Assembly: GCF_001029285.1 (NCBI RefSeq)
Contig: NZ_LDZY01000020.1
Location: forward strand, 1-58,612
Source of the DNA: Desulfosporosinus acididurans
GTDB lineage: Bacteria > Bacillota > Desulfitobacteriia > Desulfitobacteriales > Desulfitobacteriaceae
Reading direction: 5' to 3'
Length of the DNA: 58,612 bases
Shown here: one piece after another, positions 1 through 58,612 of the stretch
How positions within the stretch are numbered: position 1 is the first letter of the stretch
How the letters are laid out: every line of letters starts with the position of its first letter
Made by a program: the position numbers and the translations under genes
The notes under the pieces: model-generated
The model's input: the letters and a program-made list of their open reading frames with translations, nothing else
Databases searched by the model: none
Told to the model about the DNA's origin: nothing

Positions 1-1
1 G

Positions 2-388
2 GCGACAACGACCCCGTCAGCAAGTAATGTAGAAATGTCCAGCGGGGCGAGTAATTTAAAGGAAGCCTATGATAAGAATGATACGACCTCGGCAAATATC
101 TTTGACGGCGGTTATATTATTTACAAGCTGTCTGATCTTGGTTTGACGAAGGGGAGTCAGGTAAAATACACGATTGGTAGTAATGAAGTGGCAAACCATA
201 AGCTCCAGCTAGAATATCTGGACAGTGAATTTTCTCCAATCTCCTCCAGTAATTACTTGACAATAAAGCCGGGGGCCAAAAACGATTATACCGCAGAAAT
301 TTCGAGTGATCCGAAGGCAAGTTATCTGAAAATAAATGGAATTAAGGGGACGGACGTCTATATATACGAAATAAGTAAACTAAACTAG
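2..388 (+). CDS. 3' end of an unknown protein (partial)
   Basis: The frame is open from the window edge, so this is the C-terminal ~128 residues of a longer protein; the internal ATG at 35 has no ribosome site and is probably not the start. The sequence is rich in Ser, Asn, Lys and Tyr with alternating hydrophobic residues, which suggests a beta-rich, perhaps secreted or surface domain. No catalytic motif or membrane segment is visible. I do not recognise the family. A strong terminator-like hairpin lies about 145 bases downstream. Confidence 0.55.
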   Translation, partial: ATTTPSASNVEMSSGASNLKEAYDKNDTTSANIFDGGYIIYKLSDLGLTKGSQVKYTIGSNEVANHKLQLEYLDSEFSPISSSNYLTIKPGAKNDYTAEISSDPKASYLKINGIKGTDVYIYEISKLN

Positions 389-532
389 TATCATACCTAT
401 TCTATCTGAGGGCATTGTCTTCATGAGGAGTTATTTTCTTAAGTTTTAAATTATTTAATCGTTTGTTTAAGGAGTAATATAGGCAAAAAACTACTCCAGT
501 TAAAGTGGAGGCCACTGAAGAATCCCATTATA

Positions 533-581
533 GCAAAAAGATATAACACCTCATAATATTGAGGAAGTTATACCTTTTTGC
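533..581 (+). terminator. Long hairpin, probable terminator
   Basis: GCAAAAAG, TATAAC and CTCA on the left arm pair with TGAG, GTTATA and TTTTTGC on the right arm, with small internal loops. The right arm ends in a T run. It could terminate the upstream partial gene or be a remnant of an insertion-element end. Confidence 0.5.
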
Positions 582-811
582 TTTATAATTATAGTATTAA
601 TTTCATGGAGGTGAGTTCTACGTTTCCAACACCTTGTCGCCAGTGCGTGGTCATGGACAATGGAAAGTTAAGTGTTTGCGGTAGATGTATTGATGTTCCA
701 AGACTCTGTGAACAATGCGGATACTTTTTCGTCGCAGAATATACGCTGATTTTTAAGGGGAAATCAAAGGTTATTCTAGATATGCTGAGAACCTATTTTA
801 AATACATATAG
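578..811 (+). CDS. Small cysteine-rich (three CxxC) protein, uncertain
   Basis: A 77-residue frame with three CxxC pairs (CRQC, CGRC, CEQC) spaced 8-10 residues apart, the pattern of a small zinc ribbon. The first start is TTG at 578, which lies inside the upstream hairpin; ATG at 605 is the alternative but has no clear ribosome site. No family is recognised. It lies next to transposase debris and may itself be a remnant. Confidence 0.35.
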   Translation: MLYNYSINFMEVSSTFPTPCRQCVVMDNGKLSVCGRCIDVPRLCEQCGYFFVAEYTLIFKGKSKVILDMLRTYFKYI

Positions 812-836
812 GCGAATTTCCAGATTATAGAGGAAG

Positions 837-1031
837 GTGAATAATGAGCATCTCTTTGGGACGGTTAAATGGTACCACGGAGCCAAATATCTTCTATGCA
901 AGGGCATAGAAAAAGCCACAGGCGAGCTGGGGCTTAGTTTTCTTGATTATAATTTAAAAAGGGCCATAAATATTGTGGGGACAGAGAAATTAGTAGCTGC
1001 GATGGGGCCGTTGCAAAACGAACTAAAATAG
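837..1031 (+). pseudogene. C-terminal remnant of an IS1182-type transposase
   Basis: The translated piece has the typical end of IS1182/IS5-like DDE transposases: FGTVKWYHGAKY, then RGIEK-like 'KGIEKATGELGLSFL', then YNLKRAINI. It is about 60 residues long, against about 450-500 for the full protein, and has no proper start. It lies upstream of an N-terminal transposase fragment (1115-1787), so the two pieces are in the wrong order for a single element and come from two copies or a rearrangement. Confidence 0.7.
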
Positions 1032-1054
1032 TTCGCAAGCAACGGCCCTTTTTC
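1005..1054 (+). terminator. Rho-independent terminator at the end of the transposase remnant
   Basis: GGGCCGTTGC pairs with GCAACGGCCC across a loop that itself contains CGAACT/AGTTCG, and is followed by TTTTTTC. The stem overlaps the last codons of the remnant. Confidence 0.75.
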
Positions 1055-1071
1055 TTACTAAAAATAAAAAA

Positions 1072-1095
1072 CTGCGGGTCCCAAAGAACTCGCAG
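1072..1095. repeat. Inverted repeat between transposase fragments (possible IS end)
   Basis: CTGCGGGT pairs with ACTCGCAG with one mismatch and an 8-base loop, 20 bases before the ATG of the N-terminal transposase fragment. Position and form suit the terminal region of an insertion sequence. Confidence 0.4.
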
Positions 1096-1114
1096 CTAGC
1101 GTATAACTTAAGTT

Positions 1115-1787
1115 ATGCTCAAAACCAAATTACACTCAAAGAATTATAACGAATTAGGCGGACACTATCAAGTAGTTTTGCCATTTAATTTTGACGTGTT
1201 AATACTTGAGGATGACTCCATTCGACTACTAAGCCACATTTTGGAGGGATTAAATTACGAAGCGTTGTATCAGGCCTACTCTTCCACTGGAAGAAAACCT
1301 GTAGTCGAATCTAAAATCCTTTTCAAAGTACTAACCTATGCCTATATAAGCAACCTTTACTCAAGCCGAAAGATTGAAGTCGCCTGTAAAAGAGACATTA
1401 ACTTCATGTGGTTATTAGAAGGATGCAAGGCGCCAGACCACAGCACCATTGCACGATTTCGAAAGGACTGTCTGAAAGAATCAATAGAAGACATCTTCTT
1501 CCAAATGGTAAAGTATTTACACAAGCTTGGTGAGGTTGAGCTTAAGAACCTCTTTGTCGATGGGACAAATCGAAGCGAATGCTAACCGTTATACATTTGT
1601 CTGGAAGAAAGTCGTTAATAAAAATGAGGCCAAGATGTTCCTGAAAATTGAGTCCTGTCTTGAGGAGATCAATTTGACCTATTTAAAGGACTTCAAAGTA
1701 ACCAAAGAAACGTTACTTAATGATCTTAAGGCCACCCTCTCCTACCTAGAATTAAGTAATCATCAAATTGAATTGAGTAATCAGTAG
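1115..1787 (+). pseudogene. IS1182-type transposase, N-terminal half, frameshifted and truncated
   Basis: Residues 1-156 match the conserved N-terminal region of IS1182 transposases, including the DHSTIARFRK motif and NLFVDGT. The frame breaks at about 1570: the expected run VDGT-KIEANANRYTFVW is split because ACAAATCGAA has lost two bases relative to ACAAAAATCGAA. It resumes in a second frame (KIEANANRYTFVWKKVVNK) that stops at 1787, long before the catalytic C-terminal part. It is not functional. Confidence 0.85.
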
Positions 1788-1848
1788 GGGATTTTATCTT
1801 TCTTGATTTCCGTTTGACAGGGGTAACAACTGCAGTTTTTCTAGCCAT
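1726..1848 (-). pseudogene. Truncated 5' end of a small gene, cut by IS debris
   Basis: On the minus strand an ATG at 1848 follows a strong CAGGAGG ribosome site with good spacing. The first ~21 residues (MARKTAVVTPVKRKSRKIK) are very basic; the rest of the 40-residue frame reads antisense through transposase DNA. I read it as a real gene start whose body was lost when the IS fragment arrived. The basic start could belong to a recombinase or another DNA-binding protein, but this is a guess. Confidence 0.35.
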
Positions 1849-1902
1849 AAAAAACCTCCTGCTTTTTAGTTGTTCCCTGCTAGATTTTTCGTTTAATAGG
1901 TG

Positions 1903-1955
1903 CATGGTATGAAAATCTAGTGCGGTACAGATTACCGAATCAAGTTCATACCATG
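1903..1955. repeat. 11-bp inverted repeat
   Basis: CATGGTATGAA at 1903-1913 is repeated inverted as TTCATACCATG at 1945-1955, between the tRNA terminator and the truncated minus-strand gene. It could be an operator or an end of a lost element. Confidence 0.4.
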
Positions 1956-1956
1956 A

Positions 1957-1992
1957 AAAACAAAAAAGGTAAATTGATTTTCTCAATTTACC
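1957..1992 (-). terminator. Terminator of the tRNA-Leu gene
   Basis: Read on the minus strand, GGTAAATTG pairs with CAATTTACC across a 7-base loop, followed by TTTTTTGTTTTTC. It begins 15 bases after the tRNA CCA end. Confidence 0.85.
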
Positions 1993-2006
1993 CTAGAATC
2001 CAGTAT

Positions 2007-2093
2007 TGGTGCGGTCGAGAGGACTTGAACCTCCATGCCCTTGCGAGCACTAGAACCTGAATCTAGCGCGTCTGCCAGTTCCGCCACGACCGC
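2007..2093 (-). tRNA. tRNA-Leu (anticodon CAG)
   Basis: The minus strand folds as a class II tRNA. The acceptor stem is GCGGTCG/CGACCGC with an encoded ACCA end. The D-arm is TGGCGGAACTGGCAGACGC. The anticodon stem CTAGA/TCTAG holds the loop TTCAGGT, so the anticodon is CAG. A long variable arm and a GGTTCAAGTCC T-arm follow. Length is 87 bases including CCA. Confidence 0.95.
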
Positions 2094-2105
2094 GTAACAT
2101 TGATT

Positions 2106-2134
2106 ATTATAGGGGATGACATTCATCTTGTCAA
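2106..2134 (-). promoter_or_regulatory. Sigma-A promoter of tRNA-Leu
   Basis: On the minus strand there is a perfect TTGACA (2134-2129), a 17-base spacer and a perfect TATAAT (2111-2106), 13 bases before the tRNA 5' end. Confidence 0.85.
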
Positions 2135-2172
2135 CCTATTTTGTGAATAATTTTTAGTAGTGTTCATAAATG

Positions 2173-2202
2173 TTAACCTAATGTTTCTGTATTCTGTATA
2201 AT
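2173..2202 (+). promoter_or_regulatory. Possible sigma-A promoter for the DMT permease gene
   Basis: TTAACC, an 18-base spacer and TATAAT (2197-2202), about 200 bases upstream of the permease gene. The leader between them carries the hairpin at 2344-2380. The rest of the 316-base gap shows nothing else I can support. Confidence 0.35.
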
Positions 2203-2343
2203 GAAACTTCAATATTTCGCGTTCTGATTTTCTATGGTACAATTATAGCTTAAAGAATTAGTTATTAATGTTTCAAAACTTATTATGAATTAACTTTATA
2301 AAACTTATTACAAAACGTTGTACCTAGTTTTCTAGGAAAAAGC

Positions 2344-2380
2344 AGACCCTGGCATCATAACCAATTATGCCAGGGGTCTT
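2344..2380 (+). terminator. Hairpin in the permease leader (terminator or attenuator)
   Basis: AGACCCTGGCAT pairs with ATGCCAGGGGTCT (one bulged G) across an 11-base loop and is followed by TTAGT. It lies 30 bases before the permease start, so transcripts from the upstream promoter must pass it. A weak T run leaves it unclear whether it terminates. Confidence 0.5.
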
Positions 2381-2409
2381 TAGTATAGAGAGGGAAGAGA
2401 GAGTTTCTT

Positions 2410-3318
2410 ATGAGGAATCGGTCAACGGGAGATTTTCCAGAGTGGGTGATCTGGGGAGTTGTTTTAGTATGGGGAGCAAACTATGTTGTTGGTAAATGGG
2501 GAATGGCTGGATTTGATCCGCTGTCATTTACTGTGCTCCGCTTTGTAGGAGCATCACCTATCCTTCTTTTGCTTTTGTATGCTCTGGAAAAAAATATACG
2601 AGTTGAATTAAAGGATTGCTGGAGTTTAGCTCTAATTGGCTTAGTGGGAGTTACGGTCTACCAAACGTTGTTTATGGCTGCTGTAAAATATGCTACTGCA
2701 ACAAATGCTTCCTTGATGTTAGCGGTCTCTCCCGTTTTTACGGCTATATTTGCTTGGCTGGCGGGACAAGAACGTTTGGGTTCACAAGGGCGAAGAGGGA
2801 GTGCCTTATCAATAGTGGGAGTGGTTTTCGTTTTATTATTTGGAACAAATAAAATAGCCCTTGGCTGGGAAGTATTGCGAGGCGATCTTATTGCTTTGTT
2901 GTCTTCTTGTATCTGGGGGTTATATCCTGTACTTGCCAAACGCATGCTAAGTAAGTATTCTGCCTTGAAAACGATTACTTTTTCCTCTCTCTTTGGGACC
3001 GTCTTTCTTCTGCTTGTTGGTCTGAAAGGTGTTACCGAGTTATCATGGTCAACAATCCCCTTATCTGCCTGGGGTTCGGTGTTGTTTTCAACGCTCCTCG
3101 TCACAGCTTATGGCCTGGTGGTTTGGTATTATGCTATAAGCAGGATTGGAGTAAATCGGGTGATGGCTTATATGTATGCTGTCCCCGCTGTTGCTGTCAT
3201 CACGGCCGCTATGATCCTTAAAGAAAGGATTCATCTTTTGCAGATTGTAGGAGCAGTCATCATTTTCGGGGGAATTCGTCTTATACGCAAAGATAAGATT
3301 TCGATGATAGAGGATTAG
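2410..3318 (+). CDS. DMT-superfamily (EamA) permease
   Basis: A 302-residue membrane protein with about ten hydrophobic segments arranged as two EamA repeats of five helices, the size and form usual for drug/metabolite transporters. The first repeat starts WVVIWGVVLVWGANYVVGKW-like, with the conserved P-loop-like 'SFTVLRFVGAS'. The second repeat contains 'LSSCIWGLYPVLAKRM' and 'PAVAVITAAMILKERIHLLQIVGA', the typical final ERI/L motif. The substrate cannot be inferred; family members export amino acids or other metabolites. The ATG follows GAGGGAAGAGAG. It probably shares a transcript with the UbiX gene 59 bases downstream. Confidence 0.85.
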   Translation: MRNRSTGDFPEWVIWGVVLVWGANYVVGKWGMAGFDPLSFTVLRFVGASPILLLLLYALEKNIRVELKDCWSLALIGLVGVTVYQTLFMAAVKYATATNASLMLAVSPVFTAIFAWLAGQERLGSQGRRGSALSIVGVVFVLLFGTNKIALGWEVLRGDLIALLSSCIWGLYPVLAKRMLSKYSALKTITFSSLFGTVFLLLVGLKGVTELSWSTIPLSAWGSVLFSTLLVTAYGLVVWYYAISRIGVNRVMAYMYAVPAVAVITAAMILKERIHLLQIVGAVIIFGGIRLIRKDKISMIED

Positions 3319-3377
3319 AGAGCCGCAATAGGACCTGGCATCGATTTATCTAGAGGATTAGACAATAGGAGGGCATC

Positions 3378-3938
3378 ATGACTAAACGGATAATTGTGGG
3401 TGTAACCGGAGCAAGTGGTTCAATCTATGCACTAACCCTGATTAAGGTTCTGGCGTTAATGGAATGGCAGGTTGAGTTGGTTATGACGTCAACGGGCGAA
3501 AAGGTGTTGACCTTTGAGACGGGGGCTGATCGCCAGAGCTTTCCTGATAATGTTCATATCCATGAAAATACGAATTTGTTTTCCTCTCTGGCAAGTGGCT
3601 CTTTTCGAACTCATGGGATGGTTGTTATTCCCTGTTCTATGAATACTTTAGGTTTAATGGCAACCGGTACAGGAGATCATCTCTTAGCACGTGCGGCCCA
3701 GGTAACGTTAAAGGAACGCCGGCCTCTAGTGGTTGTGCCGCGTGAAATGCCCTACAACATTATTCATTTAGAAAATATGCTGCGGCTGGCAAGAGCTGGA
3801 GCAACAATTATGCCTGCTTCACCGGGCTTTTATCATCATCCTCAGGAGATACAGGATTTAGTGAATCATGTGGTTGGACGAGTGTTGGATCAATTTGGAG
3901 TAGATCATACTTTATTTGAACGTTGGAGCGGCGTCTAG
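3378..3938 (+). CDS. ubiX: UbiX-type flavin prenyltransferase
   Basis: A 186-residue flavoprotein of normal UbiX length. The N-terminal GVTGASGSIYAL is the FMN-binding turn, and 'PCSMNTLGLMATGTGDHLLARAAQVTLKERRPLVVVPRE' and 'IHLENMLRLARAGATIMPASPGFY' are signature stretches of the family. UbiX enzymes attach a dimethylallyl group to FMN to make prenylated FMN for UbiD-type decarboxylases. No ubiD partner lies nearby, so the client decarboxylase must be elsewhere. The ATG follows AGGAGGGC with ideal spacing. Confidence 0.9.
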   Translation: MTKRIIVGVTGASGSIYALTLIKVLALMEWQVELVMTSTGEKVLTFETGADRQSFPDNVHIHENTNLFSSLASGSFRTHGMVVIPCSMNTLGLMATGTGDHLLARAAQVTLKERRPLVVVPREMPYNIIHLENMLRLARAGATIMPASPGFYHHPQEIQDLVNHVVGRVLDQFGVDHTLFERWSGV

Positions 3939-3983
3939 AAAGTTGTTAGACATCAAGATCTCAGTGAAAGGGGAGAGCGAAAA

Positions 3984-4265
3984 TTGCTTCCTATTAAATA
4001 TGTCATTTTGATTTATATTCTCTGGAATTGTTGTGTTTTTATCACCATGGGAAGAGATAAGAAAAAGGCAAAAATGGGACAATGGAGAATTTCGGAAGCA
4101 ACGTTGCTCTGGATGGGGGTATTTGGCGGAGTAGGACTGTTCGCTGGTATGAAGTATTTTCACCATAAAACCTCTCATCCCAAATTTCTCGTTGCTGCTC
4201 CTGTATTTGTGATTTTTAATACAGCTATTCTGGGTTTCTTGATTTACAAGCATATTATTGTCTGA
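3984..4265 (+). CDS. DUF1294 small membrane protein
   Basis: A 93-residue protein with two clear membrane segments (about residues 5-20 and 68-90) and a central amphipathic part. The motif MGRDKKKAKMGQWRISE followed by LGGVGLFAGM-like 'FGGVGLFAGMKYFHHKTSHPKF' is diagnostic of DUF1294. The function of the family is not known. The start is TTG, placed after AAAGGGGAG; no ATG is available in that position. Confidence 0.8.
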   Translation: MLPIKYVILIYILWNCCVFITMGRDKKKAKMGQWRISEATLLWMGVFGGVGLFAGMKYFHHKTSHPKFLVAAPVFVIFNTAILGFLIYKHIIV

Positions 4266-4300
4266 GATTGAATGAGCAATCGACTTATCCAATCGTGAAA

Positions 4301-4331
4301 CTTCCACTTCTAGAAGCGGAAGCAGTTTTTC
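4301..4331 (+). terminator. Rho-independent terminator
   Basis: CTTCC-A-CTTC pairs with GAAG-C-GGAAG over a two-base loop, followed by CAGTTTTTCT. It ends the permease-ubiX-DUF1294 unit. Confidence 0.75.
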
Positions 4332-4350
4332 TATACCTTGCTTCTGTAGG

Positions 4351-4467
4351 AGAGTCCATCCTTTAGTGCGATAGCATTTGTTATGGGCCAGGCGCTTTTG
4401 GGAAAGTGTCCTCAGGACACTTTCGTCAGCGAAGTCCCAATGTTCAGCTTTAGCTGAATGAGTTTAC
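4351..4467 (+). repeat. Intergenic two-hairpin repeat, copy 1
   Basis: This is the first of three related elements (also 18870-18990 and 27121-27239). It has GAGTCCATCC at the left, a perfect hairpin GAAAGTGTCC-TCA-GGACACTTTC (4402-4424), a GAAGTCCC linker, then TTCAGC-TTTA-GCTGAA (4443-4458) and GAGTTTAC. It ends about 37 bases before the sigma-54 activator gene. Confidence 0.75.
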
Positions 4468-4503
4468 TGTTTCGATTCGAAGAAGCTAATGGGGGTTAAT
4501 CAG

Positions 4504-6276
4504 ATGGTTGAACTGATCGATGTAAAAGATTATGCTCAGCAGATCGCTGAAGCAATCGCGACTGTTGTGAAAATTGATATCGAAATAGCCGATAAAACGT
4601 TAATTCGTATTGCCGGAACGGGCCGCTATCATAAAGGAGTCGGGCAGTCTATGGACCGACAAGGGTATGTGTATCGTGAAGTTCTTCGCACCGGTCATCA
4701 GTTTGTCATTGAAACCCCGGGTATCCATCCTCTATGTGGTCCTTGTAAGGCTCGAGGCAATTGTTCAGAGAAGTATGAGGTGGTATCGCCAATCAATGTT
4801 GATGGTAAGGCAGTGGGCGCTATTGGAATGATCTGTTTTACGGAAGTGCAGGCCAAATTAATTGCTGAGAATCAACATTCATATCTCATTTTTCTAACGA
4901 AAATGGCTGAGACGATTGCCTTAAAACTTAAAGAACAGGAATTCTTGGCGGGACTCGTTTCGGCAAACCATTATTTGAATTCGATTATCGATTGTTTGGA
5001 TGAGGGCCTGCTGACAACAGATCTTGACGGAACGATTCTTCATTTTAACCAGGCAGCACAAGGCCTTTTTAGTGCAAATCTGCTTCATCCCAGCAGTCGT
5101 TTAGACTCTCTCTTTCCTCTGCAGATCGTTGCGGAAATTCTAACGGTTGGAAAAAGTGCGGAAGATGTTGTTGAGCGAGAAGTATATATTGAGTCTAAGA
5201 AAAATCAGCAGCATATGCTTTTGCGGGCATTGCCTATGGAAGGCGAAGGTGGGGTTAAAAGTCTTGCCGTGATTCTTCGGCCTTTCGACGAAATCAGTCG
5301 TATTGTTCATCGCCTGAGTTCCCGGGAGGTCGGCTATTCAATCGAAGATATCTTGGGAGAGAGCGAGTGCATGTGTCAAATTCGAGAACAGGCTAGAGTC
5401 ATTGCTGCAAGTAAGTCTACAGTTTTAATTCTGGGTGAGAGTGGTACTGGGAAGGAGATACTGGCTCGGTCGATTCACAATCTTAGTCCGAGACGCCAAG
5501 GCATGTTCATGACCATTAATTGTACAGCTATTCCTGAAAATTTACTGGAAAGTGAACTTTTTGGTTATGAAGATGGAGCCTTTACCGGAGCCCGCAAAGG
5601 CGGGAAGATTGGTAAAATCGAATTAGCCAATAAAGGAACCGTATTTCTGGATGAAATCGGGGATATGCCTCTTTATTTACAGGCTAAGATTCTACGGGTT
5701 CTCCAAGAACGAAAGATTGAGCGCATCGGCGGTATCACGGCAAGTCCTGTCGATGTAAGAATTATAGCAGCTACCCATCGTAATTTGGAGGAAATGATGG
5801 CTAAAGGGGAATTCCGGGAGGATTTATATTATCGGATCAATGTTATTCCTATTTATATCAAGCCTTTGCGGGAGAGGAAAGAAGACCTGCCGATTTTGAT
5901 TCAGCATTTTATCGAAGTGTACAATCAGCAATTGAATAAGAATGTTCATGACCTATCGGAAGGTTTTCGCCGGAGACTTCAGGGCTATGCTTTTCCAGGT
6001 AATGTCCGCGAGCTACAAAACATTATCGAGTATGCTATGAATCTAGCGGAGGATTCAAGATTAACGGAAGACCATTTGCCTGTAAGAATGAAACAAGAAG
6101 AATTGCAGGAAGAATATCAAGATCGATTTAATTTAGAGAGGATCGAACGGGAAACTATTCTTCGCTGTTACCAGATGACAGAGGGAGGGGCTAGAGGGAA
6201 AGAAAAGGCAGCTAAAGCTTTAGGGATCGGCCTGGCAACTTTATATCGCAAGTTAGCGCGTTACAATATTGAATAA
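4504..6276 (+). CDS. Sigma-54-dependent activator, UacR/YgeV type (paralogue 1)
   Basis: A 590-residue enhancer-binding protein. The N-terminal ~160 residues form a GAF-like sensor with the cysteine cluster CGPCKARGNC. A PAS-like domain follows (about 170-280), then the AAA+ domain with Walker A GESGTGKE (about 311), ELFGYEDGAFTGA carrying the sigma-54-contact GAFTGA loop, Walker B VFLDEIGDMP, and a C-terminal Fis-type helix-turn-helix (GKEKAAKALGIGLATLYRKL). E. coli UacR, of similar role, activates the homologous purine genes. I chose ATG 4504, which follows GGGGGT at good spacing; ATG 4489 has no ribosome site. It precedes the xdhA operon and probably controls it together with its paralogue at 27345. 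Confidence 0.85.
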   Translation: MVELIDVKDYAQQIAEAIATVVKIDIEIADKTLIRIAGTGRYHKGVGQSMDRQGYVYREVLRTGHQFVIETPGIHPLCGPCKARGNCSEKYEVVSPINVDGKAVGAIGMICFTEVQAKLIAENQHSYLIFLTKMAETIALKLKEQEFLAGLVSANHYLNSIIDCLDEGLLTTDLDGTILHFNQAAQGLFSANLLHPSSRLDSLFPLQIVAEILTVGKSAEDVVEREVYIESKKNQQHMLLRALPMEGEGGVKSLAVILRPFDEISRIVHRLSSREVGYSIEDILGESECMCQIREQARVIAASKSTVLILGESGTGKEILARSIHNLSPRRQGMFMTINCTAIPENLLESELFGYEDGAFTGARKGGKIGKIELANKGTVFLDEIGDMPLYLQAKILRVLQERKIERIGGITASPVDVRIIAATHRNLEEMMAKGEFREDLYYRINVIPIYIKPLRERKEDLPILIQHFIEVYNQQLNKNVHDLSEGFRRRLQGYAFPGNVRELQNIIEYAMNLAEDSRLTEDHLPVRMKQEELQEEYQDRFNLERIERETILRCYQMTEGGARGKEKAAKALGIGLATLYRKLARYNIE

Positions 6277-6291
6277 CTGAAGTAAAATGAT

Positions 6292-6327
6292 GCTTTCAGG
6301 GAATACTGAAAAGCGGAAACTTTTTTG
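6292..6327 (+). terminator. Probable terminator of the activator gene
   Basis: GCTTTCAG pairs with CTGAAAAGC with one bulge, followed by GGAAACTTTTTTG. Confidence 0.5.
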
Positions 6328-6338
6328 TTAGTGTAATT

Positions 6339-6427
6339 TCTCAAAATGATAATTAGTTATATTTTTGAGAAGTCTTTAAAGACTCGTAATCAAAAGGTTT
6401 AACGTTTAATTTTTATCAATTTGAGAA
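6339..6427 (+). promoter_or_regulatory. Paired upstream activator sites of the xdhA operon
   Basis: Two near-palindromes of the form TCTCA-N3-TGAGA: TCTCAAAATGATA at 6339-6351 and TATCAATTTGAGA at 6415-6427. They start 76 bases apart, and the second ends 76 bases before the -24 box. The same motif occurs perfectly in the same layout before ygeY (29161, 29243) and before the second activator (27279). I infer binding by the sigma-54 activators encoded here. Confidence 0.65.
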
Positions 6428-6502
6428 TGTGAATTCATTATACTTTTTTGCCTTTTCGTAAAAACTCTGTAAAAATGCTATTTTTCAGAGATTTTTGTTA
6501 TC

Positions 6503-6518
6503 TGGCATGTTTTTTGCA
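6503..6518 (+). promoter_or_regulatory. Sigma-54 promoter of the xdhA operon
   Basis: TGGCATG-N4-TTGCA, a near-perfect -24/-12 element, about 115 bases before the xdhA start. Confidence 0.85.
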
Positions 6519-6635
6519 CGGTTAGATAAGAATGTGGGTAGCTAATTTTACTTGTCGTTAAAGAATATACTATGTCTTATCTTCACTTGTTAAGATTGTG
6601 ATTCAAAATAAATGTTTAGGGATGGAGGGGTAAAA

Positions 6636-8999
6636 TTGGCTTACGATGTTGTAGGAAAAAGCGTCAGGAGAGTTGATGCGGTCGCTAAGGTAACCGGCAA
6701 GGCCAAATATACGGATGATTTTTCGGAACGGGATATGTTAGTCGCCAAAATCTTGCATAGTCCTTATGCTCATGCCGTTGTTAAATCGATCGATGTGAGT
6801 GAGGCTAAATCTTTGCCAGGTGTTGAAGCGGTAATAACGTATCAAGATTTACCACACATCAAGTTTTCCACCGCCTTACCTGGTGTCATGAACGATGTCT
6901 TAGATGATGAACAAGAGGTGGATTTGCCTTTGTTTGCCACTGCTGGACATCCTTATTCTTTAGATCCGGGGCATCGGGATAAAGAGGACCGATTTATTTT
7001 AGCTAAAAAAGCACGTTATGTCGGAGATGCCATTGCGGCAGTTGTTGCTGAGGATGCAATTGTTGCCGCTAAAGCTTTGAAACTAATTCGCGTGGAGTAT
7101 GAAGTTCTTGAGGCGTTAACAACCCCTGAAGCAGCTATGCGGGAAGGTGCCCCTCGAATTCATGAGGAGAGTGAGGGGAACGTTCTCTCTACGGGAGGCG
7201 GCTTTGAACGAGGTGACATGGAGGCTGCGTTACAAGAGTCGGATTATGTTTTTGAGGGAGAGTATGAGACGAGTATCGTTCAACATTGTCATCTCGAACT
7301 TCAGACGTCCCATGCTTATGTGGATGCGGATGGCCGAATTGTGATTGTTACCTCGACTCAAATTCCCCAGATTGTACGGCGTATTGTAGCACAATCTCTG
7401 GGTTTGCCTTGGGGAAAAGTTAGAGTGATCAAGCCTTATGTTGGCGGTGGTTTTGGCAATAAGCAAGATGTTTGTTATGAGCCTTTGAATGCAGCTTTGA
7501 CCCTGGCCGTCGGTGGCCGGCCTGTTAAATTGGAACTTTCCCGCGAGGAAGGGATGGTGGATACTCGAACACGTCATGCCTTTAAATTTAAGATTAAAAC
7601 TGGTGTCGATAAGGATGGAACAATTCATGCTATTCAGATTTCAGCAATTTCCAATACCGGAGCTTATGCCTCCCATGGAAGTTCAATTGCTGGGAGCGGA
7701 GGAAGCAAGTTCCGTTATCTCTATCCTGTAAAAGCCATGAAATACTCACCGGTCACGGTTTATACAAATCTGCCGGTGGCCGGTGCTATGCGCGGCTATG
7801 GAACTCCGCAGATCTTTTTTGCCTTTGAGTCTCACATTGAAGATGTTGCCAAAAGGCTTAACCTTGATCCTATCGAAGTGCGCCGGAAAAACTTAGTGGA
7901 TGTTGGTTATGTTGAACCCTTCAGCAAAAATAAAGTTCTCACCTGCGGAATTCGCGAATGTATTGACAAAGGTAAGGAGCTTATCCGTTGGGATGAAAAG
8001 AAGGAACGTTACCAAAATCAGACGGGAGATATCCGCCGTGGGGTAGGAATGGCCTGTTTCAGCTATGCTTCGGGAACTTATCCTGTCGCTTTGGAACTAG
8101 CAGCTGCCCGCATTGTCCTTAATCAGGACGGTTCAGTTCAGCTTCAGCTTGGTGCTACGGAAATTGGCCAAGGAAGTGATACGGTATTTGCACAAATGGC
8201 AGCGGAAATTTTGGGACTCCCGGTGTCTATGGTCCATGTAATTTCTCAACAAGATACAGATATTTCTCCCTTTGATACGGGTTCCTACGCTTCGCGTCAG
8301 ACCTATGTCAGCGGGATGGCGGTTGAAAAAGCTGCTTTAGAAGTCAAGAGCAAAATCTTAGCCTTTGCGCAAAAAATTACTGATCTACCTGCGCATAGTT
8401 TAGATCTTAAAGACCAAATGATCGTCTATAAACATTCGGGAGAACCTGTCCTGCCTCTCTGGGAAGTTGCGATGCAGTCCTTTTATGATCGGGTCAATGC
8501 CCAGCCGATAACGAGCGATGTTTCTAATAATGCCCGAATTAATGCCGTACCCTTTGGTGTAACCTTTGCTGAGGTGGAAGTGGATCTTAAAACAGGAAAG
8601 ATAAAAGTTTTGGAAATCTACAACGTTCATGATTCGGGTAAAATTGTTAATCCCCAGCTGGCGGCGGGACAGGTCCATGGCGGTGTAAGTATGGCCATAG
8701 GATATGCTTTGTCTGAGCAATTGCTTTTTGATGAAGCGACAGGGAGGCCTTTGAATAATAATCTGCTGGACTACAAACTTCCCACCATCATGGATACGCC
8801 GGAGATTGGCGCTGCCTTTGTGGAAATTGACGATCCTACCGGGCCCTTTGGCGTAAAAGCTTTGGGAGAACCTCCCGTTATTTCCCCGGCTCCGGCTATT
8901 CGTAATGCGGTTTTAGACGCCACGGGCGTTGCCTTCAATCGCATACCGATGAATCCTCAACGAGTCTTTGAGAGTTTTAAAAAAGCTGGATTATTATAA
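6636..8999 (+). CDS. xdhA: Xanthine dehydrogenase-type molybdopterin subunit
   Basis: A 787-residue large subunit of the xanthine oxidase family. It has the N-terminal VGKSVRRVDAVAKVTGKAKYTDD domain, GGGFGNKQDV and AMRGYGTPQ molybdopterin-binding loops, GATEIGQGSDT, and the C-terminal KALGEPP with the glutamate that acts as catalytic base in this family. It hydroxylates a purine, most likely hypoxanthine/xanthine, using the FAD and 2Fe-2S proteins encoded next. I chose TTG 6636, which follows GGAGGGG at ideal spacing; ATG 6612 has no ribosome site and adds eight atypical residues. First gene of the sigma-54 operon xdhABC-ygfK-permease-preA-ssnA. Confidence 0.9.
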   Translation: MAYDVVGKSVRRVDAVAKVTGKAKYTDDFSERDMLVAKILHSPYAHAVVKSIDVSEAKSLPGVEAVITYQDLPHIKFSTALPGVMNDVLDDEQEVDLPLFATAGHPYSLDPGHRDKEDRFILAKKARYVGDAIAAVVAEDAIVAAKALKLIRVEYEVLEALTTPEAAMREGAPRIHEESEGNVLSTGGGFERGDMEAALQESDYVFEGEYETSIVQHCHLELQTSHAYVDADGRIVIVTSTQIPQIVRRIVAQSLGLPWGKVRVIKPYVGGGFGNKQDVCYEPLNAALTLAVGGRPVKLELSREEGMVDTRTRHAFKFKIKTGVDKDGTIHAIQISAISNTGAYASHGSSIAGSGGSKFRYLYPVKAMKYSPVTVYTNLPVAGAMRGYGTPQIFFAFESHIEDVAKRLNLDPIEVRRKNLVDVGYVEPFSKNKVLTCGIRECIDKGKELIRWDEKKERYQNQTGDIRRGVGMACFSYASGTYPVALELAAARIVLNQDGSVQLQLGATEIGQGSDTVFAQMAAEILGLPVSMVHVISQQDTDISPFDTGSYASRQTYVSGMAVEKAALEVKSKILAFAQKITDLPAHSLDLKDQMIVYKHSGEPVLPLWEVAMQSFYDRVNAQPITSDVSNNARINAVPFGVTFAEVEVDLKTGKIKVLEIYNVHDSGKIVNPQLAAGQVHGGVSMAIGYALSEQLLFDEATGRPLNNNLLDYKLPTIMDTPEIGAAFVEIDDPTGPFGVKALGEPPVISPAPAIRNAVLDATGVAFNRIPMNPQRVFESFKKAGLL

Positions 9000-9009
9000 A
9001 GGCGGTGAA

Positions 9010-9894
9010 ATGATGTACGACATTAGGGGATACTACGAGGCGGAAACAGTTCGCGAAGCAACAGAACTTCTTAGGGCGAATCCAAAGCTGAAAATTATTG
9101 CCGGCGGTACGGATGTACTTGTTAAGATGCATGGCGGGCAGTTAGAGGACGCTGAGTTGTTGAGCATTCGCAAGATCCAAGAGTTAAGAGATATTCGCAA
9201 ATTGGAAAATGGAACGATTGCTGTTGGTCCGATGGCAACGTTTACTAACGTATTTAATGATCAAGTCGTTAATAAGTATGTTCCTATCCTTGCAGAAGCG
9301 GCGATCTCTATGGGGGGGCCGCAGATCAGGAATATTGCCACCATCGGCGGGAATGTCTGCAATGGAGCAACCTCAGCCGACAGTGCCTCATCCTTGTTTG
9401 CTCTCAATGCCCGCTTGAAATTGCAGACCTTCCAAGGGGAACGGGTAATTCCCATTCAGGAATTCTATCTCGGACCAGGCAAGGTAGACTTGAAGCCTGG
9501 AGAAGTTCTGACTGATATCCTGATCTATCCGGAGGATTATCAGGGGTTTGGAGGACAGTATATTAAATTTGCTATGCGGGAGGCTATGGATATCGCCACA
9601 CTTGGAGTTGCTGTTCTCTGTAAGTTAGATTCCGGCAACTTCGGTGAGATACGTATCGGGCTGGGAGTTGCGGGGCCGACACCTTTGCGCTGTGTGGAAG
9701 CGGAAGAGTTTGCCCGTGGGAAGAAAATTTCCCTGGAAACAATTGGGGAAATTGGTAAACTGGCTGTCAAATCAACCAAGGCCCGAACTTCCTGGAGAGC
9801 TTCTAAAGAGTATCGCGAACATCTGGTGGAGGAATTGACGCAAAGGGCTTTACAGACGGCTATTGTGAGGGCGGGAGGTGTAGATTTTGTTTAA
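9010..9894 (+). CDS. xdhB: Xanthine dehydrogenase FAD-binding subunit
   Basis: A 294-residue FAD subunit of the CO dehydrogenase/xanthine dehydrogenase medium-chain type. IAGGTDVLVKMH is the first FAD loop, and GPQIRNIATIGGNVCNGATSADS is the second; both are intact. The C-terminal ~100 residues form the CO_deh_flav_C domain. It passes electrons from the 2Fe-2S protein to NAD+ or another acceptor. The start is ATG 9010 after AAAGGCGGTGAA, 10 bases behind xdhA; the longer frame starting inside xdhA lacks a ribosome site. Confidence 0.92.
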   Translation: MMYDIRGYYEAETVREATELLRANPKLKIIAGGTDVLVKMHGGQLEDAELLSIRKIQELRDIRKLENGTIAVGPMATFTNVFNDQVVNKYVPILAEAAISMGGPQIRNIATIGGNVCNGATSADSASSLFALNARLKLQTFQGERVIPIQEFYLGPGKVDLKPGEVLTDILIYPEDYQGFGGQYIKFAMREAMDIATLGVAVLCKLDSGNFGEIRIGLGVAGPTPLRCVEAEEFARGKKISLETIGEIGKLAVKSTKARTSWRASKEYREHLVEELTQRALQTAIVRAGGVDFV

Positions 9895-10417
9895 AAAGAT
9901 TTCATTTACGGTTAATGGGAAATCTTATACCTTGGAAGTTGATGTCCGAATGTCTCTGCTGGAACTTTTGCGGAATCAGCTGGGGTATACCGGCGCTAAA
10001 CAAGGGTGCAGTGTTGGCGAATGCGGGGCCTGCAGTGTTTTAATTGATGGGACTCCTTATGACTCTTGCATTTATTTAGCCGTTTGGGCGGATGGTAAAG
10101 CGATCACAACCATCGAAGGGGTAGCCGCTAAAAACGGGGAACTTTCCAAGGTTCAGAAAGCCTTTGTTGAGGAAGGTGCTGTTCAGTGCGGTTTTTGCAC
10201 GCCCGGGCTTATCCTAACTACTACAGCTATGACAGAAAGCGGTAATGACTACACTCGTGAGGAAGTTAAGCGGGAGCTTTCGGGGCATTTATGCCGCTGT
10301 ACAGGGTACCAAAATATTCTTAAGGCAGCGGAGAAGTCTTTGGAAGGACATATTTGTACCTGTGTGGACAGCCCTCATTACAAGCAGCAACAAGAACAAC
10401 TTAAGGAGAGACAATAA
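9887..10417 (+). CDS. xdhC: Xanthine dehydrogenase 2Fe-2S subunit
   Basis: A 176-residue protein with the plant-type ferredoxin cluster motif GCSVGECGACSVLIDG...C and the second, helical cluster motif QCGFCTPG...CRCTGYQNI, both complete. It carries electrons from the Mo centre to FAD. A C-terminal extension with CTCVDSPHYK adds two cysteines beyond the usual domain. The TTG start overlaps the end of xdhB by 8 bases and follows GGGAGGTG, which suggests translational coupling. Confidence 0.92.
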   Translation: MFKKISFTVNGKSYTLEVDVRMSLLELLRNQLGYTGAKQGCSVGECGACSVLIDGTPYDSCIYLAVWADGKAITTIEGVAAKNGELSKVQKAFVEEGAVQCGFCTPGLILTTTAMTESGNDYTREEVKRELSGHLCRCTGYQNILKAAEKSLEGHICTCVDSPHYKQQQEQLKERQ

Positions 10418-10419
10418 TT

Positions 10420-13400
10420 ATGAGCGATAAAATGGCTCTGATTCCTTTTCGACAATTGCTTCTTTGGGTTATGGAGGAATATCAGCACAGTGGGATGGTA
10501 TTTGGTATTCCGGAAGAGAAATTCTTCAAAAAATCAAACGATCGTTATATGGAGTTGTTCGGGGAAGCCATCGCTACTCCTGTCGGACCGGCAGCAGGAC
10601 CGCACTCTCAATTGGCTCAAAACATTATTGCTTCCTATATGAGCGGAAGTCGTTTCTTCGAGCTGAAATCGGTTCAGATTATGGATGAGTTGGAGATTGC
10701 CAAGCCTTGTATTTCAGCTGAAGACGAGTGCTATAATACAGAATGGTCAACAGAGCTTCCGATTATGGGTGCTTTTGCAGAATATGTGAAAGCTTGGTTT
10801 ATCCTGCATGTTATTCAAAAAGAGTTTTTTAAACAATCTGAGCGGCGCTTTATGTTCAATATGAGCGTTGGCTATGACTTAAAAGGCATTCAGTCCCCTA
10901 AAGTTGATGAGTTTATTGAAGGCCTGAAAGATGCAGCAAAAACGAAGATTTTTCAAGAATGTCAAGACGTCTTGCGGGAAGAATTAGGGCTTTTTCAACA
11001 TGTGGACCGCACCTTTGTAGACCAGATCTCTCCGCAGATATGTAACTCCATCACTCTATCGACGATGCACGGCTGCCCGCCAACCGAAATCGAGGCAATT
11101 ATTCGATATCTGATTAGCGAAAAGAAGCTTCATACCTTTGTCAAAATGAATCCGACATTATTAGGGTTTGAGTATGTCCGCAAGACCTTTGACAAGATGG
11201 GGTATGACTATATTCAATTAAAAGAAGCTTCATTTACTCATGATTTGCAATTTGGCGATGGCGTAAAAATGTTAAAGCGGCTGATAGCTTTTGCTGCGGA
11301 TAATAAGAAAGACTTCGGCGTGAAGCTGTCTAATACTCTGCCGGTGAGGATAACTCGGGATGAGCTGCCAGGAGAAGAAATGTATATGTCCGGCCGCGCG
11401 CTCTATCCTTTAACAATTAATTTGGCTTATAAACTTGCGGCTGAGTTTGATGGGGAGCTTAAAATTTCCTACTCTGGCGGTGCGGATGCTTTTAATATTG
11501 AACGTATCTTCGCTGCAGGGATTCGTCCTATAACTGTAGCTACAACACTGCTCAAACCAGGTGGTTACCAACGGTTCCAACAATTAGCTGAACGGCTGGA
11601 ACCGCTTTTGGATAATCAAGAATCAAGCCGCTTAGATATGAAGATGCTTAAAGCCTTAGCGGAAAGTGCTTTTGATGATGCCAATCACATCAAAGAGTCT
11701 CGGGATATGCTAAGCAGGAAAACTGCTCTCAAATTGCCGCTTTTAGATTGCTTTATTGCGCCCTGCGAAAAGGGATGTCCTATCGAACAAGACGTTCCTG
11801 AGTACTTGCGCCTGGTCGGCGAAAAACGTTATGAGGAAGCCTTTGACGTTATTGTCTCTAAAAATCCGCTGCCTTTTACGACAGGAACGATTTGTACACA
11901 CACCTGTATGACGAAGTGCACTCGCCTGGACTACGATGAATCGGTGCACATTCGAGGCCAGAAACTTGTAGCAGCTGAAAAAGGTTATGCTGATTATATG
12001 CAAAAGGTTTCCCAACGCCAACCGCAGTCAAAGGCCAGTGTTGCTGTGATCGGTGCGGGACCGGCAGGACTTTCGGCAGCTTACTTTTTAGCCAAGGCAG
12101 GGATGGATGTCACCGTCTTTGATAAGCGGGAAAAGGCTGGAGGAACAGTCGAATTTGTTATTCCGGATTTTCGCATATCCAGAGAGGCGATTAAGAAGGA
12201 TATCGAACTTATTGAGTCTATGGGGGTTAAGTTTAAATTTGGAGTCAACCCGAATGTTTCGGTGGCTGATTATAAGGCACAAGGGTTTAATTATGTCGTT
12301 TTAGCCATAGGTGCAGGAAGAACAAATGCTTTAGCGATCCAAGGCGATATGGAGCGTATCCGCGGAGCTATTCCTTTCCTGGAAGCTTTTAATACGGATC
12401 GTCAAGGGTTAAATCTAGGCAAGAGGGTGGCCGTGGTCGGAGGCGGAAATTCGGCTATGGACGCTGCGCGAGCAGCCCTTCGGGTTCAGGGAGTTGAAGA
12501 AGTCTGCATCGTTTATCGCCGAACGAAAGATTACATGCCTGCTGACGAGGAGGAATTGGCCTATGCTCAAAAGGATGGCGTGATCTTTAAGGAGCTTCTG
12601 GCTCCGGTATCTTTAAGCGGCGGGGTTCTTAAGTGCCAAGTTATAGAGTTAGGGCCGGCCGATGCTTCCGGACGACGGAGCCCGGTTCCGCGGGAAGGGA
12701 TTTATGAAGAGCTTCCGGTTGACACGGTCTTGTCGGCAATCGGCGAGCTGATTGATTATGACCTCCTGAGGACGAATGGGATTGACGTCGGAGCAAAGGG
12801 GAAAATCAAGGTTAATGAAGAGACATTGGAAACGAATGTCGACAATGTCTTTATCGGTGGGGATGCCCTGGCTGGTCCTTGGACTGTGGTTGGTGCAATT
12901 TCTCATGGTACGAAAATTGCTAAAGCGATCCTTTCCAAAGAACATCTGGAATTCAGTCAGGAATTCGCTTCCAGGATTTCCTTCGATAAGGAAAAACAAT
13001 TGCTTGAAGTACGGACTAAAAAAGCAGTTCTGCAGCCGGTCTGTGATGGAGAAGAAGAAACAGGACGCTGCCTGGAATGCAATTATATCTGCAATATTTG
13101 TTCGGAGGTATGTCCGAACCGTGCTAATTTAATGATTCCGCTGGAGGGGGAAGGGCTGACGAATCGTAATCAAATTCTCCATGTTGATGGCATGTGTAAT
13201 GAATGCGGCAATTGTGAGACCTTCTGTCCTTATGATGATGCGCCGTATAAAGTGAAGATGACATTATATTGGAGTGAAAAGGAATTTGCAGATTCCTTGA
13301 ATACTGGCTTTGTAATCCTTAGAGATGGGGATGAGCCTATCGTTAAACTTCGCCTGAAGGGAGAAGTCATGGAAGTGGCTTTTGATCAAACCGGGCGTAC

Positions 13401-13479
13401 AGATGCTCCTATTGATAGCTCCCTTGCAGCCTTTATTTGGACAGTTATTCGGCAATATCCCTATCTGTATAAAGTTTAA
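10420..13479 (+). CDS. ygfK: YgfK-type iron-sulfur flavoprotein (putative selenate reductase subunit)
   Basis: A 1019-residue multidomain protein. Residues 1-440 form a dihydroorotate-dehydrogenase-like TIM barrel (IATPVGPAAGPHSQLAQN, STMHGCPPTEIEAI). About 441-530 is an Fe-S domain like that of glutamate synthase small subunit (CFIAPCEKGCP, CTHTCMTKC). Two Rossmann folds follow (VAVIGAGPAGLSAA near 541; VAVVGGGNSAMDAA near 669). The C-terminus has two 4Fe-4S-type motifs (CLECNYICNICSEVCP and CNECGNCETFCP). The E. coli homologue was named a selenate reductase, but the gene travels with anaerobic purine/urate degradation, where it probably reduces a purine or ring-opened intermediate. It starts 2 bases after xdhC. 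Confidence 0.9.
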   Translation: MSDKMALIPFRQLLLWVMEEYQHSGMVFGIPEEKFFKKSNDRYMELFGEAIATPVGPAAGPHSQLAQNIIASYMSGSRFFELKSVQIMDELEIAKPCISAEDECYNTEWSTELPIMGAFAEYVKAWFILHVIQKEFFKQSERRFMFNMSVGYDLKGIQSPKVDEFIEGLKDAAKTKIFQECQDVLREELGLFQHVDRTFVDQISPQICNSITLSTMHGCPPTEIEAIIRYLISEKKLHTFVKMNPTLLGFEYVRKTFDKMGYDYIQLKEASFTHDLQFGDGVKMLKRLIAFAADNKKDFGVKLSNTLPVRITRDELPGEEMYMSGRALYPLTINLAYKLAAEFDGELKISYSGGADAFNIERIFAAGIRPITVATTLLKPGGYQRFQQLAERLEPLLDNQESSRLDMKMLKALAESAFDDANHIKESRDMLSRKTALKLPLLDCFIAPCEKGCPIEQDVPEYLRLVGEKRYEEAFDVIVSKNPLPFTTGTICTHTCMTKCTRLDYDESVHIRGQKLVAAEKGYADYMQKVSQRQPQSKASVAVIGAGPAGLSAAYFLAKAGMDVTVFDKREKAGGTVEFVIPDFRISREAIKKDIELIESMGVKFKFGVNPNVSVADYKAQGFNYVVLAIGAGRTNALAIQGDMERIRGAIPFLEAFNTDRQGLNLGKRVAVVGGGNSAMDAARAALRVQGVEEVCIVYRRTKDYMPADEEELAYAQKDGVIFKELLAPVSLSGGVLKCQVIELGPADASGRRSPVPREGIYEELPVDTVLSAIGELIDYDLLRTNGIDVGAKGKIKVNEETLETNVDNVFIGGDALAGPWTVVGAISHGTKIAKAILSKEHLEFSQEFASRISFDKEKQLLEVRTKKAVLQPVCDGEEETGRCLECNYICNICSEVCPNRANLMIPLEGEGLTNRNQILHVDGMCNECGNCETFCPYDDAPYKVKMTLYWSEKEFADSLNTGFVILRDGDEPIVKLRLKGEVMEVAFDQTGRTDAPIDSSLAAFIWTVIRQYPYLYKV

Positions 13480-13490
13480 TTTTAGGGACA

Positions 13491-13531
13491 TATATAAAGG
13501 GGTCGAACGATTTGTTGGACCTCTTTATATA
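13491..13531 (+). other. Intra-operon hairpin before the permease gene
   Basis: TATATAAAGGGGTC pairs with GACCTCTTTATATA across a 13-base loop, in the 74-base gap between ygfK and the permease. No T run follows on this strand, so it more likely stabilises or processes mRNA than terminates. Confidence 0.5.
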
Positions 13532-13553
13532 AAAAACAACTGGGAGGAAAAAA

Positions 13554-14906
13554 ATGGCTAACACACAACATTCTGTAGCGCCTGTTGACGAAATGATGCC
13601 AGCAGCTAAACTCTTTGTGTTTGGCTTGCAGCATGTACTGGCGATGTATGCCGGGGCGGTAGCGGTGCCCTTGATTATTGCCGGAGCCGCTGGGTTAACT
13701 AAAGCTCAAACTGCTTTTCTGATTAACGCAGATCTGTTTACTTGTGGGATTGCCACCTTGCTGCAAACGTTGGGAATTTGGAAAATTGGAATTAAAATTC
13801 CTGTTATCCAAGGTGTGACCTTCGCTGCTGTGACTCCGATGATTATTATGGCCAAAACAGGAGGCATGGAGACGATCTACGGATCAATTATTATAGCCGG
13901 TATCTGTACCTTTCTTTTAGCCCCTTTCTTTAGTAAGTTGATCCGATTTTTTCCGCCTATTGTCACAGGGAGTGTTATTACAGTTATTGGCATCTCCCTG
14001 TTGCCTGTAGGTATTGCCTGGGCGGCCGGCGGCACTGGAGACCCTCATTATGGAAGTATGACGTATATTGGGGTTGCGAGTATAGTTCTTATCGCTATCC
14101 TTTTAATCAATAAGTTTTTCCGGGGGTTCGTTGCGCACATCTCAGTCCTTCTGGGATTAATTATCGGTCTTATTATCGCCATGCCTGTAGGGCTTGTGAA
14201 CTTTTCAGGAGTTTCCTCGGCCGCTTGGCTAGGCATCGATTATCCGTTTGCATTTGGGATGCCGAAGTTTGATCTTGGCTCTATCATCGCTATGATCATT
14301 GTTATGTTAGTGGTTATGGTCGAGTCAACGGGAGATTTCTTAGCAATTGGTGTAATGGTTGATAAACCAATTGGCGAGAAGGAATTAACGGCTGGGTTAC
14401 GGGCAGACGGTTTGGCTACGGCTCTCGGCGGGATTTTAAATGCCTTCCCTTACACCGCTTTTGCCCAGAACGTTGGTCTTGTCGGCCTGACTGGAGTTAA
14501 AAGTCGTTTCGTAGTAGCTACTTCAGGCGCAATTTTAGTGGTTATGGGTTTCTTCCCTAAATTAGCAACGATTATTGCTTCCCTGCCAAATGCTGTACTC
14601 GGTGGTGCTGGGATTGCTATGTTTGGTATTGTTGCTGCCAATGGAATTAAAACATTGTCCAAAGTTGACTACGAAAAAAGACCCAACAACATTTTTATTG
14701 TAGCCATTAGTATAGGCTTGGGTGTCATTCCAGTTGTTGACGCGAATTTCTTTAAGTTATTCCCTGATTGGAGTCAGACTATTTTGCACAGTGGTATTAC
14801 CCTGGGTTCCATAGCGGCTGTTATCCTCAATGCCCTGTTTAACGGCAGCAAAGGCGGCGAAGAGGCCCAAAAGGAACTGGCCGATAATGCAGGAATGAAC
14901 GCTTAG
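13554..14906 (+). CDS. NCS2 (NAT) family xanthine/urate permease
   Basis: A 450-residue membrane protein with about 12-14 hydrophobic segments. It carries NCS2/NAT motifs: the N-terminal GLQHVLAMYAGAVAVPLII, VESTGDFLAIG, and the signature QNVGLVGLTGV (QNxGxxxxTG/R type), which in this family marks xanthine/urate rather than uracil carriers. It would import xanthine or urate by proton symport for the surrounding enzymes. The ATG follows ACTGGGAGGAAAAAA. The substrate assignment is inferred from motif and context. Confidence 0.85.
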   Translation: MANTQHSVAPVDEMMPAAKLFVFGLQHVLAMYAGAVAVPLIIAGAAGLTKAQTAFLINADLFTCGIATLLQTLGIWKIGIKIPVIQGVTFAAVTPMIIMAKTGGMETIYGSIIIAGICTFLLAPFFSKLIRFFPPIVTGSVITVIGISLLPVGIAWAAGGTGDPHYGSMTYIGVASIVLIAILLINKFFRGFVAHISVLLGLIIGLIIAMPVGLVNFSGVSSAAWLGIDYPFAFGMPKFDLGSIIAMIIVMLVVMVESTGDFLAIGVMVDKPIGEKELTAGLRADGLATALGGILNAFPYTAFAQNVGLVGLTGVKSRFVVATSGAILVVMGFFPKLATIIASLPNAVLGGAGIAMFGIVAANGIKTLSKVDYEKRPNNIFIVAISIGLGVIPVVDANFFKLFPDWSQTILHSGITLGSIAAVILNALFNGSKGGEEAQKELADNAGMNA

Positions 14907-14913
14907 GACATTG

Positions 14914-14942
14914 CGTGGGAAAGAAGCTGCTTCTTTCCCACG
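14914..14942 (+). other. Intra-operon hairpin after the permease gene
   Basis: CGTGGGAAAGAAG pairs perfectly with CTTCTTTCCCACG over a 3-base loop. It is followed by TTATAATG rather than a T run, so it may be a weak terminator or a 3' stabiliser between permease and preA. Confidence 0.55.
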
Positions 14943-14986
14943 TTATAATGATTTCGAATAATGGGTGTTAAAAGGGGAATTAAAAA

Positions 14987-16210
14987 ATGTCAGTTGATTT
15001 ATCAGTGGATTATTGCGGATTTCAACTTGAAAACCCCTTTGTTTTGGCTCCTTCTCCAAGTACAGATCAAGTCGACCAGTTAATTAAGGCCTTTGAAGCA
15101 GGTTGGGCAGGTGCTGTTTTAAAGACTGTCAGTATTGACTCCAGCGTAGTCAGGCGTGTCTTTCCTTTAGTCATGAAGGTGGAACATCTTAAAGGGTTTA
15201 TGGGCCTCCAGAATATTGATTTAATCTCAGAACATTCCGTTGAACAGATTGAACAAACTATTCGTTATTTAAAAAAACGTTTTCCGTTTAAGGCTGTGAT
15301 ACCAAGCATTATCGCCAACAATAAGGGTGACTGGCAAATGCTGGCTCACCGTATGGCGGCGGCGGGAGCAGACTTATTGGAATGCAGTATTTCTTTTCCC
15401 CATGGCGCTGATTGGGGACTAGGTGCGAAAATTCAAGAGCCGGCCAGCACGGAAGAAATCGCAGGCTGGGTTAAGGAAGCGGCGGGGAAGGTTCCTGTTG
15501 TTGTCAAGTTATCGGCGCAAGACTCGGATATTATTGCTACTGCTGCGGCAGTTGAACGCAGCGGAGCAGAGGGCGTTTGTGCCTTAAATACCCTGAAAAG
15601 CATTTCTGGAGTAGATTTGGATACCCTGATTCCCACTCCAAATATTGCTGGGCTTTCTACATACGGAGGACTTTCCGGACCGGCCCTAAAGCCCATTGCC
15701 TTGAGATGTACTGCGGAAATTGCGCAGAAGTTAAATCTCGACATTGCAGCGAGCGGTGGAATTACTACCTGGCAGGATGGTGCAGAATTTCTTCTGCTGG
15801 GAGCAAGTTCTTTACAGCTCTGTACGGCTGTTTTACGCTTTGGCGTCGGAATTATTGATGAATTAATCAAAGGGTTGCAAGGGTGGATGGAGGAAAAGTC
15901 CTTTCAGAGTCTAACAGATGTGATTGGGCGTTCGCTGCCGTATCTTGTGGGACACTCTCACCTTCCGAGAGGGATACAAGTAGTTTCTCATATTAAGGCG
16001 GACCGTTGCAATCGGTGTGGTGATTGTTATGATGTCTGCCGAACCGGGGGCCATGAGGCTGTTTTTTGGACAGAGGGGTTTCCGGAAGTTGATATAAGGC
16101 GATGTATTGGCTGCGGGCTATGTCAGGCAATGTGTTCAAGTCAGGCGATTTCGCTAACCAGGTTGATGGGAGAGCGTTTATCTCCTGATAGGATAGATAA
16201 ATCTAATTAA
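14987..16210 (+). CDS. PreA-like dihydropyrimidine dehydrogenase subunit with 2[4Fe-4S]
   Basis: A 407-residue protein. Residues 1-315 are a dihydroorotate-dehydrogenase-type FMN barrel (GFQLENPFVLAPSP, KTVS, IPSIIANN, ECSISFPHG, KLSA, SGGITTWQDGAEFLLLGAS). The C-terminus carries two 4Fe-4S motifs (CNRCGDCYDVC and CIGCGLCQAMC). It resembles PreA, which with PreT reduces pyrimidines using NADH. No preT lies here; the PreT-like half is contained in YgfK four genes upstream. I infer that it reduces a C=N or C=C bond of a purine-derived intermediate. The ATG follows AAAAGGGGAATT. Confidence 0.8.
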   Translation: MSVDLSVDYCGFQLENPFVLAPSPSTDQVDQLIKAFEAGWAGAVLKTVSIDSSVVRRVFPLVMKVEHLKGFMGLQNIDLISEHSVEQIEQTIRYLKKRFPFKAVIPSIIANNKGDWQMLAHRMAAAGADLLECSISFPHGADWGLGAKIQEPASTEEIAGWVKEAAGKVPVVVKLSAQDSDIIATAAAVERSGAEGVCALNTLKSISGVDLDTLIPTPNIAGLSTYGGLSGPALKPIALRCTAEIAQKLNLDIAASGGITTWQDGAEFLLLGASSLQLCTAVLRFGVGIIDELIKGLQGWMEEKSFQSLTDVIGRSLPYLVGHSHLPRGIQVVSHIKADRCNRCGDCYDVCRTGGHEAVFWTEGFPEVDIRRCIGCGLCQAMCSSQAISLTRLMGERLSPDRIDKSN

Positions 16211-16252
16211 TCATATCTTAAGTGAACTATTAAAGAGAGGATGAGTTGAGTA

Positions 16253-17581
16253 ATGCTTATCATTGGGAATGGAATGGTATTAACCTTAGGCAAGAGCAAC
16301 CAGGTTATTCCTCAAGGCGGAGTGCTGATTCAGGACAGCAAGATTATCGAAGTTGGGTCCTCTCAAGAGCTGCGGACACGTTTTCCTGAAGCCCGGTTTA
16401 TTGACGCTCGGGGAAAGTTGATTATGCCGGGATTGATTAATACTCATATGCATCTTTATAGTACATTCGCTCGGGGGATGGATGCTAAAAGCAAACCACC
16501 GCGCAATTTCCGCGATATTCTGGAAGGCCTTTGGTGGAAACTGGATAAATTGCTGACGATGGAGGATGTTTACTACAGCGCTCTGACGCCGCTTATTGAG
16601 TGTATTAAAACGGGTACAACCACGATTGTTGATCACCATGCCAGCCCAAATGCGGTAACAGGCAGCCTGTCAACCTTAGCTAAAGCCGCTAAAGAGATGG
16701 GGGTACGTGCCGCTTTTTGCTATGAGGTTTCGGACCGCGACGGTGAGTCTATCGCCCAAGAAGGAATTAAGGAGAATGCTGACTTCATTAAAGCCTGTCA
16801 AGGAACTTCCGATGCCATGGCTGCCGGATTGTTTGGGCTTCACGCTTCTTTGACCTTATCAGACAAAACGTTGCAGCAGTGCAGTGATGAAGCGAAAAAA
16901 CTGGGAGCAGGATTTCACGTTCATGTGGCCGAGGGTATCGAAGATGTTGACGATTGCTTGACGAATCACGGGATGAGGGTTGTCGAGCGTTTTGAGAAAT
17001 TCGGAATCCTTGGGCCTAAATCTATAGCGGCACATTGTGTTCATGTCAATGATCGGGAAATAGAACTCCTAAAAGCTTCAAAAACTCAAGTTGTCCATAA
17101 TCCTGAGTCCAACATGGGAAATGCAGTTGGTGTAACACCGGTTCTTAAAATGTTGGATAGGGGTGTAAGAGTCGGCTTGGGAACAGATGGGTATACCTGT
17201 GATATGTTTGAAAGCGCAAAAGTGGAAAATGTCCTGCAAAAGCATGCTGCCGCAGACCCCAGTGTGGCCTGGGCAGAAGTTCCTCAAATGTTATATGGCA
17301 ATAACCCCCTAATCGCTTCCGATTTATTTGGCGGAACGTTTGGCGAACTCACTCCAGGAGCCTGGGCAGACGTGATTGTTGTTGATTATATTCCCGCAAC
17401 GCCTTTGAACGAGACGAATTGGAGCGGACATCTTCTTTTCGGTGTTTCCGGTCATAACGTGGAAACAACGGTGATTAACGGCAGAGTGCGAATGCTGGAC
17501 AGGGTACTTGTTGATATTGATGAAGAAGCGATCTGTGCTCGTTCCCGTGAATTGGCCCAAGCCATTTGGAATAGGATTTGA
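16253..17581 (+). CDS. ssnA: SsnA-type aminohydrolase
   Basis: A 442-residue amidohydrolase of normal SsnA length. Metal ligands of the family are visible: NTHMHLYSTFARGM (HxH), HVHVAEG, AAHCVHVN and GLGTDGYTCDMFE (catalytic Asp). SsnA belongs to the selenium-metabolism-linked gene set and is related to guanine/atrazine deaminases, so hydrolysis of a purine-ring amide or amidine is likely, although the exact substrate is unsettled. It lies 42 bases behind preA and 10 bases ahead of the threonine-synthase-like gene. Confidence 0.9.
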   Translation: MLIIGNGMVLTLGKSNQVIPQGGVLIQDSKIIEVGSSQELRTRFPEARFIDARGKLIMPGLINTHMHLYSTFARGMDAKSKPPRNFRDILEGLWWKLDKLLTMEDVYYSALTPLIECIKTGTTTIVDHHASPNAVTGSLSTLAKAAKEMGVRAAFCYEVSDRDGESIAQEGIKENADFIKACQGTSDAMAAGLFGLHASLTLSDKTLQQCSDEAKKLGAGFHVHVAEGIEDVDDCLTNHGMRVVERFEKFGILGPKSIAAHCVHVNDREIELLKASKTQVVHNPESNMGNAVGVTPVLKMLDRGVRVGLGTDGYTCDMFESAKVENVLQKHAAADPSVAWAEVPQMLYGNNPLIASDLFGGTFGELTPGAWADVIVVDYIPATPLNETNWSGHLLFGVSGHNVETTVINGRVRMLDRVLVDIDEEAICARSRELAQAIWNRI

Positions 17582-17591
17582 GGTGACTGAG

Positions 17592-18821
17592 ATGGAAAAT
17601 GTATTGGGATTGCGCTGCATTCAATGTGGTAAAGAATTAGCCCCTGAACCGGGAGTATATACTTGCCCGGCCTGTGGTTCGAAAGCTGGAATTATGGATG
17701 TTATCTATGATTATTCAGCAATAAACAAGATAACGTCACGGGAAAAATTATCGCAATCGAAAGATTACTCAATCTTTCGTTATCTGCTGTTTCTTCCAAT
17801 CCATCCGGAAACTCCCCGGCCCCATCTAAGAGTAGGCTGGAGTCCATTGTATAAACCGCCGGGACTTGGCAAGCAGTTGGGAATGAGTAATTTGTACATT
17901 AAAGATGACGGGCAAAACCCTACAGCGTCTTTAAAGGACCGCGCTTCGATTATTGCCGTTGTCAAAGCCGTAGAGGAAAAGGCGCCAACAGTTTCCTGCT
18001 CTTCGACGGGAAATGCCGCCTCATCTTTGGCCGGAAGTGCAGCTGCCATGGGACTGAAAAGTGTTATTTTTGTGCCCAGCCGCGCTCCCCAGGGAAAAGT
18101 GGCGCAATTGTTAATTTTCGGGGCCAAGGTTATCAGTGTTCAGGGCTCTTATGAGGACACCTTTAGATTATCTGCCGAAGCTATTGAGCGTTTCGGCTGG
18201 TATAACCGCAATGCTGCCATAAATCCCTATCTTGTGGAAGGCAAAAAAACAGTGGCTTTGGAAATTGCTGAGCAGTTTCACTGGGAGGTTCCTGATTGGG
18301 TTGTGCTTTCTGTCGGTGATGGATGCACGATTGCCGGAGTTTGGAAGGGCTTTAAAGATCTCTATCAAGCCGGCTGGATCGAGCGCTTGCCCAAGATTGT
18401 CGGGGTTCAATCAACGGGATGCTGCCCCCTTGTCGATGCCTTCTTAGAAAATCGCCCTTGGCAGCCGGCGGAGGAAAACACGTTAGCGGACAGTATCGCT
18501 GTAGGTGTGCCGCGTAATCCGGACAAGGCTTTGCGTGCTGTGTGCGAATCGGGGGGAACGATGATCGCAGTGCCCGATGAGGAAATCCTGGAAGCCATGC
18601 GAGAGCTGGGAAGAACCAGCGGGATTTTCGGCGAACCGGCAGGGGTAACTGGAATGGCAGGACTTAAAGCCTTAGTTAAACAAGGTGTCATAGGGGCCGA
18701 TGAAAAGGTTGTGGCCATAGTTACAGGTAATGGTCTTAAAGATGTCAAAAATGCTATAGCTGCAGTGGGTGAACCAATAAAAGTGGAGCCGTCCCTGGAC
18801 GAATTGATGGGAAAATTATAA
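17592..18821 (+). CDS. Threonine-synthase-like PLP enzyme
   Basis: A 409-residue fold-type II PLP enzyme. The N-terminus has a rubredoxin-like zinc ribbon (CIQCGKELAPEPGVYTCPACG), common in archaeal-type threonine synthases. The PLP lysine lies in NPTASLKDRAS, and the phosphate loop is SSTGNAASSLAG. The true start is ATG 17592 with GAGGTGACTGAG upstream; the longer frame begins inside ssnA. Placement at the end of the xdh-ygfK-ssnA operon argues for a role in degrading purine-derived amino acids (beta-elimination or replacement) rather than threonine synthesis. The reaction is not known to me. Confidence 0.8.
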   Translation: MENVLGLRCIQCGKELAPEPGVYTCPACGSKAGIMDVIYDYSAINKITSREKLSQSKDYSIFRYLLFLPIHPETPRPHLRVGWSPLYKPPGLGKQLGMSNLYIKDDGQNPTASLKDRASIIAVVKAVEEKAPTVSCSSTGNAASSLAGSAAAMGLKSVIFVPSRAPQGKVAQLLIFGAKVISVQGSYEDTFRLSAEAIERFGWYNRNAAINPYLVEGKKTVALEIAEQFHWEVPDWVVLSVGDGCTIAGVWKGFKDLYQAGWIERLPKIVGVQSTGCCPLVDAFLENRPWQPAEENTLADSIAVGVPRNPDKALRAVCESGGTMIAVPDEEILEAMRELGRTSGIFGEPAGVTGMAGLKALVKQGVIGADEKVVAIVTGNGLKDVKNAIAAVGEPIKVEPSLDELMGKL

Positions 18822-18822
18822 G

Positions 18823-18844
18823 CCCCAACTTCTATAAGTGGGGG
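18823..18844 (+). terminator. Hairpin after the threonine-synthase-like gene
   Basis: CCCCAACTT pairs with AAGTGGGGG around a short loop, directly after the stop codon. The T run is missing, so termination would be partial. Confidence 0.4.
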
Positions 18845-18869
18845 TGGGTCCTTCGTTAACTTCAGGTGG

Positions 18870-18990
18870 GGTAGAGTCCTCCTTTGCCGCTAAGTATTCC
18901 AATTGGTAAAGGCGGCTCGGCAATAATGTCCACTGGACATTATTGTATCTGAAGCCCCGATGTTCAGCTTTAGCTGAACGAGTTCACGCG
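18870..18990 (+). repeat. Intergenic two-hairpin repeat, copy 2
   Basis: It has the same layout as 4351-4467: GAGTCCTCC at the left, a perfect hairpin CAATAATGTCC-ACT-GGACATTATTG (18921-18945), the linker GAAGCCCCGATG, then TTCAGC-TTTA-GCTGAA (18963-18978) and GAGTTCAC. The first stem differs in sequence from copy 1 but both strands changed together, which shows that pairing is conserved. It ends 22 bases before the next gene. Confidence 0.75.
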
Positions 18991-19012
18991 TTACCATAAA
19001 GGAGGAAAGACA

Positions 19013-20494
19013 ATGAAAAACTTAATTGATTTAACGATTAATGAAGAGCAGCTCGCAAAAACAGCCCAGAGTGTTAAAGAGCGGAATATTTTGATTCCAA
19101 CGCTGGCTCAAATGAAAGATCCTAATAAAGTTCCTGCGAAAGTGAAAGAAAAATTGAAAAAGACTGGTTTATGGGATGTTGATCCCATTAACCTCTTTCG
19201 AATCTCCTGGAAAAATGAGCCGGTTAAAGAAGGCGGGCTTTATAATTCTTTGCCGAACTATCTTGAAATCCCCTCTGCTATTTCTGGTGTTAAAGCAAGA
19301 ATTATTGCCATGGCAGGCAAGTATTTTCCGACAGGTGCCCATAAGGTTGGGGCAAGCTTTGCCTGTTTAGTCCCGCGCTTGGTAACCGGCCAATTTGATC
19401 CTAAATATCATGAGGCTGTCTGGCCCTCAACAGGCAATTATTGCCGCGGCGGTGCTTATAATTCGGCCTTGCTGGGCTGTAAATCGATTGCCATTTTACC
19501 TGAGAACATGAGTAAAGAGCGTTTTGAATGGCTGAAAACAGTGGCGGGTGAAATTATTGCCACTCCTGGTTGTGAAAGCAATGTTAAGGAAATTTATGAT
19601 AAAACTTGGGAGTTGAAAAGAACCCGCGATAACGTCGTGATTTTCAATCAATTTGGGGAATTAGGCAATCATCTTTGGCACTATGAAGTAACCGGCAATG
19701 CTATGCAGGAGATTATCAAAGCCGAAGCCGGTCCTAAGGGAAGACTTGCCGGAGTATGCTTAACCTCCGGGTCAGCAGGTACTTTGGGCTGCGGTGATTA
19801 CTTGAAGGACCAATATCCCAAAGCCAAATTAGCCGTCGGGGAAGCTTTGCAATGTCCAACATTGTTAAATAATGGATTCGGTGATCATAGAATCGAAGGG
19901 ATCGGTGACAAACATATTCCTTGGATCCATAATGTTAAGAACACCGATATGGTGATTGCCATCGATGACAATGATAGCTTGGGAATGTTCCGGCTCTTTA
20001 GCGAACCTGCAGGACAAACTTATTTGAAAGAGCAAGGTGTCGCTGATGACGTTATAGCAAAACTTCCATGGGTCGGAATTTCCGGAGCGGCTAATATTTT
20101 ATCGGCAATTAAATTCGCTAAATACTATGAGCTGACAGAGGACGATATTGTTATGACCGTCCTTACCGATTCGGCTGAAATGTATCAATCCCGCTTAAAA
20201 GAGATGGAAGAAGAAAGAGGTCAAGAATATAGCCTGATTCATGCTGCCATCGACCATAACCGCAATGTCTTAGGTGTCAGAACAGACAGCATGGAGGAAT
20301 TAACCTATCAAAGCAAAAAACGCATTCACAATCTGAAGTATTACACTTGGATTGAACAACAAATGTATGATTTAGATGAACTAAACGCCCAATGGTACGA
20401 TTATGATAATTACTGGGGCCGACTCCATCAGATGGGACACGAATTAGACAAGCTTATTGAACAGTTTAACGCCAGAACCGGCCTGGCAGAGTAA
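19013..20494 (+). CDS. Fold-type II PLP-dependent lyase/synthase, unknown substrate
   Basis: A 493-residue protein of the tryptophan synthase beta/cysteine synthase superfamily. The probable PLP lysine lies in FPTGAHKVGASFA, followed by STGNYCRGGAYNSALLG and a glycine-rich phosphate loop near LTSGSAGTLGCGD. It is longer than cysteine synthase. It has no TrpA partner, so it is unlikely to make tryptophan. It sits alone behind repeat copy 2, between ssnA-type genes and ygeX, and probably acts on an amino acid intermediate of purine breakdown. The ATG follows AAAGGAGGAAAGACA, a very strong ribosome site. Confidence 0.75.
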   Translation: MKNLIDLTINEEQLAKTAQSVKERNILIPTLAQMKDPNKVPAKVKEKLKKTGLWDVDPINLFRISWKNEPVKEGGLYNSLPNYLEIPSAISGVKARIIAMAGKYFPTGAHKVGASFACLVPRLVTGQFDPKYHEAVWPSTGNYCRGGAYNSALLGCKSIAILPENMSKERFEWLKTVAGEIIATPGCESNVKEIYDKTWELKRTRDNVVIFNQFGELGNHLWHYEVTGNAMQEIIKAEAGPKGRLAGVCLTSGSAGTLGCGDYLKDQYPKAKLAVGEALQCPTLLNNGFGDHRIEGIGDKHIPWIHNVKNTDMVIAIDDNDSLGMFRLFSEPAGQTYLKEQGVADDVIAKLPWVGISGAANILSAIKFAKYYELTEDDIVMTVLTDSAEMYQSRLKEMEEERGQEYSLIHAAIDHNRNVLGVRTDSMEELTYQSKKRIHNLKYYTWIEQQMYDLDELNAQWYDYDNYWGRLHQMGHELDKLIEQFNARTGLAE

Positions 20495-20502
20495 CATCTG
20501 CC

Positions 20503-20584
20503 GTGTCAGGGGGACGGTCCCAGCAACACGCTTTCCGTGATGCTGGGACCGTTCTTTGTGTTAGTGGGACGGTCCTTCTAACAC
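20503..20584 (+). repeat. REP-type hairpins (GGACGGTCC core), two copies
   Basis: The first copy, GTGTCAGGGGGACGGTCC, opens into a 14-bp hairpin GGACGGTCCCAGCA/TGCTGGGACCGTTC (20512-20554) that can also terminate the upstream gene. The second is GTGTTAG-GGGACGGTCC-CTAACAC (20558-20584), with perfect 7-bp flanking arms. The same core recurs at 24507-24534 and 25693-25721 around the RAYT gene. Confidence 0.75.
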
Positions 20585-20724
20585 GTTTGCAAAACGCTTC
20601 CTAATATGTTTTTGGAAAGACATTAATTTTCATATTATAGTTTTGGTGATATTATCGAGAAGATATTTATCACTATTTTTTTTAAAAAGAACGGAACTTT
20701 TTAAACGATAAAAGCATCTTAAGA

Positions 20725-22536
20725 ATGAACTCAGGACGAAGGGAGAGAAACAAGGTTTTGGATCAGGTCTCAGAATTTGTTAGGGATGTACAAAGCGGCA
20801 ATAAAGAAGCGTGGGAGTCTCTTCTGCGAAATGTTTATCCCTCAGCTCTAAGTCAAGCAAAGATGCTGCTTCGTGATCAGGATCTCGCGGAAGACGCTTT
20901 GCAGAATGCCCTGATTAAAGTTTTTAAATTTCTCCCGACATTAGAGACACCGGAAGCTTTCAAGGCATGGTTTCGAAGAGTACTGATGAATGAAGTGTAT
21001 TTAATCCTTAGAATGAGGCAGAAAGAAACGGAAGGCCTAAATGCCGAGCTTCTAGTTGATCAATGCGCTGCCCCTGATGAACGTGTAACGTTGAAAGTTG
21101 AACTTTTTCGTGTTCTTCAGATGTTACCTTTTGAACAACAACAAGTTTTCATCGAGGTAGATGTGTGGGGCAAATCTCTTAATGATACGGCAAAAGAATA
21201 TGGATTACCATTGGGAACGGTTAAATCCCGGCTATTTCGGGCAAGAGAACGTTTGCGAAAGGAGCTTCGGGATTGGTTAGGAGCGGAAACGGTCAAGAAC
21301 CGCTGCACTTTGGAGAATAACTATGACAAGGGGAGTTGGATCGTGAGTACTGAACAAAAAAAATGGCCGACAATGGAACAATTTTATGACTATTTAGAAG
21401 GCACAATGCCCTCGGAAGAGAGGGCGGATTTTGAAAAACAATGGTCAAATAATTCTGAGTGGTTGATGGAGTTGTCCAGGCATAAAAACTTTTTAACGTT
21501 GCTTCATTCCCTAACAGGACGACTTACTTTTTCCTCCGAAGAGATTGCGGAGAAAGCTCGGAAACTAAATGATCAGATCCAAGATTATGAGATGGTGCAA
21601 GAACAAACTTATTTTAAAGAAACAGGACCTAGCACGATTTCTTATCATGTTTGGTTTAAGCGACCTGGACAACTTCGAATCGAGTCTTCCAATCCAATGG
21701 TTGATAAAACGATCACGACCGTTCGCGGGCAGGAAATGTTATGTTGGACAAAATCGAGTCAAAAAGCTAGAAGGTTAAAGTTTAATCAAGAGATAAGTAA
21801 GCAAATGGGCCCAAATTATCTCGATGCTCTGAAGAAATTGGCCGCTGATAAGAATTGCAAAGTATTAGGAACGGATTATGTTGAAGGCCGTCCTGCCTTG
21901 CACATTCAATTTATGGAAAAAGTAGATAATATGAAGGACATGAATACTCATGTATGGCTGGATAAGGTTTCCTGGATGCTCTTAGTAACAGAACGTTATA
22001 ATTCAGAAGGAAAGCTTATACTCAGAACACTTGTCAAAGAATTGAAACTAAATCAGGGTATTCCCGACTCTTATTTTGAATTAGAGATTCCTGAAGGGGT
22101 TAAGATTGATGAAGATGAGAGCGAAGAGATTCATCCGTTCATAGAGATTTCTCTCGAAGAAGCAAGCCGGCGTTTGTCATGTCCAATGTATTGTTTTCAA
22201 ACCAAAAATTTTAGCGTCAAACACCAATGGGTTCGTTTTTCTGATAAGCAAGAAGCGGTAGTGAGCCTTTACAAGAAGATAGGAGAACCAATAGCCTATT
22301 TAACACTTACCCAAGGAAAAACTTCTCAAACGAACAGTCCTGCTCAAGAATCTGGTGAGGTTATGTATTTTACGTTTGCAGGAAGTGAAGTTAAAGGGGT
22401 ATTTCGCGAGCTTAATTTTGGTTCGGCTATGAAAATGATTACTTGGGAATATCAAGGACAGTATTTTTCTGCGGCATGTAATGGGAGTAAAGAAGAGTTA
22501 ATGGATAATATCAAAGAACTTCATTGTGGTAATTGA
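20725..22536 (+). CDS. ECF sigma factor fused to anti-sigma-like and LolA/RseB-like domains
   Basis: A 603-residue protein. Residues ~15-90 are sigma region 2 (DLAEDALQNALIKVFK, FKAWFRRVLMNEVY). Residues ~125-180 are region 4 (LPFEQQQVFIEVDVWG, GLPLGTVKSRLFRARERLRKEL). About 205-260 resembles a cytoplasmic anti-sigma segment (YLEGTMPSEERADFEKQW) without zinc ligands. About 290-460 looks like an outer-membrane-lipoprotein-sorting (LolA/MucB-type) beta domain, and 470-600 resembles DUF4367. I see no transmembrane helix, although the last two domains normally lie outside the membrane. ATG 20725 lacks a good ribosome site; TTG 20758 after AAGGGAGAG is possible. Confidence 0.75.
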   Translation: MNSGRRERNKVLDQVSEFVRDVQSGNKEAWESLLRNVYPSALSQAKMLLRDQDLAEDALQNALIKVFKFLPTLETPEAFKAWFRRVLMNEVYLILRMRQKETEGLNAELLVDQCAAPDERVTLKVELFRVLQMLPFEQQQVFIEVDVWGKSLNDTAKEYGLPLGTVKSRLFRARERLRKELRDWLGAETVKNRCTLENNYDKGSWIVSTEQKKWPTMEQFYDYLEGTMPSEERADFEKQWSNNSEWLMELSRHKNFLTLLHSLTGRLTFSSEEIAEKARKLNDQIQDYEMVQEQTYFKETGPSTISYHVWFKRPGQLRIESSNPMVDKTITTVRGQEMLCWTKSSQKARRLKFNQEISKQMGPNYLDALKKLAADKNCKVLGTDYVEGRPALHIQFMEKVDNMKDMNTHVWLDKVSWMLLVTERYNSEGKLILRTLVKELKLNQGIPDSYFELEIPEGVKIDEDESEEIHPFIEISLEEASRRLSCPMYCFQTKNFSVKHQWVRFSDKQEAVVSLYKKIGEPIAYLTLTQGKTSQTNSPAQESGEVMYFTFAGSEVKGVFRELNFGSAMKMITWEYQGQYFSAACNGSKEELMDNIKELHCGN

Positions 22537-22637
22537 GGACCATTTTTTGTGAATAATTGCTTTCAAATCCCTGAATCGAGTTCAAAAGGAGCTAATTAGG
22601 GGAACGTTGCATAATAAATATCTATCTGTTTTTATAA

Positions 22638-22693
22638 ATAAAATCCTGTATAGGTAGAGGATAAAACCACTATTTATGCAGGATTTTATTTAC
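22638..22693 (+). terminator. Rho-independent terminator
   Basis: AAATAAAATCCTG pairs perfectly with CAGGATTTTATTT; the right arm supplies the T-rich end. It terminates the sigma-fusion gene. Confidence 0.8.
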
Positions 22694-22795
22694 TAGAAGC
22701 GTTTATGAATTTTGCAACAGGTTTTTTTAGTTTTAAAAACATAACATGTTAGCTAGTTTTTTTCTATACTTGGAATTTTGTTTGGCTGTTAAAAC

Positions 22796-22837
22796 TTGAC
22801 AGATTATCTAATTAGATTATAATCTAATTAGATAATC
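22796..22837 (+). promoter_or_regulatory. Sigma-A promoter inside a 36-bp perfect palindrome (ArsR operator)
   Basis: TTGACA (22796-22801), a 16-base spacer and TATAAT (22818-22823). The 36 bases 22802-22837 are a perfect palindrome made of two ATCTAATTAGAT blocks, each itself palindromic, joined by TATA, so the -10 box is its centre. A protein bound here must block RNA polymerase. The ArsR-type gene 78 bases downstream is the obvious autorepressor. Confidence 0.8.
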
Positions 22838-22914
22838 ATCGAATCTCTTTTTGATTCTTATTAGATATCCTAAAACAGCGGTTTTAGAGATTGTAGAAAA
22901 GGAGTGGTTAACTA

Positions 22915-23520
22915 TTGCAGCTAAATCGAATTATTAATTTTCATAAGGCATTATCTGATCCTACACGTATTCGTATTCTTGCGCTTTTGGCGAAGGAGCC
23001 TCAACATGGTCAGGCACTTGCAGAACGCCTTGGGATAACCCCTTCGACGATAACTCACCACATGGCAAGACTTCGCGATGCGGGTCTCATAAAAACTAGA
23101 CGAGAGAAGAACACTATTTATTTTTCTTTGGAGGAGATGACATTACAACGGGATGCTCAGGCAACTTTGAATTTTATTCTAGAATCAGTAAATGGGCTCA
23201 TGAAAACTGAAGGGGAGGAAGGCATGTCAAATAGTCGTGAAAAAGAACGTGATCGCGTTCTCAGGAATTTCTTTACTCCTGATGGCAAACTGAAACAAAT
23301 TCCTGTTCAATGCAAGAAAAGGCGATTTGTTTTAGAACGGATGTTAGACGGATTAACGGTAGGGCGAAAGTATTTGGAAAACGAGATTAACGAGCATATT
23401 AAAACATTTCACCCGGATTACGCAACCATTCGGCGTGAGTTCATTATATGGGGCTACATGTACCGAGATAATGGGATCTATGAAATGAATCCTCCAGAAT
23501 TATGGAAAAGAGAGGATTAA
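22915..23520 (+). CDS. ArsR-family repressor with C-terminal DUF2087
   Basis: A 201-residue protein. Residues 1-90 form an ArsR/SmtB winged helix (ALSDPTRIRILALLAKEPQHGQALAERLGITPSTITHHMARLRDAGLIKTRR). Residues ~115-195 match DUF2087 (FFTPDGKLKQIPVQCKKRRFVLERM ... RREFIIWGYMYRDNGIYEM). There is no cysteine pair typical of metal-sensing ArsR proteins, so the inducer is unknown. The start is TTG 22915 after AAAGGAGTGG. The palindromic operator upstream predicts autorepression; the spermidine-synthase-like gene 102 bases downstream may be co-transcribed. Confidence 0.85.
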   Translation: MQLNRIINFHKALSDPTRIRILALLAKEPQHGQALAERLGITPSTITHHMARLRDAGLIKTRREKNTIYFSLEEMTLQRDAQATLNFILESVNGLMKTEGEEGMSNSREKERDRVLRNFFTPDGKLKQIPVQCKKRRFVLERMLDGLTVGRKYLENEINEHIKTFHPDYATIRREFIIWGYMYRDNGIYEMNPPELWKRED

Positions 23521-23622
23521 GACAGTGTGAGGAAAAGTAGGTTCAATCCGAGACAATGTATTATTTCGACGCTTGCTCAACGCAACGTTTGTTAGTAATC
23601 CAAAATTAAGGAGACTGAATTT

Positions 23623-24285
23623 ATGCAAGATAATATTATGGTAATAGAACGCTGCTTAACCCAAAGAGGAGAACTACAGTTACAAAAACGTAATCAGGAT
23701 TATGAGATAATAAGTAATGGAGTATTCTTAATTTCAACGTATAATGGCGATTCTGAACGGAAATTGGTTACCCTAGCTTTAAGATTCTCATCCAATCCCC
23801 AAAAAGTTTTAGTTGCAGGTTTAGGTGTTGGTTATTCTCTTCAAGAAATGCTTGGCGAAACTCAAGTTAAGGAAATTGTAGTTCTTGAACTTGAAACTAA
23901 GATTATTGAATGGAATTATACTTACTTTTCTCCGCTAATGGGTAATTTTTTAAAAGATCCTCGGATTCGGATTATACAAGAGGACTTACTGACCTGGCTA
24001 GATTCTACTGAAGACAAATTTGATATCATTTGCATAGATATTGATAACGGTCCTGAGTGGACGGTTATGGAATCTAATTGTCGTTTATACACGGGAAAAG
24101 GACTTTATGCACTTTCTAAGATTCTTAATCCATCTGGAGTAGTCTCTTTTTGGAGTTCCTCAGCATCAGAGAATTTTCATAATCGCTTAAAGAACTATTT
24201 TAGTAATGTAAAGGAATATCAAGTTGAAAGTAAGCGCGGAGAACCAGATTACATTTATCTTGGGCTAAATTACGATAAACAATAA
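23623..24285 (+). CDS. Spermidine-synthase-like (class I SAM-dependent) protein
   Basis: A 220-residue Rossmann-fold protein. VLVAGLGVGYSLQEML is the SAM-binding glycine loop, EIVVLELE the acidic strand-2 end, and 'FDIICIDIDNGPEWTV' resembles the catalytic DxxD region of polyamine synthases. It is shorter than true spermidine synthase and lacks its N-terminal beta domain, so it may be a methyltransferase-like relative with another role. ATG follows TTAAGGAGACTG. The partner gene upstream encodes an ArsR-type repressor. Confidence 0.7.
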   Translation: MQDNIMVIERCLTQRGELQLQKRNQDYEIISNGVFLISTYNGDSERKLVTLALRFSSNPQKVLVAGLGVGYSLQEMLGETQVKEIVVLELETKIIEWNYTYFSPLMGNFLKDPRIRIIQEDLLTWLDSTEDKFDIICIDIDNGPEWTVMESNCRLYTGKGLYALSKILNPSGVVSFWSSSASENFHNRLKNYFSNVKEYQVESKRGEPDYIYLGLNYDKQ

Positions 24286-24506
24286 CAAACTATGCGCACC
24301 TGATGCAGATATAAGGGACGCGAATAGAGTTAGGTGAGCGCTAACCGCTCTGATGATAGCAAAAATATTTCGTCTTGGTATCACGGTAATTCACTTTATA
24401 AGTACATCGTATTAGTTAAATATAAAGCGATAAGTAAGGGTCGGATAAAATAGCGGTTCGAAAACCCCTTATTGAATTTGATATTCTGTTAAAACAGTGA
24501 ATGTTG

Positions 24507-24534
24507 TGTGTTGAAAGGACCGTCCCCCTGACAC
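24507..24534 (+). repeat. REP-type hairpin upstream of the RAYT gene
   Basis: TGTGTTGA-AAGGACCGTCCCCC-TGACACA: outer arms TGTGT/ACACA and an inner GGAC/GTCC stem. It lies 64 bases before the transposase start. Apart from this element, the 24286-24597 gap shows nothing recognisable. Confidence 0.75.
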
Positions 24535-24597
24535 ATATTGACATCATGGTAAATAGTGGATATGCTGAACGGAAAGGGGATGAAAGGGAGAATCTAA

Positions 24598-25398
24598 ATG
24601 ACCAGATTACAACGGAGATATAGTAATTCTGGATGTTATCATATTATGCTCAGAGGGAACGAACGCAAAAATATATTCTTAGATGATGAAGATCGTCAAA
24701 GATTTATTAATATTGTTAATAAAAAGCAAACTGACAATATGCTGATTTTATATGCTTATTGCCTTATGGACAATCATGTTCATTTAGCCCTAAAAGATAC
24801 TAACAATGACGTTTCAATTTCACTGAAAGGAATTGCAACCAGTTATGCGATGCATTTCAACAAAAAGTATGGTCGTGTAGGGCATGTATTTCAGGGCCGC
24901 TATAGAAGTGAGGTAATTGAAAATGACAGGTCCCTATTAGCAGTTATTCGCTATATTCACCAGAATCCTCAAAAGGCCTTTTTAGTACAACGTGCCGAAC
25001 AGTATCAGTGGAGCAGTTATCAATGGTACTTAGACCGGAACAGGGAAGGGTCAACGATTGTGGATGTTCTATATATCCTAAAAATGTTTGCCGAAGATCA
25101 AAAGGATGCAATCAATGAGTTTATTAAATTCTCAAACGAAAATAATAAGGATACTAATCCCTATTTGGACGACAATGAAGGTAATGGTACAATTCGAACT
25201 ATCCAAGATGGTAAAGTATATCTGCATAACTACCTGAACCAGAATTGGTCAGAAATGAGTTTAGACATGATTAAAACGGAAAAAAATTTTAGAACTTCAG
25301 TAATAAGAAATTTACGAACCAACACAAATCTATCGGTGGTTTCTATTGCCAAATTGCTCGGAATTAATAGAGGAATGGTTGAGAGAGTCAGGTCTTAA
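24598..25398 (+). CDS. REP-associated tyrosine transposase (RAYT, Y1 family)
   Basis: A 266-residue IS200-like Y1 transposase. YHIMLRGNERKNIF, YCLMDNHVHLAL (the HUH metal-binding motif, here HVH), 'GRVGHVFQGRYRSEVIENDRSLLAVIRYIHQNPQKA' with the catalytic Tyr region are all intact. A C-terminal helix-turn-helix (NLSVVSIAKLLGINRGMVERV) is present, as in many RAYTs. The gene has no IS-type ends; instead GGACCGTCC hairpins flank it on both sides, which is the REP/RAYT arrangement. The ATG follows AAAGGGAG. It looks functional. Confidence 0.88.
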   Translation: MTRLQRRYSNSGCYHIMLRGNERKNIFLDDEDRQRFINIVNKKQTDNMLILYAYCLMDNHVHLALKDTNNDVSISLKGIATSYAMHFNKKYGRVGHVFQGRYRSEVIENDRSLLAVIRYIHQNPQKAFLVQRAEQYQWSSYQWYLDRNREGSTIVDVLYILKMFAEDQKDAINEFIKFSNENNKDTNPYLDDNEGNGTIRTIQDGKVYLHNYLNQNWSEMSLDMIKTEKNFRTSVIRNLRTNTNLSVVSIAKLLGINRGMVERVRS

Positions 25399-25439
25399 AG
25401 AGTTTGCCTATTGAATCAGTTTAAAAATCAGTAGATTGG

Positions 25440-25477
25440 GACGATCAGTTTGATAAATTAAGCGGATCGTCTTTTTT
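25440..25477 (+). terminator. Terminator of the RAYT gene
   Basis: GACGATC pairs with GATCGTC across an 18-base loop, followed by TTTTTTGTTTTTTT. Confidence 0.85.
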
Positions 25478-25692
25478 GTTTTTTTAACATAAGATTGGTT
25501 CTGGTTCTTTGCTATATTTAGATTTTGTAATGATATTAATTTCGGTAAACAAAATAGTTTAGTTCGTTCTAGAGGTATATCTCCAGATTTACTCTATTGG
25601 AAATATTAAACAATGCAGAAATCTAAAATTTAACGCAGGAAAAAATTATTAACGTCAATAGAATGTTATCAAAGCGTGTCAGAAGAAAAAAG

Positions 25693-25721
25693 CGTGTCAA
25701 AAGGACCGTCCCTCTGACACG
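25693..25721 (+). repeat. REP-type hairpin downstream of the RAYT gene
   Basis: CGTGTCA-AAAGGACCGTCCCTC-TGACACG: perfect 7-bp outer arms and an inner GGAC/GTCC stem. A half copy, GCGTGTCAGAAG, lies just upstream at about 25673. It ends 8 bases before the ygeX sigma-54 promoter. Confidence 0.8.
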
Positions 25722-25729
25722 TTAAAAGG

Positions 25730-25746
25730 TGGCACGATAATTGCAT
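25730..25746 (+). promoter_or_regulatory. Sigma-54 promoter of ygeX
   Basis: TGGCACG-N4-TTGCAT, a perfect -24/-12 element, about 110 bases before ygeX. I see no TCTCA-N3-TGAGA activator site in the 300 bases upstream, unlike xdhA and ygeY. Confidence 0.88.
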
Positions 25747-25856
25747 GAAATATTCCTTGATTTTAGTGAGAACAATTCAATTTAGGGGGAGATAAAATCT
25801 AAGGGCTTCAACAAGAAATTGTTTTCGATAGTAATTTTGGAATAGGAGCGATTATC

Positions 25857-27080
25857 GTGAGTGACGAAATTAAATGGATTCAAAATAACATGTTAAAAAC
25901 TTATGGCAAAGGTTCTTCCACCAAACTTTTCAGTAAAGATGAAATTGAGAAAGCGAGACGATTTCATGAGACATTCCCTGATTATCAGCCTACACCTCTG
26001 CGGGCGTTAAATAGATTGGCCTCAAATTATGGGGTGAAAGGCATTTATGTCAAGGATGAATCTTTTCGCTTTGGTCTGAATGCCTTTAAGGCTTTAGGGG
26101 GTTCCTATGCTATTGGGAGATATCTTGCCCAACGACTCCATAAAGACATCAGTGAGCTTCCTTATCAAGTTCTAACTTCCCCGGAAGTTAAAGAACAATT
26201 AGGCGATATAACCTTTGCCACAACGACGGATGGTAATCATGGCCGGGGTATAGCCTGGACTGCCCGTCAATTGGGACAAAAATCAGTTGTGTATATGCCG
26301 AAAGGATCGTCCCAGTTTCGTTTGGATAAAATCAGGGAAGAGGGCGCAGAAGCTTCGATTACGGACTTGAATTATGATGATGCCGTTCGCATGACGGCTG
26401 AGGAAGCAGAAAAAAATGGCTGGGTGGTTGTGCAGGATACTTCCTGGGAAGGTTATGAAGAAATTCCCTCGTGGATTATGCAGGGCTATGGTACTATGTC
26501 GGCTGAAGCGCTGGAAGAACTGAATAATCTTGGCGTAGAGAAACCGACTCATATCTTTGTGCAGGCCGGTGTGGGGGCCTTGGCCGGATCGGTGCAGGGG
26601 TATTTCGCCTCACTCTTTCAGGAGGATCGCCCTAAGACAGTAGTGGTTGAAGCTAATAAAGCGGATTGTTTATATAAGTCTGCTCTTGCCGGAGATGGCA
26701 GGCCACGGGTTGTCGGTGGAGATATGTCGACGATTATGGCCGGATTGGCTTGCGGCGAACCGAATCTTATTGGCTGGAATATTCTTAGAGACTACAGCCA
26801 GATGTTTGTCTCTTCTCCGGACTGGGTTGCTGCCCGAGGGATGAGAGTTTTGGCTAATCCCTTGCTTGGAGATCCCAGGGTTATATCCGGAGAATCTGGA
26901 GCAGTGACGGCAGGCCTCTTAGGCTCCTTTTTAAGGGATAAGGCCTTCAAAGCAGCTAGAGAGCAGTTAAATATCAATGATCAATCACAAATTCTCATCT
27001 TCAACACGGAAGGGAATACGGATCCTTATAAATATCTAAGCATTGTTTGGGATGGAGAATTGCCGTCAACGGGCCGTTAA
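25857..27080 (+). CDS. ygeX: Diaminopropionate ammonia-lyase (YgeX)
   Basis: A 407-residue fold-type II PLP enzyme that splits 2,3-diaminopropionate into pyruvate and two ammonia. The PLP lysine is K78 in RFGLNAFKALGG, and TTTDGNHGRG holds the conserved catalytic aspartate; the phosphate-binding glycine loop is QAGVGALAGSV. Length equals that of E. coli YgeX. The gene has its own sigma-54 promoter. In purine degradation it would convert a diaminopropionate-type intermediate to pyruvate, linking ring nitrogen release to carbon metabolism. The start is GTG 25857 after GGAGCGA. Confidence 0.93.
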   Translation: MSDEIKWIQNNMLKTYGKGSSTKLFSKDEIEKARRFHETFPDYQPTPLRALNRLASNYGVKGIYVKDESFRFGLNAFKALGGSYAIGRYLAQRLHKDISELPYQVLTSPEVKEQLGDITFATTTDGNHGRGIAWTARQLGQKSVVYMPKGSSQFRLDKIREEGAEASITDLNYDDAVRMTAEEAEKNGWVVVQDTSWEGYEEIPSWIMQGYGTMSAEALEELNNLGVEKPTHIFVQAGVGALAGSVQGYFASLFQEDRPKTVVVEANKADCLYKSALAGDGRPRVVGGDMSTIMAGLACGEPNLIGWNILRDYSQMFVSSPDWVAARGMRVLANPLLGDPRVISGESGAVTAGLLGSFLRDKAFKAAREQLNINDQSQILIFNTEGNTDPYKYLSIVWDGELPSTGR

Positions 27081-27120
27081 GGCAGCAATTCTTAAGTGCA
27101 CGGCAGTTTTGAATATAAGG

Positions 27121-27239
27121 AAGAGTCCATCCCTTCAACGTGATAAATTTGTTATGGTTTAGGCACTTTTGGCGAAAGAGTCTACAGGACATTTCGTTAC
27201 CGAAACCTCGAGGTTCAGCTTTGGCTGAATGAGTTCACC
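27121..27239 (+). repeat. Intergenic two-hairpin repeat, copy 3
   Basis: It shares GAGTCCATCCCTT, a TTGTTATGG tract and the TTCAGC-TTTG-GCTGAA hairpin (27214-27229) plus GAGTTCACC with copy 1 at 4351-4467. The first hairpin (GAAAGAGTC/GGACATTTC) is imperfect here. The element ends about 105 bases before the second activator gene. Confidence 0.7.
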
Positions 27240-27278
27240 GCCTTTGTTTTTTTAATTTTGTCGCAAATGGACTTCGAG

Positions 27279-27309
27279 TCTCGAAATGAGACTAAGAGTT
27301 GTATATAAT
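27279..27309 (+). promoter_or_regulatory. Operator and -10 region of the second activator gene
   Basis: AGTCTCGAAATGAGACT is a perfect palindrome containing the TCTC-N5-GAGA operator (27279-27291), followed 12 bases later by TATAAT (27304-27309). The operator covers the expected -35 position, so binding should repress or modulate the activator's own sigma-A promoter. Confidence 0.6.
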
Positions 27310-27344
27310 GTAATCAGGTAGTGAATTATTATTGAGGTGCTAAG

Positions 27345-29108
27345 ATGTATCACCTAAGTGACATAAAAACAACAGTACAGCAGACCGCAGATGCTATTGC
27401 TGCGGCTTTAAAAATCGAGGTTGAAATTGCCGACGCCGATTTAATTAGGGTTGCCGGAACGGGCAAATATAAGATTCGTTCTGGGAGTCCAATGAATGAT
27501 GGCTTTGTTTATCGTCATGTTATGAAAACCGGCGAGCCGGTAATTATTGATAATCCTGGTTACAATGAGCTTTGTAAGCCGTGTACTTGCCGAGGGAATT
27601 GCCTTGAGTTGGCCGAAGTCGCGATTCCTATTCGCGCTGATGATCAAATTATTGGTGTGATAGGCCTGGTAAGCTTTGATGAAGAACAGACGAAGCGCTT
27701 GATGGATAATAAACAATCGCTTTTGAGCTTCCTGGAAAAGATGTCTGAGCTTCTTGTCGGCAAAGTGGTGGAAAGTCACCAAAACCGTGAACGAGAGCTT
27801 CTGACAAGTCAGTTGCTGACAGTGCTTAATCTATTGCCTGACGGCATTTTATTAATTAACGATCAGAAGAAAGTAACCCATTTTAACACTCATGCCAGAA
27901 AGCTGCTGGATATTGAAGCGAACCAAGAATTGGAGCTCTATCAGTTATTGGATGATAAAAAGCTATGGCTGGCGGTGGAAAAAGGAGAACAGTTTTCCGG
28001 TCCAATTCGAGGAAAACGCGTGGCTACTCAGCTTTATTGCGATGTTGTTCCCATTAAGAACAATGAAGTCATTGAAGGTGCCGTTATTACCCTTAGAGAT
28101 ATTCAGCAGATTAAAAAGTTAGTTAAAGAGGCCACTGTGAGTGAAATTGAAACCCATTTTTCCCAGATTATCGGCAATTCGGCTAAAATGAATGAGCTTA
28201 AAACCATGGCTTTGCATGTTGCCCCCAGCAAGGCTACGCTATTAATTCAAGGGGAAAGCGGGACAGGTAAAGAATTGCTGGCCCGGGCTATTCATCAGAG
28301 CAGCAATCGTAAAGGTCATGCTTTTATAGCGATTAACTGTGGGGCAATTCCTGAAAACTTATTGGAAAGTGAACTCTTCGGTTATGAAGAGGGCTCCTTC
28401 ACCGGTGCACGGCGGGGCGGTAAGATGGGAAAATTTGAACTGGCTCATAATGGGACAATCTTTCTGGACGAAATTGGCGACATGCCACTGCATTTACAGG
28501 TTAAGATTTTAAGAGTTTTACAGGAGCGCCGAGTTGAACGTATTGGCAGTACACGTTCGATTCCTTTAGATGTTCGAGTGATTGCCGCAACCCACCGTGA
28601 TCTTGAAGAGATGGTGAAGACTGGCGAATTTCGCGAAGATCTGTATTATCGGCTCAATGTTATTCCTTTAATGATTCCTCCCTTGCGCGAGCGTCAGGAA
28701 GATATTCCTGTTCTCGTTCAATTCTATTTGGATTATTATTCGTCCGTTACAGAAAAAGCGGTTAAAGGTCTAACACCTGAGGTAATGGTAAAATTAACTC
28801 ATTATCCTTGGCCGGGTAATGTTCGGGAATTAGGCAACGTCATCGAATACTGCGTAACGATGGTTGTAGGAGACTATATTACTTTGGACAATCTACCCCA
28901 ACGTATTAGAGATGGTCTTAAATCAGAGCCTAAAAGCAGCTCTTTAAACTTAAAACAGCTTGAGCGAGAGGCAATTACGAAAGCCCTGACCCTTGCCGAA
29001 ACCGAGGGACATAAAGAAGATGCTGCTAATATGCTTGGGATAAGCCGGGCTACCCTTTACCGAAAGATAAAAGAGTATCAAATTGGAGAAAATAAAACCT
29101 TTTTTTAG
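27345..29108 (+). CDS. Sigma-54-dependent activator, UacR/YgeV type (paralogue 2)
   Basis: A 587-residue paralogue of the protein at 4504, with the same order: GAF-like sensor with cysteine cluster CKPCTCRGNC, PAS-like region, AAA+ domain (GESGTGKE, VFLDEIGDMP-like 'IFLDEIGDMP') and a Fis-type helix-turn-helix (HKEDAANMLGISRATLYRKI). The sigma-54 contact loop reads GSFTGA instead of GAFTGA. A copy of the TCTCA-N3-TGAGA operator lies in its own promoter, and two more lie downstream before ygeY, so this is the best candidate for the protein that binds that motif. ATG follows GAGGTGCTAAG. Confidence 0.85.
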   Translation: MYHLSDIKTTVQQTADAIAAALKIEVEIADADLIRVAGTGKYKIRSGSPMNDGFVYRHVMKTGEPVIIDNPGYNELCKPCTCRGNCLELAEVAIPIRADDQIIGVIGLVSFDEEQTKRLMDNKQSLLSFLEKMSELLVGKVVESHQNRERELLTSQLLTVLNLLPDGILLINDQKKVTHFNTHARKLLDIEANQELELYQLLDDKKLWLAVEKGEQFSGPIRGKRVATQLYCDVVPIKNNEVIEGAVITLRDIQQIKKLVKEATVSEIETHFSQIIGNSAKMNELKTMALHVAPSKATLLIQGESGTGKELLARAIHQSSNRKGHAFIAINCGAIPENLLESELFGYEEGSFTGARRGGKMGKFELAHNGTIFLDEIGDMPLHLQVKILRVLQERRVERIGSTRSIPLDVRVIAATHRDLEEMVKTGEFREDLYYRLNVIPLMIPPLRERQEDIPVLVQFYLDYYSSVTEKAVKGLTPEVMVKLTHYPWPGNVRELGNVIEYCVTMVVGDYITLDNLPQRIRDGLKSEPKSSSLNLKQLEREAITKALTLAETEGHKEDAANMLGISRATLYRKIKEYQIGENKTFF

Positions 29109-29160
29109 GTTTGATGGTGAAGATAACGAGGAATTTTTCTGTATCAAAACTTGACGAATG

Positions 29161-29255
29161 TCTCAAAATGAGATTAGAGACTTCAATTCTGCCTGTGGCA
29201 CTCGTCGAGAAATTTTTAACGTTTATTTCAATAAATATTGAGTCTCAATTTGAGA
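29161..29255 (+). promoter_or_regulatory. Paired upstream activator sites of the ygeY operon
   Basis: Two perfect palindromes, TCTCAAAATGAGA (29161-29173) and TCTCAATTTGAGA (29243-29255), start 82 bases apart; the second ends 81 bases before the -24 box. This matches the layout before xdhA. Confidence 0.8.
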
Positions 29256-29336
29256 TTACAATGAATAAATCTATGTTATTTACTAAATTCAATCTGCTTA
29301 GAGCCCTAAAACATAAAGGAACAAGGTGTCTGGAAA

Positions 29337-29353
29337 TGGCATGAATCTTGCAT
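29337..29353 (+). promoter_or_regulatory. Sigma-54 promoter of the ygeY operon
   Basis: TGGCATG-N4-TTGCAT, perfect -12 and near-perfect -24 boxes, about 85 bases before ygeY. Confidence 0.88.
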
Positions 29354-29437
29354 TAATCAATAAGGGAACGATCATAATACCTATGACGATCGAAAACCGC
29401 AATCCATAATCCAAACGTAGTGAAAGGGGAATTTATT

Positions 29438-30685
29438 TTGGATACCGATTTTGCAAAAGTTCTGGAATTGGCTAAAAAGTATGAACCTGAAATGAGCCGT
29501 TTCTTACGTGATCTCATCGCCATACCAAGCGAGAGTTGTGCTGAAAAGGACGTCGTACTGCGAATCAAAGAAGAAATGCTCAAAGTAGGGTTTGAGCGAG
29601 TAGATATTGATCCTATGGGAAATGTTCTTGGGTATATCGGTCATGGTAAACACCTTATAGCCATGGATGCTCATATTGATACCGTGGGAGTCGGCGATCC
29701 GGGACTTTGGAAATATGATCCCTATCAAGGGTACGAAGATGAAGAGATTATAATCGGCCGCGGTGCATCGGACCAAACCGGTGGTATGGTTTCCATGGTT
29801 TATGCCGGCAAGATTATTAAAGATCTCGGTTTAGAAGATGAATATACATTAGTGGTTGTCGGGTCTGTGCAAGAAGAAGACTGCGATGGCTTATGCTGGC
29901 AATATATTATTAATGAAGATAAAGTTGTCCCCGAATTTGTGGTCATAACTGAACCCACGGATGGCAAAATTTATCGCGGGCATCGGGGACGAATGGAAAT
30001 TAAAGTGATGACGAAAGGCGTTAGCTGCCATGGTTCGGCACCTGAACGAGGAGATAATGCTATTTATAAAATGGCCCCGATTCTGACGGAACTTCGCAGT
30101 TTACATGAAAATTTGACGGATCATCCTTTCTTAGGTAAAGGCAGTTTAACGGTTTCAGAGATTTTCCACACTTCGCCATCACGCTGTGCCGTGGCTGACA
30201 GCTGCTGGATTTCGGTCGACCGTCGTTTAACAGCCGGAGAATCCTGGGAATTCGCTCTTCAACAAATAAGAAATCTTCCTTCCGTCAAAGCGGCCAATGC
30301 CGAAGTGAGTATGTACACTTATGAAAGGCCGTCTTATACGAATCTCGTTTATCCTACCGAGGCGTATTTCCCAACCTGGTTGATTGAGGCCGGACATCCG
30401 GTAAGCACGACCTTAGAAGAGGCCTACAAAGGACTGTTTGGCAAGGATCCTGTTGTTGATAAGTGGACCTTCTCCACAAACGGTGTTTCCATCATGGGTC
30501 GTTATGGAATTCCTTGCATTGGTTTTGGACCCGGTCATGAGGATCAAGCTCATGCGCCCAATGAGCGCACCTGGAAAAAGGAACTCGTGGATTGTGCCGC
30601 TATGTATGCAGTCATTCCAAGTTTATATGTCCAAAAGTATGTCGATCTCATGCCAAGCGCTACGGAAAATTTAGTGAAGCTGTAA
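29438..30685 (+). CDS. ygeY: YgeY-type M20 metallohydrolase (selenium-metabolism-linked)
   Basis: A 415-residue M20-family hydrolase. Metal-site motifs are visible: MDAHIDTVG (His/Asp ligands), [18 protein letters not shown] (catalytic Glu and ligand), TEPTDG and [13 protein letters not shown]. Family members hydrolyse peptide-like or carbamoyl-amide bonds; this subfamily always travels with ygeX, ygeW and ssnA, and probably cleaves an acyl or ureido bond of a purine-derived intermediate. I chose TTG 29438 after AAAGGGGA; a GTG at 29420 overlaps that site. First gene of a sigma-54 operon with ygeW and arcC. Confidence 0.9.
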
Positions 30686-30777
30686 GCTAATCTCTCTTTG
30701 AACGACTGCAAAATGGACAAGGAATTTTAACACATTTACTGATCTTAAAGAATTAACTAGTAGGAGGAACCAATACA

Positions 30778-31782
30778 ATGCAAACAGTATTCAGAGGACG
30801 TCATTTCATCAATTTAGAGGATTTTACCAAAGAAGAAATCGACACAATGCTCGAAGTCTCGATGGAACTGAAGCGGAAATTTGCTATGGGTGAAGATACA
30901 CCTTATCTTACGAACAAAACCGGTTTTTTAATGTTCTTTGAACAATCGACCCGAACCAGAAACTCCATGGAAGCAGGGATGGCTCAATTAGGCGGGCATG
31001 CAGGTTTCCTCGATTCCAGCACGATGCAGGTTGCTCACGGCGAAACAGCCAAAGATACCGCTATCATCCTTTCACGCTTCGGGCATATGATCGCCTGCCG
31101 CTACTGCAACTGGGGCAGAGGAAATGCCTACTTAAATGAGATGGCTCGTTGGTCATCGGTACCTATTATGAATTTGCAGTGCGACCTTTACCATCCTTTC
31201 CAAGGGTTGGCTGACCTTATGACCATCAAAGAAAAACTTCCTGATTTACGCCGCAAAAAAATATCCATCATTTGGGCTTATGCTGAAAGCCATAAAAAAC
31301 CTATTTCTGTACCGGTTACCCAAGTGTTGCTCTTCCCACGTTATGGTATGGATGTTTGGCTGGCTTATCCCGAGGGCTGGGAACTTCCTGACTGGGTTAT
31401 TGATCAAGCCAGAGCTAACGCTGAGAAGCACGGCGGCACTCTGACGATTACCCATGATGAGGCAGCAGCCTACAAAGATGCCGATATCGTTATCCCTAAG
31501 AGTTGGGGGAACTGGGTTACAGACCAAACAGGAGCTACCGAAACCGGTGCCAGCAAAGTGATTGATGATGCTTTAATTGCTAATAAGAGCTGGAAATGTA
31601 CGGAAGCCAAAATGGCTACAGCCAGTAAAGATGTGATGTATATGCATGCTCTGCCGGCTGACCGCAATAACGAAGTTGAAGATTCGGTTATTGACGGACC
31701 TCATTCCATTGTTTATGATGCGGCTGAAAACCGCTTGCATACTGCTAAAGCAGTGATGACTCTATTGGTAGGTGGAAAATAA
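30778..31782 (+). CDS. ygeW: YgeW-type knotted carbamoyltransferase
   Basis: A 334-residue transcarbamylase. FFEQSTRTRNSMEAGM is the carbamoyl-phosphate loop, DLYHPFQGLADL the HPxQ motif, and MYMHALPADR replaces the usual HCLP motif. YgeW differs from ornithine and aspartate transcarbamylases in its second-substrate region. In purine breakdown it probably runs in the phosphorolytic direction, releasing carbamoyl phosphate from a ureido compound. The carbamate kinase starts 2 bases after its stop codon and would turn the carbamoyl phosphate into ATP. ATG follows GTAGGAGGAACC. Confidence 0.92.
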   Translation: MQTVFRGRHFINLEDFTKEEIDTMLEVSMELKRKFAMGEDTPYLTNKTGFLMFFEQSTRTRNSMEAGMAQLGGHAGFLDSSTMQVAHGETAKDTAIILSRFGHMIACRYCNWGRGNAYLNEMARWSSVPIMNLQCDLYHPFQGLADLMTIKEKLPDLRRKKISIIWAYAESHKKPISVPVTQVLLFPRYGMDVWLAYPEGWELPDWVIDQARANAEKHGGTLTITHDEAAAYKDADIVIPKSWGNWVTDQTGATETGASKVIDDALIANKSWKCTEAKMATASKDVMYMHALPADRNNEVEDSVIDGPHSIVYDAAENRLHTAKAVMTLLVGGK

Positions 31783-31784
31783 AC

Positions 31785-32735
31785 GTGAGTACGTTAGCTG
31801 TTGTTGCTATCGGTGGGAATTCTCTGATTCGGGATAAAGGACATGAAACCGTTGAGGATCAATATCAGGCGGTCTGTGAAACAGCTAAGCATATTGTGGG
31901 CATGATTGAGCAAGGGTATGAAGTGATCATTACTCATGGCAATGGTCCCCAGGTCGGGTTTATTCTCAGAAGGTCTGAAATTGCTACAGACGTTGCTAGA
32001 ATGCACCAGGTGCCTTTAGTGAGCTGTGGGGCCGATACCCAGGGTGCTATTGGCTATCAAATTCAGCAGGCCATGGATAATGAGTTTAAAAAACGAGGCG
32101 TCAAAAAGTCTGCCGTCACCATAGTGACTCAGGTCGTGGTTTCCCCGGATGATCCGGCTTTTCAAAAGCCGGCAAAACCCATTGGCTCCTTTTATTCACA
32201 GGAACAGGCAGAACTGATCAAAAGGGCAAATCCTTCCTGGGTGATGGTTGAAGATGCAGGACGGGGATACCGCAGAGTTGTACCGTCACCACTGCCCCAA
32301 GAAATTGTTGAAAAAGACGTCATTAGCCGCCTGGCCCGTGACGGCTATTGCGTTGTGAGCGTTGGAGGCGGCGGAATTCCTGTCATGAAACGGGAAGATA
32401 ATTCGTTCCAGGGCATTGACGCTGTGATTGACAAGGATTTTGCTTCCAGCCTTTTAGCCTCCGACATTAAAGCCGATCTCTTAATCATTTCAACCGGTGT
32501 TCCGACGGTTTACCTCAACTATGGGAAACCTGACGAAAAAGCCTTAAAGAACGTGTCTCTGGCCGAACTCAAACAATATATGGCTGAAAATCACTTCGCC
32601 CCTGGGAGTATGCTGCCAAAAGTTCAGGCGGTGATCAAATTCTTGGAGAATGGCGGTAAAGAAGCAATCATTACTAATCCGGAATCCCTTGAAGATGCTG
32701 TAGCCGGCAAAACAGGAACTCACGTCTATCCTTAG
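31785..32735 (+). CDS. arcC: Carbamate kinase (ArcC/YqeA)
   Basis: A 316-residue kinase of the amino-acid-kinase fold, converting carbamoyl phosphate and ADP to ATP, CO2 and ammonia. Motifs: VVAIGGNSLI (N-terminal glycine loop), THGNGPQVG, GAIGYQIQQA, SVGGGGIPV and DKDFASSLLA. The GTG start is 2 bases after ygeW, so the two are translationally coupled. This pair supplies the energy-conserving step of the pathway. Confidence 0.93.
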   Translation: MSTLAVVAIGGNSLIRDKGHETVEDQYQAVCETAKHIVGMIEQGYEVIITHGNGPQVGFILRRSEIATDVARMHQVPLVSCGADTQGAIGYQIQQAMDNEFKKRGVKKSAVTIVTQVVVSPDDPAFQKPAKPIGSFYSQEQAELIKRANPSWVMVEDAGRGYRRVVPSPLPQEIVEKDVISRLARDGYCVVSVGGGGIPVMKREDNSFQGIDAVIDKDFASSLLASDIKADLLIISTGVPTVYLNYGKPDEKALKNVSLAELKQYMAENHFAPGSMLPKVQAVIKFLENGGKEAIITNPESLEDAVAGKTGTHVYP

Positions 32736-32783
32736 AATTCAGTTTTCACATTGAATCAGATTGAGTAACAATAGTTCGTCAAC

Positions 32784-32811
32784 CAGAGTGCTTTCCTTGG
32801 AAAGCACTCTG
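32784..32811 (+). terminator. Strong hairpin after the ygeY-ygeW-arcC operon
   Basis: CAGAGTGCTTTCC pairs perfectly with GGAAAGCACTCTG over a 2-base loop. The following TCTCAAACTTTT is only partly T-rich. It probably terminates or protects the operon mRNA. Confidence 0.6.
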
Positions 32812-32930
32812 TCTCAAACTTTTAGAATCCTCTGAAGGTTTTCGATAAATGTTAGTTCATGATTAGTAAGCTCGCAAGGATGGGAGCCAATTCTACGAAC
32901 ATCTAAAATAAGCCTTAAGGAGATTTTAGA

Positions 32931-34334
32931 ATGGGTATTGTTTTAAATGGCGGGACAGTTGTAACAGCTGCCGATGTGTATCAAGCAGACGTCCGGATTG
33001 AAGGCGAGAGAATCGCGGCCCTTGGCCGCGAGATCAAGCAGCCTGGTGATCAGGTCATCAAGGTGGATGGATGCTTGATATTTCCGGGTGGTATTGACCC
33101 CCATACCCACTTTGACCTCCCGGCAGGAGATATTACGACTTCCGATGATTTTTATTCGGGGACTAAAGCCGCTTTATTGGGAGGCACTACGACGATCCTA
33201 GATTATGCCACTCAGTTTAAAGGGGAAAGTCTCCAAACAGGTTTAGAAAACTGGCATAAAAAAGCCGATGGTAAATGTTTTGTTGATTATGGTTTTCATA
33301 TGGCTATTACTGATTGGAACGATACCATCGCTCAAGAAATGACAACAATGGTTCACCAGGAAGGTGTGCCTTCTTTTAAATTGTATATGGCTTATAAGAA
33401 TGTTTTGCAAGTCGACGACGGTTCGCTCTTACAGGCCCTGCGTCAGGCTGGGAAATGCGGAGCACTTGTCTGTGTGCATTGCGAAAATGGAGATGTAGTC
33501 TATGATCTTGTGCAAAAGGCTTGCCAGGAAGGGAAAACCGCACCTCGCAATCATCCATTAACTCGACCACCCGAGGTAGAAGCTGAAGCAACGTCGCGGG
33601 TAATTACTCTCGCACAATTGGCCGATGCGCCTCTTTATATTGTTCATCTTACTTGCAGTGGTGCCCTTGAGGCTGTAACGAAGGCTAAATTACAGGGGAG
33701 GGAAGTCTATGCGGAAACTTGCCCTCAGTATTTGCTGCTCGATGATAGTTATTACAGTTCCGAAGGCTTTAATGGTGCCAAATACGTGATATCTCCGCCC
33801 TTGCGTCCGGCTCAGAACCAAGCAGCCTTATGGTCAGCTCTGCAAACGGGGATTTTAGAGACGGTCGCCACCGACCATTGTGCGTTTAATTATAAAGGTC
33901 AAAAAGAGCTGGGTCTTGAAGATTTTAGTAAGATTCCTAACGGAGCACCCGGCGTGGAAACCAGGATGGGGTTACTGTACACTTATGGCGTACAGTCGGG
34001 TAAATTAAACCTTAACGAATTTGTTGTTTTAACCTCTACTAATGCCGCAAAATTATTTGGGTTATTCCCCCGCAAAGGGACGATCGCCCCGGGCAGTGAT
34101 GCAGATCTGGTGGTCTGGGACCCAAGTATTTCCTCTGAAATCTCAGTCGAAAGACTGCACCAGGACGTTGATTACACCCCTTTTGAGGGCTTTAAACAGC
34201 AGGGAAAAGCGATTCGTATCTTTTTACGAGGCAGGCAGGTGTGTCGAGATGGCCAATTAACCCAAGAATTACCTGCAGGAAAGTATTTGTTCCGGAATCC
34301 ATTTCTGAGGAGAAAGGATGGGAAGAATGTTTAA
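32931..34334 (+). CDS. hyuA: Dihydropyrimidinase/hydantoinase (HyuA, YgeZ type)
   Basis: A 467-residue amidohydrolase of dihydropyrimidinase length. Zinc ligands: GIDPHTHFDLP (HxH), FKLYMAYK (carboxylated Lys), CVHCENGDVV, YIVHLTC and TDHCAFNYKGQKELG (Asp). It opens cyclic amide rings such as hydantoins or dihydropyrimidines by hydrolysis; here the substrate is probably an imidazole- or pyrimidine-type product of purine reduction. ATG follows AAGGAGATTTTAGA. The next gene, xdhD, overlaps its end by 17 bases, which suggests coupled expression. Confidence 0.9.
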   Translation: MGIVLNGGTVVTAADVYQADVRIEGERIAALGREIKQPGDQVIKVDGCLIFPGGIDPHTHFDLPAGDITTSDDFYSGTKAALLGGTTTILDYATQFKGESLQTGLENWHKKADGKCFVDYGFHMAITDWNDTIAQEMTTMVHQEGVPSFKLYMAYKNVLQVDDGSLLQALRQAGKCGALVCVHCENGDVVYDLVQKACQEGKTAPRNHPLTRPPEVEAEATSRVITLAQLADAPLYIVHLTCSGALEAVTKAKLQGREVYAETCPQYLLLDDSYYSSEGFNGAKYVISPPLRPAQNQAALWSALQTGILETVATDHCAFNYKGQKELGLEDFSKIPNGAPGVETRMGLLYTYGVQSGKLNLNEFVVLTSTNAAKLFGLFPRKGTIAPGSDADLVVWDPSISSEISVERLHQDVDYTPFEGFKQQGKAIRIFLRGRQVCRDGQLTQELPAGKYLFRNPFLRRKDGKNV

Positions 34335-36882
34335 GATTAATGTCAATGGAACAGAGTATTCTTGCCAGGACGATATGAACCTTATGGAATATTTGAGGGA
34401 CGTATTGCACATCACTTCCTTAAAAAACGGCTGCGGTGAAGGCGCATGCGGTGCCTGTACTGTACTTGTTGATGACAAGAAGGTGCGCGCTTGTACGCAA
34501 ACATTGGCTAAAGTGACAGGGAAAAATGTCTTAACCGTTGATGGGATGTCCGAACGGGAAAAGGAGGCCTATACCTGGGCCTTCGCTGAAGCAGGTGCTG
34601 TCCAGTGCGGATTCTGTATTCCCGGAATGGTTATAAGTGCCAAAGCCTTAATTGACAAATCTCCCAATCCGAGCTCCAAAGAGATCAAAGAGGCGATCCG
34701 AGGCAATATTTGCCGCTGTACCGGATATGTCAAAATTGAACAAGGAATTATGTTAGCAGCTAAGGTATTGCGCGGTGAGCTTCAGCCTAATGCGGTGAAC
34801 CTCACCGGAGCTGGAGTGGGGACGAGCATTCAGCGTTTGGATGCTCGAGAAAAGGTTCTGGGAACCGGCGAATACGTGGATGATTTATTCGTTGATAATA
34901 TGCTTCATGCTGCAGTTCTGCGCACAAGTTATCCCCGCGCTCTGGTTAAAGCGATCGATACCTCTGCAGCACGTGCTTATCTCGGTGTCGAGGCAGTATT
35001 GACAGCAGATGATATTCCTGGGATTAATGAACACGGTCATATATTCCATGATTGGCCGACTCTGATCCCTGTCGGACAAGAAACCCGTTACGTTGGGGAC
35101 GCCATCGCTTTAGTAGCGGCGCAGACAAAGAAGCAGGCCCGCGAAGCATTGGCTTTGATCAAGGTTGATTACGAAGAGCTTAAACCCGTTCTTAGCCCGA
35201 CAGAAGCTTTAGCAGAGGAAGCTCCGAGAATTCACACTCAAGGAAATCTGTTAAGCACCACGAAAATTAAACGGGGTAATGTTGAGGAAGCGTTAGCAAA
35301 ATCTGCGCATGTGGTCACTCAGCGTTATACGACACCGCCTACGGAACATGCTTATATGGAACCGGAAAGCGCTTTGGCGATTCCGCAGGACGACGGGGGA
35401 ATTTTAGTCTACGTCGGAGACCAAAGCGTTTATGACGATCAACATGGAATTATGGGGATTTTGGGACTTCCCGCGGAAAAAGTTCGGGTCATTAGTAAGC
35501 TTGTGGGCGGCGGCTTCGGGGGGAAAGAAGATTTAAGCGTTCAGCACCATGCTGCTCTTTTGGCATATATCACTCAAAAGCCCGTAAAACTTACTCTTTC
35601 GCGCAAGGAGAGCATTCTTGTTCATCCGAAACGGCATGCCATGGAATTGGAGGTTACAACCGGGTGTGATGCGGAGGGAAGATTGACTGCTCTGACAGCA
35701 AAGATTGTAGCGGATACAGGAGCTTATGCCTCCTTGGGGACCGCCGTTTTGCAGAGAGCCTGTACTCATGTGGCCGGCCCCTATCAAATTGCCAATGTCG
35801 ACATTACCGGACTTTGTGTCTATACCAATAATCCTCCTGCTGGAGCCTTCAGAGGTTTTGGAGTTCCACAGGCGGCTTTTGCCTCGGAAACAAATCTTGA
35901 TCTTTTGGCTGAAAAAGTCGGTATTTCTCCCTGGGAAATTCGTTACCGCAATGCCCTGGAGCCCGGAATGATTAATCCGACAGGCCAGATTACCGATGAG
36001 GGGACGGCTGTTAAAGAAACACTCCTAGCAGTTCGTGAGGTGTACGAATCCAATCCTTATGCAGGAATTGCTACTGTCATGAAAAATACGGGTGTTGGTG
36101 TCGGCTTGCCGGATACGGGTCGGGTAAAACTGCAAGTCCGAGCCGGAAAAGTAGTAGTGCTCACCAGCGCCGCCTGTATCGGGCAGGGATTGGCTACTGT
36201 GGCGACCCAGATCGTCAACGAGGCTACCGGCCTGCCTCTGGAACAGATCTCTTTCGGCGCCCCTGATACCTTTTTGACTCCTGATTCGGGAACCACCACA
36301 GCCTCCCGGCAAACCCTGTTCACGGGAGAGGCTATTCGCCAGGCATCTCTAAAACTTCAGCATGCTTTATATAAATCGTCTCTGGAAGAGTTGGAGGGTA
36401 TGGAGTTTTACGGAGAATATTTCGGAAAGACGGACCCCATCAATTCCGATAAACAAAATCCGGTCAGCCATGTTGCTTACAGCTACGCTACTCAAGTGGT
36501 AATTCTCAATGAGCAGGGCTTCGTGGAAAAGGTTGTTGCAGCTCACGACGTGGGGCGGGCTATTAATCCTAAAGCTGTTGAAGGACAAATTGAAGGCGGA
36601 GTTGTTATGGGGCTGGGTTACGCATTGCGAGAAGATTTCCCCTTGCAAAATGGCGTTCCAACTGCAAAATTTGGCACCTTAGGGTTATTACGATCAACAG
36701 ATGTCCCGGAAATCGAGACAATTATTATCGAAAAGAATTCTTCCCCCTTGGCCTACGGAGCTAAAGGTATCGGAGAGATTTCTTCCATTCCCGCGGCACC
36801 CGCTGTTGCCTCAGCTTATCATAAGTTTGACGGCAAGGTGCGCTGTACGCTTCCGCTGCGTGAGACGCCCTATAAGAAATAA
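34318..36882 (+). CDS. xdhD: XdhD-type fused 2Fe-2S/molybdopterin hydroxylase
   Basis: An 854-residue single chain. Residues 1-160 carry both 2Fe-2S motifs (GCGEGACGACTVLVD...C and QCGFCIPG...CRCTGYVK). The rest is the molybdopterin subunit (GGGFGGKEDLS, GAFRGFGVPQ, CIGQGLATVATQ, C-terminal AYGAKGIGEIS with the catalytic Glu). There is no FAD domain. This matches XdhD, the selenium-dependent xanthine dehydrogenase linked to yqeB, yqeC and ygfJ, all of which follow here. ATG 34318 and ATG 34327 are both possible; the ribosome site GAGGAG favours the former. Confidence 0.9.
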   Translation: MGRMFKINVNGTEYSCQDDMNLMEYLRDVLHITSLKNGCGEGACGACTVLVDDKKVRACTQTLAKVTGKNVLTVDGMSEREKEAYTWAFAEAGAVQCGFCIPGMVISAKALIDKSPNPSSKEIKEAIRGNICRCTGYVKIEQGIMLAAKVLRGELQPNAVNLTGAGVGTSIQRLDAREKVLGTGEYVDDLFVDNMLHAAVLRTSYPRALVKAIDTSAARAYLGVEAVLTADDIPGINEHGHIFHDWPTLIPVGQETRYVGDAIALVAAQTKKQAREALALIKVDYEELKPVLSPTEALAEEAPRIHTQGNLLSTTKIKRGNVEEALAKSAHVVTQRYTTPPTEHAYMEPESALAIPQDDGGILVYVGDQSVYDDQHGIMGILGLPAEKVRVISKLVGGGFGGKEDLSVQHHAALLAYITQKPVKLTLSRKESILVHPKRHAMELEVTTGCDAEGRLTALTAKIVADTGAYASLGTAVLQRACTHVAGPYQIANVDITGLCVYTNNPPAGAFRGFGVPQAAFASETNLDLLAEKVGISPWEIRYRNALEPGMINPTGQITDEGTAVKETLLAVREVYESNPYAGIATVMKNTGVGVGLPDTGRVKLQVRAGKVVVLTSAACIGQGLATVATQIVNEATGLPLEQISFGAPDTFLTPDSGTTTASRQTLFTGEAIRQASLKLQHALYKSSLEELEGMEFYGEYFGKTDPINSDKQNPVSHVAYSYATQVVILNEQGFVEKVVAAHDVGRAINPKAVEGQIEGGVVMGLGYALREDFPLQNGVPTAKFGTLGLLRSTDVPEIETIIIEKNSSPLAYGAKGIGEISSIPAAPAVASAYHKFDGKVRCTLPLRETPYKK

Positions 36883-36895
36883 GCTAAAGAGACCA

Positions 36896-36944
36896 ACGCC
36901 GAGTGTCTAATTAAGCCATCCCTGACTTTCAAGACACCCGGCGT
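36896..36944 (+). terminator. Stem-loop after xdhD
   Basis: ACGCCG plus GTGTCT pair with AGACAC plus CGGCGT, with a bulge and a long loop, 12 bases after the xdhD stop. CATGTTT follows, a weak T run. The remaining AT-rich bases up to yqeC show no clear promoter. Confidence 0.5.
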
Positions 36945-37081
36945 CCATGTTTAGCGACTGAGTAAATTTACGCTTATAATTAGAAAAAGGGTAAAGTTAA
37001 TAATTTTTTGATAAAATAATTAAACTATATTGATATCAGCTCAGAAAAAGGTTAATCTTCAAATAGGTGCAGGTAATAAAT

Positions 37082-37960
37082 ATGGTGGAATTTAAGAATA
37101 ATTCTCGAAAAAAATGCGCAAGAGGAAGCCTCTGGGAAATGACGAAGCACGCGCAAGTCGTTACCTTAATTGGGGCAGGTGGCAAAACTACTTGTCTCCA
37201 AATTCTGACCCAAGAAATCCATGCTGCCGGATATCCGGTGATTGCCACAACCACAACGAAAGTGTATCCGGATAACCAAGTGCGGCCATGGCGTCATGCA
37301 AATCCTCCGCCCTTTGAGTCTCATGGTATTTATTTTTGGTATACGGGCGAAGAACAAGGAAGCGGAAAATGGCTGGGAAATTCTCCGTCTATGGTCGATA
37401 AAGCAGTCTTGAGGGATGGCGAAAACCTGATTTCTCACGAAAATGGTTCGGCATATCGACGTTATTGGATTATTGAAGGCGATGGGGCACGGGAGCGCCG
37501 TCTAAAGTGCTGGGCGTCCCATGAACCTCAAATTCCCCGGAGTTCAGATTGCGGAGTTTTGATTTTGGATGGCAGACTGTGGGGGCAGGAGTTGAAAGAC
37601 GAGGATATCCATCGCTCAGAATATTGTCCTTATTTGGTTCATAATCAGTTCACCGAGGAAAACGCCTGGCGATATTTGGGGAAGTCTCCGGTATTTTACC
37701 CTCAGTATCAACATCTAGCGTGGGTTATCTTCCTTAATATTCCTCGACGGCCTGTTCATGGACTCTCTATACAAGCGGAGTCTTCCGAAGGAGCGTATTT
37801 CTCTGGTTTAAGTGTCCCTGACTCTGAAGTCCTGCTCGATGCTCTTTACCGCAAAGGGGCGGAAGAGATGCGCTTTAAAGGAGAGACAAAGCCCAGAAGC
37901 TTAAGACTGGCTGCAGGCGATGCTAAGGGGGGAGAGCTGCAATGGTTCGACTTGTGGTAA
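37082..37960 (+). CDS. yqeC: Selenium-dependent hydroxylase accessory protein YqeC
   Basis: A 292-residue protein with an N-terminal P-loop-like GAGGKTTCLQIL, the ATTTTKVYP stretch and EGDGARERRLK, all typical of YqeC. Its exact reaction is unknown, but it co-occurs with selenium-dependent molybdenum hydroxylases and is thought to help install the labile selenium. I chose ATG 37082; GTG 37067 is also in frame. It overlaps the next gene by 19 bases. Confidence 0.85.
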   Translation: MVEFKNNSRKKCARGSLWEMTKHAQVVTLIGAGGKTTCLQILTQEIHAAGYPVIATTTTKVYPDNQVRPWRHANPPPFESHGIYFWYTGEEQGSGKWLGNSPSMVDKAVLRDGENLISHENGSAYRRYWIIEGDGARERRLKCWASHEPQIPRSSDCGVLILDGRLWGQELKDEDIHRSEYCPYLVHNQFTEENAWRYLGKSPVFYPQYQHLAWVIFLNIPRRPVHGLSIQAESSEGAYFSGLSVPDSEVLLDALYRKGAEEMRFKGETKPRSLRLAAGDAKGGELQWFDLW

Positions 37961-38658
37961 TGGCTGCCGGACAAGCAACTCGCATGGGACGGGATAAACT
38001 GGCGTTACCTTACATAAACACTACCGTCCTCGGTCATGTCATCAATACCATTTTAGAAGGGGTTATGCTGCAGCAAACGTTATCACTGAGCTTGTCTCAG
38101 GGTTTATCCCAAGAATTATCTCAAGCTCGGGATTTGGTTCAAGACCTGTTGCCAAGGATAACGCCGCCTAAACGATTAATAGAAATTCATGTGGTCACGC
38201 GACGGCCTCCGGAAGACTATCTGACTCAGGATACGCTGCGTTTTTTCCTGGAAATGGGGGGGGATTGGTTTCAAGTCCCTCAAGCAATTCCGCTTTCGGA
38301 AACTCTTCGCATAGGGTTAAGGGATTTACAGGAAACTACTCTGATGGTGGGCTTTTTACCCGGGGATCAGGTGGGTATTACCGCTCAAGGACTGGCAGGA
38401 TGTTTTGAACAGGCCCTGAGAGAGGCTCCGGACTTTTTAGTGCCGGTCTCTCAGACAGGAGTCGGTTCTCCGGTTTTTTTCCACCGCCGCTATGTTTCGG
38501 AACTCCGTGAGCTGCAAGGGGAAGAAGGGGGAAGGAAGGTATTATACCGCTATCCTGAACGCTGGACTCGGCAGAGAGTAAAAGATACTTTCCTGCAGGA
38601 TGTGGACACCCCTGAAGAGTATCAGGCCTGGATGGACTATATTCAAAAAAGAGATTAA
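37942..38658 (+). CDS. mocA: Molybdenum cofactor nucleotidyltransferase-like protein (YgfJ/MocA)
   Basis: A 238-residue protein with MAAGQATRMGRDKLALPY, the nucleotide-binding motif of MobA/MocA transferases, plus LPGDQVGI (metal-binding Asp) and VGSPVFF. MocA adds CMP to molybdopterin to make the cofactor form used by xanthine dehydrogenase-type enzymes. A low-complexity stretch (LSLSLSQGLSQELSQ, about residues 48-62) is inserted after the first domain part and is unusual. It overlaps yqeC by 19 bases, so the pair is co-translated. Confidence 0.85.
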   Translation: MVRLVVMAAGQATRMGRDKLALPYINTTVLGHVINTILEGVMLQQTLSLSLSQGLSQELSQARDLVQDLLPRITPPKRLIEIHVVTRRPPEDYLTQDTLRFFLEMGGDWFQVPQAIPLSETLRIGLRDLQETTLMVGFLPGDQVGITAQGLAGCFEQALREAPDFLVPVSQTGVGSPVFFHRRYVSELRELQGEEGGRKVLYRYPERWTRQRVKDTFLQDVDTPEEYQAWMDYIQKRD

Positions 38659-38700
38659 AACTCTATCTTAATTAAAGAATATGGTAAGGAGAATCACGTT

Positions 38701-39549
38701 ATGGTTAAGAAACTTAAGCTGAATGGACCCGTCGTCTTAGTCCGCGGAGCCGGAGAGCAAGCTACAGGGGTCGGATGGACTTTGGCCAAAGCGGGATTCC
38801 GAGTCGTCATGACGGAAGTCCCCAAACCCTTAATGGTTCGCTGGCCGGTATGTTTTGGCACGGCTGTCGTGAAGGGCAGTTGGCAAGTTGAAGGAATTGC
38901 GGCGCATCTCGTTTCTGAAACAGAGACATGCGCTAGTGTATGGGAAGACGGTGCTATTCCTATTTTGATTGACCCCGAGCTTCAGTGCTTAGCAAGATTG
39001 AAGCCGACGTTCTTGGTTGATGGCATTTTGGCGAAACGGAACATAGGGACACGCCGCGATATGGCACAATTGACTATAGGCTTAGGTCCTGGTTTTACGG
39101 CTGGTGATGATGTGGACCTGGTCATAGAAACGAAGCGAGGACATGACTTAGGCAGGTTAATCTATACAGGTCCGGCCCAGCCGAATACTGGAATTCCGGG
39201 CAATATTGGCGGATATACCAAAGAACGTGTCGTATATTCCCAACAGGCAGGAGTCTTTCGGGCGAAACGAATTATCGGTGAGGAAGTTCAGGCGGGAGAA
39301 TGTTTAGGAATCATTGATGACGGACTTAATTCCCAGGAAGTAGCAGGCTCTATTGACGGAGTTTTACGAGGACTGCTGCTGGATGGCACACCAATTGATG
39401 CTGCGGTCAAAGTTGGCGATATTGATCCCCGCGGGAAAAAAGAATATTGTTATACGATTTCTGAAAAGGCCCGTGCTATTGGCGCTGCAGTCCTGCTTGG
39501 GATTATGGAGAGTAATCTGTTGAATCCTATAAGTCTTAAAGCGGAATAG
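38701..39549 (+). CDS. yqeB: Selenium-dependent molybdenum hydroxylase maturation protein YqeB
   Basis: A 282-residue protein of the EF2563/YqeB family. VRGAGEQATGVGWTLAKAGFRVVMTE is a Rossmann-type start, and 'VDGILAKRN', 'IGLGPGFTAGDDVD' and 'PNTGIPGNIGG' are family signatures; the middle resembles a XdhC/CoxI-related fold. It is a marker gene for labile-selenium hydroxylases. It follows mocA by 42 bases with AAGGAGAATCACGTT before ATG. Confidence 0.9.
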   Translation: MVKKLKLNGPVVLVRGAGEQATGVGWTLAKAGFRVVMTEVPKPLMVRWPVCFGTAVVKGSWQVEGIAAHLVSETETCASVWEDGAIPILIDPELQCLARLKPTFLVDGILAKRNIGTRRDMAQLTIGLGPGFTAGDDVDLVIETKRGHDLGRLIYTGPAQPNTGIPGNIGGYTKERVVYSQQAGVFRAKRIIGEEVQAGECLGIIDDGLNSQEVAGSIDGVLRGLLLDGTPIDAAVKVGDIDPRGKKEYCYTISEKARAIGAAVLLGIMESNLLNPISLKAE

Positions 39550-39732
39550 TTAATATAGAGTTATTGGAATATAATAGATGACTTATAGAAGATGAAACCT
39601 TACCACCGAATAAACGGCAGCGCGCATATATCCGTACTCTGAATCAATATATTGGGGTAAATTTCCCCAAAGGAAGTTTTTCAGGGAGAGTTGTTTATAG
39701 AATATTGGCAATAATTATTTGCCTTTCTATAA

Positions 39733-39762
39733 ATTACTTTCTATAGATTACTTTCTATAGAT
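39733..39762 (+). repeat. 14-bp tandem repeat, two copies
   Basis: TTACTTTCTATAGA is present twice in tandem within the AT-rich stretch 39550-39790, just ahead of the structured noncoding segment. Confidence 0.6.
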
Positions 39763-39799
39763 TAAGTAGGAATTTTACTGAGACTGACGAATAGATAAA

Positions 39800-40040
39800 G
39801 ATAAATAGACCCCCATGCCGCTGTCGCAGCACCAGCAGAGGATGAAAATGAGTCTAGGTCCCGGTGGGCCGGGCAGCTTCGCCAAACTCTGGGTAATACC
39901 TGAAGTGAACCGTGGCTACGCTATCCCACGCAAGCTTTGCAGTCCTTACCGCCTCTCCATGCGATGGGTTTCACTGCTGTTGGGCGAGTCTGCCCTACTT
40001 ACGGGTCTTTGGCATTTAAGAGTAGTCTTTTCAGGGTAGT
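39800..40040 (+). ncRNA. Structured GC-rich noncoding segment (HEARO/omega-RNA-like or leader RNA)
   Basis: A ~240-base GC-rich island in AT-rich surroundings with many short stems: CCCGG/CCGGG, GGC-AGCTTC-GCC, CGTGG/CCACG (around CTACGCTATC), GCAA/TTGC, CCAT/ATGG and GGGC/GCCC. The 74-codon frame inside it lacks a ribosome site and a protein-like composition. The tract ACCTGAAGTGAACCGTGG...CCCACGCAAGC recalls, from memory only, the HEARO RNAs that guide IscB nucleases, but no iscB gene is present. A leader RNA for the Mo-hydroxylase operon downstream is the alternative. Confidence 0.45.
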
Positions 40041-40080
40041 AAGTAGGAAAAAATGAATAGTTCTGCTTAAACTCATATAT

Positions 40081-40100
40081 CCTTGATAATCGGATCAAGG
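40081..40100 (+). other. Hairpin in the ndh-like operon leader
   Basis: CCTTGAT pairs perfectly with ATCAAGG across a 6-base loop, between the GC-rich segment and the terminator at 40112. Confidence 0.5.
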
Positions 40101-40111
40101 GTGTCTACGAG

Positions 40112-40176
40112 GCAACCGTAATTGCTTCTCTATGAGCCATGTTGGTTTATGGAGAAACAATTACGGTTGCATTTTT
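40112..40176 (+). terminator. Strong rho-independent terminator or attenuator before the ndh-like operon
   Basis: GCAACCGTAATTGCTTCTC pairs with GAGAAACAATTACGGTTGC (one mismatch), followed by ATTTTTG. It ends 44 bases before the next ATG, so it either isolates the operon from the RNA upstream or acts as a regulated attenuator. Confidence 0.8.
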
Positions 40177-40219
40177 GTGAACTATCTTTATGGGGCATTA
40201 AGCAAGGGAGGACAATGCC

Positions 40220-41062
40220 ATGAAGTATTATCAACCGCAAAGTGTCAATGAAGCCATAGAAATAGCATATTCATCTCAAGGGATATTTTTGGCCGGAGGA
40301 ACGGATCTGGTACTTCAGATGCAGAAACGAAAGATCCAACCCAAGGCGTTGATTGACCTTGGCAGAATTCCGGAACTTCACGAAATTAAGGAAACGAAAG
40401 AGTATATAGAAATTGGCAGCATGGCAACCTTCTCTGAAATGGGGAAAAGTAAACTAATTGCTGAGAAGGCATCATCTCTCTGGTTGGCTTGCCAGACTAT
40501 GGGTTCACCGCAGATTCGAAATCAAGCAACCATTGGCGGAAATCTTGGGAATTGTTCGCCGGCAGCCGATGGCTTGCCTCCTCTCTTAGCTTTGGGGACT
40601 GAGGCCGTTTTAATTTCCGGCGAAGGAGAAAAGCAGATGCCTCTTGCTGACTTATTAGGGCAGACGCCGTTACTTTCTCCAGGTACTCTGATTGTGGGAT
40701 TTAAAATACCTAAAATTCATCTTTTGAGTGGATTTGCCAAACTAGGCAGGCGTGAAGCCTTAGCCATTGCTCGTTTAAGTGTTGCTGTGGCCCTGGAACT
40801 TGATGGTTCAAAGGTTGGAAATGTTCGGGTCGCCTTAGGTGCCGTCGGCAGACGCGCTTTTCTTAGTGACTCGCTGGCTCACGTTTTAAGCCAGCGGGAG
40901 TTTAATGAATCATGGCTGGAATTGGGGATAAGTCAAATCCAAGGTGTTGTCCGCGCTGCTTTGGGGGACAGGGCTTCAGCTCCTTATAAACGGGTTGCTG
41001 TGGCCGGCGTTTTTCGCGAAGCTGTTGCTTCTTTGAGAAGGCAAGGAGGGTTGGATAAATGA
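40220..41062 (+). CDS. Mo-hydroxylase FAD subunit (NdhF/XdhB-like)
   Basis: A 280-residue FAD subunit with FLAGGTDLVLQMQ and GSPQIRNQATIGGNLGNCSPAADGL, the two FAD-binding loops, and a C-terminal CO_deh_flav_C domain. The size is close to NdhF of Eubacterium barkeri nicotinate dehydrogenase. It is the first gene of a tight four-gene operon; the next gene overlaps it by 4 bases (ATGA). ATG follows AAGGGAGGACAATGCC. Confidence 0.88.
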   Translation: MKYYQPQSVNEAIEIAYSSQGIFLAGGTDLVLQMQKRKIQPKALIDLGRIPELHEIKETKEYIEIGSMATFSEMGKSKLIAEKASSLWLACQTMGSPQIRNQATIGGNLGNCSPAADGLPPLLALGTEAVLISGEGEKQMPLADLLGQTPLLSPGTLIVGFKIPKIHLLSGFAKLGRREALAIARLSVAVALELDGSKVGNVRVALGAVGRRAFLSDSLAHVLSQREFNESWLELGISQIQGVVRAALGDRASAPYKRVAVAGVFREAVASLRRQGGLDK

Positions 41063-41523
41063 TGGTCATCGAATGTATCGTTAATGATAAAAAGTATGTC
41101 TTAGAAGTAGACCCGCAAGAACGATTGCTGGATGTGCTGCGCAATCATTTAGGCCTGCTGGGAACAAAGGAAGGATGCGGAGAAGGAGAATGCGGAGCCT
41201 GCACCGTGATTTTAGACGGGAAAACCGTCAACTCCTGTCTCGTTCTAGCGGGCCAAGCGCATAACTCTGTGATTACGACGATTGAAGGCGTCGGGAATCG
41301 TCAGAGTCCCCATCCTGTTCAAAAGGCTTTTGTAGAAGTTGGCGCCGTACAATGTGGTTTTTGTACTCCTGGGATGGTTCTCTCCGCGAAAAATTTACTG
41401 GATAAGAATCCTCATCCCAGCGATGAAGAAATTGGAGTTGCTTTATCCGGAAACCTCTGCCGCTGTACAGGTTATGATAAGATTCTGCGCGCTGTTAAGC
41501 TGGCTGCTGAGGAGGGAAAATAA
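41059..41523 (+). CDS. Mo-hydroxylase 2Fe-2S subunit (NdhS/XdhC-like)
   Basis: A 154-residue protein with both cluster motifs complete: GCGEGECGACTVILDG...C and QCGFCTPG...CRCTGYDKI. The length is standard for small subunits. It overlaps the FAD gene (ATGA) and the next gene (TAATG), so the operon is translationally coupled throughout. Confidence 0.92.
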   Translation: MMVIECIVNDKKYVLEVDPQERLLDVLRNHLGLLGTKEGCGEGECGACTVILDGKTVNSCLVLAGQAHNSVITTIEGVGNRQSPHPVQKAFVEVGAVQCGFCTPGMVLSAKNLLDKNPHPSDEEIGVALSGNLCRCTGYDKILRAVKLAAEEGK

Positions 41524-42788
41524 TGAAAACTGAAGTAGTAGGGTCTCGTGCATTGAGGGAAGATTCTTGGGGAAAGGTCTTTGGTCAGACGAAGTTTCCG
41601 GCAGATGTCAACCTTCCCAACCAAATTTACGGTGTTGTTGTACGCAGTCCTCATCCCCATGCTCGGATTCTGAACATTAACAGCGAAGAAGCAATGAAGC
41701 TTGAAGGTGTTGCAGTTGTCCTGACGGCTAACGATGTGCCCCATAATTCACATGGCGTTCTGTTCCGGGATCAGCCGGTTATCGCCGACTATGTACGCAT
41801 GGTAGGGGACCCGGTTGCCGTAGTGGGAGGCGAAACCATGGAGATCGCCCGTGAAGCAGCGGAGCGAATCAGGGTCGATTACGAAATTCTGCCGGCCATC
41901 TTTGATCCTGAAGAGGCCATGAAGCCGGAGGTTCCGCCTCTGCACCCGGAACTTCAGTCCACCAATGTTCTATACCATCTGCCTATTCGCCGGGGATCGA
42001 TGGAAGAAGGCTGGGCCAAAGCAGATGTTGTCGTCGAACAAGTCTATAAGACCCAGCATGTGGATCATGCTTTTTTACAACCTGAGGCTGTTCTTGCGTA
42101 TTTGGATGAACGTGGGCATATGGTGGTTCAGACCGCAACTCAATATGCCCACTATGATCGAGGTGAAATTGCTCATGCCCTCGGGTTTCGCTACAGCCAG
42201 GTGCAAGTGAAGACTTTGGCTGTCGGTGGTGCTTTCGGTGGACGAGAAGATATCTCTCTGCAGATTATCGCGGCCTTGCTGGCCTTGAAGACCCAGAGAC
42301 CTGTCAAAATGGAGAATACTCGGGAAGAATCGTTTTATTCACATAGTAAACGTCACCCTATGACTATGTATTACAAGACAGGGGCTGCCAAGGATGGAAA
42401 GCTCGTTGCTATGCAGGCTAAGATTATAGGTGATGCAGGCGCTTATTCCTCTTGGAGTATCAATGTTCTGCGCAAATCCGCCGTTCATGCCACAGGGCCC
42501 TATGAGATACCCAACGTCGAAATTGACAGTTTTGCAGTTTTTACGAATAATCCTTATACTGGAGCAATGCGGGGTTTCGGTGCGGCTCAAACGGTTCTGG
42601 CCTATGAGAGCCAAATGGATCTTTTAGCAAAGAAGTTGGGAATATCACCTTTAGAAATTCGTTTGCGCAATTGTTTCCAAGTGGGAAGCATCACGGCAAC
42701 GGGACAAGAGCTGACAAGCAGCGTTCCTTTAGACCAATGTTTAGCCAAGATAGCCCCATATTTCAGAAGGGAGGTGGAAACTCCATGA
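41523..42788 (+). CDS. Mo-hydroxylase large molybdopterin subunit, N-terminal half (NdhL-like)
   Basis: A 421-residue protein covering only the first half of a xanthine-dehydrogenase molybdopterin chain: the VGSRALREDSWGKVFGQTKF domain, GGAFGGREDIS and GAMRGFGAAQ loops, ending shortly after LRNCFQVGSITATGQEL. The other half is a separate gene that overlaps by 4 bases. Such a split is the hallmark of E. barkeri nicotinate dehydrogenase (NdhL about 425 residues), a labile-selenium enzyme. Given the context, the substrate may be a purine rather than nicotinate. Confidence 0.88.
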   Translation: MKTEVVGSRALREDSWGKVFGQTKFPADVNLPNQIYGVVVRSPHPHARILNINSEEAMKLEGVAVVLTANDVPHNSHGVLFRDQPVIADYVRMVGDPVAVVGGETMEIAREAAERIRVDYEILPAIFDPEEAMKPEVPPLHPELQSTNVLYHLPIRRGSMEEGWAKADVVVEQVYKTQHVDHAFLQPEAVLAYLDERGHMVVQTATQYAHYDRGEIAHALGFRYSQVQVKTLAVGGAFGGREDISLQIIAALLALKTQRPVKMENTREESFYSHSKRHPMTMYYKTGAAKDGKLVAMQAKIIGDAGAYSSWSINVLRKSAVHATGPYEIPNVEIDSFAVFTNNPYTGAMRGFGAAQTVLAYESQMDLLAKKLGISPLEIRLRNCFQVGSITATGQELTSSVPLDQCLAKIAPYFRREVETP

Positions 42789-43786
42789 AAAAACGGGGAA
42801 TAGGTTTAGGCTGTGCCTGGTATGGAACCGGGTATGGCAATGGCTTCCCGGATGTTTCGAGTGCTTTTGTGGAAATTCATGACGATGGTTCTGCTACGGT
42901 TCTTACCGGGGCTGTGGATGTCGGACAGGGCAGCAATTCGATTTTTGCCCAAATTGCTGCCGAAGAACTAGGGCTTAGGGCTGAAGATATTTGTGTCAAT
43001 ACGGCTGATACGGATGTAACTCCTGATTCGGGAACTTCTGCCGCAACCCGCCAAACTTACAATACCGGTAATGCAGTTCTCAAAGCAGTGCGACAAGCGA
43101 AATCTCGTTTGCTGATCTATGCTGCCCGTGAGTTTTCCTGCCCGACACCGGAGGGCATTGAGCTTAAGTCAGGATATATCGGAGTCAAGGGTGATCCATC
43201 CCGGCGGATGATTCTCGGCGATATGGTCTTTAAAGCTCGATTAAATGGGGAGCGCTTGATCAGCGCGGAAAGTTCCACAGCCCGTTCGACTCCCGTCGAT
43301 CTCACTACCGGACAAGGAGCGCCTTACTGGCCCTATTCCTTTGGCTGTCAGGCAGCAGAAGTAGAAGTGGATACGGAAACTGGCAAAGTGAAAGTTCTTA
43401 AAGTTATAGCCGTTCATGATGTAGGGAAGGCCTTAAATCCCACCCAAGTTGAGGGGCAAATAGCAGGCGGAGTGACGCAGGGTATCGGTTATGCCCTGCT
43501 GGAAGAACTTGAGTTACAAAAGGGAATGATTAAAAATCCGGCCTTTTCCAGTTATCTGATCCCCACAGCACTGGATGTGCCTAAAATAGAAGCATACTTT
43601 GTTGAAGAAGCTGAAGAGAGCGGCCCGTATGGCGCTAAGGGCCTCGGTGAACCAGCAATGCTGCCGACGGTTGCAGCAGTTATTAATGCTATTGATGATG
43701 CTGTAGGTGTAAGGATCACTTCGTTACCAGCGACGCCGGAAAAAATCCTTCAGGCCCTTGCAGAAAAAAAGGAGGAATTGGGGTAG
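42785..43786 (+). CDS. Mo-hydroxylase medium molybdopterin subunit, C-terminal half (NdhM-like)
   Basis: A 333-residue protein equal to the second half of a molybdopterin chain: GAVDVGQGSNSIFAQIAAEELG, DSGTSAATRQTYNTGNAV, VEGQIAGGVTQGIGYALLEE and GPYGAKGLGEPAM with the catalytic Glu. The start at ATG 42785 follows GGGAGGTGGAAACTCC and overlaps the large-subunit stop (ATGA); the longer frame from 42671 is only antecedent overlap. Size matches NdhM (about 330 residues). No fusion with the upstream frame is possible without a frameshift, and the dedicated ribosome site argues for a true split. Confidence 0.88.
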   Translation: MKKRGIGLGCAWYGTGYGNGFPDVSSAFVEIHDDGSATVLTGAVDVGQGSNSIFAQIAAEELGLRAEDICVNTADTDVTPDSGTSAATRQTYNTGNAVLKAVRQAKSRLLIYAAREFSCPTPEGIELKSGYIGVKGDPSRRMILGDMVFKARLNGERLISAESSTARSTPVDLTTGQGAPYWPYSFGCQAAEVEVDTETGKVKVLKVIAVHDVGKALNPTQVEGQIAGGVTQGIGYALLEELELQKGMIKNPAFSSYLIPTALDVPKIEAYFVEEAEESGPYGAKGLGEPAMLPTVAAVINAIDDAVGVRITSLPATPEKILQALAEKKEELG

Positions 43787-43871
43787 AATATAAAATAGCT
43801 GCACTTTATGTTTTGACATCAAAGTCAGTCAGAATGCGGCATTATATGTCGATTTTAGGGAGGGCTATTTC

Positions 43872-45233
43872 ATGTCAAGCGTGTCAAAAAATTCTTCGCC
43901 TCCAGCCGATCATGGCTTTCTCGATGGTTTTTTTCATTTATCGGAACTGGGTACCAATGTACGGACCGAAATTCTTGCCGGAGTGACAACCTTTGTCACT
44001 ATGGCCTATATTCTGTTTGTTAACCCTATTATTTTAAAAAATGCCGGTATGCCCATGGATGCAACCTTTGCGGCCACTGCAATCGCCGCGGCGGTAGCAA
44101 CCTTAATCATGGGCGTTTATGCCAATTATCCTATTGCTATGGCTCCCGGGATGGGGCTTAATGCATTTTTTACTTACTCCGTAGTCATTGGAATGAAACT
44201 TCCTTGGCAAACTGCTCTCGGAGCGGTCTTTATTTCCGGATTGATTTTCTTTCTCTTAACCGTCACTAAAGTCAGGGAATGGATTATGGAAGGAGTTCCC
44301 ACGGTTTTACGACTTTCTATCGGTGTCGGCATTGGCTTATTTATTGCCTTTATCGGCTTGCAAGATGGCGGACTTGTCACAGCCAATAAAGATACTTTGG
44401 TTCAATTAGGCAATATGAAGTCTCCTGGTGTCCTTGTGACCGTATTTGGGTTAATTGTGACCGGATTTTTTATGGCTAGACGGATTAAAGGCGGCTTATT
44501 ATATGGGATTTTTCTGACTACTATTTTTAGTATGTTTATGGGCGTTAAGCCGTTTCCTACAGGCCTAGAGAGTTTTGTTGTCTTCTCCAATCCTTTCCAT
44601 GCTGTAGCACCGATTATGGGCAAGCTTGATCTTAAAGGCGTATTTAATTATGGCTTAATCTCAATTCTTTTCGCTTTTACCTTTGTCGATTTATTTGACA
44701 ATATAGGGACCTTACTGGGGATTTCCCGTAAAGCCGGACTTTTGGATGAAAACGGCAATCTGCCAAGAGTCGGCAGAGCTTTGATGTCCGATTCGATAGG
44801 TACGATGTTTGGCTCTATTATGGGAACTCCAACAGTAACGTCCTATATTGAAAGTACGGCAGGCGTAGCTGAGGGCGGTAAAAGTGGTTTAACCGCAGTA
44901 ACCGTTGCAGTTCTTTTCGTTTTCTCCATTATCTTTGCTCCACTTGTTGGCTTGATCCCAAGTCAAGCAACAGCACCAGTTCTTATTCTTGTTGGTGTCT
45001 TGATGATGAGCGAAGTGGTTCATATCAATTTCGAAGATTTTACAGAGGCATTTCCTGCCTTTATCACCATCATCATGATGCCCTTAACTTATTCTATTGC
45101 TCAAGGCTTGGCATTTGGATTTATGTCTTATACCATTATTAAATTGATTACCGGAAGGCATAAAGAGAATAATGCTGTTACCTATATTTTAACTGTCTTG
45201 TTTATCGTTCACTTTATCCTTGGCGGCGGTTAA
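43872..45233 (+). CDS. AzgA/PbuG-type purine permease (NCS2 superfamily)
   Basis: A 453-residue membrane protein with about 12-13 hydrophobic segments. VTTFVTMAYILFVNPIIL, MAPGMGLNAFFTYSVV, FVDLFDNIGTLLG and GTPTVTSYIESTAGVAEGGKSGLTAV are signatures of the adenine/guanine/hypoxanthine carriers, a different branch from the permease at 13554. Thus the island imports both oxidised and amino/oxo purines. ATG follows TTAGGGAGGGCTATTTC. Confidence 0.9.
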   Translation: MSSVSKNSSPPADHGFLDGFFHLSELGTNVRTEILAGVTTFVTMAYILFVNPIILKNAGMPMDATFAATAIAAAVATLIMGVYANYPIAMAPGMGLNAFFTYSVVIGMKLPWQTALGAVFISGLIFFLLTVTKVREWIMEGVPTVLRLSIGVGIGLFIAFIGLQDGGLVTANKDTLVQLGNMKSPGVLVTVFGLIVTGFFMARRIKGGLLYGIFLTTIFSMFMGVKPFPTGLESFVVFSNPFHAVAPIMGKLDLKGVFNYGLISILFAFTFVDLFDNIGTLLGISRKAGLLDENGNLPRVGRALMSDSIGTMFGSIMGTPTVTSYIESTAGVAEGGKSGLTAVTVAVLFVFSIIFAPLVGLIPSQATAPVLILVGVLMMSEVVHINFEDFTEAFPAFITIIMMPLTYSIAQGLAFGFMSYTIIKLITGRHKENNAVTYILTVLFIVHFILGGG

Positions 45234-45292
45234 GAAGTTATGGGAAATGTGGAGAGGCGTGTTTAAAACTTAGGAAAAAGGGGGAATTTTAA

Positions 45293-46624
45293 ATGCGTAT
45301 TTTGTTTAAAAACGCGACTATTGTTACTATGAATGCTCAGCGTGATGTTATTAAGGGCGATCTGTTGGTGGATGGCTCAAGGATTGCAGCGGTTGGGGAG
45401 GTTAAGGAGCCTTCTGCGGATCAAGTGCTTGATCTAAATGGTGACTTGCTCATTCCTGGTTTGATTCAAACTCATATTCATCTCTGCCAGACCTTGTTTC
45501 GGGGACAGGCCGATGATTTGGAACTTTTGGATTGGCTTAAACTTAGAATTTGGCCCTTGGAAGGCGGACATGATCCAGAATCGATCTACGATTCCGCCTT
45601 GCTGGGAATTGGAGAACTGTTTCTAGGCGGAACGACAACAATAGTCGATATGGAAACAGTACATCATACAGAGCATGCTTTCGAAGCTATACTGTCCAGC
45701 GGTTTGAGAGCTCTGGCCGGGAAAGTCATGATGGATGATCCCAGCGGGGATGTCCCTCTTTCCTTGCAGGAAACGACAGAGGCTTCTTTACAAGAAAGTG
45801 TGGATTTATTTGAGAAATTTAATGGACAAGGAAACGGACGCCTGGAAGTTGCCTTTACACCGCGCTTTGTCGTTTCTTGTACCGATACCCTATTAAAAGA
45901 AGTTTCACGCTTGGCACGGGAAAAGAAGGCCTTCGTACATACCCATGCTTCTGAAAACAGGGGCGAAATTCAAGTCGTGGAAAGTACTCGAGGAATGCGC
46001 AATGTTGTCTATTTAGATAAGGTCGGCTTAACTGGCCCGAAACTTATTCTTGCTCACTGCATTTGGCTGGATGAGACTGAAAAAGATATCCTCATTCAGA
46101 GCAAAACGCGAATTTCACATTGTCCGTCATCAAATCTGAAATTGGCTTCTGGAATAGCTGCCATTCCAGAGCTCTTAGAGCGAGGCGCTGAAGTCTCCCT
46201 CAGTTGCGATGGAGCCCCCTGCAGCAATAATCTGGATGGATTTCGGGAAATGCGCCACGCAGCCTTAATGCAAAAACCCTTACATGGTCCAACTGCAATG
46301 CCGGCTCAAAAAGTATTTGAACTGGCAACTATTGCGGGAGCTCGTGCTCTGGGACGCGAAGGAGATCTTGGCAGTCTGGAGGTCGGGAAAAAAGCTGATT
46401 TGGCAGTTGTCAGCCTTCAGGGACTGCATACCTGGCCCAATCAACATGTGGACGTATACTCTCAGTTAGTTTATCAGGCTTATCCCTCAGATGTTCGTCT
46501 CACGATGGTGGATGGGCAAATTGTGATGAAAGACCGTCAGTTGCTGACAATCGACGTTCCTGAACTTAAAAAAAGCGCAACTCAAAGCTTAAATCGAGTC
46601 ATGAAACGAGTAGGAATGATTTGA
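45293..46624 (+). CDS. Amidohydrolase, purine/pterin deaminase-like (ATZ/TRZ family)
   Basis: A 443-residue amidohydrolase. Metal ligands: IQTHIHLCQTLFRG (HxH), FVHTHASEN, LILAHCIWLD and LSCDGAPCSNNLDG (Asp). The family includes guanine deaminase-like, 8-oxoguanine and 5'-deoxyadenosine deaminases. Being behind the AzgA-type permease, it probably deaminates an aminopurine, guanine being the simplest guess. It is a distant relative of SsnA at 16253, with only the ligand motifs in common. ATG follows AAAAGGGGGAATTTTAA. Confidence 0.82.
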   Translation: MRILFKNATIVTMNAQRDVIKGDLLVDGSRIAAVGEVKEPSADQVLDLNGDLLIPGLIQTHIHLCQTLFRGQADDLELLDWLKLRIWPLEGGHDPESIYDSALLGIGELFLGGTTTIVDMETVHHTEHAFEAILSSGLRALAGKVMMDDPSGDVPLSLQETTEASLQESVDLFEKFNGQGNGRLEVAFTPRFVVSCTDTLLKEVSRLAREKKAFVHTHASENRGEIQVVESTRGMRNVVYLDKVGLTGPKLILAHCIWLDETEKDILIQSKTRISHCPSSNLKLASGIAAIPELLERGAEVSLSCDGAPCSNNLDGFREMRHAALMQKPLHGPTAMPAQKVFELATIAGARALGREGDLGSLEVGKKADLAVVSLQGLHTWPNQHVDVYSQLVYQAYPSDVRLTMVDGQIVMKDRQLLTIDVPELKKSATQSLNRVMKRVGMI

Positions 46625-46709
46625 GAAGGCTTAGGTCTGAGCAATTGAAGGATTATGAGAATAATACGTCGAATAAACGATTTTTGAGCAAAGAATGGAG
46701 GGTGTATTA

Positions 46710-48077
46710 TTGAAACAAGAGTCGCATGTAAAAAGAGAAGGTTTTTCAAGTAGCATTGGTGTCATTGCTGCAGTATTAGGCTCAGCTGTTGGTTTGGGGA
46801 ATATATGGAAGTTCCCCTATGTAACCGGAGCGAACGGAGGCGCTGCCTTTATTCTCGTATATCTGCTGTGCTTAGCGCTGGTTGGTTTGCCGGTAATGCT
46901 ATCAGAGCATCTCATAGGACGAGCTACGAAATCCAATGCCGTCACTGCTTTTAAGAAACTTGAGCCAAGACGGCCCTGGTTTTTAGTTGGCGGAGCCGGG
47001 GTAGTCAGTGCTTTCTTGATTATGGCTTTCTATACAACGGTGTCGGGCTGGGTTTATGCGTATATTTTTAAATCTGCCAGTGGCGCACTTTTGACGACTA
47101 AACCACAGGAAACAACTCAAGTCTTTAACTCTTTGGTTTCAGGAGTCGGCGAACCCTTATTCTGGCAAGTGTTTGTCCTCATAGTGATTGGAATTATTAT
47201 TATGGCAGGAGTCACAAAAGGTATCGAAAGAGCAACAAAATTTTTAATGCCGATGCTTTTTATCCTGCTCATCATTATCGATATCAGATCTTTAACCTTG
47301 CCGGGAGCGTCAGCCGGATTATCCTTCTTGTTCAAACCGGACTTTTCTAAGATTACAGTCAGTGCTGTATTGGCAGCCTTAGGTTTGGCATTCTTTAAGC
47401 TGAGTGTTGGCATGGGAGCTATGATTACCTATGGCAGTTATGTTGATGACCGAGAAAACTTGCCAAAAATGGCAATTAAGGTTGCTCTTTCCGATACTTT
47501 AGTTTCCTTAATGGCAGGAGTTGCTATTTTTCCGGCAGTGTTTGCTTTTGGCTTTAAACCGGATGCTGGTCCCAAGTTATTATTTATCATAATTCCGACA
47601 GTGTTTAATTCCATGCCTCTAGGCAGAATTTTTATGGTCTTATTCTTTTTATTAACTGCTTTCGCCGCAACTGGTGCAATGTTGTCGCTATTAGAGGTTC
47701 CTATAGCCTATTTGACGGAAGAGTATCAATGGTCGCGCCGCAGAGCAACGCTATTAACAATTATTGGGATTGGGTTGCTTGGTTCAACGGCTACTTTGTC
47801 AAACAGCTTGTTATCACATGTTTTGTTATTTGGTAAGACATTTTTCGATTTCTTTGATTTTGCGACCTCAAATGTGCTTCTTCCCCTGGGAGGAATCTTT
47901 ATTGCCTTGTTTGTAGGTTGGCAATGGAATTTTGCTAATGTCAAACGAGAGATGACCAATGAAGGCCAATTAGCTAATGAAGGCTTGTTTAATGTTTATA
48001 TGTTTTTAGTAAGGTTTATAGTCCCTATTGCGATTATCATTGTCTTGTTAACAGGTTTAAATTTTATTCATGTCTAA
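46710..48077 (+). CDS. Sodium-dependent transporter (NSS/SNF family)
   Basis: A 455-residue membrane protein with 11-12 helices and the NSS signature near the N-terminus: AAVLGSAVGLGNIWKFPYVTGANGGAAFILVYLL. Other family features are GVTKGIERATKFLMP and GMGAMITYGSYV. Bacterial members take up amino acids with sodium; the substrate here is unknown. I chose TTG 46710, which follows GGAGGGTG; ATG 46695 lies within that ribosome site. Confidence 0.88.
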   Translation: MKQESHVKREGFSSSIGVIAAVLGSAVGLGNIWKFPYVTGANGGAAFILVYLLCLALVGLPVMLSEHLIGRATKSNAVTAFKKLEPRRPWFLVGGAGVVSAFLIMAFYTTVSGWVYAYIFKSASGALLTTKPQETTQVFNSLVSGVGEPLFWQVFVLIVIGIIIMAGVTKGIERATKFLMPMLFILLIIIDIRSLTLPGASAGLSFLFKPDFSKITVSAVLAALGLAFFKLSVGMGAMITYGSYVDDRENLPKMAIKVALSDTLVSLMAGVAIFPAVFAFGFKPDAGPKLLFIIIPTVFNSMPLGRIFMVLFFLLTAFAATGAMLSLLEVPIAYLTEEYQWSRRRATLLTIIGIGLLGSTATLSNSLLSHVLLFGKTFFDFFDFATSNVLLPLGGIFIALFVGWQWNFANVKREMTNEGQLANEGLFNVYMFLVRFIVPIAIIIVLLTGLNFIHV

Positions 48078-48218
48078 ATAAAATTCCCCAGAAAGTAATA
48101 GGACTAAAGGGAAAATTATATTTTGATTCATCAATAAAAGAGGTTATTTCGCATATTTTGACGAACTAAAAAATTTAGGGGTGATATCACACTAAATTTG
48201 GATAGGGTGAGTAGATTA

Positions 48219-49286
48219 ATGCGCTTGGTGAATACACATTTCGTCAAAGAAGGATCTGTCCTAGCACGTCCTGTGATTAACTCTTCCGGCAGGATTTTGT
48301 TACAATCCGGGGTTCGTGTGACGGCATTATATATTGAACGCTTAATAGCTATGGGTTACGATGTTCTGTTTATCGAAGACGACCGCCTTGATGATGTCGA
48401 ATTATTTTCGACTATTTCTGAGAAAACCCGTGAAGTCGCTTATAAGACAATTCAAAATATCAGCAAATACATTGAGTGCAATACTGAAAAGTCATTGCCT
48501 GTTTCTGGAGTTCGTTTGACGATTAAAGAAATGATTAATGATCTTTTGTCGAGCAAAGATATTTTGGGCAACTTGACGGATATTCAAGGGTATGATAACT
48601 ATACCTTCCACCATTCCATTAATACAACAATTATTGCCCTTGTTCTGGGAATTGCTTCCGGTTATAATGATCAACGCTTGCTTGAATTTGGTATGGGTGT
48701 CTTAATGCATGATATCGGAAAAATTATGATACCTGAATGTATCCTTAATAAAAAAACGCCCCTTACCGATGAAGAATTTACGGAAATTAAAAAACACACA
48801 ACAAATGGTTTTGATATATTGCGTAAAAATAATGATTTTAGTTTGCTTTCTGCACATATTGCTTTTCAGCATCAGGAAAAGTGGAATGGTTCCGGTTATC
48901 CTCGGGGATTGAAGGGTACTGAAATTCACGAATACGGCAGGATGGCCGCGGTTGCTGATGTCTATGAAGCATTAACAAGCCGCAGGGTCTATCGTAAGGC
49001 TGTAGAGCCTAATGAGGCGTATGAGTATATTATTGCTCAAGCAAATTCTCATTTTGACCCTAGAATGTTAGAGCTGTTCAAGAAGCATATAGCTGTTTAC
49101 CCTTCCGGTTCGGGTATTTTGTTAAGTAATGGACAAAGAGGAAATGTTGTTAAACAAAATTCGTTATTTCCTAATCGTCCTTATGTAAGAGTTTTCTATC
49201 AAGGGGAGGTAGAACTCTCCGAACCTATTGATTATAATTTAGCCGATTGTCCGTCGATAATGATTATAGCAGTTGAGAATCGTTAA
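48219..49286 (+). CDS. HD-GYP domain protein (probable c-di-GMP phosphodiesterase)
   Basis: A 355-residue protein. Residues ~1-110 form the small N-terminal domain often found before HD-GYP (LARPVINSSGRILLQSGVRVT). About 120-290 is the catalytic domain: LMHDIGKIMIPECILNK with the HD pair, HTTNGFDILRK, HIAFQHQEKWNGSGYPRGLKG with the GYP motif, and VADVYEALTSRR. All metal ligands appear present. It would hydrolyse cyclic di-GMP. ATG 48219 after AGGGTGAG is preferred over TTG 48198. Confidence 0.88.
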   Translation: MRLVNTHFVKEGSVLARPVINSSGRILLQSGVRVTALYIERLIAMGYDVLFIEDDRLDDVELFSTISEKTREVAYKTIQNISKYIECNTEKSLPVSGVRLTIKEMINDLLSSKDILGNLTDIQGYDNYTFHHSINTTIIALVLGIASGYNDQRLLEFGMGVLMHDIGKIMIPECILNKKTPLTDEEFTEIKKHTTNGFDILRKNNDFSLLSAHIAFQHQEKWNGSGYPRGLKGTEIHEYGRMAAVADVYEALTSRRVYRKAVEPNEAYEYIIAQANSHFDPRMLELFKKHIAVYPSGSGILLSNGQRGNVVKQNSLFPNRPYVRVFYQGEVELSEPIDYNLADCPSIMIIAVENR

Positions 49287-49364
49287 TTTTTACTTCGAGT
49301 TTTGAATTGAATTTAACGAATAGGCTATTACATTTATATTTAAGGAACAAACTCAAGGAATGAA

Positions 49365-49410
49365 GGGCTGTAACAAGTATGGTAGCAAACTTGTTACAGC
49401 CCTGTGTTTT
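49365..49410. terminator. Bidirectional terminator between convergent genes
   Basis: GGGCTGTAACAAG pairs perfectly with CTTGTTACAGCCC across a 12-base loop, with TGTGTTTTT on the plus side. It separates the HD-GYP gene from the convergent yyaL pseudogene. Confidence 0.8.
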
Positions 49411-49468
49411 TCATGCTTTCCGCATAGGGTTGTAGGTTAACGTATTTCGTATAACAACAAATGATAAG

Positions 49469-51579
49469 TTAAGAAGTAAGAAGACTTTTGAATTCTTCAA
49501 TTGCATGAACCGGGCGTTGACAGGTGAAGTCCTGACAGAGATAGGCGGTTGTTTGGCCCGTCTCTATAGGGTAATCCTTGAGCCAAGGAATAAAAGAGTC
49601 AAGGTTGCCTTCATGATAAAGAACTGATGAGTAGGGACGAAAGTCTGAGAAAAAGGCTTTACGCATTTCTGAAAGTTGGGGAGAGTTCAAAGATCCGGCT
49701 AGAATCAGTTCTTGGCTAGGCCGTAGGGCAAATTGCAAAGCTTGCAAAAAAGACGTGTAGCCTGAGGGGTGTTCTTCAAGTATGGGACGGAAATAAAAGA
49801 AAAGCTGCTCTGTTTTTTCACTCCACCGTTCATCACCGGTGAGGCGCGCTAAGCGAATAAGATTTTGCGCTGTAATTGAGTTGCCGGACGGAAGAGCTCC
49901 ATCATAACTTTCCTTAGGGCGGATAAGAAGCTCTTCGGCATCTAAACCAGTTAAAAAATATCCCCCATCGTTGTTGTCAAAAAATAGTCGTTGAAGCTGA
50001 TCTTGAAGTTCAAGGGCAGTTTCAAGATAATGGGACTTTCCGCAGGCAGAATAGAGCTCTAAGAGTCCTTCGATTAAAAAAGCATAGTCATCTAAATAGC
50101 CCAAATAGGCTGAATCTCCTTTTCTGAATCGAGCTAAGAGCCGACCATCATCGCGTCGGAGGTTAGTAAGGATAAAGTTGACAGCTGCTTCCGCCGCCTC
50201 TAAAAATTCTGGGTTGCCCAATACTTGTGCGCCCTTGGCTAAGGCAGTGATCATCAGACCATTCCAGGCTGTTAGAATCTTATCATCCTTGTGAGGATGA
50301 ACTCGCTGCTCGCGGGCGTCAAACAAAGCACGCCGAGATGGTTCAAGTGCTTCCAGCTCTTCAGGAATTAAATCAGGACTGTCAATTAAACGTTTCCATA
50401 AAGCTCCCTGAAGTAAATTGGGTATGTTTTTTCCTTCGAAATTTCCTTGTGAAGTTATGTCATAGACCTTACAATAGTTTGAACCAGCCTCTTGACCGAG
50501 CACGTTTTCTACTTCTTCAGGCGTCCAAACATGGAATTTTCCCTCAATTCCTTCGGCGTCGGCATCTTCTGCCGAATAAAAGCCTCCCTCAGGCGAAGTC
50601 ATGTCACGAAGCACATAGGTAAGAATGCTATTGGCTATTTGCGCATCTCTTGGCTGATGACTAACTTGATAAGCTTCCAGGTAGGCTAAAGCGAGCAAGG
50701 CGTTGTCATAGAGCATTTTTTCAAAATGAGGAACCAGCCATTTTTCATCGGTGCTATATCGGGCAAAACCGAAACCAATGTGATCATAAATACCTCCCCA
50801 GGCCATTCCATCTAAAGTTTTGCGCACCATAGCAAGGGCTTTGCTCTGAGGATGGTCTTGGGCATAACGTAAGAGGAAGGTTAGTGTGTGGGGAGAGGGG
50901 AATTTTGGAGCTTGACCAAAACCACCATAACGAGAATCAAAACTTCGGGCTAACGTCTGATACGCTTTTTCAATAACATCTTTTCCCCAGGACTGGATTC
51001 CATCCGTTGAAGAAGGCTGGAATCCTGCCTTAGTTGGGACAGCTTGCTGAGATTGAACGGCAGATACAATCTGCTCGCTTGTTTCTCGGACATGTGATTC
51101 GTTGCCTTTCCAAAGGGCACCGACCTGTTCCAGAAGTTCCATCAGTCCTTGGCGGCCATAATGCGCATTTTTGGGGAAATATGTCCCCGCGAAGAAAGGT
51201 TTTTTCTCAGGCGTCATCATGATTGTCAGCGGCCAACCGCCTGACCCTGTTAAGGCCTGACAGAAAGACATGTAGATATGATCGATATCAGGACGCTCCT
51301 CGCGGTCAACTTTAATTGAGACAAAATAGCGATTTAAGAGGTCTGCGACCTCTTGATCCTCGAAGGATTCACGTTCCATGACGTGACACCAATGACAGGT
51401 AGAATTTTACATTGACGCTAAGAATACCCAATAGAAAGGAAAATGGGTTTGTTCTCAGCTATCGCTTTATCAAACGCTTCTTTTCCCCAAGGAAACCAAT
51501 CAACAGGATTATTGGCATGTTGAAGTAAGTAGGGTGATTTTTCCTTGGATAATCTATTGGGTTTATTCGTAGTAGTCAT
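49469..51579 (-). pseudogene. yyaL: YyaL/DUF255 thioredoxin-domain protein, disrupted by a 20-bp insertion
   Basis: The intact protein would be about 690 residues: an N-terminal thioredoxin-like DUF255 domain ([28 protein letters not shown]...IFLSIGYS) and a six-hairpin glycosidase-like C-terminal part. After IGYS the expected TCHWCHVMERESFEDQEVADLLN is cut off by 20 extra bases (51401-51420) that add a TAG stop and shift the frame. AGAAT flanks the extra 15 bases on both sides. Removing the 20 bases restores the reading frame exactly, including the CHWC redox motif. The start is ATG 51579, after AAGGAGGTG. The downstream 636-residue frame may still be made from an internal start but lacks CHWC. 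Confidence 0.88.
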
Positions 51580-51672
51580 GAGCAACACCTCCTTTTTTGG
51601 TATGTTCGCAGTTAGTATACCCAAACAAATACTAGTAACGCATAAGTATTTATTAGTGGAAACAAGAAAATA

Positions 51673-51711
51673 AGTAAATTAGTAAATTAGTAAATTAGTA
51701 AATTAGTAATT
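51673..51711. repeat. 8-bp tandem repeat (AGTAAATT, four copies plus a partial fifth)
   Basis: Four perfect AGTAAATT units run from 51673 to 51704, followed by AGTAATT. They lie between yyaL and the next minus-strand gene, upstream of yyaL, and are a likely site of slippage variation. Confidence 0.85.
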
Positions 51712-51747
51712 CCGCTATAATCGTGCCTCGTCGTGTCCTGAAAAATG

Positions 51748-52248
51748 CTATTTCCGATTCAATATTATGTAATTTATGACTCTTCTTTGAATTACTCTCA
51801 TTTCTTTGTTCGTTGTATTGTATTTAGAATAAACTTCTTCAGGTCTTAATAACTTTGAATTAATACCCCAACTATCGATTATGATATTTTTTTCTCGCTC
51901 ATTTAGAATAGTGTTCATGGCTGTTATTACTTCAGCTTTTTCAAACATGGGTCGTACATTGTTTGGTTTATTATCACCTTCCATTAAACTGGTAGGGAGG
52001 TAATCTGATTCATTATCTGGGAATTCATTAAATAATAACTTTAACTCGTCATCTGCATAAATTGTGCCATCACTGAAAAACTTTTCAATATTAATTGTAC
52101 CATCTTCCATAAAATCTATTTCCCATCTTTGCCTTGGAACTGCAACTTCAATCGTGATACTTTCAGACCTTATTTTATTTAAGCGAAAATGTATTTTGTT
52201 TTCTTTCAAATCATTTAAAAAGTTATTTATAATCTTGAAATTATCCAT
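51748..52248 (-). CDS. Immunity-like N-terminal domain with sigma-region-4-like C-terminus
   Basis: A 166-residue protein. The first ~85 residues (VAVPRQRWEIDFMEDGTINIEKF, SDGTIYADDELKLLFNEF) look like a small immunity-protein family of polymorphic toxin systems. The last ~60 (ILNEREKNIIIDSWGINSK ... VYSKYNTTNKEMRVIQRRVINYI) resemble a region-4-type helix-turn-helix. No toxin gene is adjacent. I chose ATG 52248, which follows GGAGTGAC; the longer frame to 52299 has no ribosome site. AT-rich composition suits an accessory gene. Confidence 0.65.
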   Translation of the reverse strand: MDNFKIINNFLNDLKENKIHFRLNKIRSESITIEVAVPRQRWEIDFMEDGTINIEKFFSDGTIYADDELKLLFNEFPDNESDYLPTSLMEGDNKPNNVRPMFEKAEVITAMNTILNEREKNIIIDSWGINSKLLRPEEVYSKYNTTNKEMRVIQRRVINYIILNRK

Positions 52249-52510
52249 ATGGGTCACTCCAATATTAAAGTCTTCGGTTATTGATACCCCCAAATACATG
52301 TCTGTAATTCAACGAACTTGAAGAAAATTCCTGCGTCCCAAAGCAAGTTGGATGTTAGTCAATGCTAGCCTTCTTTTTGACGTGTCTAACGTTGTCATAT
52401 TAAAGAAGCACGAGTCAATGCTTCGTAAATAATCTTCTATTGATATAAAATAAGTAAAAATGCTATACTTAAGTTACAATCTGGGCACTTTACAAATGAG
52501 GTGAAAGAAA

Positions 52511-52702
52511 ATGGCAACGGCTTCGTTCGATAGAAAAATAGTAATAAAAGACAAGACGGCTGTGGATGTTATCGTGAAAGGGTTAGAGTCTCCAGTGAAT
52601 GCTAACTCTTATTCTACGGTTGACATTACACAAGAATTTCAAAGAGGCAAAAACGCATTAAAAAGGTTCTCATCCCGCTCGAAGAACTCTTATCAGAAGT
52701 AG
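52511..52702 (+). CDS. Antitoxin-like small protein paired with a GNAT protein
   Basis: A 63-residue protein (MATASFDRKIVIKDKTAV ... RGKNALKRFSSRSKN) of a type commonly encoded directly before GNAT acetyltransferases. The C-terminus is basic, and its coding sequence overlaps the start of the next frame by about 45 bases. This layout suggests a type II toxin-antitoxin unit, with this as antitoxin. ATG follows GAGGTGAAAGAAA. Confidence 0.65.
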   Translation: MATASFDRKIVIKDKTAVDVIVKGLESPVNANSYSTVDITQEFQRGKNALKRFSSRSKNSYQK

Positions 52703-53211
52703 GAGCAGATAAGGCTCAAGCTATTTTATCCACTTTTTCATGTGCCAAAGACCCAGATGTGCAGTCTTTTCTAGTTAATAAATCTATTTTATTCGAACAA
52801 ATTTCGAAGAGCAGGACTTTTTTAATCGTTGATGAAGATTCTTTGGATGATGGGGACTTTAGAATATTGGCGTATTTTAGCTTGGCTTTGAAGTCTCTTA
52901 AGTTAGATAATTCACTTTCTAAAACCCGAATAAAGAAAATTGATGGGTTGTCAAACAAAATAGAGGATACCTCAGTCTATCTGCTTGGACAGCTCGGCAA
53001 AAATGAGCCATATCAGAAAGATATACAAGGTAAGGAAATACTTGAGAAATACGTTTTTCCCCTAGTGACACAGGCTGTTAAATACGTAGGCGGTAGAATC
53101 ATCTTGATTGAGTGTGCTAATAAGGAAAAGCTTATCAGTTTTTATGGGAATAACGGATTTGTCTACTTACAAGAAGACGAGTATGTTCAAATGATACGAT
53201 TTTTGGTTTAA
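52657..53211 (+). CDS. GNAT-family acetyltransferase, toxin-like, no standard start codon
   Basis: The frame opens after the stop at 52621 and reads KKVLIPLEELLSEVGADKAQAILSTF, then AKDPDVQSFLVNKS, a typical beginning of GNAT proteins paired with small antitoxins, and ends with IILIECANKEKLISFYGNNGFVYLQ, the GNAT C-terminal motif. No ATG, GTG or TTG is available before residue ~34; ATT at 52657, 8 bases after AGAGG, is the most likely start, giving 184 residues. Either a rare ATT start is used or the start codon was lost. GTG 52759 would remove a conserved part. Confidence 0.6.
   Translation: MKKVLIPLEELLSEVGADKAQAILSTFSCAKDPDVQSFLVNKSILFEQISKSRTFLIVDEDSLDDGDFRILAYFSLALKSLKLDNSLSKTRIKKIDGLSNKIEDTSVYLLGQLGKNEPYQKDIQGKEILEKYVFPLVTQAVKYVGGRIILIECANKEKLISFYGNNGFVYLQEDEYVQMIRFLV
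52939..53050 (+). repeat. Segment duplicated at 57430-57542 (GNAT part)
   Basis: These ~112 bases inside the GNAT gene recur at 57430-57542 with about ten differences, including GAGGATACCTCAGTCTATCT and the run up to CTTGAGAAATA. Confidence 0.85.
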
Positions 53212-53351
53212 CTTTTGAGTTATTGAGTTATATCGAAAGTATGAAAAGATTAAGATGAATATGGTCTAATGATTCTCAGACACCCAGGGGTTATATGTCC
53301 TTGGGTTTTTGAATATAAGAATAAAGTAGAATTTTGCGGGGGGTAATCTTA

Positions 53352-53765
53352 GTGCAAAAAGTATCCGGCCTTTGGCAAGGTGGGAAAAAAGTATCCCTAT
53401 CATTAAATCCGGACAGGAAAATTGTGATCGATGAGAATGGTCCCAAAGCAACAGATTTAGTCTTAGCAGGACTCGTAGGATGTAGTTCCGGTGTTTTTAC
53501 GATGCTTTGCGAAAAGATGAGAGTTGATATTCATGGCCTCAAAGTCACAGCCGAAGCTGAGCGAGCAACAGAACCTCCGAAGCTATTTACTAAAATTTCT
53601 TTGATCTATCATATTGATGTGGATAAAAATTTGGAAAATAAAGTAATCAGTGCTATAAAACTGAGCAAGAAGTATTGCACTGTATATAATATTTTGGACC
53701 AAAGTACGGAAATTAGTGTGTTCTGTTATATCAATGGGGTTAGTATCGAATACGACGAAAAATAG
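53352..53765 (+). CDS. OsmC/Ohr-family protein
   Basis: A 137-residue protein with the OsmC fold: early beta strands, then DLVLAGLVGCSSGVFTMLCEKMRVDIHGLKVTAEAE carrying the first conserved cysteine on the central helix, and KKYCTVYNIL with the second. Both peroxidatic-type cysteines are present, so peroxide or organic hydroperoxide reduction is possible; several OsmC branches have unknown roles. GTG 53352 after GGGGGG is preferred to TTG 53334. Confidence 0.8.
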   Translation: MQKVSGLWQGGKKVSLSLNPDRKIVIDENGPKATDLVLAGLVGCSSGVFTMLCEKMRVDIHGLKVTAEAERATEPPKLFTKISLIYHIDVDKNLENKVISAIKLSKKYCTVYNILDQSTEISVFCYINGVSIEYDEK

Positions 53766-53787
53766 CACGAAAACTGGACATTGAACG

Positions 53788-53830
53788 AAAAAACCTCCAG
53801 TCGTAGGTAGAAATACGATTGGAGGTTTTT
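53788..53830 (+). terminator. Strong terminator after osmC
   Basis: AAAAACCTCCAGTCGTA pairs with TACGATTGGAGGTTTTT with one mismatch and an 8-base loop; the right arm supplies the T run. Confidence 0.88.
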
Positions 53831-53893
53831 ATGTCAGAAAAAAAGGGAATGCCAAGATACAGCGCAGATACTAAAGAAATGGTTGTTACACCG
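53831..53893 (+). pseudogene. First codons of an IS3-type transposase OrfA (remnant)
   Basis: ATG at 53831 follows GGAGG within the terminator and reads MSEKKGMPRYSADTKEMVV, which resembles the start of IS3-family OrfA proteins (MSEKRGxRRYSKEFKEEVV). The similarity stops after about 21 codons. This is debris of a lost element. Confidence 0.4.
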
Positions 53894-53947
53894 TCAAAAT
53901 TACAATTTTGCAAAAACAATACCGTATGTAGTGTTAAAATAGTTTAG

Positions 53948-54175
53948 GAAAACTACATATAGTGTTTGGATTTACATGATTAATGAACCAGAACGTTTTT
54001 TGACTTTCTGGTTTATTATTTTAGGATATTATCATCTGCAGAAGGAATATTTAGGAACTTGTTGAACTGTAGATGAAGGAAATTTATGGCATCTTGACTC
54101 CTACTCGTAGAGCAATTGTTATAAGGATTGAGTATTACGCTACATGAGTTGGGGAGGATGGTATGGAAGGAGCAG
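53948..54175 (+). repeat. Segment duplicated at 57548-57763
   Basis: About 220 bases recur at 57548-57763, with scattered substitutions and a 12-base gap. It contains the hairpin AACCAGAA/TTTCTGGTT (about 53986-54014) followed by TATTATTTT, a probable terminator, and ends at the start of the small membrane protein gene. Confidence 0.85.
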
Positions 54176-54342
54176 CACTTTTAATAATAGCCACAATTAC
54201 TTCAATGTTGTTCTTTATAAATAGCGTGTTTCTAATCAGAAGAATAATCGAAAAAAGAGACATAGCCTTTCACACAATTGGCGGGGCAGTGATGTTTGGG
54301 GCTATTGTTTTTACTACACTGGGAGTTATGACGATGAGATAA
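54163..54342 (+). CDS. Small two-helix membrane protein
   Basis: A 59-residue frame (MEGAALLIIATITSMLFF ... GAVMFGAIVFTTLGVM) with two hydrophobic segments separated by a basic loop RRIIEKRD. ATG follows GGGGAGGATGGT, a strong ribosome site, so I think it is real. A shortened degenerate copy starts at 57749 after the same ribosome site. Function unknown. Confidence 0.55.
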   Translation: MEGAALLIIATITSMLFFINSVFLIRRIIEKRDIAFHTIGGAVMFGAIVFTTLGVMTMR

Positions 54343-54400
54343 TTGGCAGTCTTTGAAAGACTTTAGGACATTGCATTCCAAAATTAAGGTTGGGATAAAT

Positions 54401-54919
54401 ATGAAAAAGGTTATGAGATGGATTGGTTTAGTTATTGCCATTGTTGTAGTTGCTGTAATATCCATAAAAATTGTCGATTATAATTCCTTGACAAGTAAGA
54501 ATACCAGGAATTTGGAACGGTTTTTATCCCAGAATACTTATCATGCAAATGGAAAGGTAAAGGATTTAATTACTATTGACTATGATAAAATGTATGTTTT
54601 TCAGCCTTATCAGTCGATGGATGAAATGGAAAGACAAATTGGCTTAAAGTATCCAAAATTAGAACAGGGCTTAAGCGAAGGAATGAATAACATTTTATTT
54701 GTCATAGACAAGGAACCAGTTGCTTATTTGTTTGGATATCCCAGCAATACTGGATATTTCGTCAATATTCCAAGTGGTGAGTACACTAAAGCACAATTTG
54801 AAGGCATGACGTATAAAGCGGAGTCTAGAGAAGTCGGCAACTCTTACGGAACCCCTAAAACATATGTAAATTACCAGTTTATACAAGGAGCGAAGTCAAA
54901 ATATTTTAAATTTATGTAG
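54401..54919 (+). CDS. Hypothetical protein with N-terminal membrane anchor
   Basis: A 172-residue protein. Residues 5-24 (MRWIGLVIAIVVVAVISIKI) form one membrane helix or uncleaved signal; the rest is outside and hydrophilic, with alternating strands. No family is recognised. I chose ATG 54401 (MKKVMRW), the typical start of such proteins, rather than the frame's earlier start at 54353. Confidence 0.6.
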   Translation: MKKVMRWIGLVIAIVVVAVISIKIVDYNSLTSKNTRNLERFLSQNTYHANGKVKDLITIDYDKMYVFQPYQSMDEMERQIGLKYPKLEQGLSEGMNNILFVIDKEPVAYLFGYPSNTGYFVNIPSGEYTKAQFEGMTYKAESREVGNSYGTPKTYVNYQFIQGAKSKYFKFM

Positions 54920-54932
54920 GGAGAACATTTTC

Positions 54933-55085
54933 ATGGAGTTACTGAACATCAATGGGAAAGACTATGAATTCGTTCATAGATATGGAAAAAACAATGAACT
55001 TAGAAAGTCTCTAAATGATTTAACCCAAATGATATTTGGTTTTAATTTTGAACAGTGGTATTTAAATGACGCGGGTGTTAGCTAA
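54933..55085 (+). pseudogene. Truncated GNAT acetyltransferase (N-terminal 50 residues)
   Basis: ATG 54933 after TAGGGAGAACATTTTC reads MELLNINGKDYEFVHRYG and LNDLTQMIFGFNFEQWYLND, which matches the start of a GNAT subfamily (usually continuing GYWNDxYIPYSL). It stops at 55085 after 50 residues, against a usual length of about 270. It is a remnant. Confidence 0.5.
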
Positions 55086-55196
55086 TGCGACACTTTTTTA
55101 TGTATTCAAAATTGTGAAATCTAGCATAAAATTGTTCAGCGTAGTAAATTAATGTAATTACAAAATAGGAAAACGAATTTTACGAGGAGAAGTAAT

Positions 55197-55706
55197 ATGA
55201 TAAAGAATTGTGCCAAGTTCATCATTATTTTATTAATTATTACGAATCTAATATTTATTTCAACAACCGTTTTCTATAAAAGTAAAATTGATAATCAAGT
55301 ATTCAAAGTATATACATTCGAAGGCGAAAATAAAGATATTCGATTAAGCAATGGCATTATAATTATCTATCCTAGTAAACAGATTGTTAACGGTGGGCAA
55401 ATACACTATATAGGCAATAAATTAGGAAATATAAAATTTTATTCTAAGACTATTTATCTGAATAAACAAGGGCATCAAGACCATATCTTATCTAACTCTA
55501 TGTTGGATTATAACGGCCCGCTGATGACGTTTCCTGATGAGCTATTACTAAATAGAGATATTGGAGGAATAAGTGGAGAGAAACTACTCAGTGACAATGA
55601 CATCAAAACAATCAAAGATAACCTCTGTTTTTCTCTTAACTGTACACTAGATGACGGTAAACCTATAAATTTTATTGTTAAACTAAGTGTAAAAGAAATT
55701 CTGTGA
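55197..55706 (+). CDS. Hypothetical protein with N-terminal membrane helix
   Basis: A 169-residue protein. Residues 5-28 (CAKFIIILLIITNLIFISTTVF) are a membrane anchor or signal; the remainder is a mostly beta, extracellular-type domain. I do not recognise the family. ATG follows ACGAGGAGAAGTAAT. Confidence 0.6.
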   Translation: MIKNCAKFIIILLIITNLIFISTTVFYKSKIDNQVFKVYTFEGENKDIRLSNGIIIIYPSKQIVNGGQIHYIGNKLGNIKFYSKTIYLNKQGHQDHILSNSMLDYNGPLMTFPDELLLNRDIGGISGEKLLSDNDIKTIKDNLCFSLNCTLDDGKPINFIVKLSVKEIL

Positions 55707-55767
55707 ATTAAATGAAGTTGATTAATTCCATTACGGCAAATAAATGCATAAGTAAAATAAAGGTAAT

Positions 55768-55803
55768 AACCCCATCGGTCACTAATGTTTGTATATGGGG
55801 TTA
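55768..55803 (+). terminator. Hairpin between two hypothetical genes
   Basis: AACCCCAT pairs with ATGGGGTT across a long loop; no T run follows, so terminator function is weakly supported. Confidence 0.4.
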
Positions 55804-55840
55804 GTCCATATCAGTTATTTATAAATAACAGAGGGAACAT

Positions 55841-56515
55841 ATGAAAAAGTTTTATATATATCATAATATCAAAGGAAACAATCTTAAACAATTATTACTG
55901 TTTGTTGGAAAATACAGTGATAGAATGTCCTTTGCAAGATATTATAAAGGTAAACTTACTGAAGAAGAATTTAAGCAATTGCAAATGGAATATAAAGCAT
56001 CAATTCTTGAAGAAGATAAAAAGAAAAGACTACATTATAAGGAAAACGTGAATGGATATAGAGATAGAATTAATAATTTCTGTAGAACTGATATGAGCGT
56101 CGAAGAATATGCCGAAAAATATTTTAATCGACTTCTGGAACAAGATATTATGAGTTGTAATTTAAACTATGAGAGATTTGAGAACGGGAAATATGAACCG
56201 TATAAAAGAATGAGTGCCGATTTTTTATATGTGAAGTATACAAGAAAGACACCTGTAAACAGGGGACCAGTCTTTGAAATGTGCTTTTTTATGATAGGTG
56301 AAACCTATCGCAAATTATTGTTAAATATGAATAAGTTATTTGAATTCCCTTATCAAATTGAAGATGGAGAATTTGAAGACTTAACTTTTTATAAAGAAGA
56401 AAGATTATTATTAGCGATTTGTTCTCATGAACGTTTTGCATATATGAATTTAGAGGATGACGAATACCAGGAATTCTTAAAACTTGATATTTTAAGTGAT
56501 TTAACAGAAAGATAA
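55841..56515 (+). CDS. Hypothetical protein
   Basis: A 224-residue, charged, soluble-looking protein with no signal or membrane segment, rich in Lys, Glu, Tyr and Arg. The first half is mostly helical (LTEEEFKQLQMEYKASILEEDKKKRL); the middle (MSADFLYVKYTRK, VFEMCFFMIGETYRKLLLNM) looks alpha/beta. No recognised motif. ATG follows CAGAGGGAACAT. The AT-rich accessory setting suggests an island gene. Confidence 0.6.
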   Translation: MKKFYIYHNIKGNNLKQLLLFVGKYSDRMSFARYYKGKLTEEEFKQLQMEYKASILEEDKKKRLHYKENVNGYRDRINNFCRTDMSVEEYAEKYFNRLLEQDIMSCNLNYERFENGKYEPYKRMSADFLYVKYTRKTPVNRGPVFEMCFFMIGETYRKLLLNMNKLFEFPYQIEDGEFEDLTFYKEERLLLAICSHERFAYMNLEDDEYQEFLKLDILSDLTER

Positions 56516-56535
56516 AAACGTTTGAAATAGCATGT

Positions 56536-56691
56536 ATGTGGTATGGCGGAACGGGGACATGGACGTTAGCTCAAAATACAATACATATTATAGCAGGATA
56601 CCCTGGTAACACAGCAAACAACCAATCTGACCCAAGAGGAAATAAACTAATTTACAATGCTTTAAAAATTATTGGAAAGATAAAAGAGTAA
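56536..56691 (+). pseudogene. C-terminal remnant of an unknown gene
   Basis: A 51-codon frame (MWYGGTGTWTLAQNTIHIIAGY ... NQSDPRGNKLIYNALKIIGKIKE) with protein-like composition but no ribosome site; the frame stays open upstream into the previous gene. It looks like the tail of a larger, lost protein. The remainder of 56692-56928 shows nothing I can support. Confidence 0.3.
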
Positions 56692-56928
56692 ATGAACGTT
56701 AAATTATTGATGAGGTAACCAATATATACTTAATTCTACGTAAAGTTGATTGACTTGCCAATGATTACATCTTTTTAATTAGAAAAAGCGAAGGATTATT
56801 GTTCAATTATTCTTTAACCCAGTAGTTAAATCCGTCCGCTCTAACCAGCCCAGTGTTGGACGGACATTTATAGAACCAGGCGGAATTGCCACTCACAATA
56901 CAAATTTCAATAAGTTTAGGAGATTAAC

Positions 56929-57405
56929 ATGATGCCGTTGCTAGATTTCCAACCAGTTACCTCTAAGCATCTTGAGGTATTTAAAGAAATAGTCAACTCA
57001 AATAATGAATATAACTTGTTATCTGAAGGTCATGCTGTACTTAGTGATGCAGAAATCCTAGAGATGTATGAATCATCTAAAAGGCTAGGTGCAGTAACGT
57101 GTTTTGTTAATTACGATGGTTGCCCCGTTGGGGTAATTGATTACCTCATCAAAAATCCGTCTGACAACATGCCGTGGTTAGGTTTGATGATGATACATGC
57201 CCAGCATCAAAGAAAAGGATACGCTATCGAAGCACTGAAAAAATATGAGTGTTTAATGCGGAATAAAGGTTTAAAGAAAGTACGCCTCGGCGTTATCAAA
57301 GGAAATAACCGTGCGTTGAATTTCTGGATTAATAGAGGATTTATCTTTTATCATGAGAAATTAGGAGATAAATTTATGGTGATGTGTTTTGAAAAGGAGT
57401 TGTGA
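56929..57405 (+). CDS. GNAT-family N-acetyltransferase
   Basis: A 158-residue protein of normal GNAT size. WLGLMMIHAQHQRKGYAIEALKKYE is the acetyl-CoA-binding motif A (QRKGYA), and VRLGVIKGNNRALNFWINRGFIFYHEKLGD is motif B. It transfers an acetyl group to an unknown amine. ATG 56929 follows TTTAGGAGATTAAC. Confidence 0.85.
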   Translation: MMPLLDFQPVTSKHLEVFKEIVNSNNEYNLLSEGHAVLSDAEILEMYESSKRLGAVTCFVNYDGCPVGVIDYLIKNPSDNMPWLGLMMIHAQHQRKGYAIEALKKYECLMRNKGLKKVRLGVIKGNNRALNFWINRGFIFYHEKLGDKFMVMCFEKEL

Positions 57406-57429
57406 AATTTAAAAGACTCTTATCTGAAG

Positions 57430-57763
57430 ATTGATGGGTTGTCAAACAAAATAGCGGATACCTCAGTCTATCTGCTTGGGCAGCTCGGCAAAAATGAGTT
57501 TTATCAGGAAGATATAGAACGTAAGGAAATACTTGAGAAATAGATTTAAAAACTACATATTGTGTTTGAATTTGTGTGATTAATGAACCAGAATGTTTTT
57601 TGACTTTCTGGTTTATTATTTTCGAATATTATCATTTGCAGAAGGAATATTTAGGAACTTGTTGAACTGTAGATAAAGGAAATTTATGGCATCGTGAGCA
57701 ATTGTTTCAAGGATTGAGTATTACGCTAATTGAGTTGGGGAGGAAGGTATGGAAGGGGCATTG
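57430..57763 (+). repeat. Decayed second copy of the 52939-54175 region
   Basis: 57430-57542 copies the GNAT segment at 52939-53050 and ends it with an in-frame TAG; 57548-57763 copies 53948-54175. About 900 bases between the two parts (including osmC) are missing here. A stunted copy of the small membrane protein frame starts at 57749 (MEGALMLGAIFELI) and stops after 19 codons. Confidence 0.85.
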
Positions 57764-57904
57764 ATGCTTGGGGCTATTTTCGAACTTATACAATTATACT
57801 GCCTTTAGTTATATTCCCTTCTATTTAACCCTCTATTTCATTGCCCTAATGGCAACAAAACTACTTTCTAAGAATAACACTGTTAAGATATGAAGTTTGT
57901 TGTG

Positions 57905-58005
57905 AATGGTAAACTAAACCATACACATTTACGCCAATGAAAGCATACAGGTTTCTGCCACAAAGCATACAACTTTTTGCCAACAACCATACAACTTAAA
58001 TCAAA
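57905..58005 (+). mobile_element. Left end of an IS21-family element
   Basis: The 100 bases before the transposase contain repeated blocks of the form CATACA-N2-TTTNTGCCA (GCATACAGGTTTCTGCCA, GCATACAACTTTTTGCCA and a partial CATACAACTT), the multiple end repeats typical of IS21 elements. The exact outer end is not certain; about 57900-57915 is likely. The element continues past the window edge. Confidence 0.7.
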
Positions 58006-58062
58006 TACAGCGATCGGACTTTGTTAGAATAGTGACTAGCAAAGAGGTCAGGAGCTGTTAGA

Positions 58063-58612
58063 ATGAAAGGATTTAAGATGTATAAACAGATACAACAACT
58101 TAAAGAGATTGGATTCACTCGGTCTCGGACAGCCAAGCAGCTGAACATAAATCGAGAAACTGTAACACGGTATTGGAACATGACAGCGGATGAATTCGCC
58201 AAGCAGCTGTATAGCATTAACCGGGAACTGTTACTTTCAAACTATGAGGAAATTATCATCAACTGGTTGAAACAATATCCAACAATGACAGCCGCCCAAG
58301 TATGCGATTGGCTCAAGGAGCATTACAAAGAGGATATCAAGGAACGAACTGTCAGTCGTTATGTCAAAGGGTTACGAGAGGAATATAATCTGAAAAAATC
58401 CAATCATCCCAGGGATTATGAGGCTGTAGAAGAGCTCCCAATGGGGCAGCAGTTACAGGTGGACTTTGGTGAAAAGTGGATGCAATCCATTGATGGGCAG
58501 CGTGTAAAGATTCGCTTTGCAGCCTTTGTACTCGCTCACGCACGTTACAAATGGGCATTCTTTCAAACTCGGCCATTCACAACAAGCGATCTGGTTTCAA
58601 GCTGTCATGAGT
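58063..58612 (+). CDS. istA: IS21-family transposase IstA, N-terminal part (runs off window)
   Basis: 183 residues open to the window end. The N-terminal helix-turn-helix (IGFTRSRTAKQLNINRETVTRYW), then the linker LREEYNLKKSNHPRDYEAVEELPMGQQLQVDFGEKW, the start of the DDE catalytic domain (the Asp of QVDFGE), identify IstA. ATG 58063 follows GTCAGGAGCTGTTAGA. The reading frame is intact as far as seen. Confidence 0.9.
   Translation, partial: MKGFKMYKQIQQLKEIGFTRSRTAKQLNINRETVTRYWNMTADEFAKQLYSINRELLLSNYEEIIINWLKQYPTMTAAQVCDWLKEHYKEDIKERTVSRYVKGLREEYNLKKSNHPRDYEAVEELPMGQQLQVDFGEKWMQSIDGQRVKIRFAAFVLAHARYKWAFFQTRPFTTSDLVSSCHE

What the first reader, a model, noticed from the sequence alone, without database searches (positions are those of the whole stretch)
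39790..40176. GC-rich structured noncoding element before the split-hydroxylase operon: orphan HEARO/omega-RNA or a new leader RNA
A compact, GC-rich block with at least six nested or adjacent stems sits in AT-rich DNA and is followed by a perfect small hairpin and a strong terminator just before the operon. No credible protein is encoded. Parts recall HEARO (IscB guide RNA) scaffolds, in which case the bases just upstream (about 39780-39800) would be the guide and the iscB gene has been lost; otherwise it could be a riboswitch-like leader, for example for molybdenum cofactor or a purine.
Basis: inference. Interest (0 to 1): 0.68.

Follow-up and report, generated by a model that had tools for sequence, protein, structure and literature searches.

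The report
Mini-IS110 element beside a purine riboswitch
The stretch is two separate things side by side: a small non-coding element that has the ends of an RNA-guided transposon and carries a damaged copy of an undescribed folded RNA, and just behind it a purine-sensing RNA switch that probably turns on the genes for breaking down purines.

Summary
The GC-rich block is real, but it is two things and not HEARO. (1) 40053-40178 is a purine riboswitch (Rfam RF00167, 64 bits) with its terminator. The pocket is guanine-type (U51, C74), with a J3-1 change (A73U) in 22 of 22 genus orthologues; the terminator consumes the aptamer in 24 of 24 folds, which predicts an ON switch for the xanthine dehydrogenase operon. 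(2) 39809-40039 is an interspersed repeat, absent from all 21 orthologous leaders tested. It has both ends and the TAG core of a bridge-RNA IS110 family (autonomous member on contig C8 of the same genome) but no transposase: a mini-IS110. Its cargo is a truncated copy of a ~170-nt rod-shaped element. Intact copies covary strongly (30 of 41 pairs with two-sided changes), fold better on the minus strand in 40 of 42, gave no Rfam 15 match, and occur in 41 of 60 related genomes, 47 or more copies in two. The cargo shows no target guide of its own. The element lies between a conserved sigma-H-like promoter motif and the riboswitch. Mobilisation in trans and the RNA's function are inferred.

The parts
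39768..39792 (+). sigma-H-like promoter motif (AGGA, 16 nt, CGAAT) of the xdh leader
   Evidence: AGGA-N15-17-NGAAT upstream of 20 of 22 orthologous aptamers, 0.31 expected from shuffles; pattern chosen after reading the sequences; sigma-H consensus recalled
39806..39808 (+). left core (TAG) of the mini-IS110 insertion
   Evidence: the core precedes the left end in other copies and in autonomous elements
39809..39850 (+). left end (LE) of IS110 type
   Evidence: same block before IS110 transposases in Alicyclobacillus, in relatives and on own contig C8
39824..39987 (-). truncated copy of the rod-shaped structured RNA; the model match reaches into the left end
   Evidence: R1 match 64.3 bits, E 2.6e-13; best intact own-genome copy 185 bits
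40027..40039 (+). right end (RE) CTTTTCAGGGTAG with right core TAG at 40037-40039
   Evidence: autonomous element on C8 ends TTTTTCAGGGTAG; same ending in other copies; coordinates
39809..40039 (+). whole mini-IS110, 231 bp, no transposase
   Evidence: absent from 21 of 21 orthologous leaders; alignment with L165 and L164
40053..40152 (+). purine riboswitch aptamer (RF00167), guanine-type pocket, J3-1 UCU
   Evidence: 64.2 bits, gathering 37; J3-1 compared
40112..40178 (+). terminator of the riboswitch, 5' arm shared with aptamer P3, J3-1 and P1
   Evidence: fold; sequence
40220..46624 (+). purine-oxidation operon: FAD subunit 40220-41062, 2Fe-2S subunit 41059-41523, molybdenum-subunit frames 41523-43786, permease 43872-45233, amidohydrolase 45293-46624
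   Evidence: frames; Pfam for four of these proteins; the molybdenum-subunit frames are named by sequence likeness only

Best explanation
The block is two independent units. Unit 1 (39809-40039) is a non-autonomous mini-IS110: it keeps the left end, right end and TAG core that an IS110 recombinase with its bridge RNA recognises as donor, but carries no transposase. It most likely excised as a circle and inserted with the recombinase and bridge RNA of an autonomous relative acting in trans, at a TAG core in the xdh leader. Its cargo is a decayed copy of a dispersed, rod-shaped structured RNA encoded on the opposite strand. Unit 2 (40053-40178) is a purine riboswitch: without ligand the terminator forms at the expense of P1 and P3; when guanine or a close relative binds, the aptamer is held and the purine-oxidation operon is read. 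Shown: ends, core, absence in orthologues, guide-target match of the autonomous family, covariation, Rfam match, terminator/aptamer overlap. Inferred: movement in trans, transcription and function of the cargo RNA, ligand and ON logic.
For: RF00167 at 64.2 bits; J3-1 UCU in 22 of 22 genus orthologues; terminator pairs with at least 6 aptamer positions in 24 of 24 folds. IS110 ends beside transposases, transposase families confirmed by Pfam; element absent from 21 of 21 orthologous leaders (alignment); 40 of 156 cargo copies with both ends; own guide-target match in 15 autonomous elements 6.8 against 4.06 permuted, 0 of 5000; right-end/core/left-end junctions in tandem copies. Cargo covariation. 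Published assays moved a mini-IS in trans (PMC11187229, passages).
Against: 66 of 156 cargo copies show neither end and 25 only the left one, so cargo and ends are not always together. Which autonomous element moved the window copy is unknown: its left target GATAAATAG is not that of the C8 element. Only one filled/empty site pair was worked out in detail. The window cargo is broken and does not fold better than shuffles. No transcript, ligand or transposition data.
Confidence: 0.78

Rival explanations
1. The cargo is a REP-like repeat that IS110 elements favour as a target; the left-end blocks are scars of decayed IS110 insertions beside it, not the ends of one mini-element.
For: IS110 members aim at REPs (PMC1525189, passages); the C8 IS110 sits directly at the right end of a repeat copy; 66 of 156 cargo copies have neither end.
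Against: 40 of 156 copies have left and right ends on the expected sides (permissive right-end pattern); L031 has left and right ends only 16 nt apart without cargo; left end and cargo are absent together from 21 of 21 orthologous leaders.
Confidence: 0.15
2. The cargo acts as a DNA hairpin (for example a recombination or protein-binding site), not as an RNA.
For: Outer arms are self-complementary but differ between the three G076 copies looked at, which would suit a DNA hairpin; no transcript data.
Against: Minus strand folds more stably in 40 of 42; mismatches that read G-U on the minus strand outnumber those on the plus strand 69 to 24 when two weak pairs are left out, 74 to 59 with them.
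Confidence: 0.25
3. Orphan HEARO / omega-RNA of a lost iscB.
For: Multi-copy structured RNA linked to mobile-element ends, often without a gene.
Against: No HEARO match; 0 of 24 genomes with RF02033; no IscB in the own genome; the flanks of the cargo are IS110 ends, not a variable guide.
Confidence: 0.02
4. One new leader RNA spanning the whole block.
For: Both units probably lie in the same transcript, downstream of the promoter motif (inferred).
Against: The upstream part is absent from 21 of 21 orthologous leaders and repeated elsewhere, while the riboswitch is conserved.
Confidence: 0.02

Closest known systems
IS110-family elements with bridge RNA / seekRNA (IS621, ISEc21)
   Same: DEDD/Transposase_20 recombinase in the partner element, bridge-RNA leader that copies its own left target, core between right and left end, no terminal inverted repeats.
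   Different: The window element has no transposase and no guide of its own; it carries a structured cargo instead. The passages read do not describe natural mini-elements; 'MITE' is not in either text.
MITEs and other non-autonomous IS derivatives
   Same: Short, non-coding, multi-copy, with the ends of an autonomous partner.
   Different: No terminal inverted repeats, as expected for IS110; a conserved structured cargo between the ends.
Purine riboswitch RF00167, guanine class
   Same: Three-way junction, U51 and C74, loop-loop G and C positions.
   Different: A73U in J3-1, ON logic predicted, on a purine-oxidation operon; guanine riboswitches commonly reduce expression (PMC9295807).
Xanthine-II and guanine-II riboswitch variants
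   Same: Purine genes and ON logic.
   Different: The window RNA keeps U51 (xanthine-II has G51) and has no J2-3 insertion (PMC9295807).
HEARO / IscB omega-RNA
   Same: Multi-copy structured RNA linked to a mobile element.
   Different: No model match, no IscB in the own genome, no variable guide.

Membership tests
Purine riboswitch (RF00167) | Score above the curated threshold | tested here: met
   64.2 against 37 bits
Purine riboswitch (RF00167) | Three stems with conserved pocket (U51, C74) | tested here: met
   alignment; xpt numbering recalled; A24U, U48G and A73U differ
Purine riboswitch (RF00167) | Binds a purine | not testable with these tools
   needs in-line probing
Xanthine-II riboswitch | U51G with insertions in J2-3 and J3-1 | tested here: not met
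   U51 kept, no J2-3 insertion (alignment; features from PMC9295807)
Guanine-II riboswitch | One-nucleotide insertion in J2-3 | tested here: not met
   no insertion in J2-3 (feature from PMC9295807)
Non-autonomous IS110 element | Left and right ends of an autonomous IS110 with shared core | tested here: met
Non-autonomous IS110 element | Partner IS110 has a leader that copies its own left target | tested here: met
   6.8 against 4.06 permuted, 15 of 19 loci parsed; donor guide and right-target guide not tested statistically
Non-autonomous IS110 element | Orthologous site without the element | tested here: met
   0 of 21 leaders with it; alignment
Non-autonomous IS110 element | Moves with recombinase and bridge RNA in trans | not testable with these tools
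   needs a transposition assay
HEARO / omega-RNA | Covariance match to RF02033 | tested here: not met
HEARO / omega-RNA | Linked IscB gene or IscB in the genome | tested here: not met
   no RRXRR match in the own genome
REP / BIME repeat | Short palindrome (20-40 bp) with a RAYT transposase | tested here: inconclusive
   the element is 231 bp; RAYT was not searched (size from the PMC3733652 abstract in a listing)

The most novel reading that the evidence does not exclude
Desulfosporosinus, Desulfitobacterium, Paradesulfitobacterium and other Bacillota carry an undescribed class of rod-shaped RNA of about 170 nt with an almost invariant apical loop. It spreads by riding between the ends of bridge-RNA-guided IS110 elements, so that one RNA-guided mobile element moves another functional RNA in trans; the RNA, not the element, is what selection keeps, which is why its stems covary while its loop hardly changes.
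Probability: 0.35. Interest if true: 0.85.

Novelty: new variant of a known kind. Interest (0 to 1): 0.62.

Why it matters
Natural non-autonomous partners of bridge-RNA recombinases would show which donor ends and cargo such recombinases accept in the wild. The cargo is a strongly covarying structured element without an Rfam 15 match, found in 41 of 60 related genomes and in tens of copies in several, so its function is an open and directly testable question. The neighbouring riboswitch is a testable case of a guanine-type aptamer with a fixed J3-1 change and predicted ON logic on purine oxidation.

Tried and rejected
HEARO and other Rfam families: scans of the window and of 28 loci of the repeat family gave the purine riboswitch, a tRNA, two T-box leaders and two sub-threshold chance microRNA matches; RF02033 and RRXRR searches negative as told. 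Single-copy folding of the window block: no better than shuffles. A guide inside the cargo: not found (42 of 65 copies with a left end tested; 6.60 against 6.44, p 0.07, other strand p 0.34; 3.55 against 3.56, and 3.67 against 3.60 on the other strand, 2749 and 1599 of 5000 permutations as high). A cognate protein beside the cargo: among 107 distinct repeat loci the largest clusters of neighbouring frames were, by eye, transport and housekeeping proteins, repeated orthologous contexts, or frames through the second repeat; no annotation search was run on them. Plasmid and viral collections: an intact copy had no plasmid match at E up to 0.001; the core pattern hit 1 viral contig, not followed up. 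Promoter consensus scans found no plus-strand site. Literature: searches listed no paper on natural mini-IS110 elements with an RNA cargo or on this repeat, judged from titles and abstract openings only.

Selections made by hand: of 151 usable cargo windows, 106 were kept for few insertions or deletions and 58 were representatives below 86% identity. I dropped 15 for nested insertions or truncation, the window copy among them, and one more (L305), leaving 42 for alignment A2; 33 of these, the better alignable, made A3. In the G-U count two weak pairs were left out; they hold 35 G-T and 5 A-C cells on the plus strand and so speak against my strand reading, while the stability test over all 42 does not use them. 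The 156 cores come from the loci I had fetched and include some probable chance matches (for example L269, L308, L315, L318). The right-end pattern is permissive and takes the first match; in the window it stopped 14 nt short of the real end. In one search the pattern was chosen after reading the sequences, the window was given a longer upstream stretch, and two of the 20 hits (L168, L172) lie closer to the aptamer than the usual site.

Full report
What is there. Rfam finds one family in the stretch, the purine riboswitch RF00167 at 40053-40152 on the plus strand, 64.2 bits against a gathering score of 37. Its P2 is the 'perfect small hairpin' and its expression platform is the 'strong terminator' (stem 40112-40170, T run 40172-40176). 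The rest, 39809-40039, has no Rfam match and does not fold better than shuffles on either strand, but it is a repeat: 17 BLAST matches at E up to 1 in the same genome, the query itself and 5 weak ones (E above 0.05) included, and matches in 37 of 40 genomes, own included, of which 18 have E below 1e-5. The host genus is Desulfosporosinus, inferred because contigs of the unnamed relatives of the same genus have the lengths of named Desulfosporosinus records (for example 701,823 bp).

The riboswitch. RF00167 matches occur in 28 of 40 genomes, own included. I fetched 36 stretches holding such matches; with the window they gave 39 aptamers. Twenty-two of them, each from a different genome of the window's genus, lie upstream of purine-catabolism genes: 15 directly before the FAD subunit of the dehydrogenase, 4 before the amidohydrolase, 1 before the permease, 1 before a molybdenum-subunit frame and 1 at a contig end (names by sequence likeness, Pfam was run on window proteins only). 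These 22 have J3-1 UCU; of the other 17, 14 have ACU, 2 have GCU and 1 was not parsed. Numbering is that of the xpt RNA and is recalled. U51 and C74 are kept in the window, so a guanine-like specificity is predicted; A73U is a fixed change next to the pocket. In 24 of 24 folds (the 22 plus L180 and L182) the terminator's 3' arm pairs with P3, J3-1 or P1 of the aptamer; for the window the terminator form is -54.4 and the aptamer form -22.4 kcal/mol. Ligand binding would therefore block termination: an ON switch. Guanine riboswitches commonly reduce expression, whereas xanthine-II and guanine-II variants are described or predicted as ON switches (PMC9295807, outline and text parts 1-3 of 6 read). 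The window RNA does not have the changes that define those variants.

The upstream unit is a mini-IS110. A block of about 42 nt at its left edge (ACCCCCATGCCGC ... GATGAAAA) also occurs about 60 bp before an annotated IS110 transposase on an Alicyclobacillus plasmid (that copy has no room for a bridge-RNA leader) and, with a bridge-RNA-like leader in between, before IS110 transposases in several relatives. The own genome has one close member, on contig C8 (tnp 147679-148878, 62% identical to the Alicyclobacillus protein; DEDD_Tnp_IS110 and Transposase_20), with left end CCAGAGTAG|ACCCCCATG and right end TTTTTCAGGGTAG. The window unit has the same two ends, TAG|ACCCCCATG at 39806 and CTTTTCAGGGTAG ending at 40039, but no transposase. 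None of 21 orthologous leaders has a left end or a cargo core within 400 nt upstream of the aptamer, and in an alignment with L165 and L164 the flanks on both sides align while the unit does not. Tandem copies give the junction TTTTCAGAGTAG|ACC or close variants, right end, core, left end, as expected for insertion through an IS110 circle.

The partner family is guided. Of 19 loci given to the script, 15 autonomous elements had a left target and leader that could be parsed; their leaders repeat 4-8 nt of their own left target up to the core (mean 6.8, permuted 4.06, 0 of 5000 permutations as high). The shortest (L210, 4 nt) is included; several of the 15 are related. This fits the left-target guide of a bridge RNA (PMC11208160, passages). 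The mini-elements show no such match in their cargo (42 of 65 copies with a left end tested, also with p 0.07 and 0.34 by a looser measure). They would depend on a bridge RNA in trans; published assays moved a mini-IS in trans (PMC11187229, passages). Which element moved the window copy is unknown: its left target GATAAATAG is not that of the C8 element.

The cargo is an undescribed structured element, probably an RNA. Across 156 distinct cargo cores in the loci I had fetched, 65 have a recognisable left end, 40 have left and right ends, 25 only a right end and 66 neither, so the cargo is not confined to IS110 ends. Intact copies form a long rod with a nearly invariant apical loop, GGUUCAC-N-UCAGGUA-N-UACCC-N-GAGGUU on the minus strand. 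On 42 aligned copies 35 of 42 pairs have two-sided changes, with a covariation score of 0.472 against 0.143 shuffled and at most 0.121 when the partner is slid. On 33 minus-strand copies the figures are 30 of 41 pairs, 0.439, 0.166 and at most 0.096. The minus strand folds more stably in 40 of 42. A covariance model (R1) matches 41 of 60 genomes, own included, and 13 of 19 genera; at most 47 candidates per genome were scored, a limit that two genomes reach. In a draw of 299 genomes across the phylum it matches 7, three of them outside the window's order, with at most 9 candidates scored per genome. Three copies read in one of those (G076) keep the loop but have different, self-complementary outer arms. 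In the window genome R1 finds 11 copies at E up to 0.001; the window copy is a weak one (64.3 bits on the minus strand; the best has 185.2), because one arm is deleted. I saw no protein family that keeps company with the cargo (107 loci, frames within 1.3 kb).

Where it landed. Upstream of the aptamer, 20 of 22 genus orthologues have AGGA-N15-17-NGAAT, 0.31 expected (pattern chosen after reading the sequences), which resembles a sigma-H promoter (consensus recalled). In the window the motif is at 39768-39792, so the mini-element sits just downstream of the inferred start and upstream of the riboswitch, adding about 230 nt to the leader.

What remains open. Movement in trans, transcription of the cargo and its function are inferences. 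The association of cargo and ends could in part reflect IS110 elements aiming at the repeat (first rival), although the joint absence from the orthologues and the two-sided ends argue for a unit. The verdict for the finding: a riboswitch of a known class with a small twist, plus an unusual passenger on a known kind of RNA-guided element.

Noticed in passing
L184 and L185 (G007:C1:1957082-1957184, G015:C1:3811802-3811904): Purine-riboswitch relatives with G at position 51 and J3-1 GCU upstream of a frame that looks like a molybdenum hydroxylase large subunit; they resemble the xanthine-II variant.
   Followed up: partly
L087, L088, L091, L093, L101, L104, L108: A second repeat, also bounded by IS110-type ends, carries the apical loop GGTTCACATGCAGAAATACCCAGAGGTT on the opposite strand to the first cargo.
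   Followed up: partly
L031 around 1300-1360: Left and right IS110-type ends only about 16 nt apart, without cargo: a minimal element of roughly 70 bp.
   Followed up: no
L005, L092, L093, L101, L104: Smaller palindromic sequences are nested inside cargo copies, at the same places of the rod in different genomes.
   Followed up: no
L363, L370, L375 (G076) and L364-L366, L371, L376: Distant copies keep the apical loop but have long outer arms that differ from copy to copy; beside L376 lies a sequence like an IS110 left end.
   Followed up: no
L195 around 1060-1250 (own contig C8): A sister of the window mini-element, with another deletion in the cargo, sits directly before the autonomous IS110.
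   Followed up: partly
window 41523-43786: The molybdenum subunit is in two overlapping frames (41523-42788 and 42671-43786), which suggests a frameshift or a split subunit.
   Followed up: no
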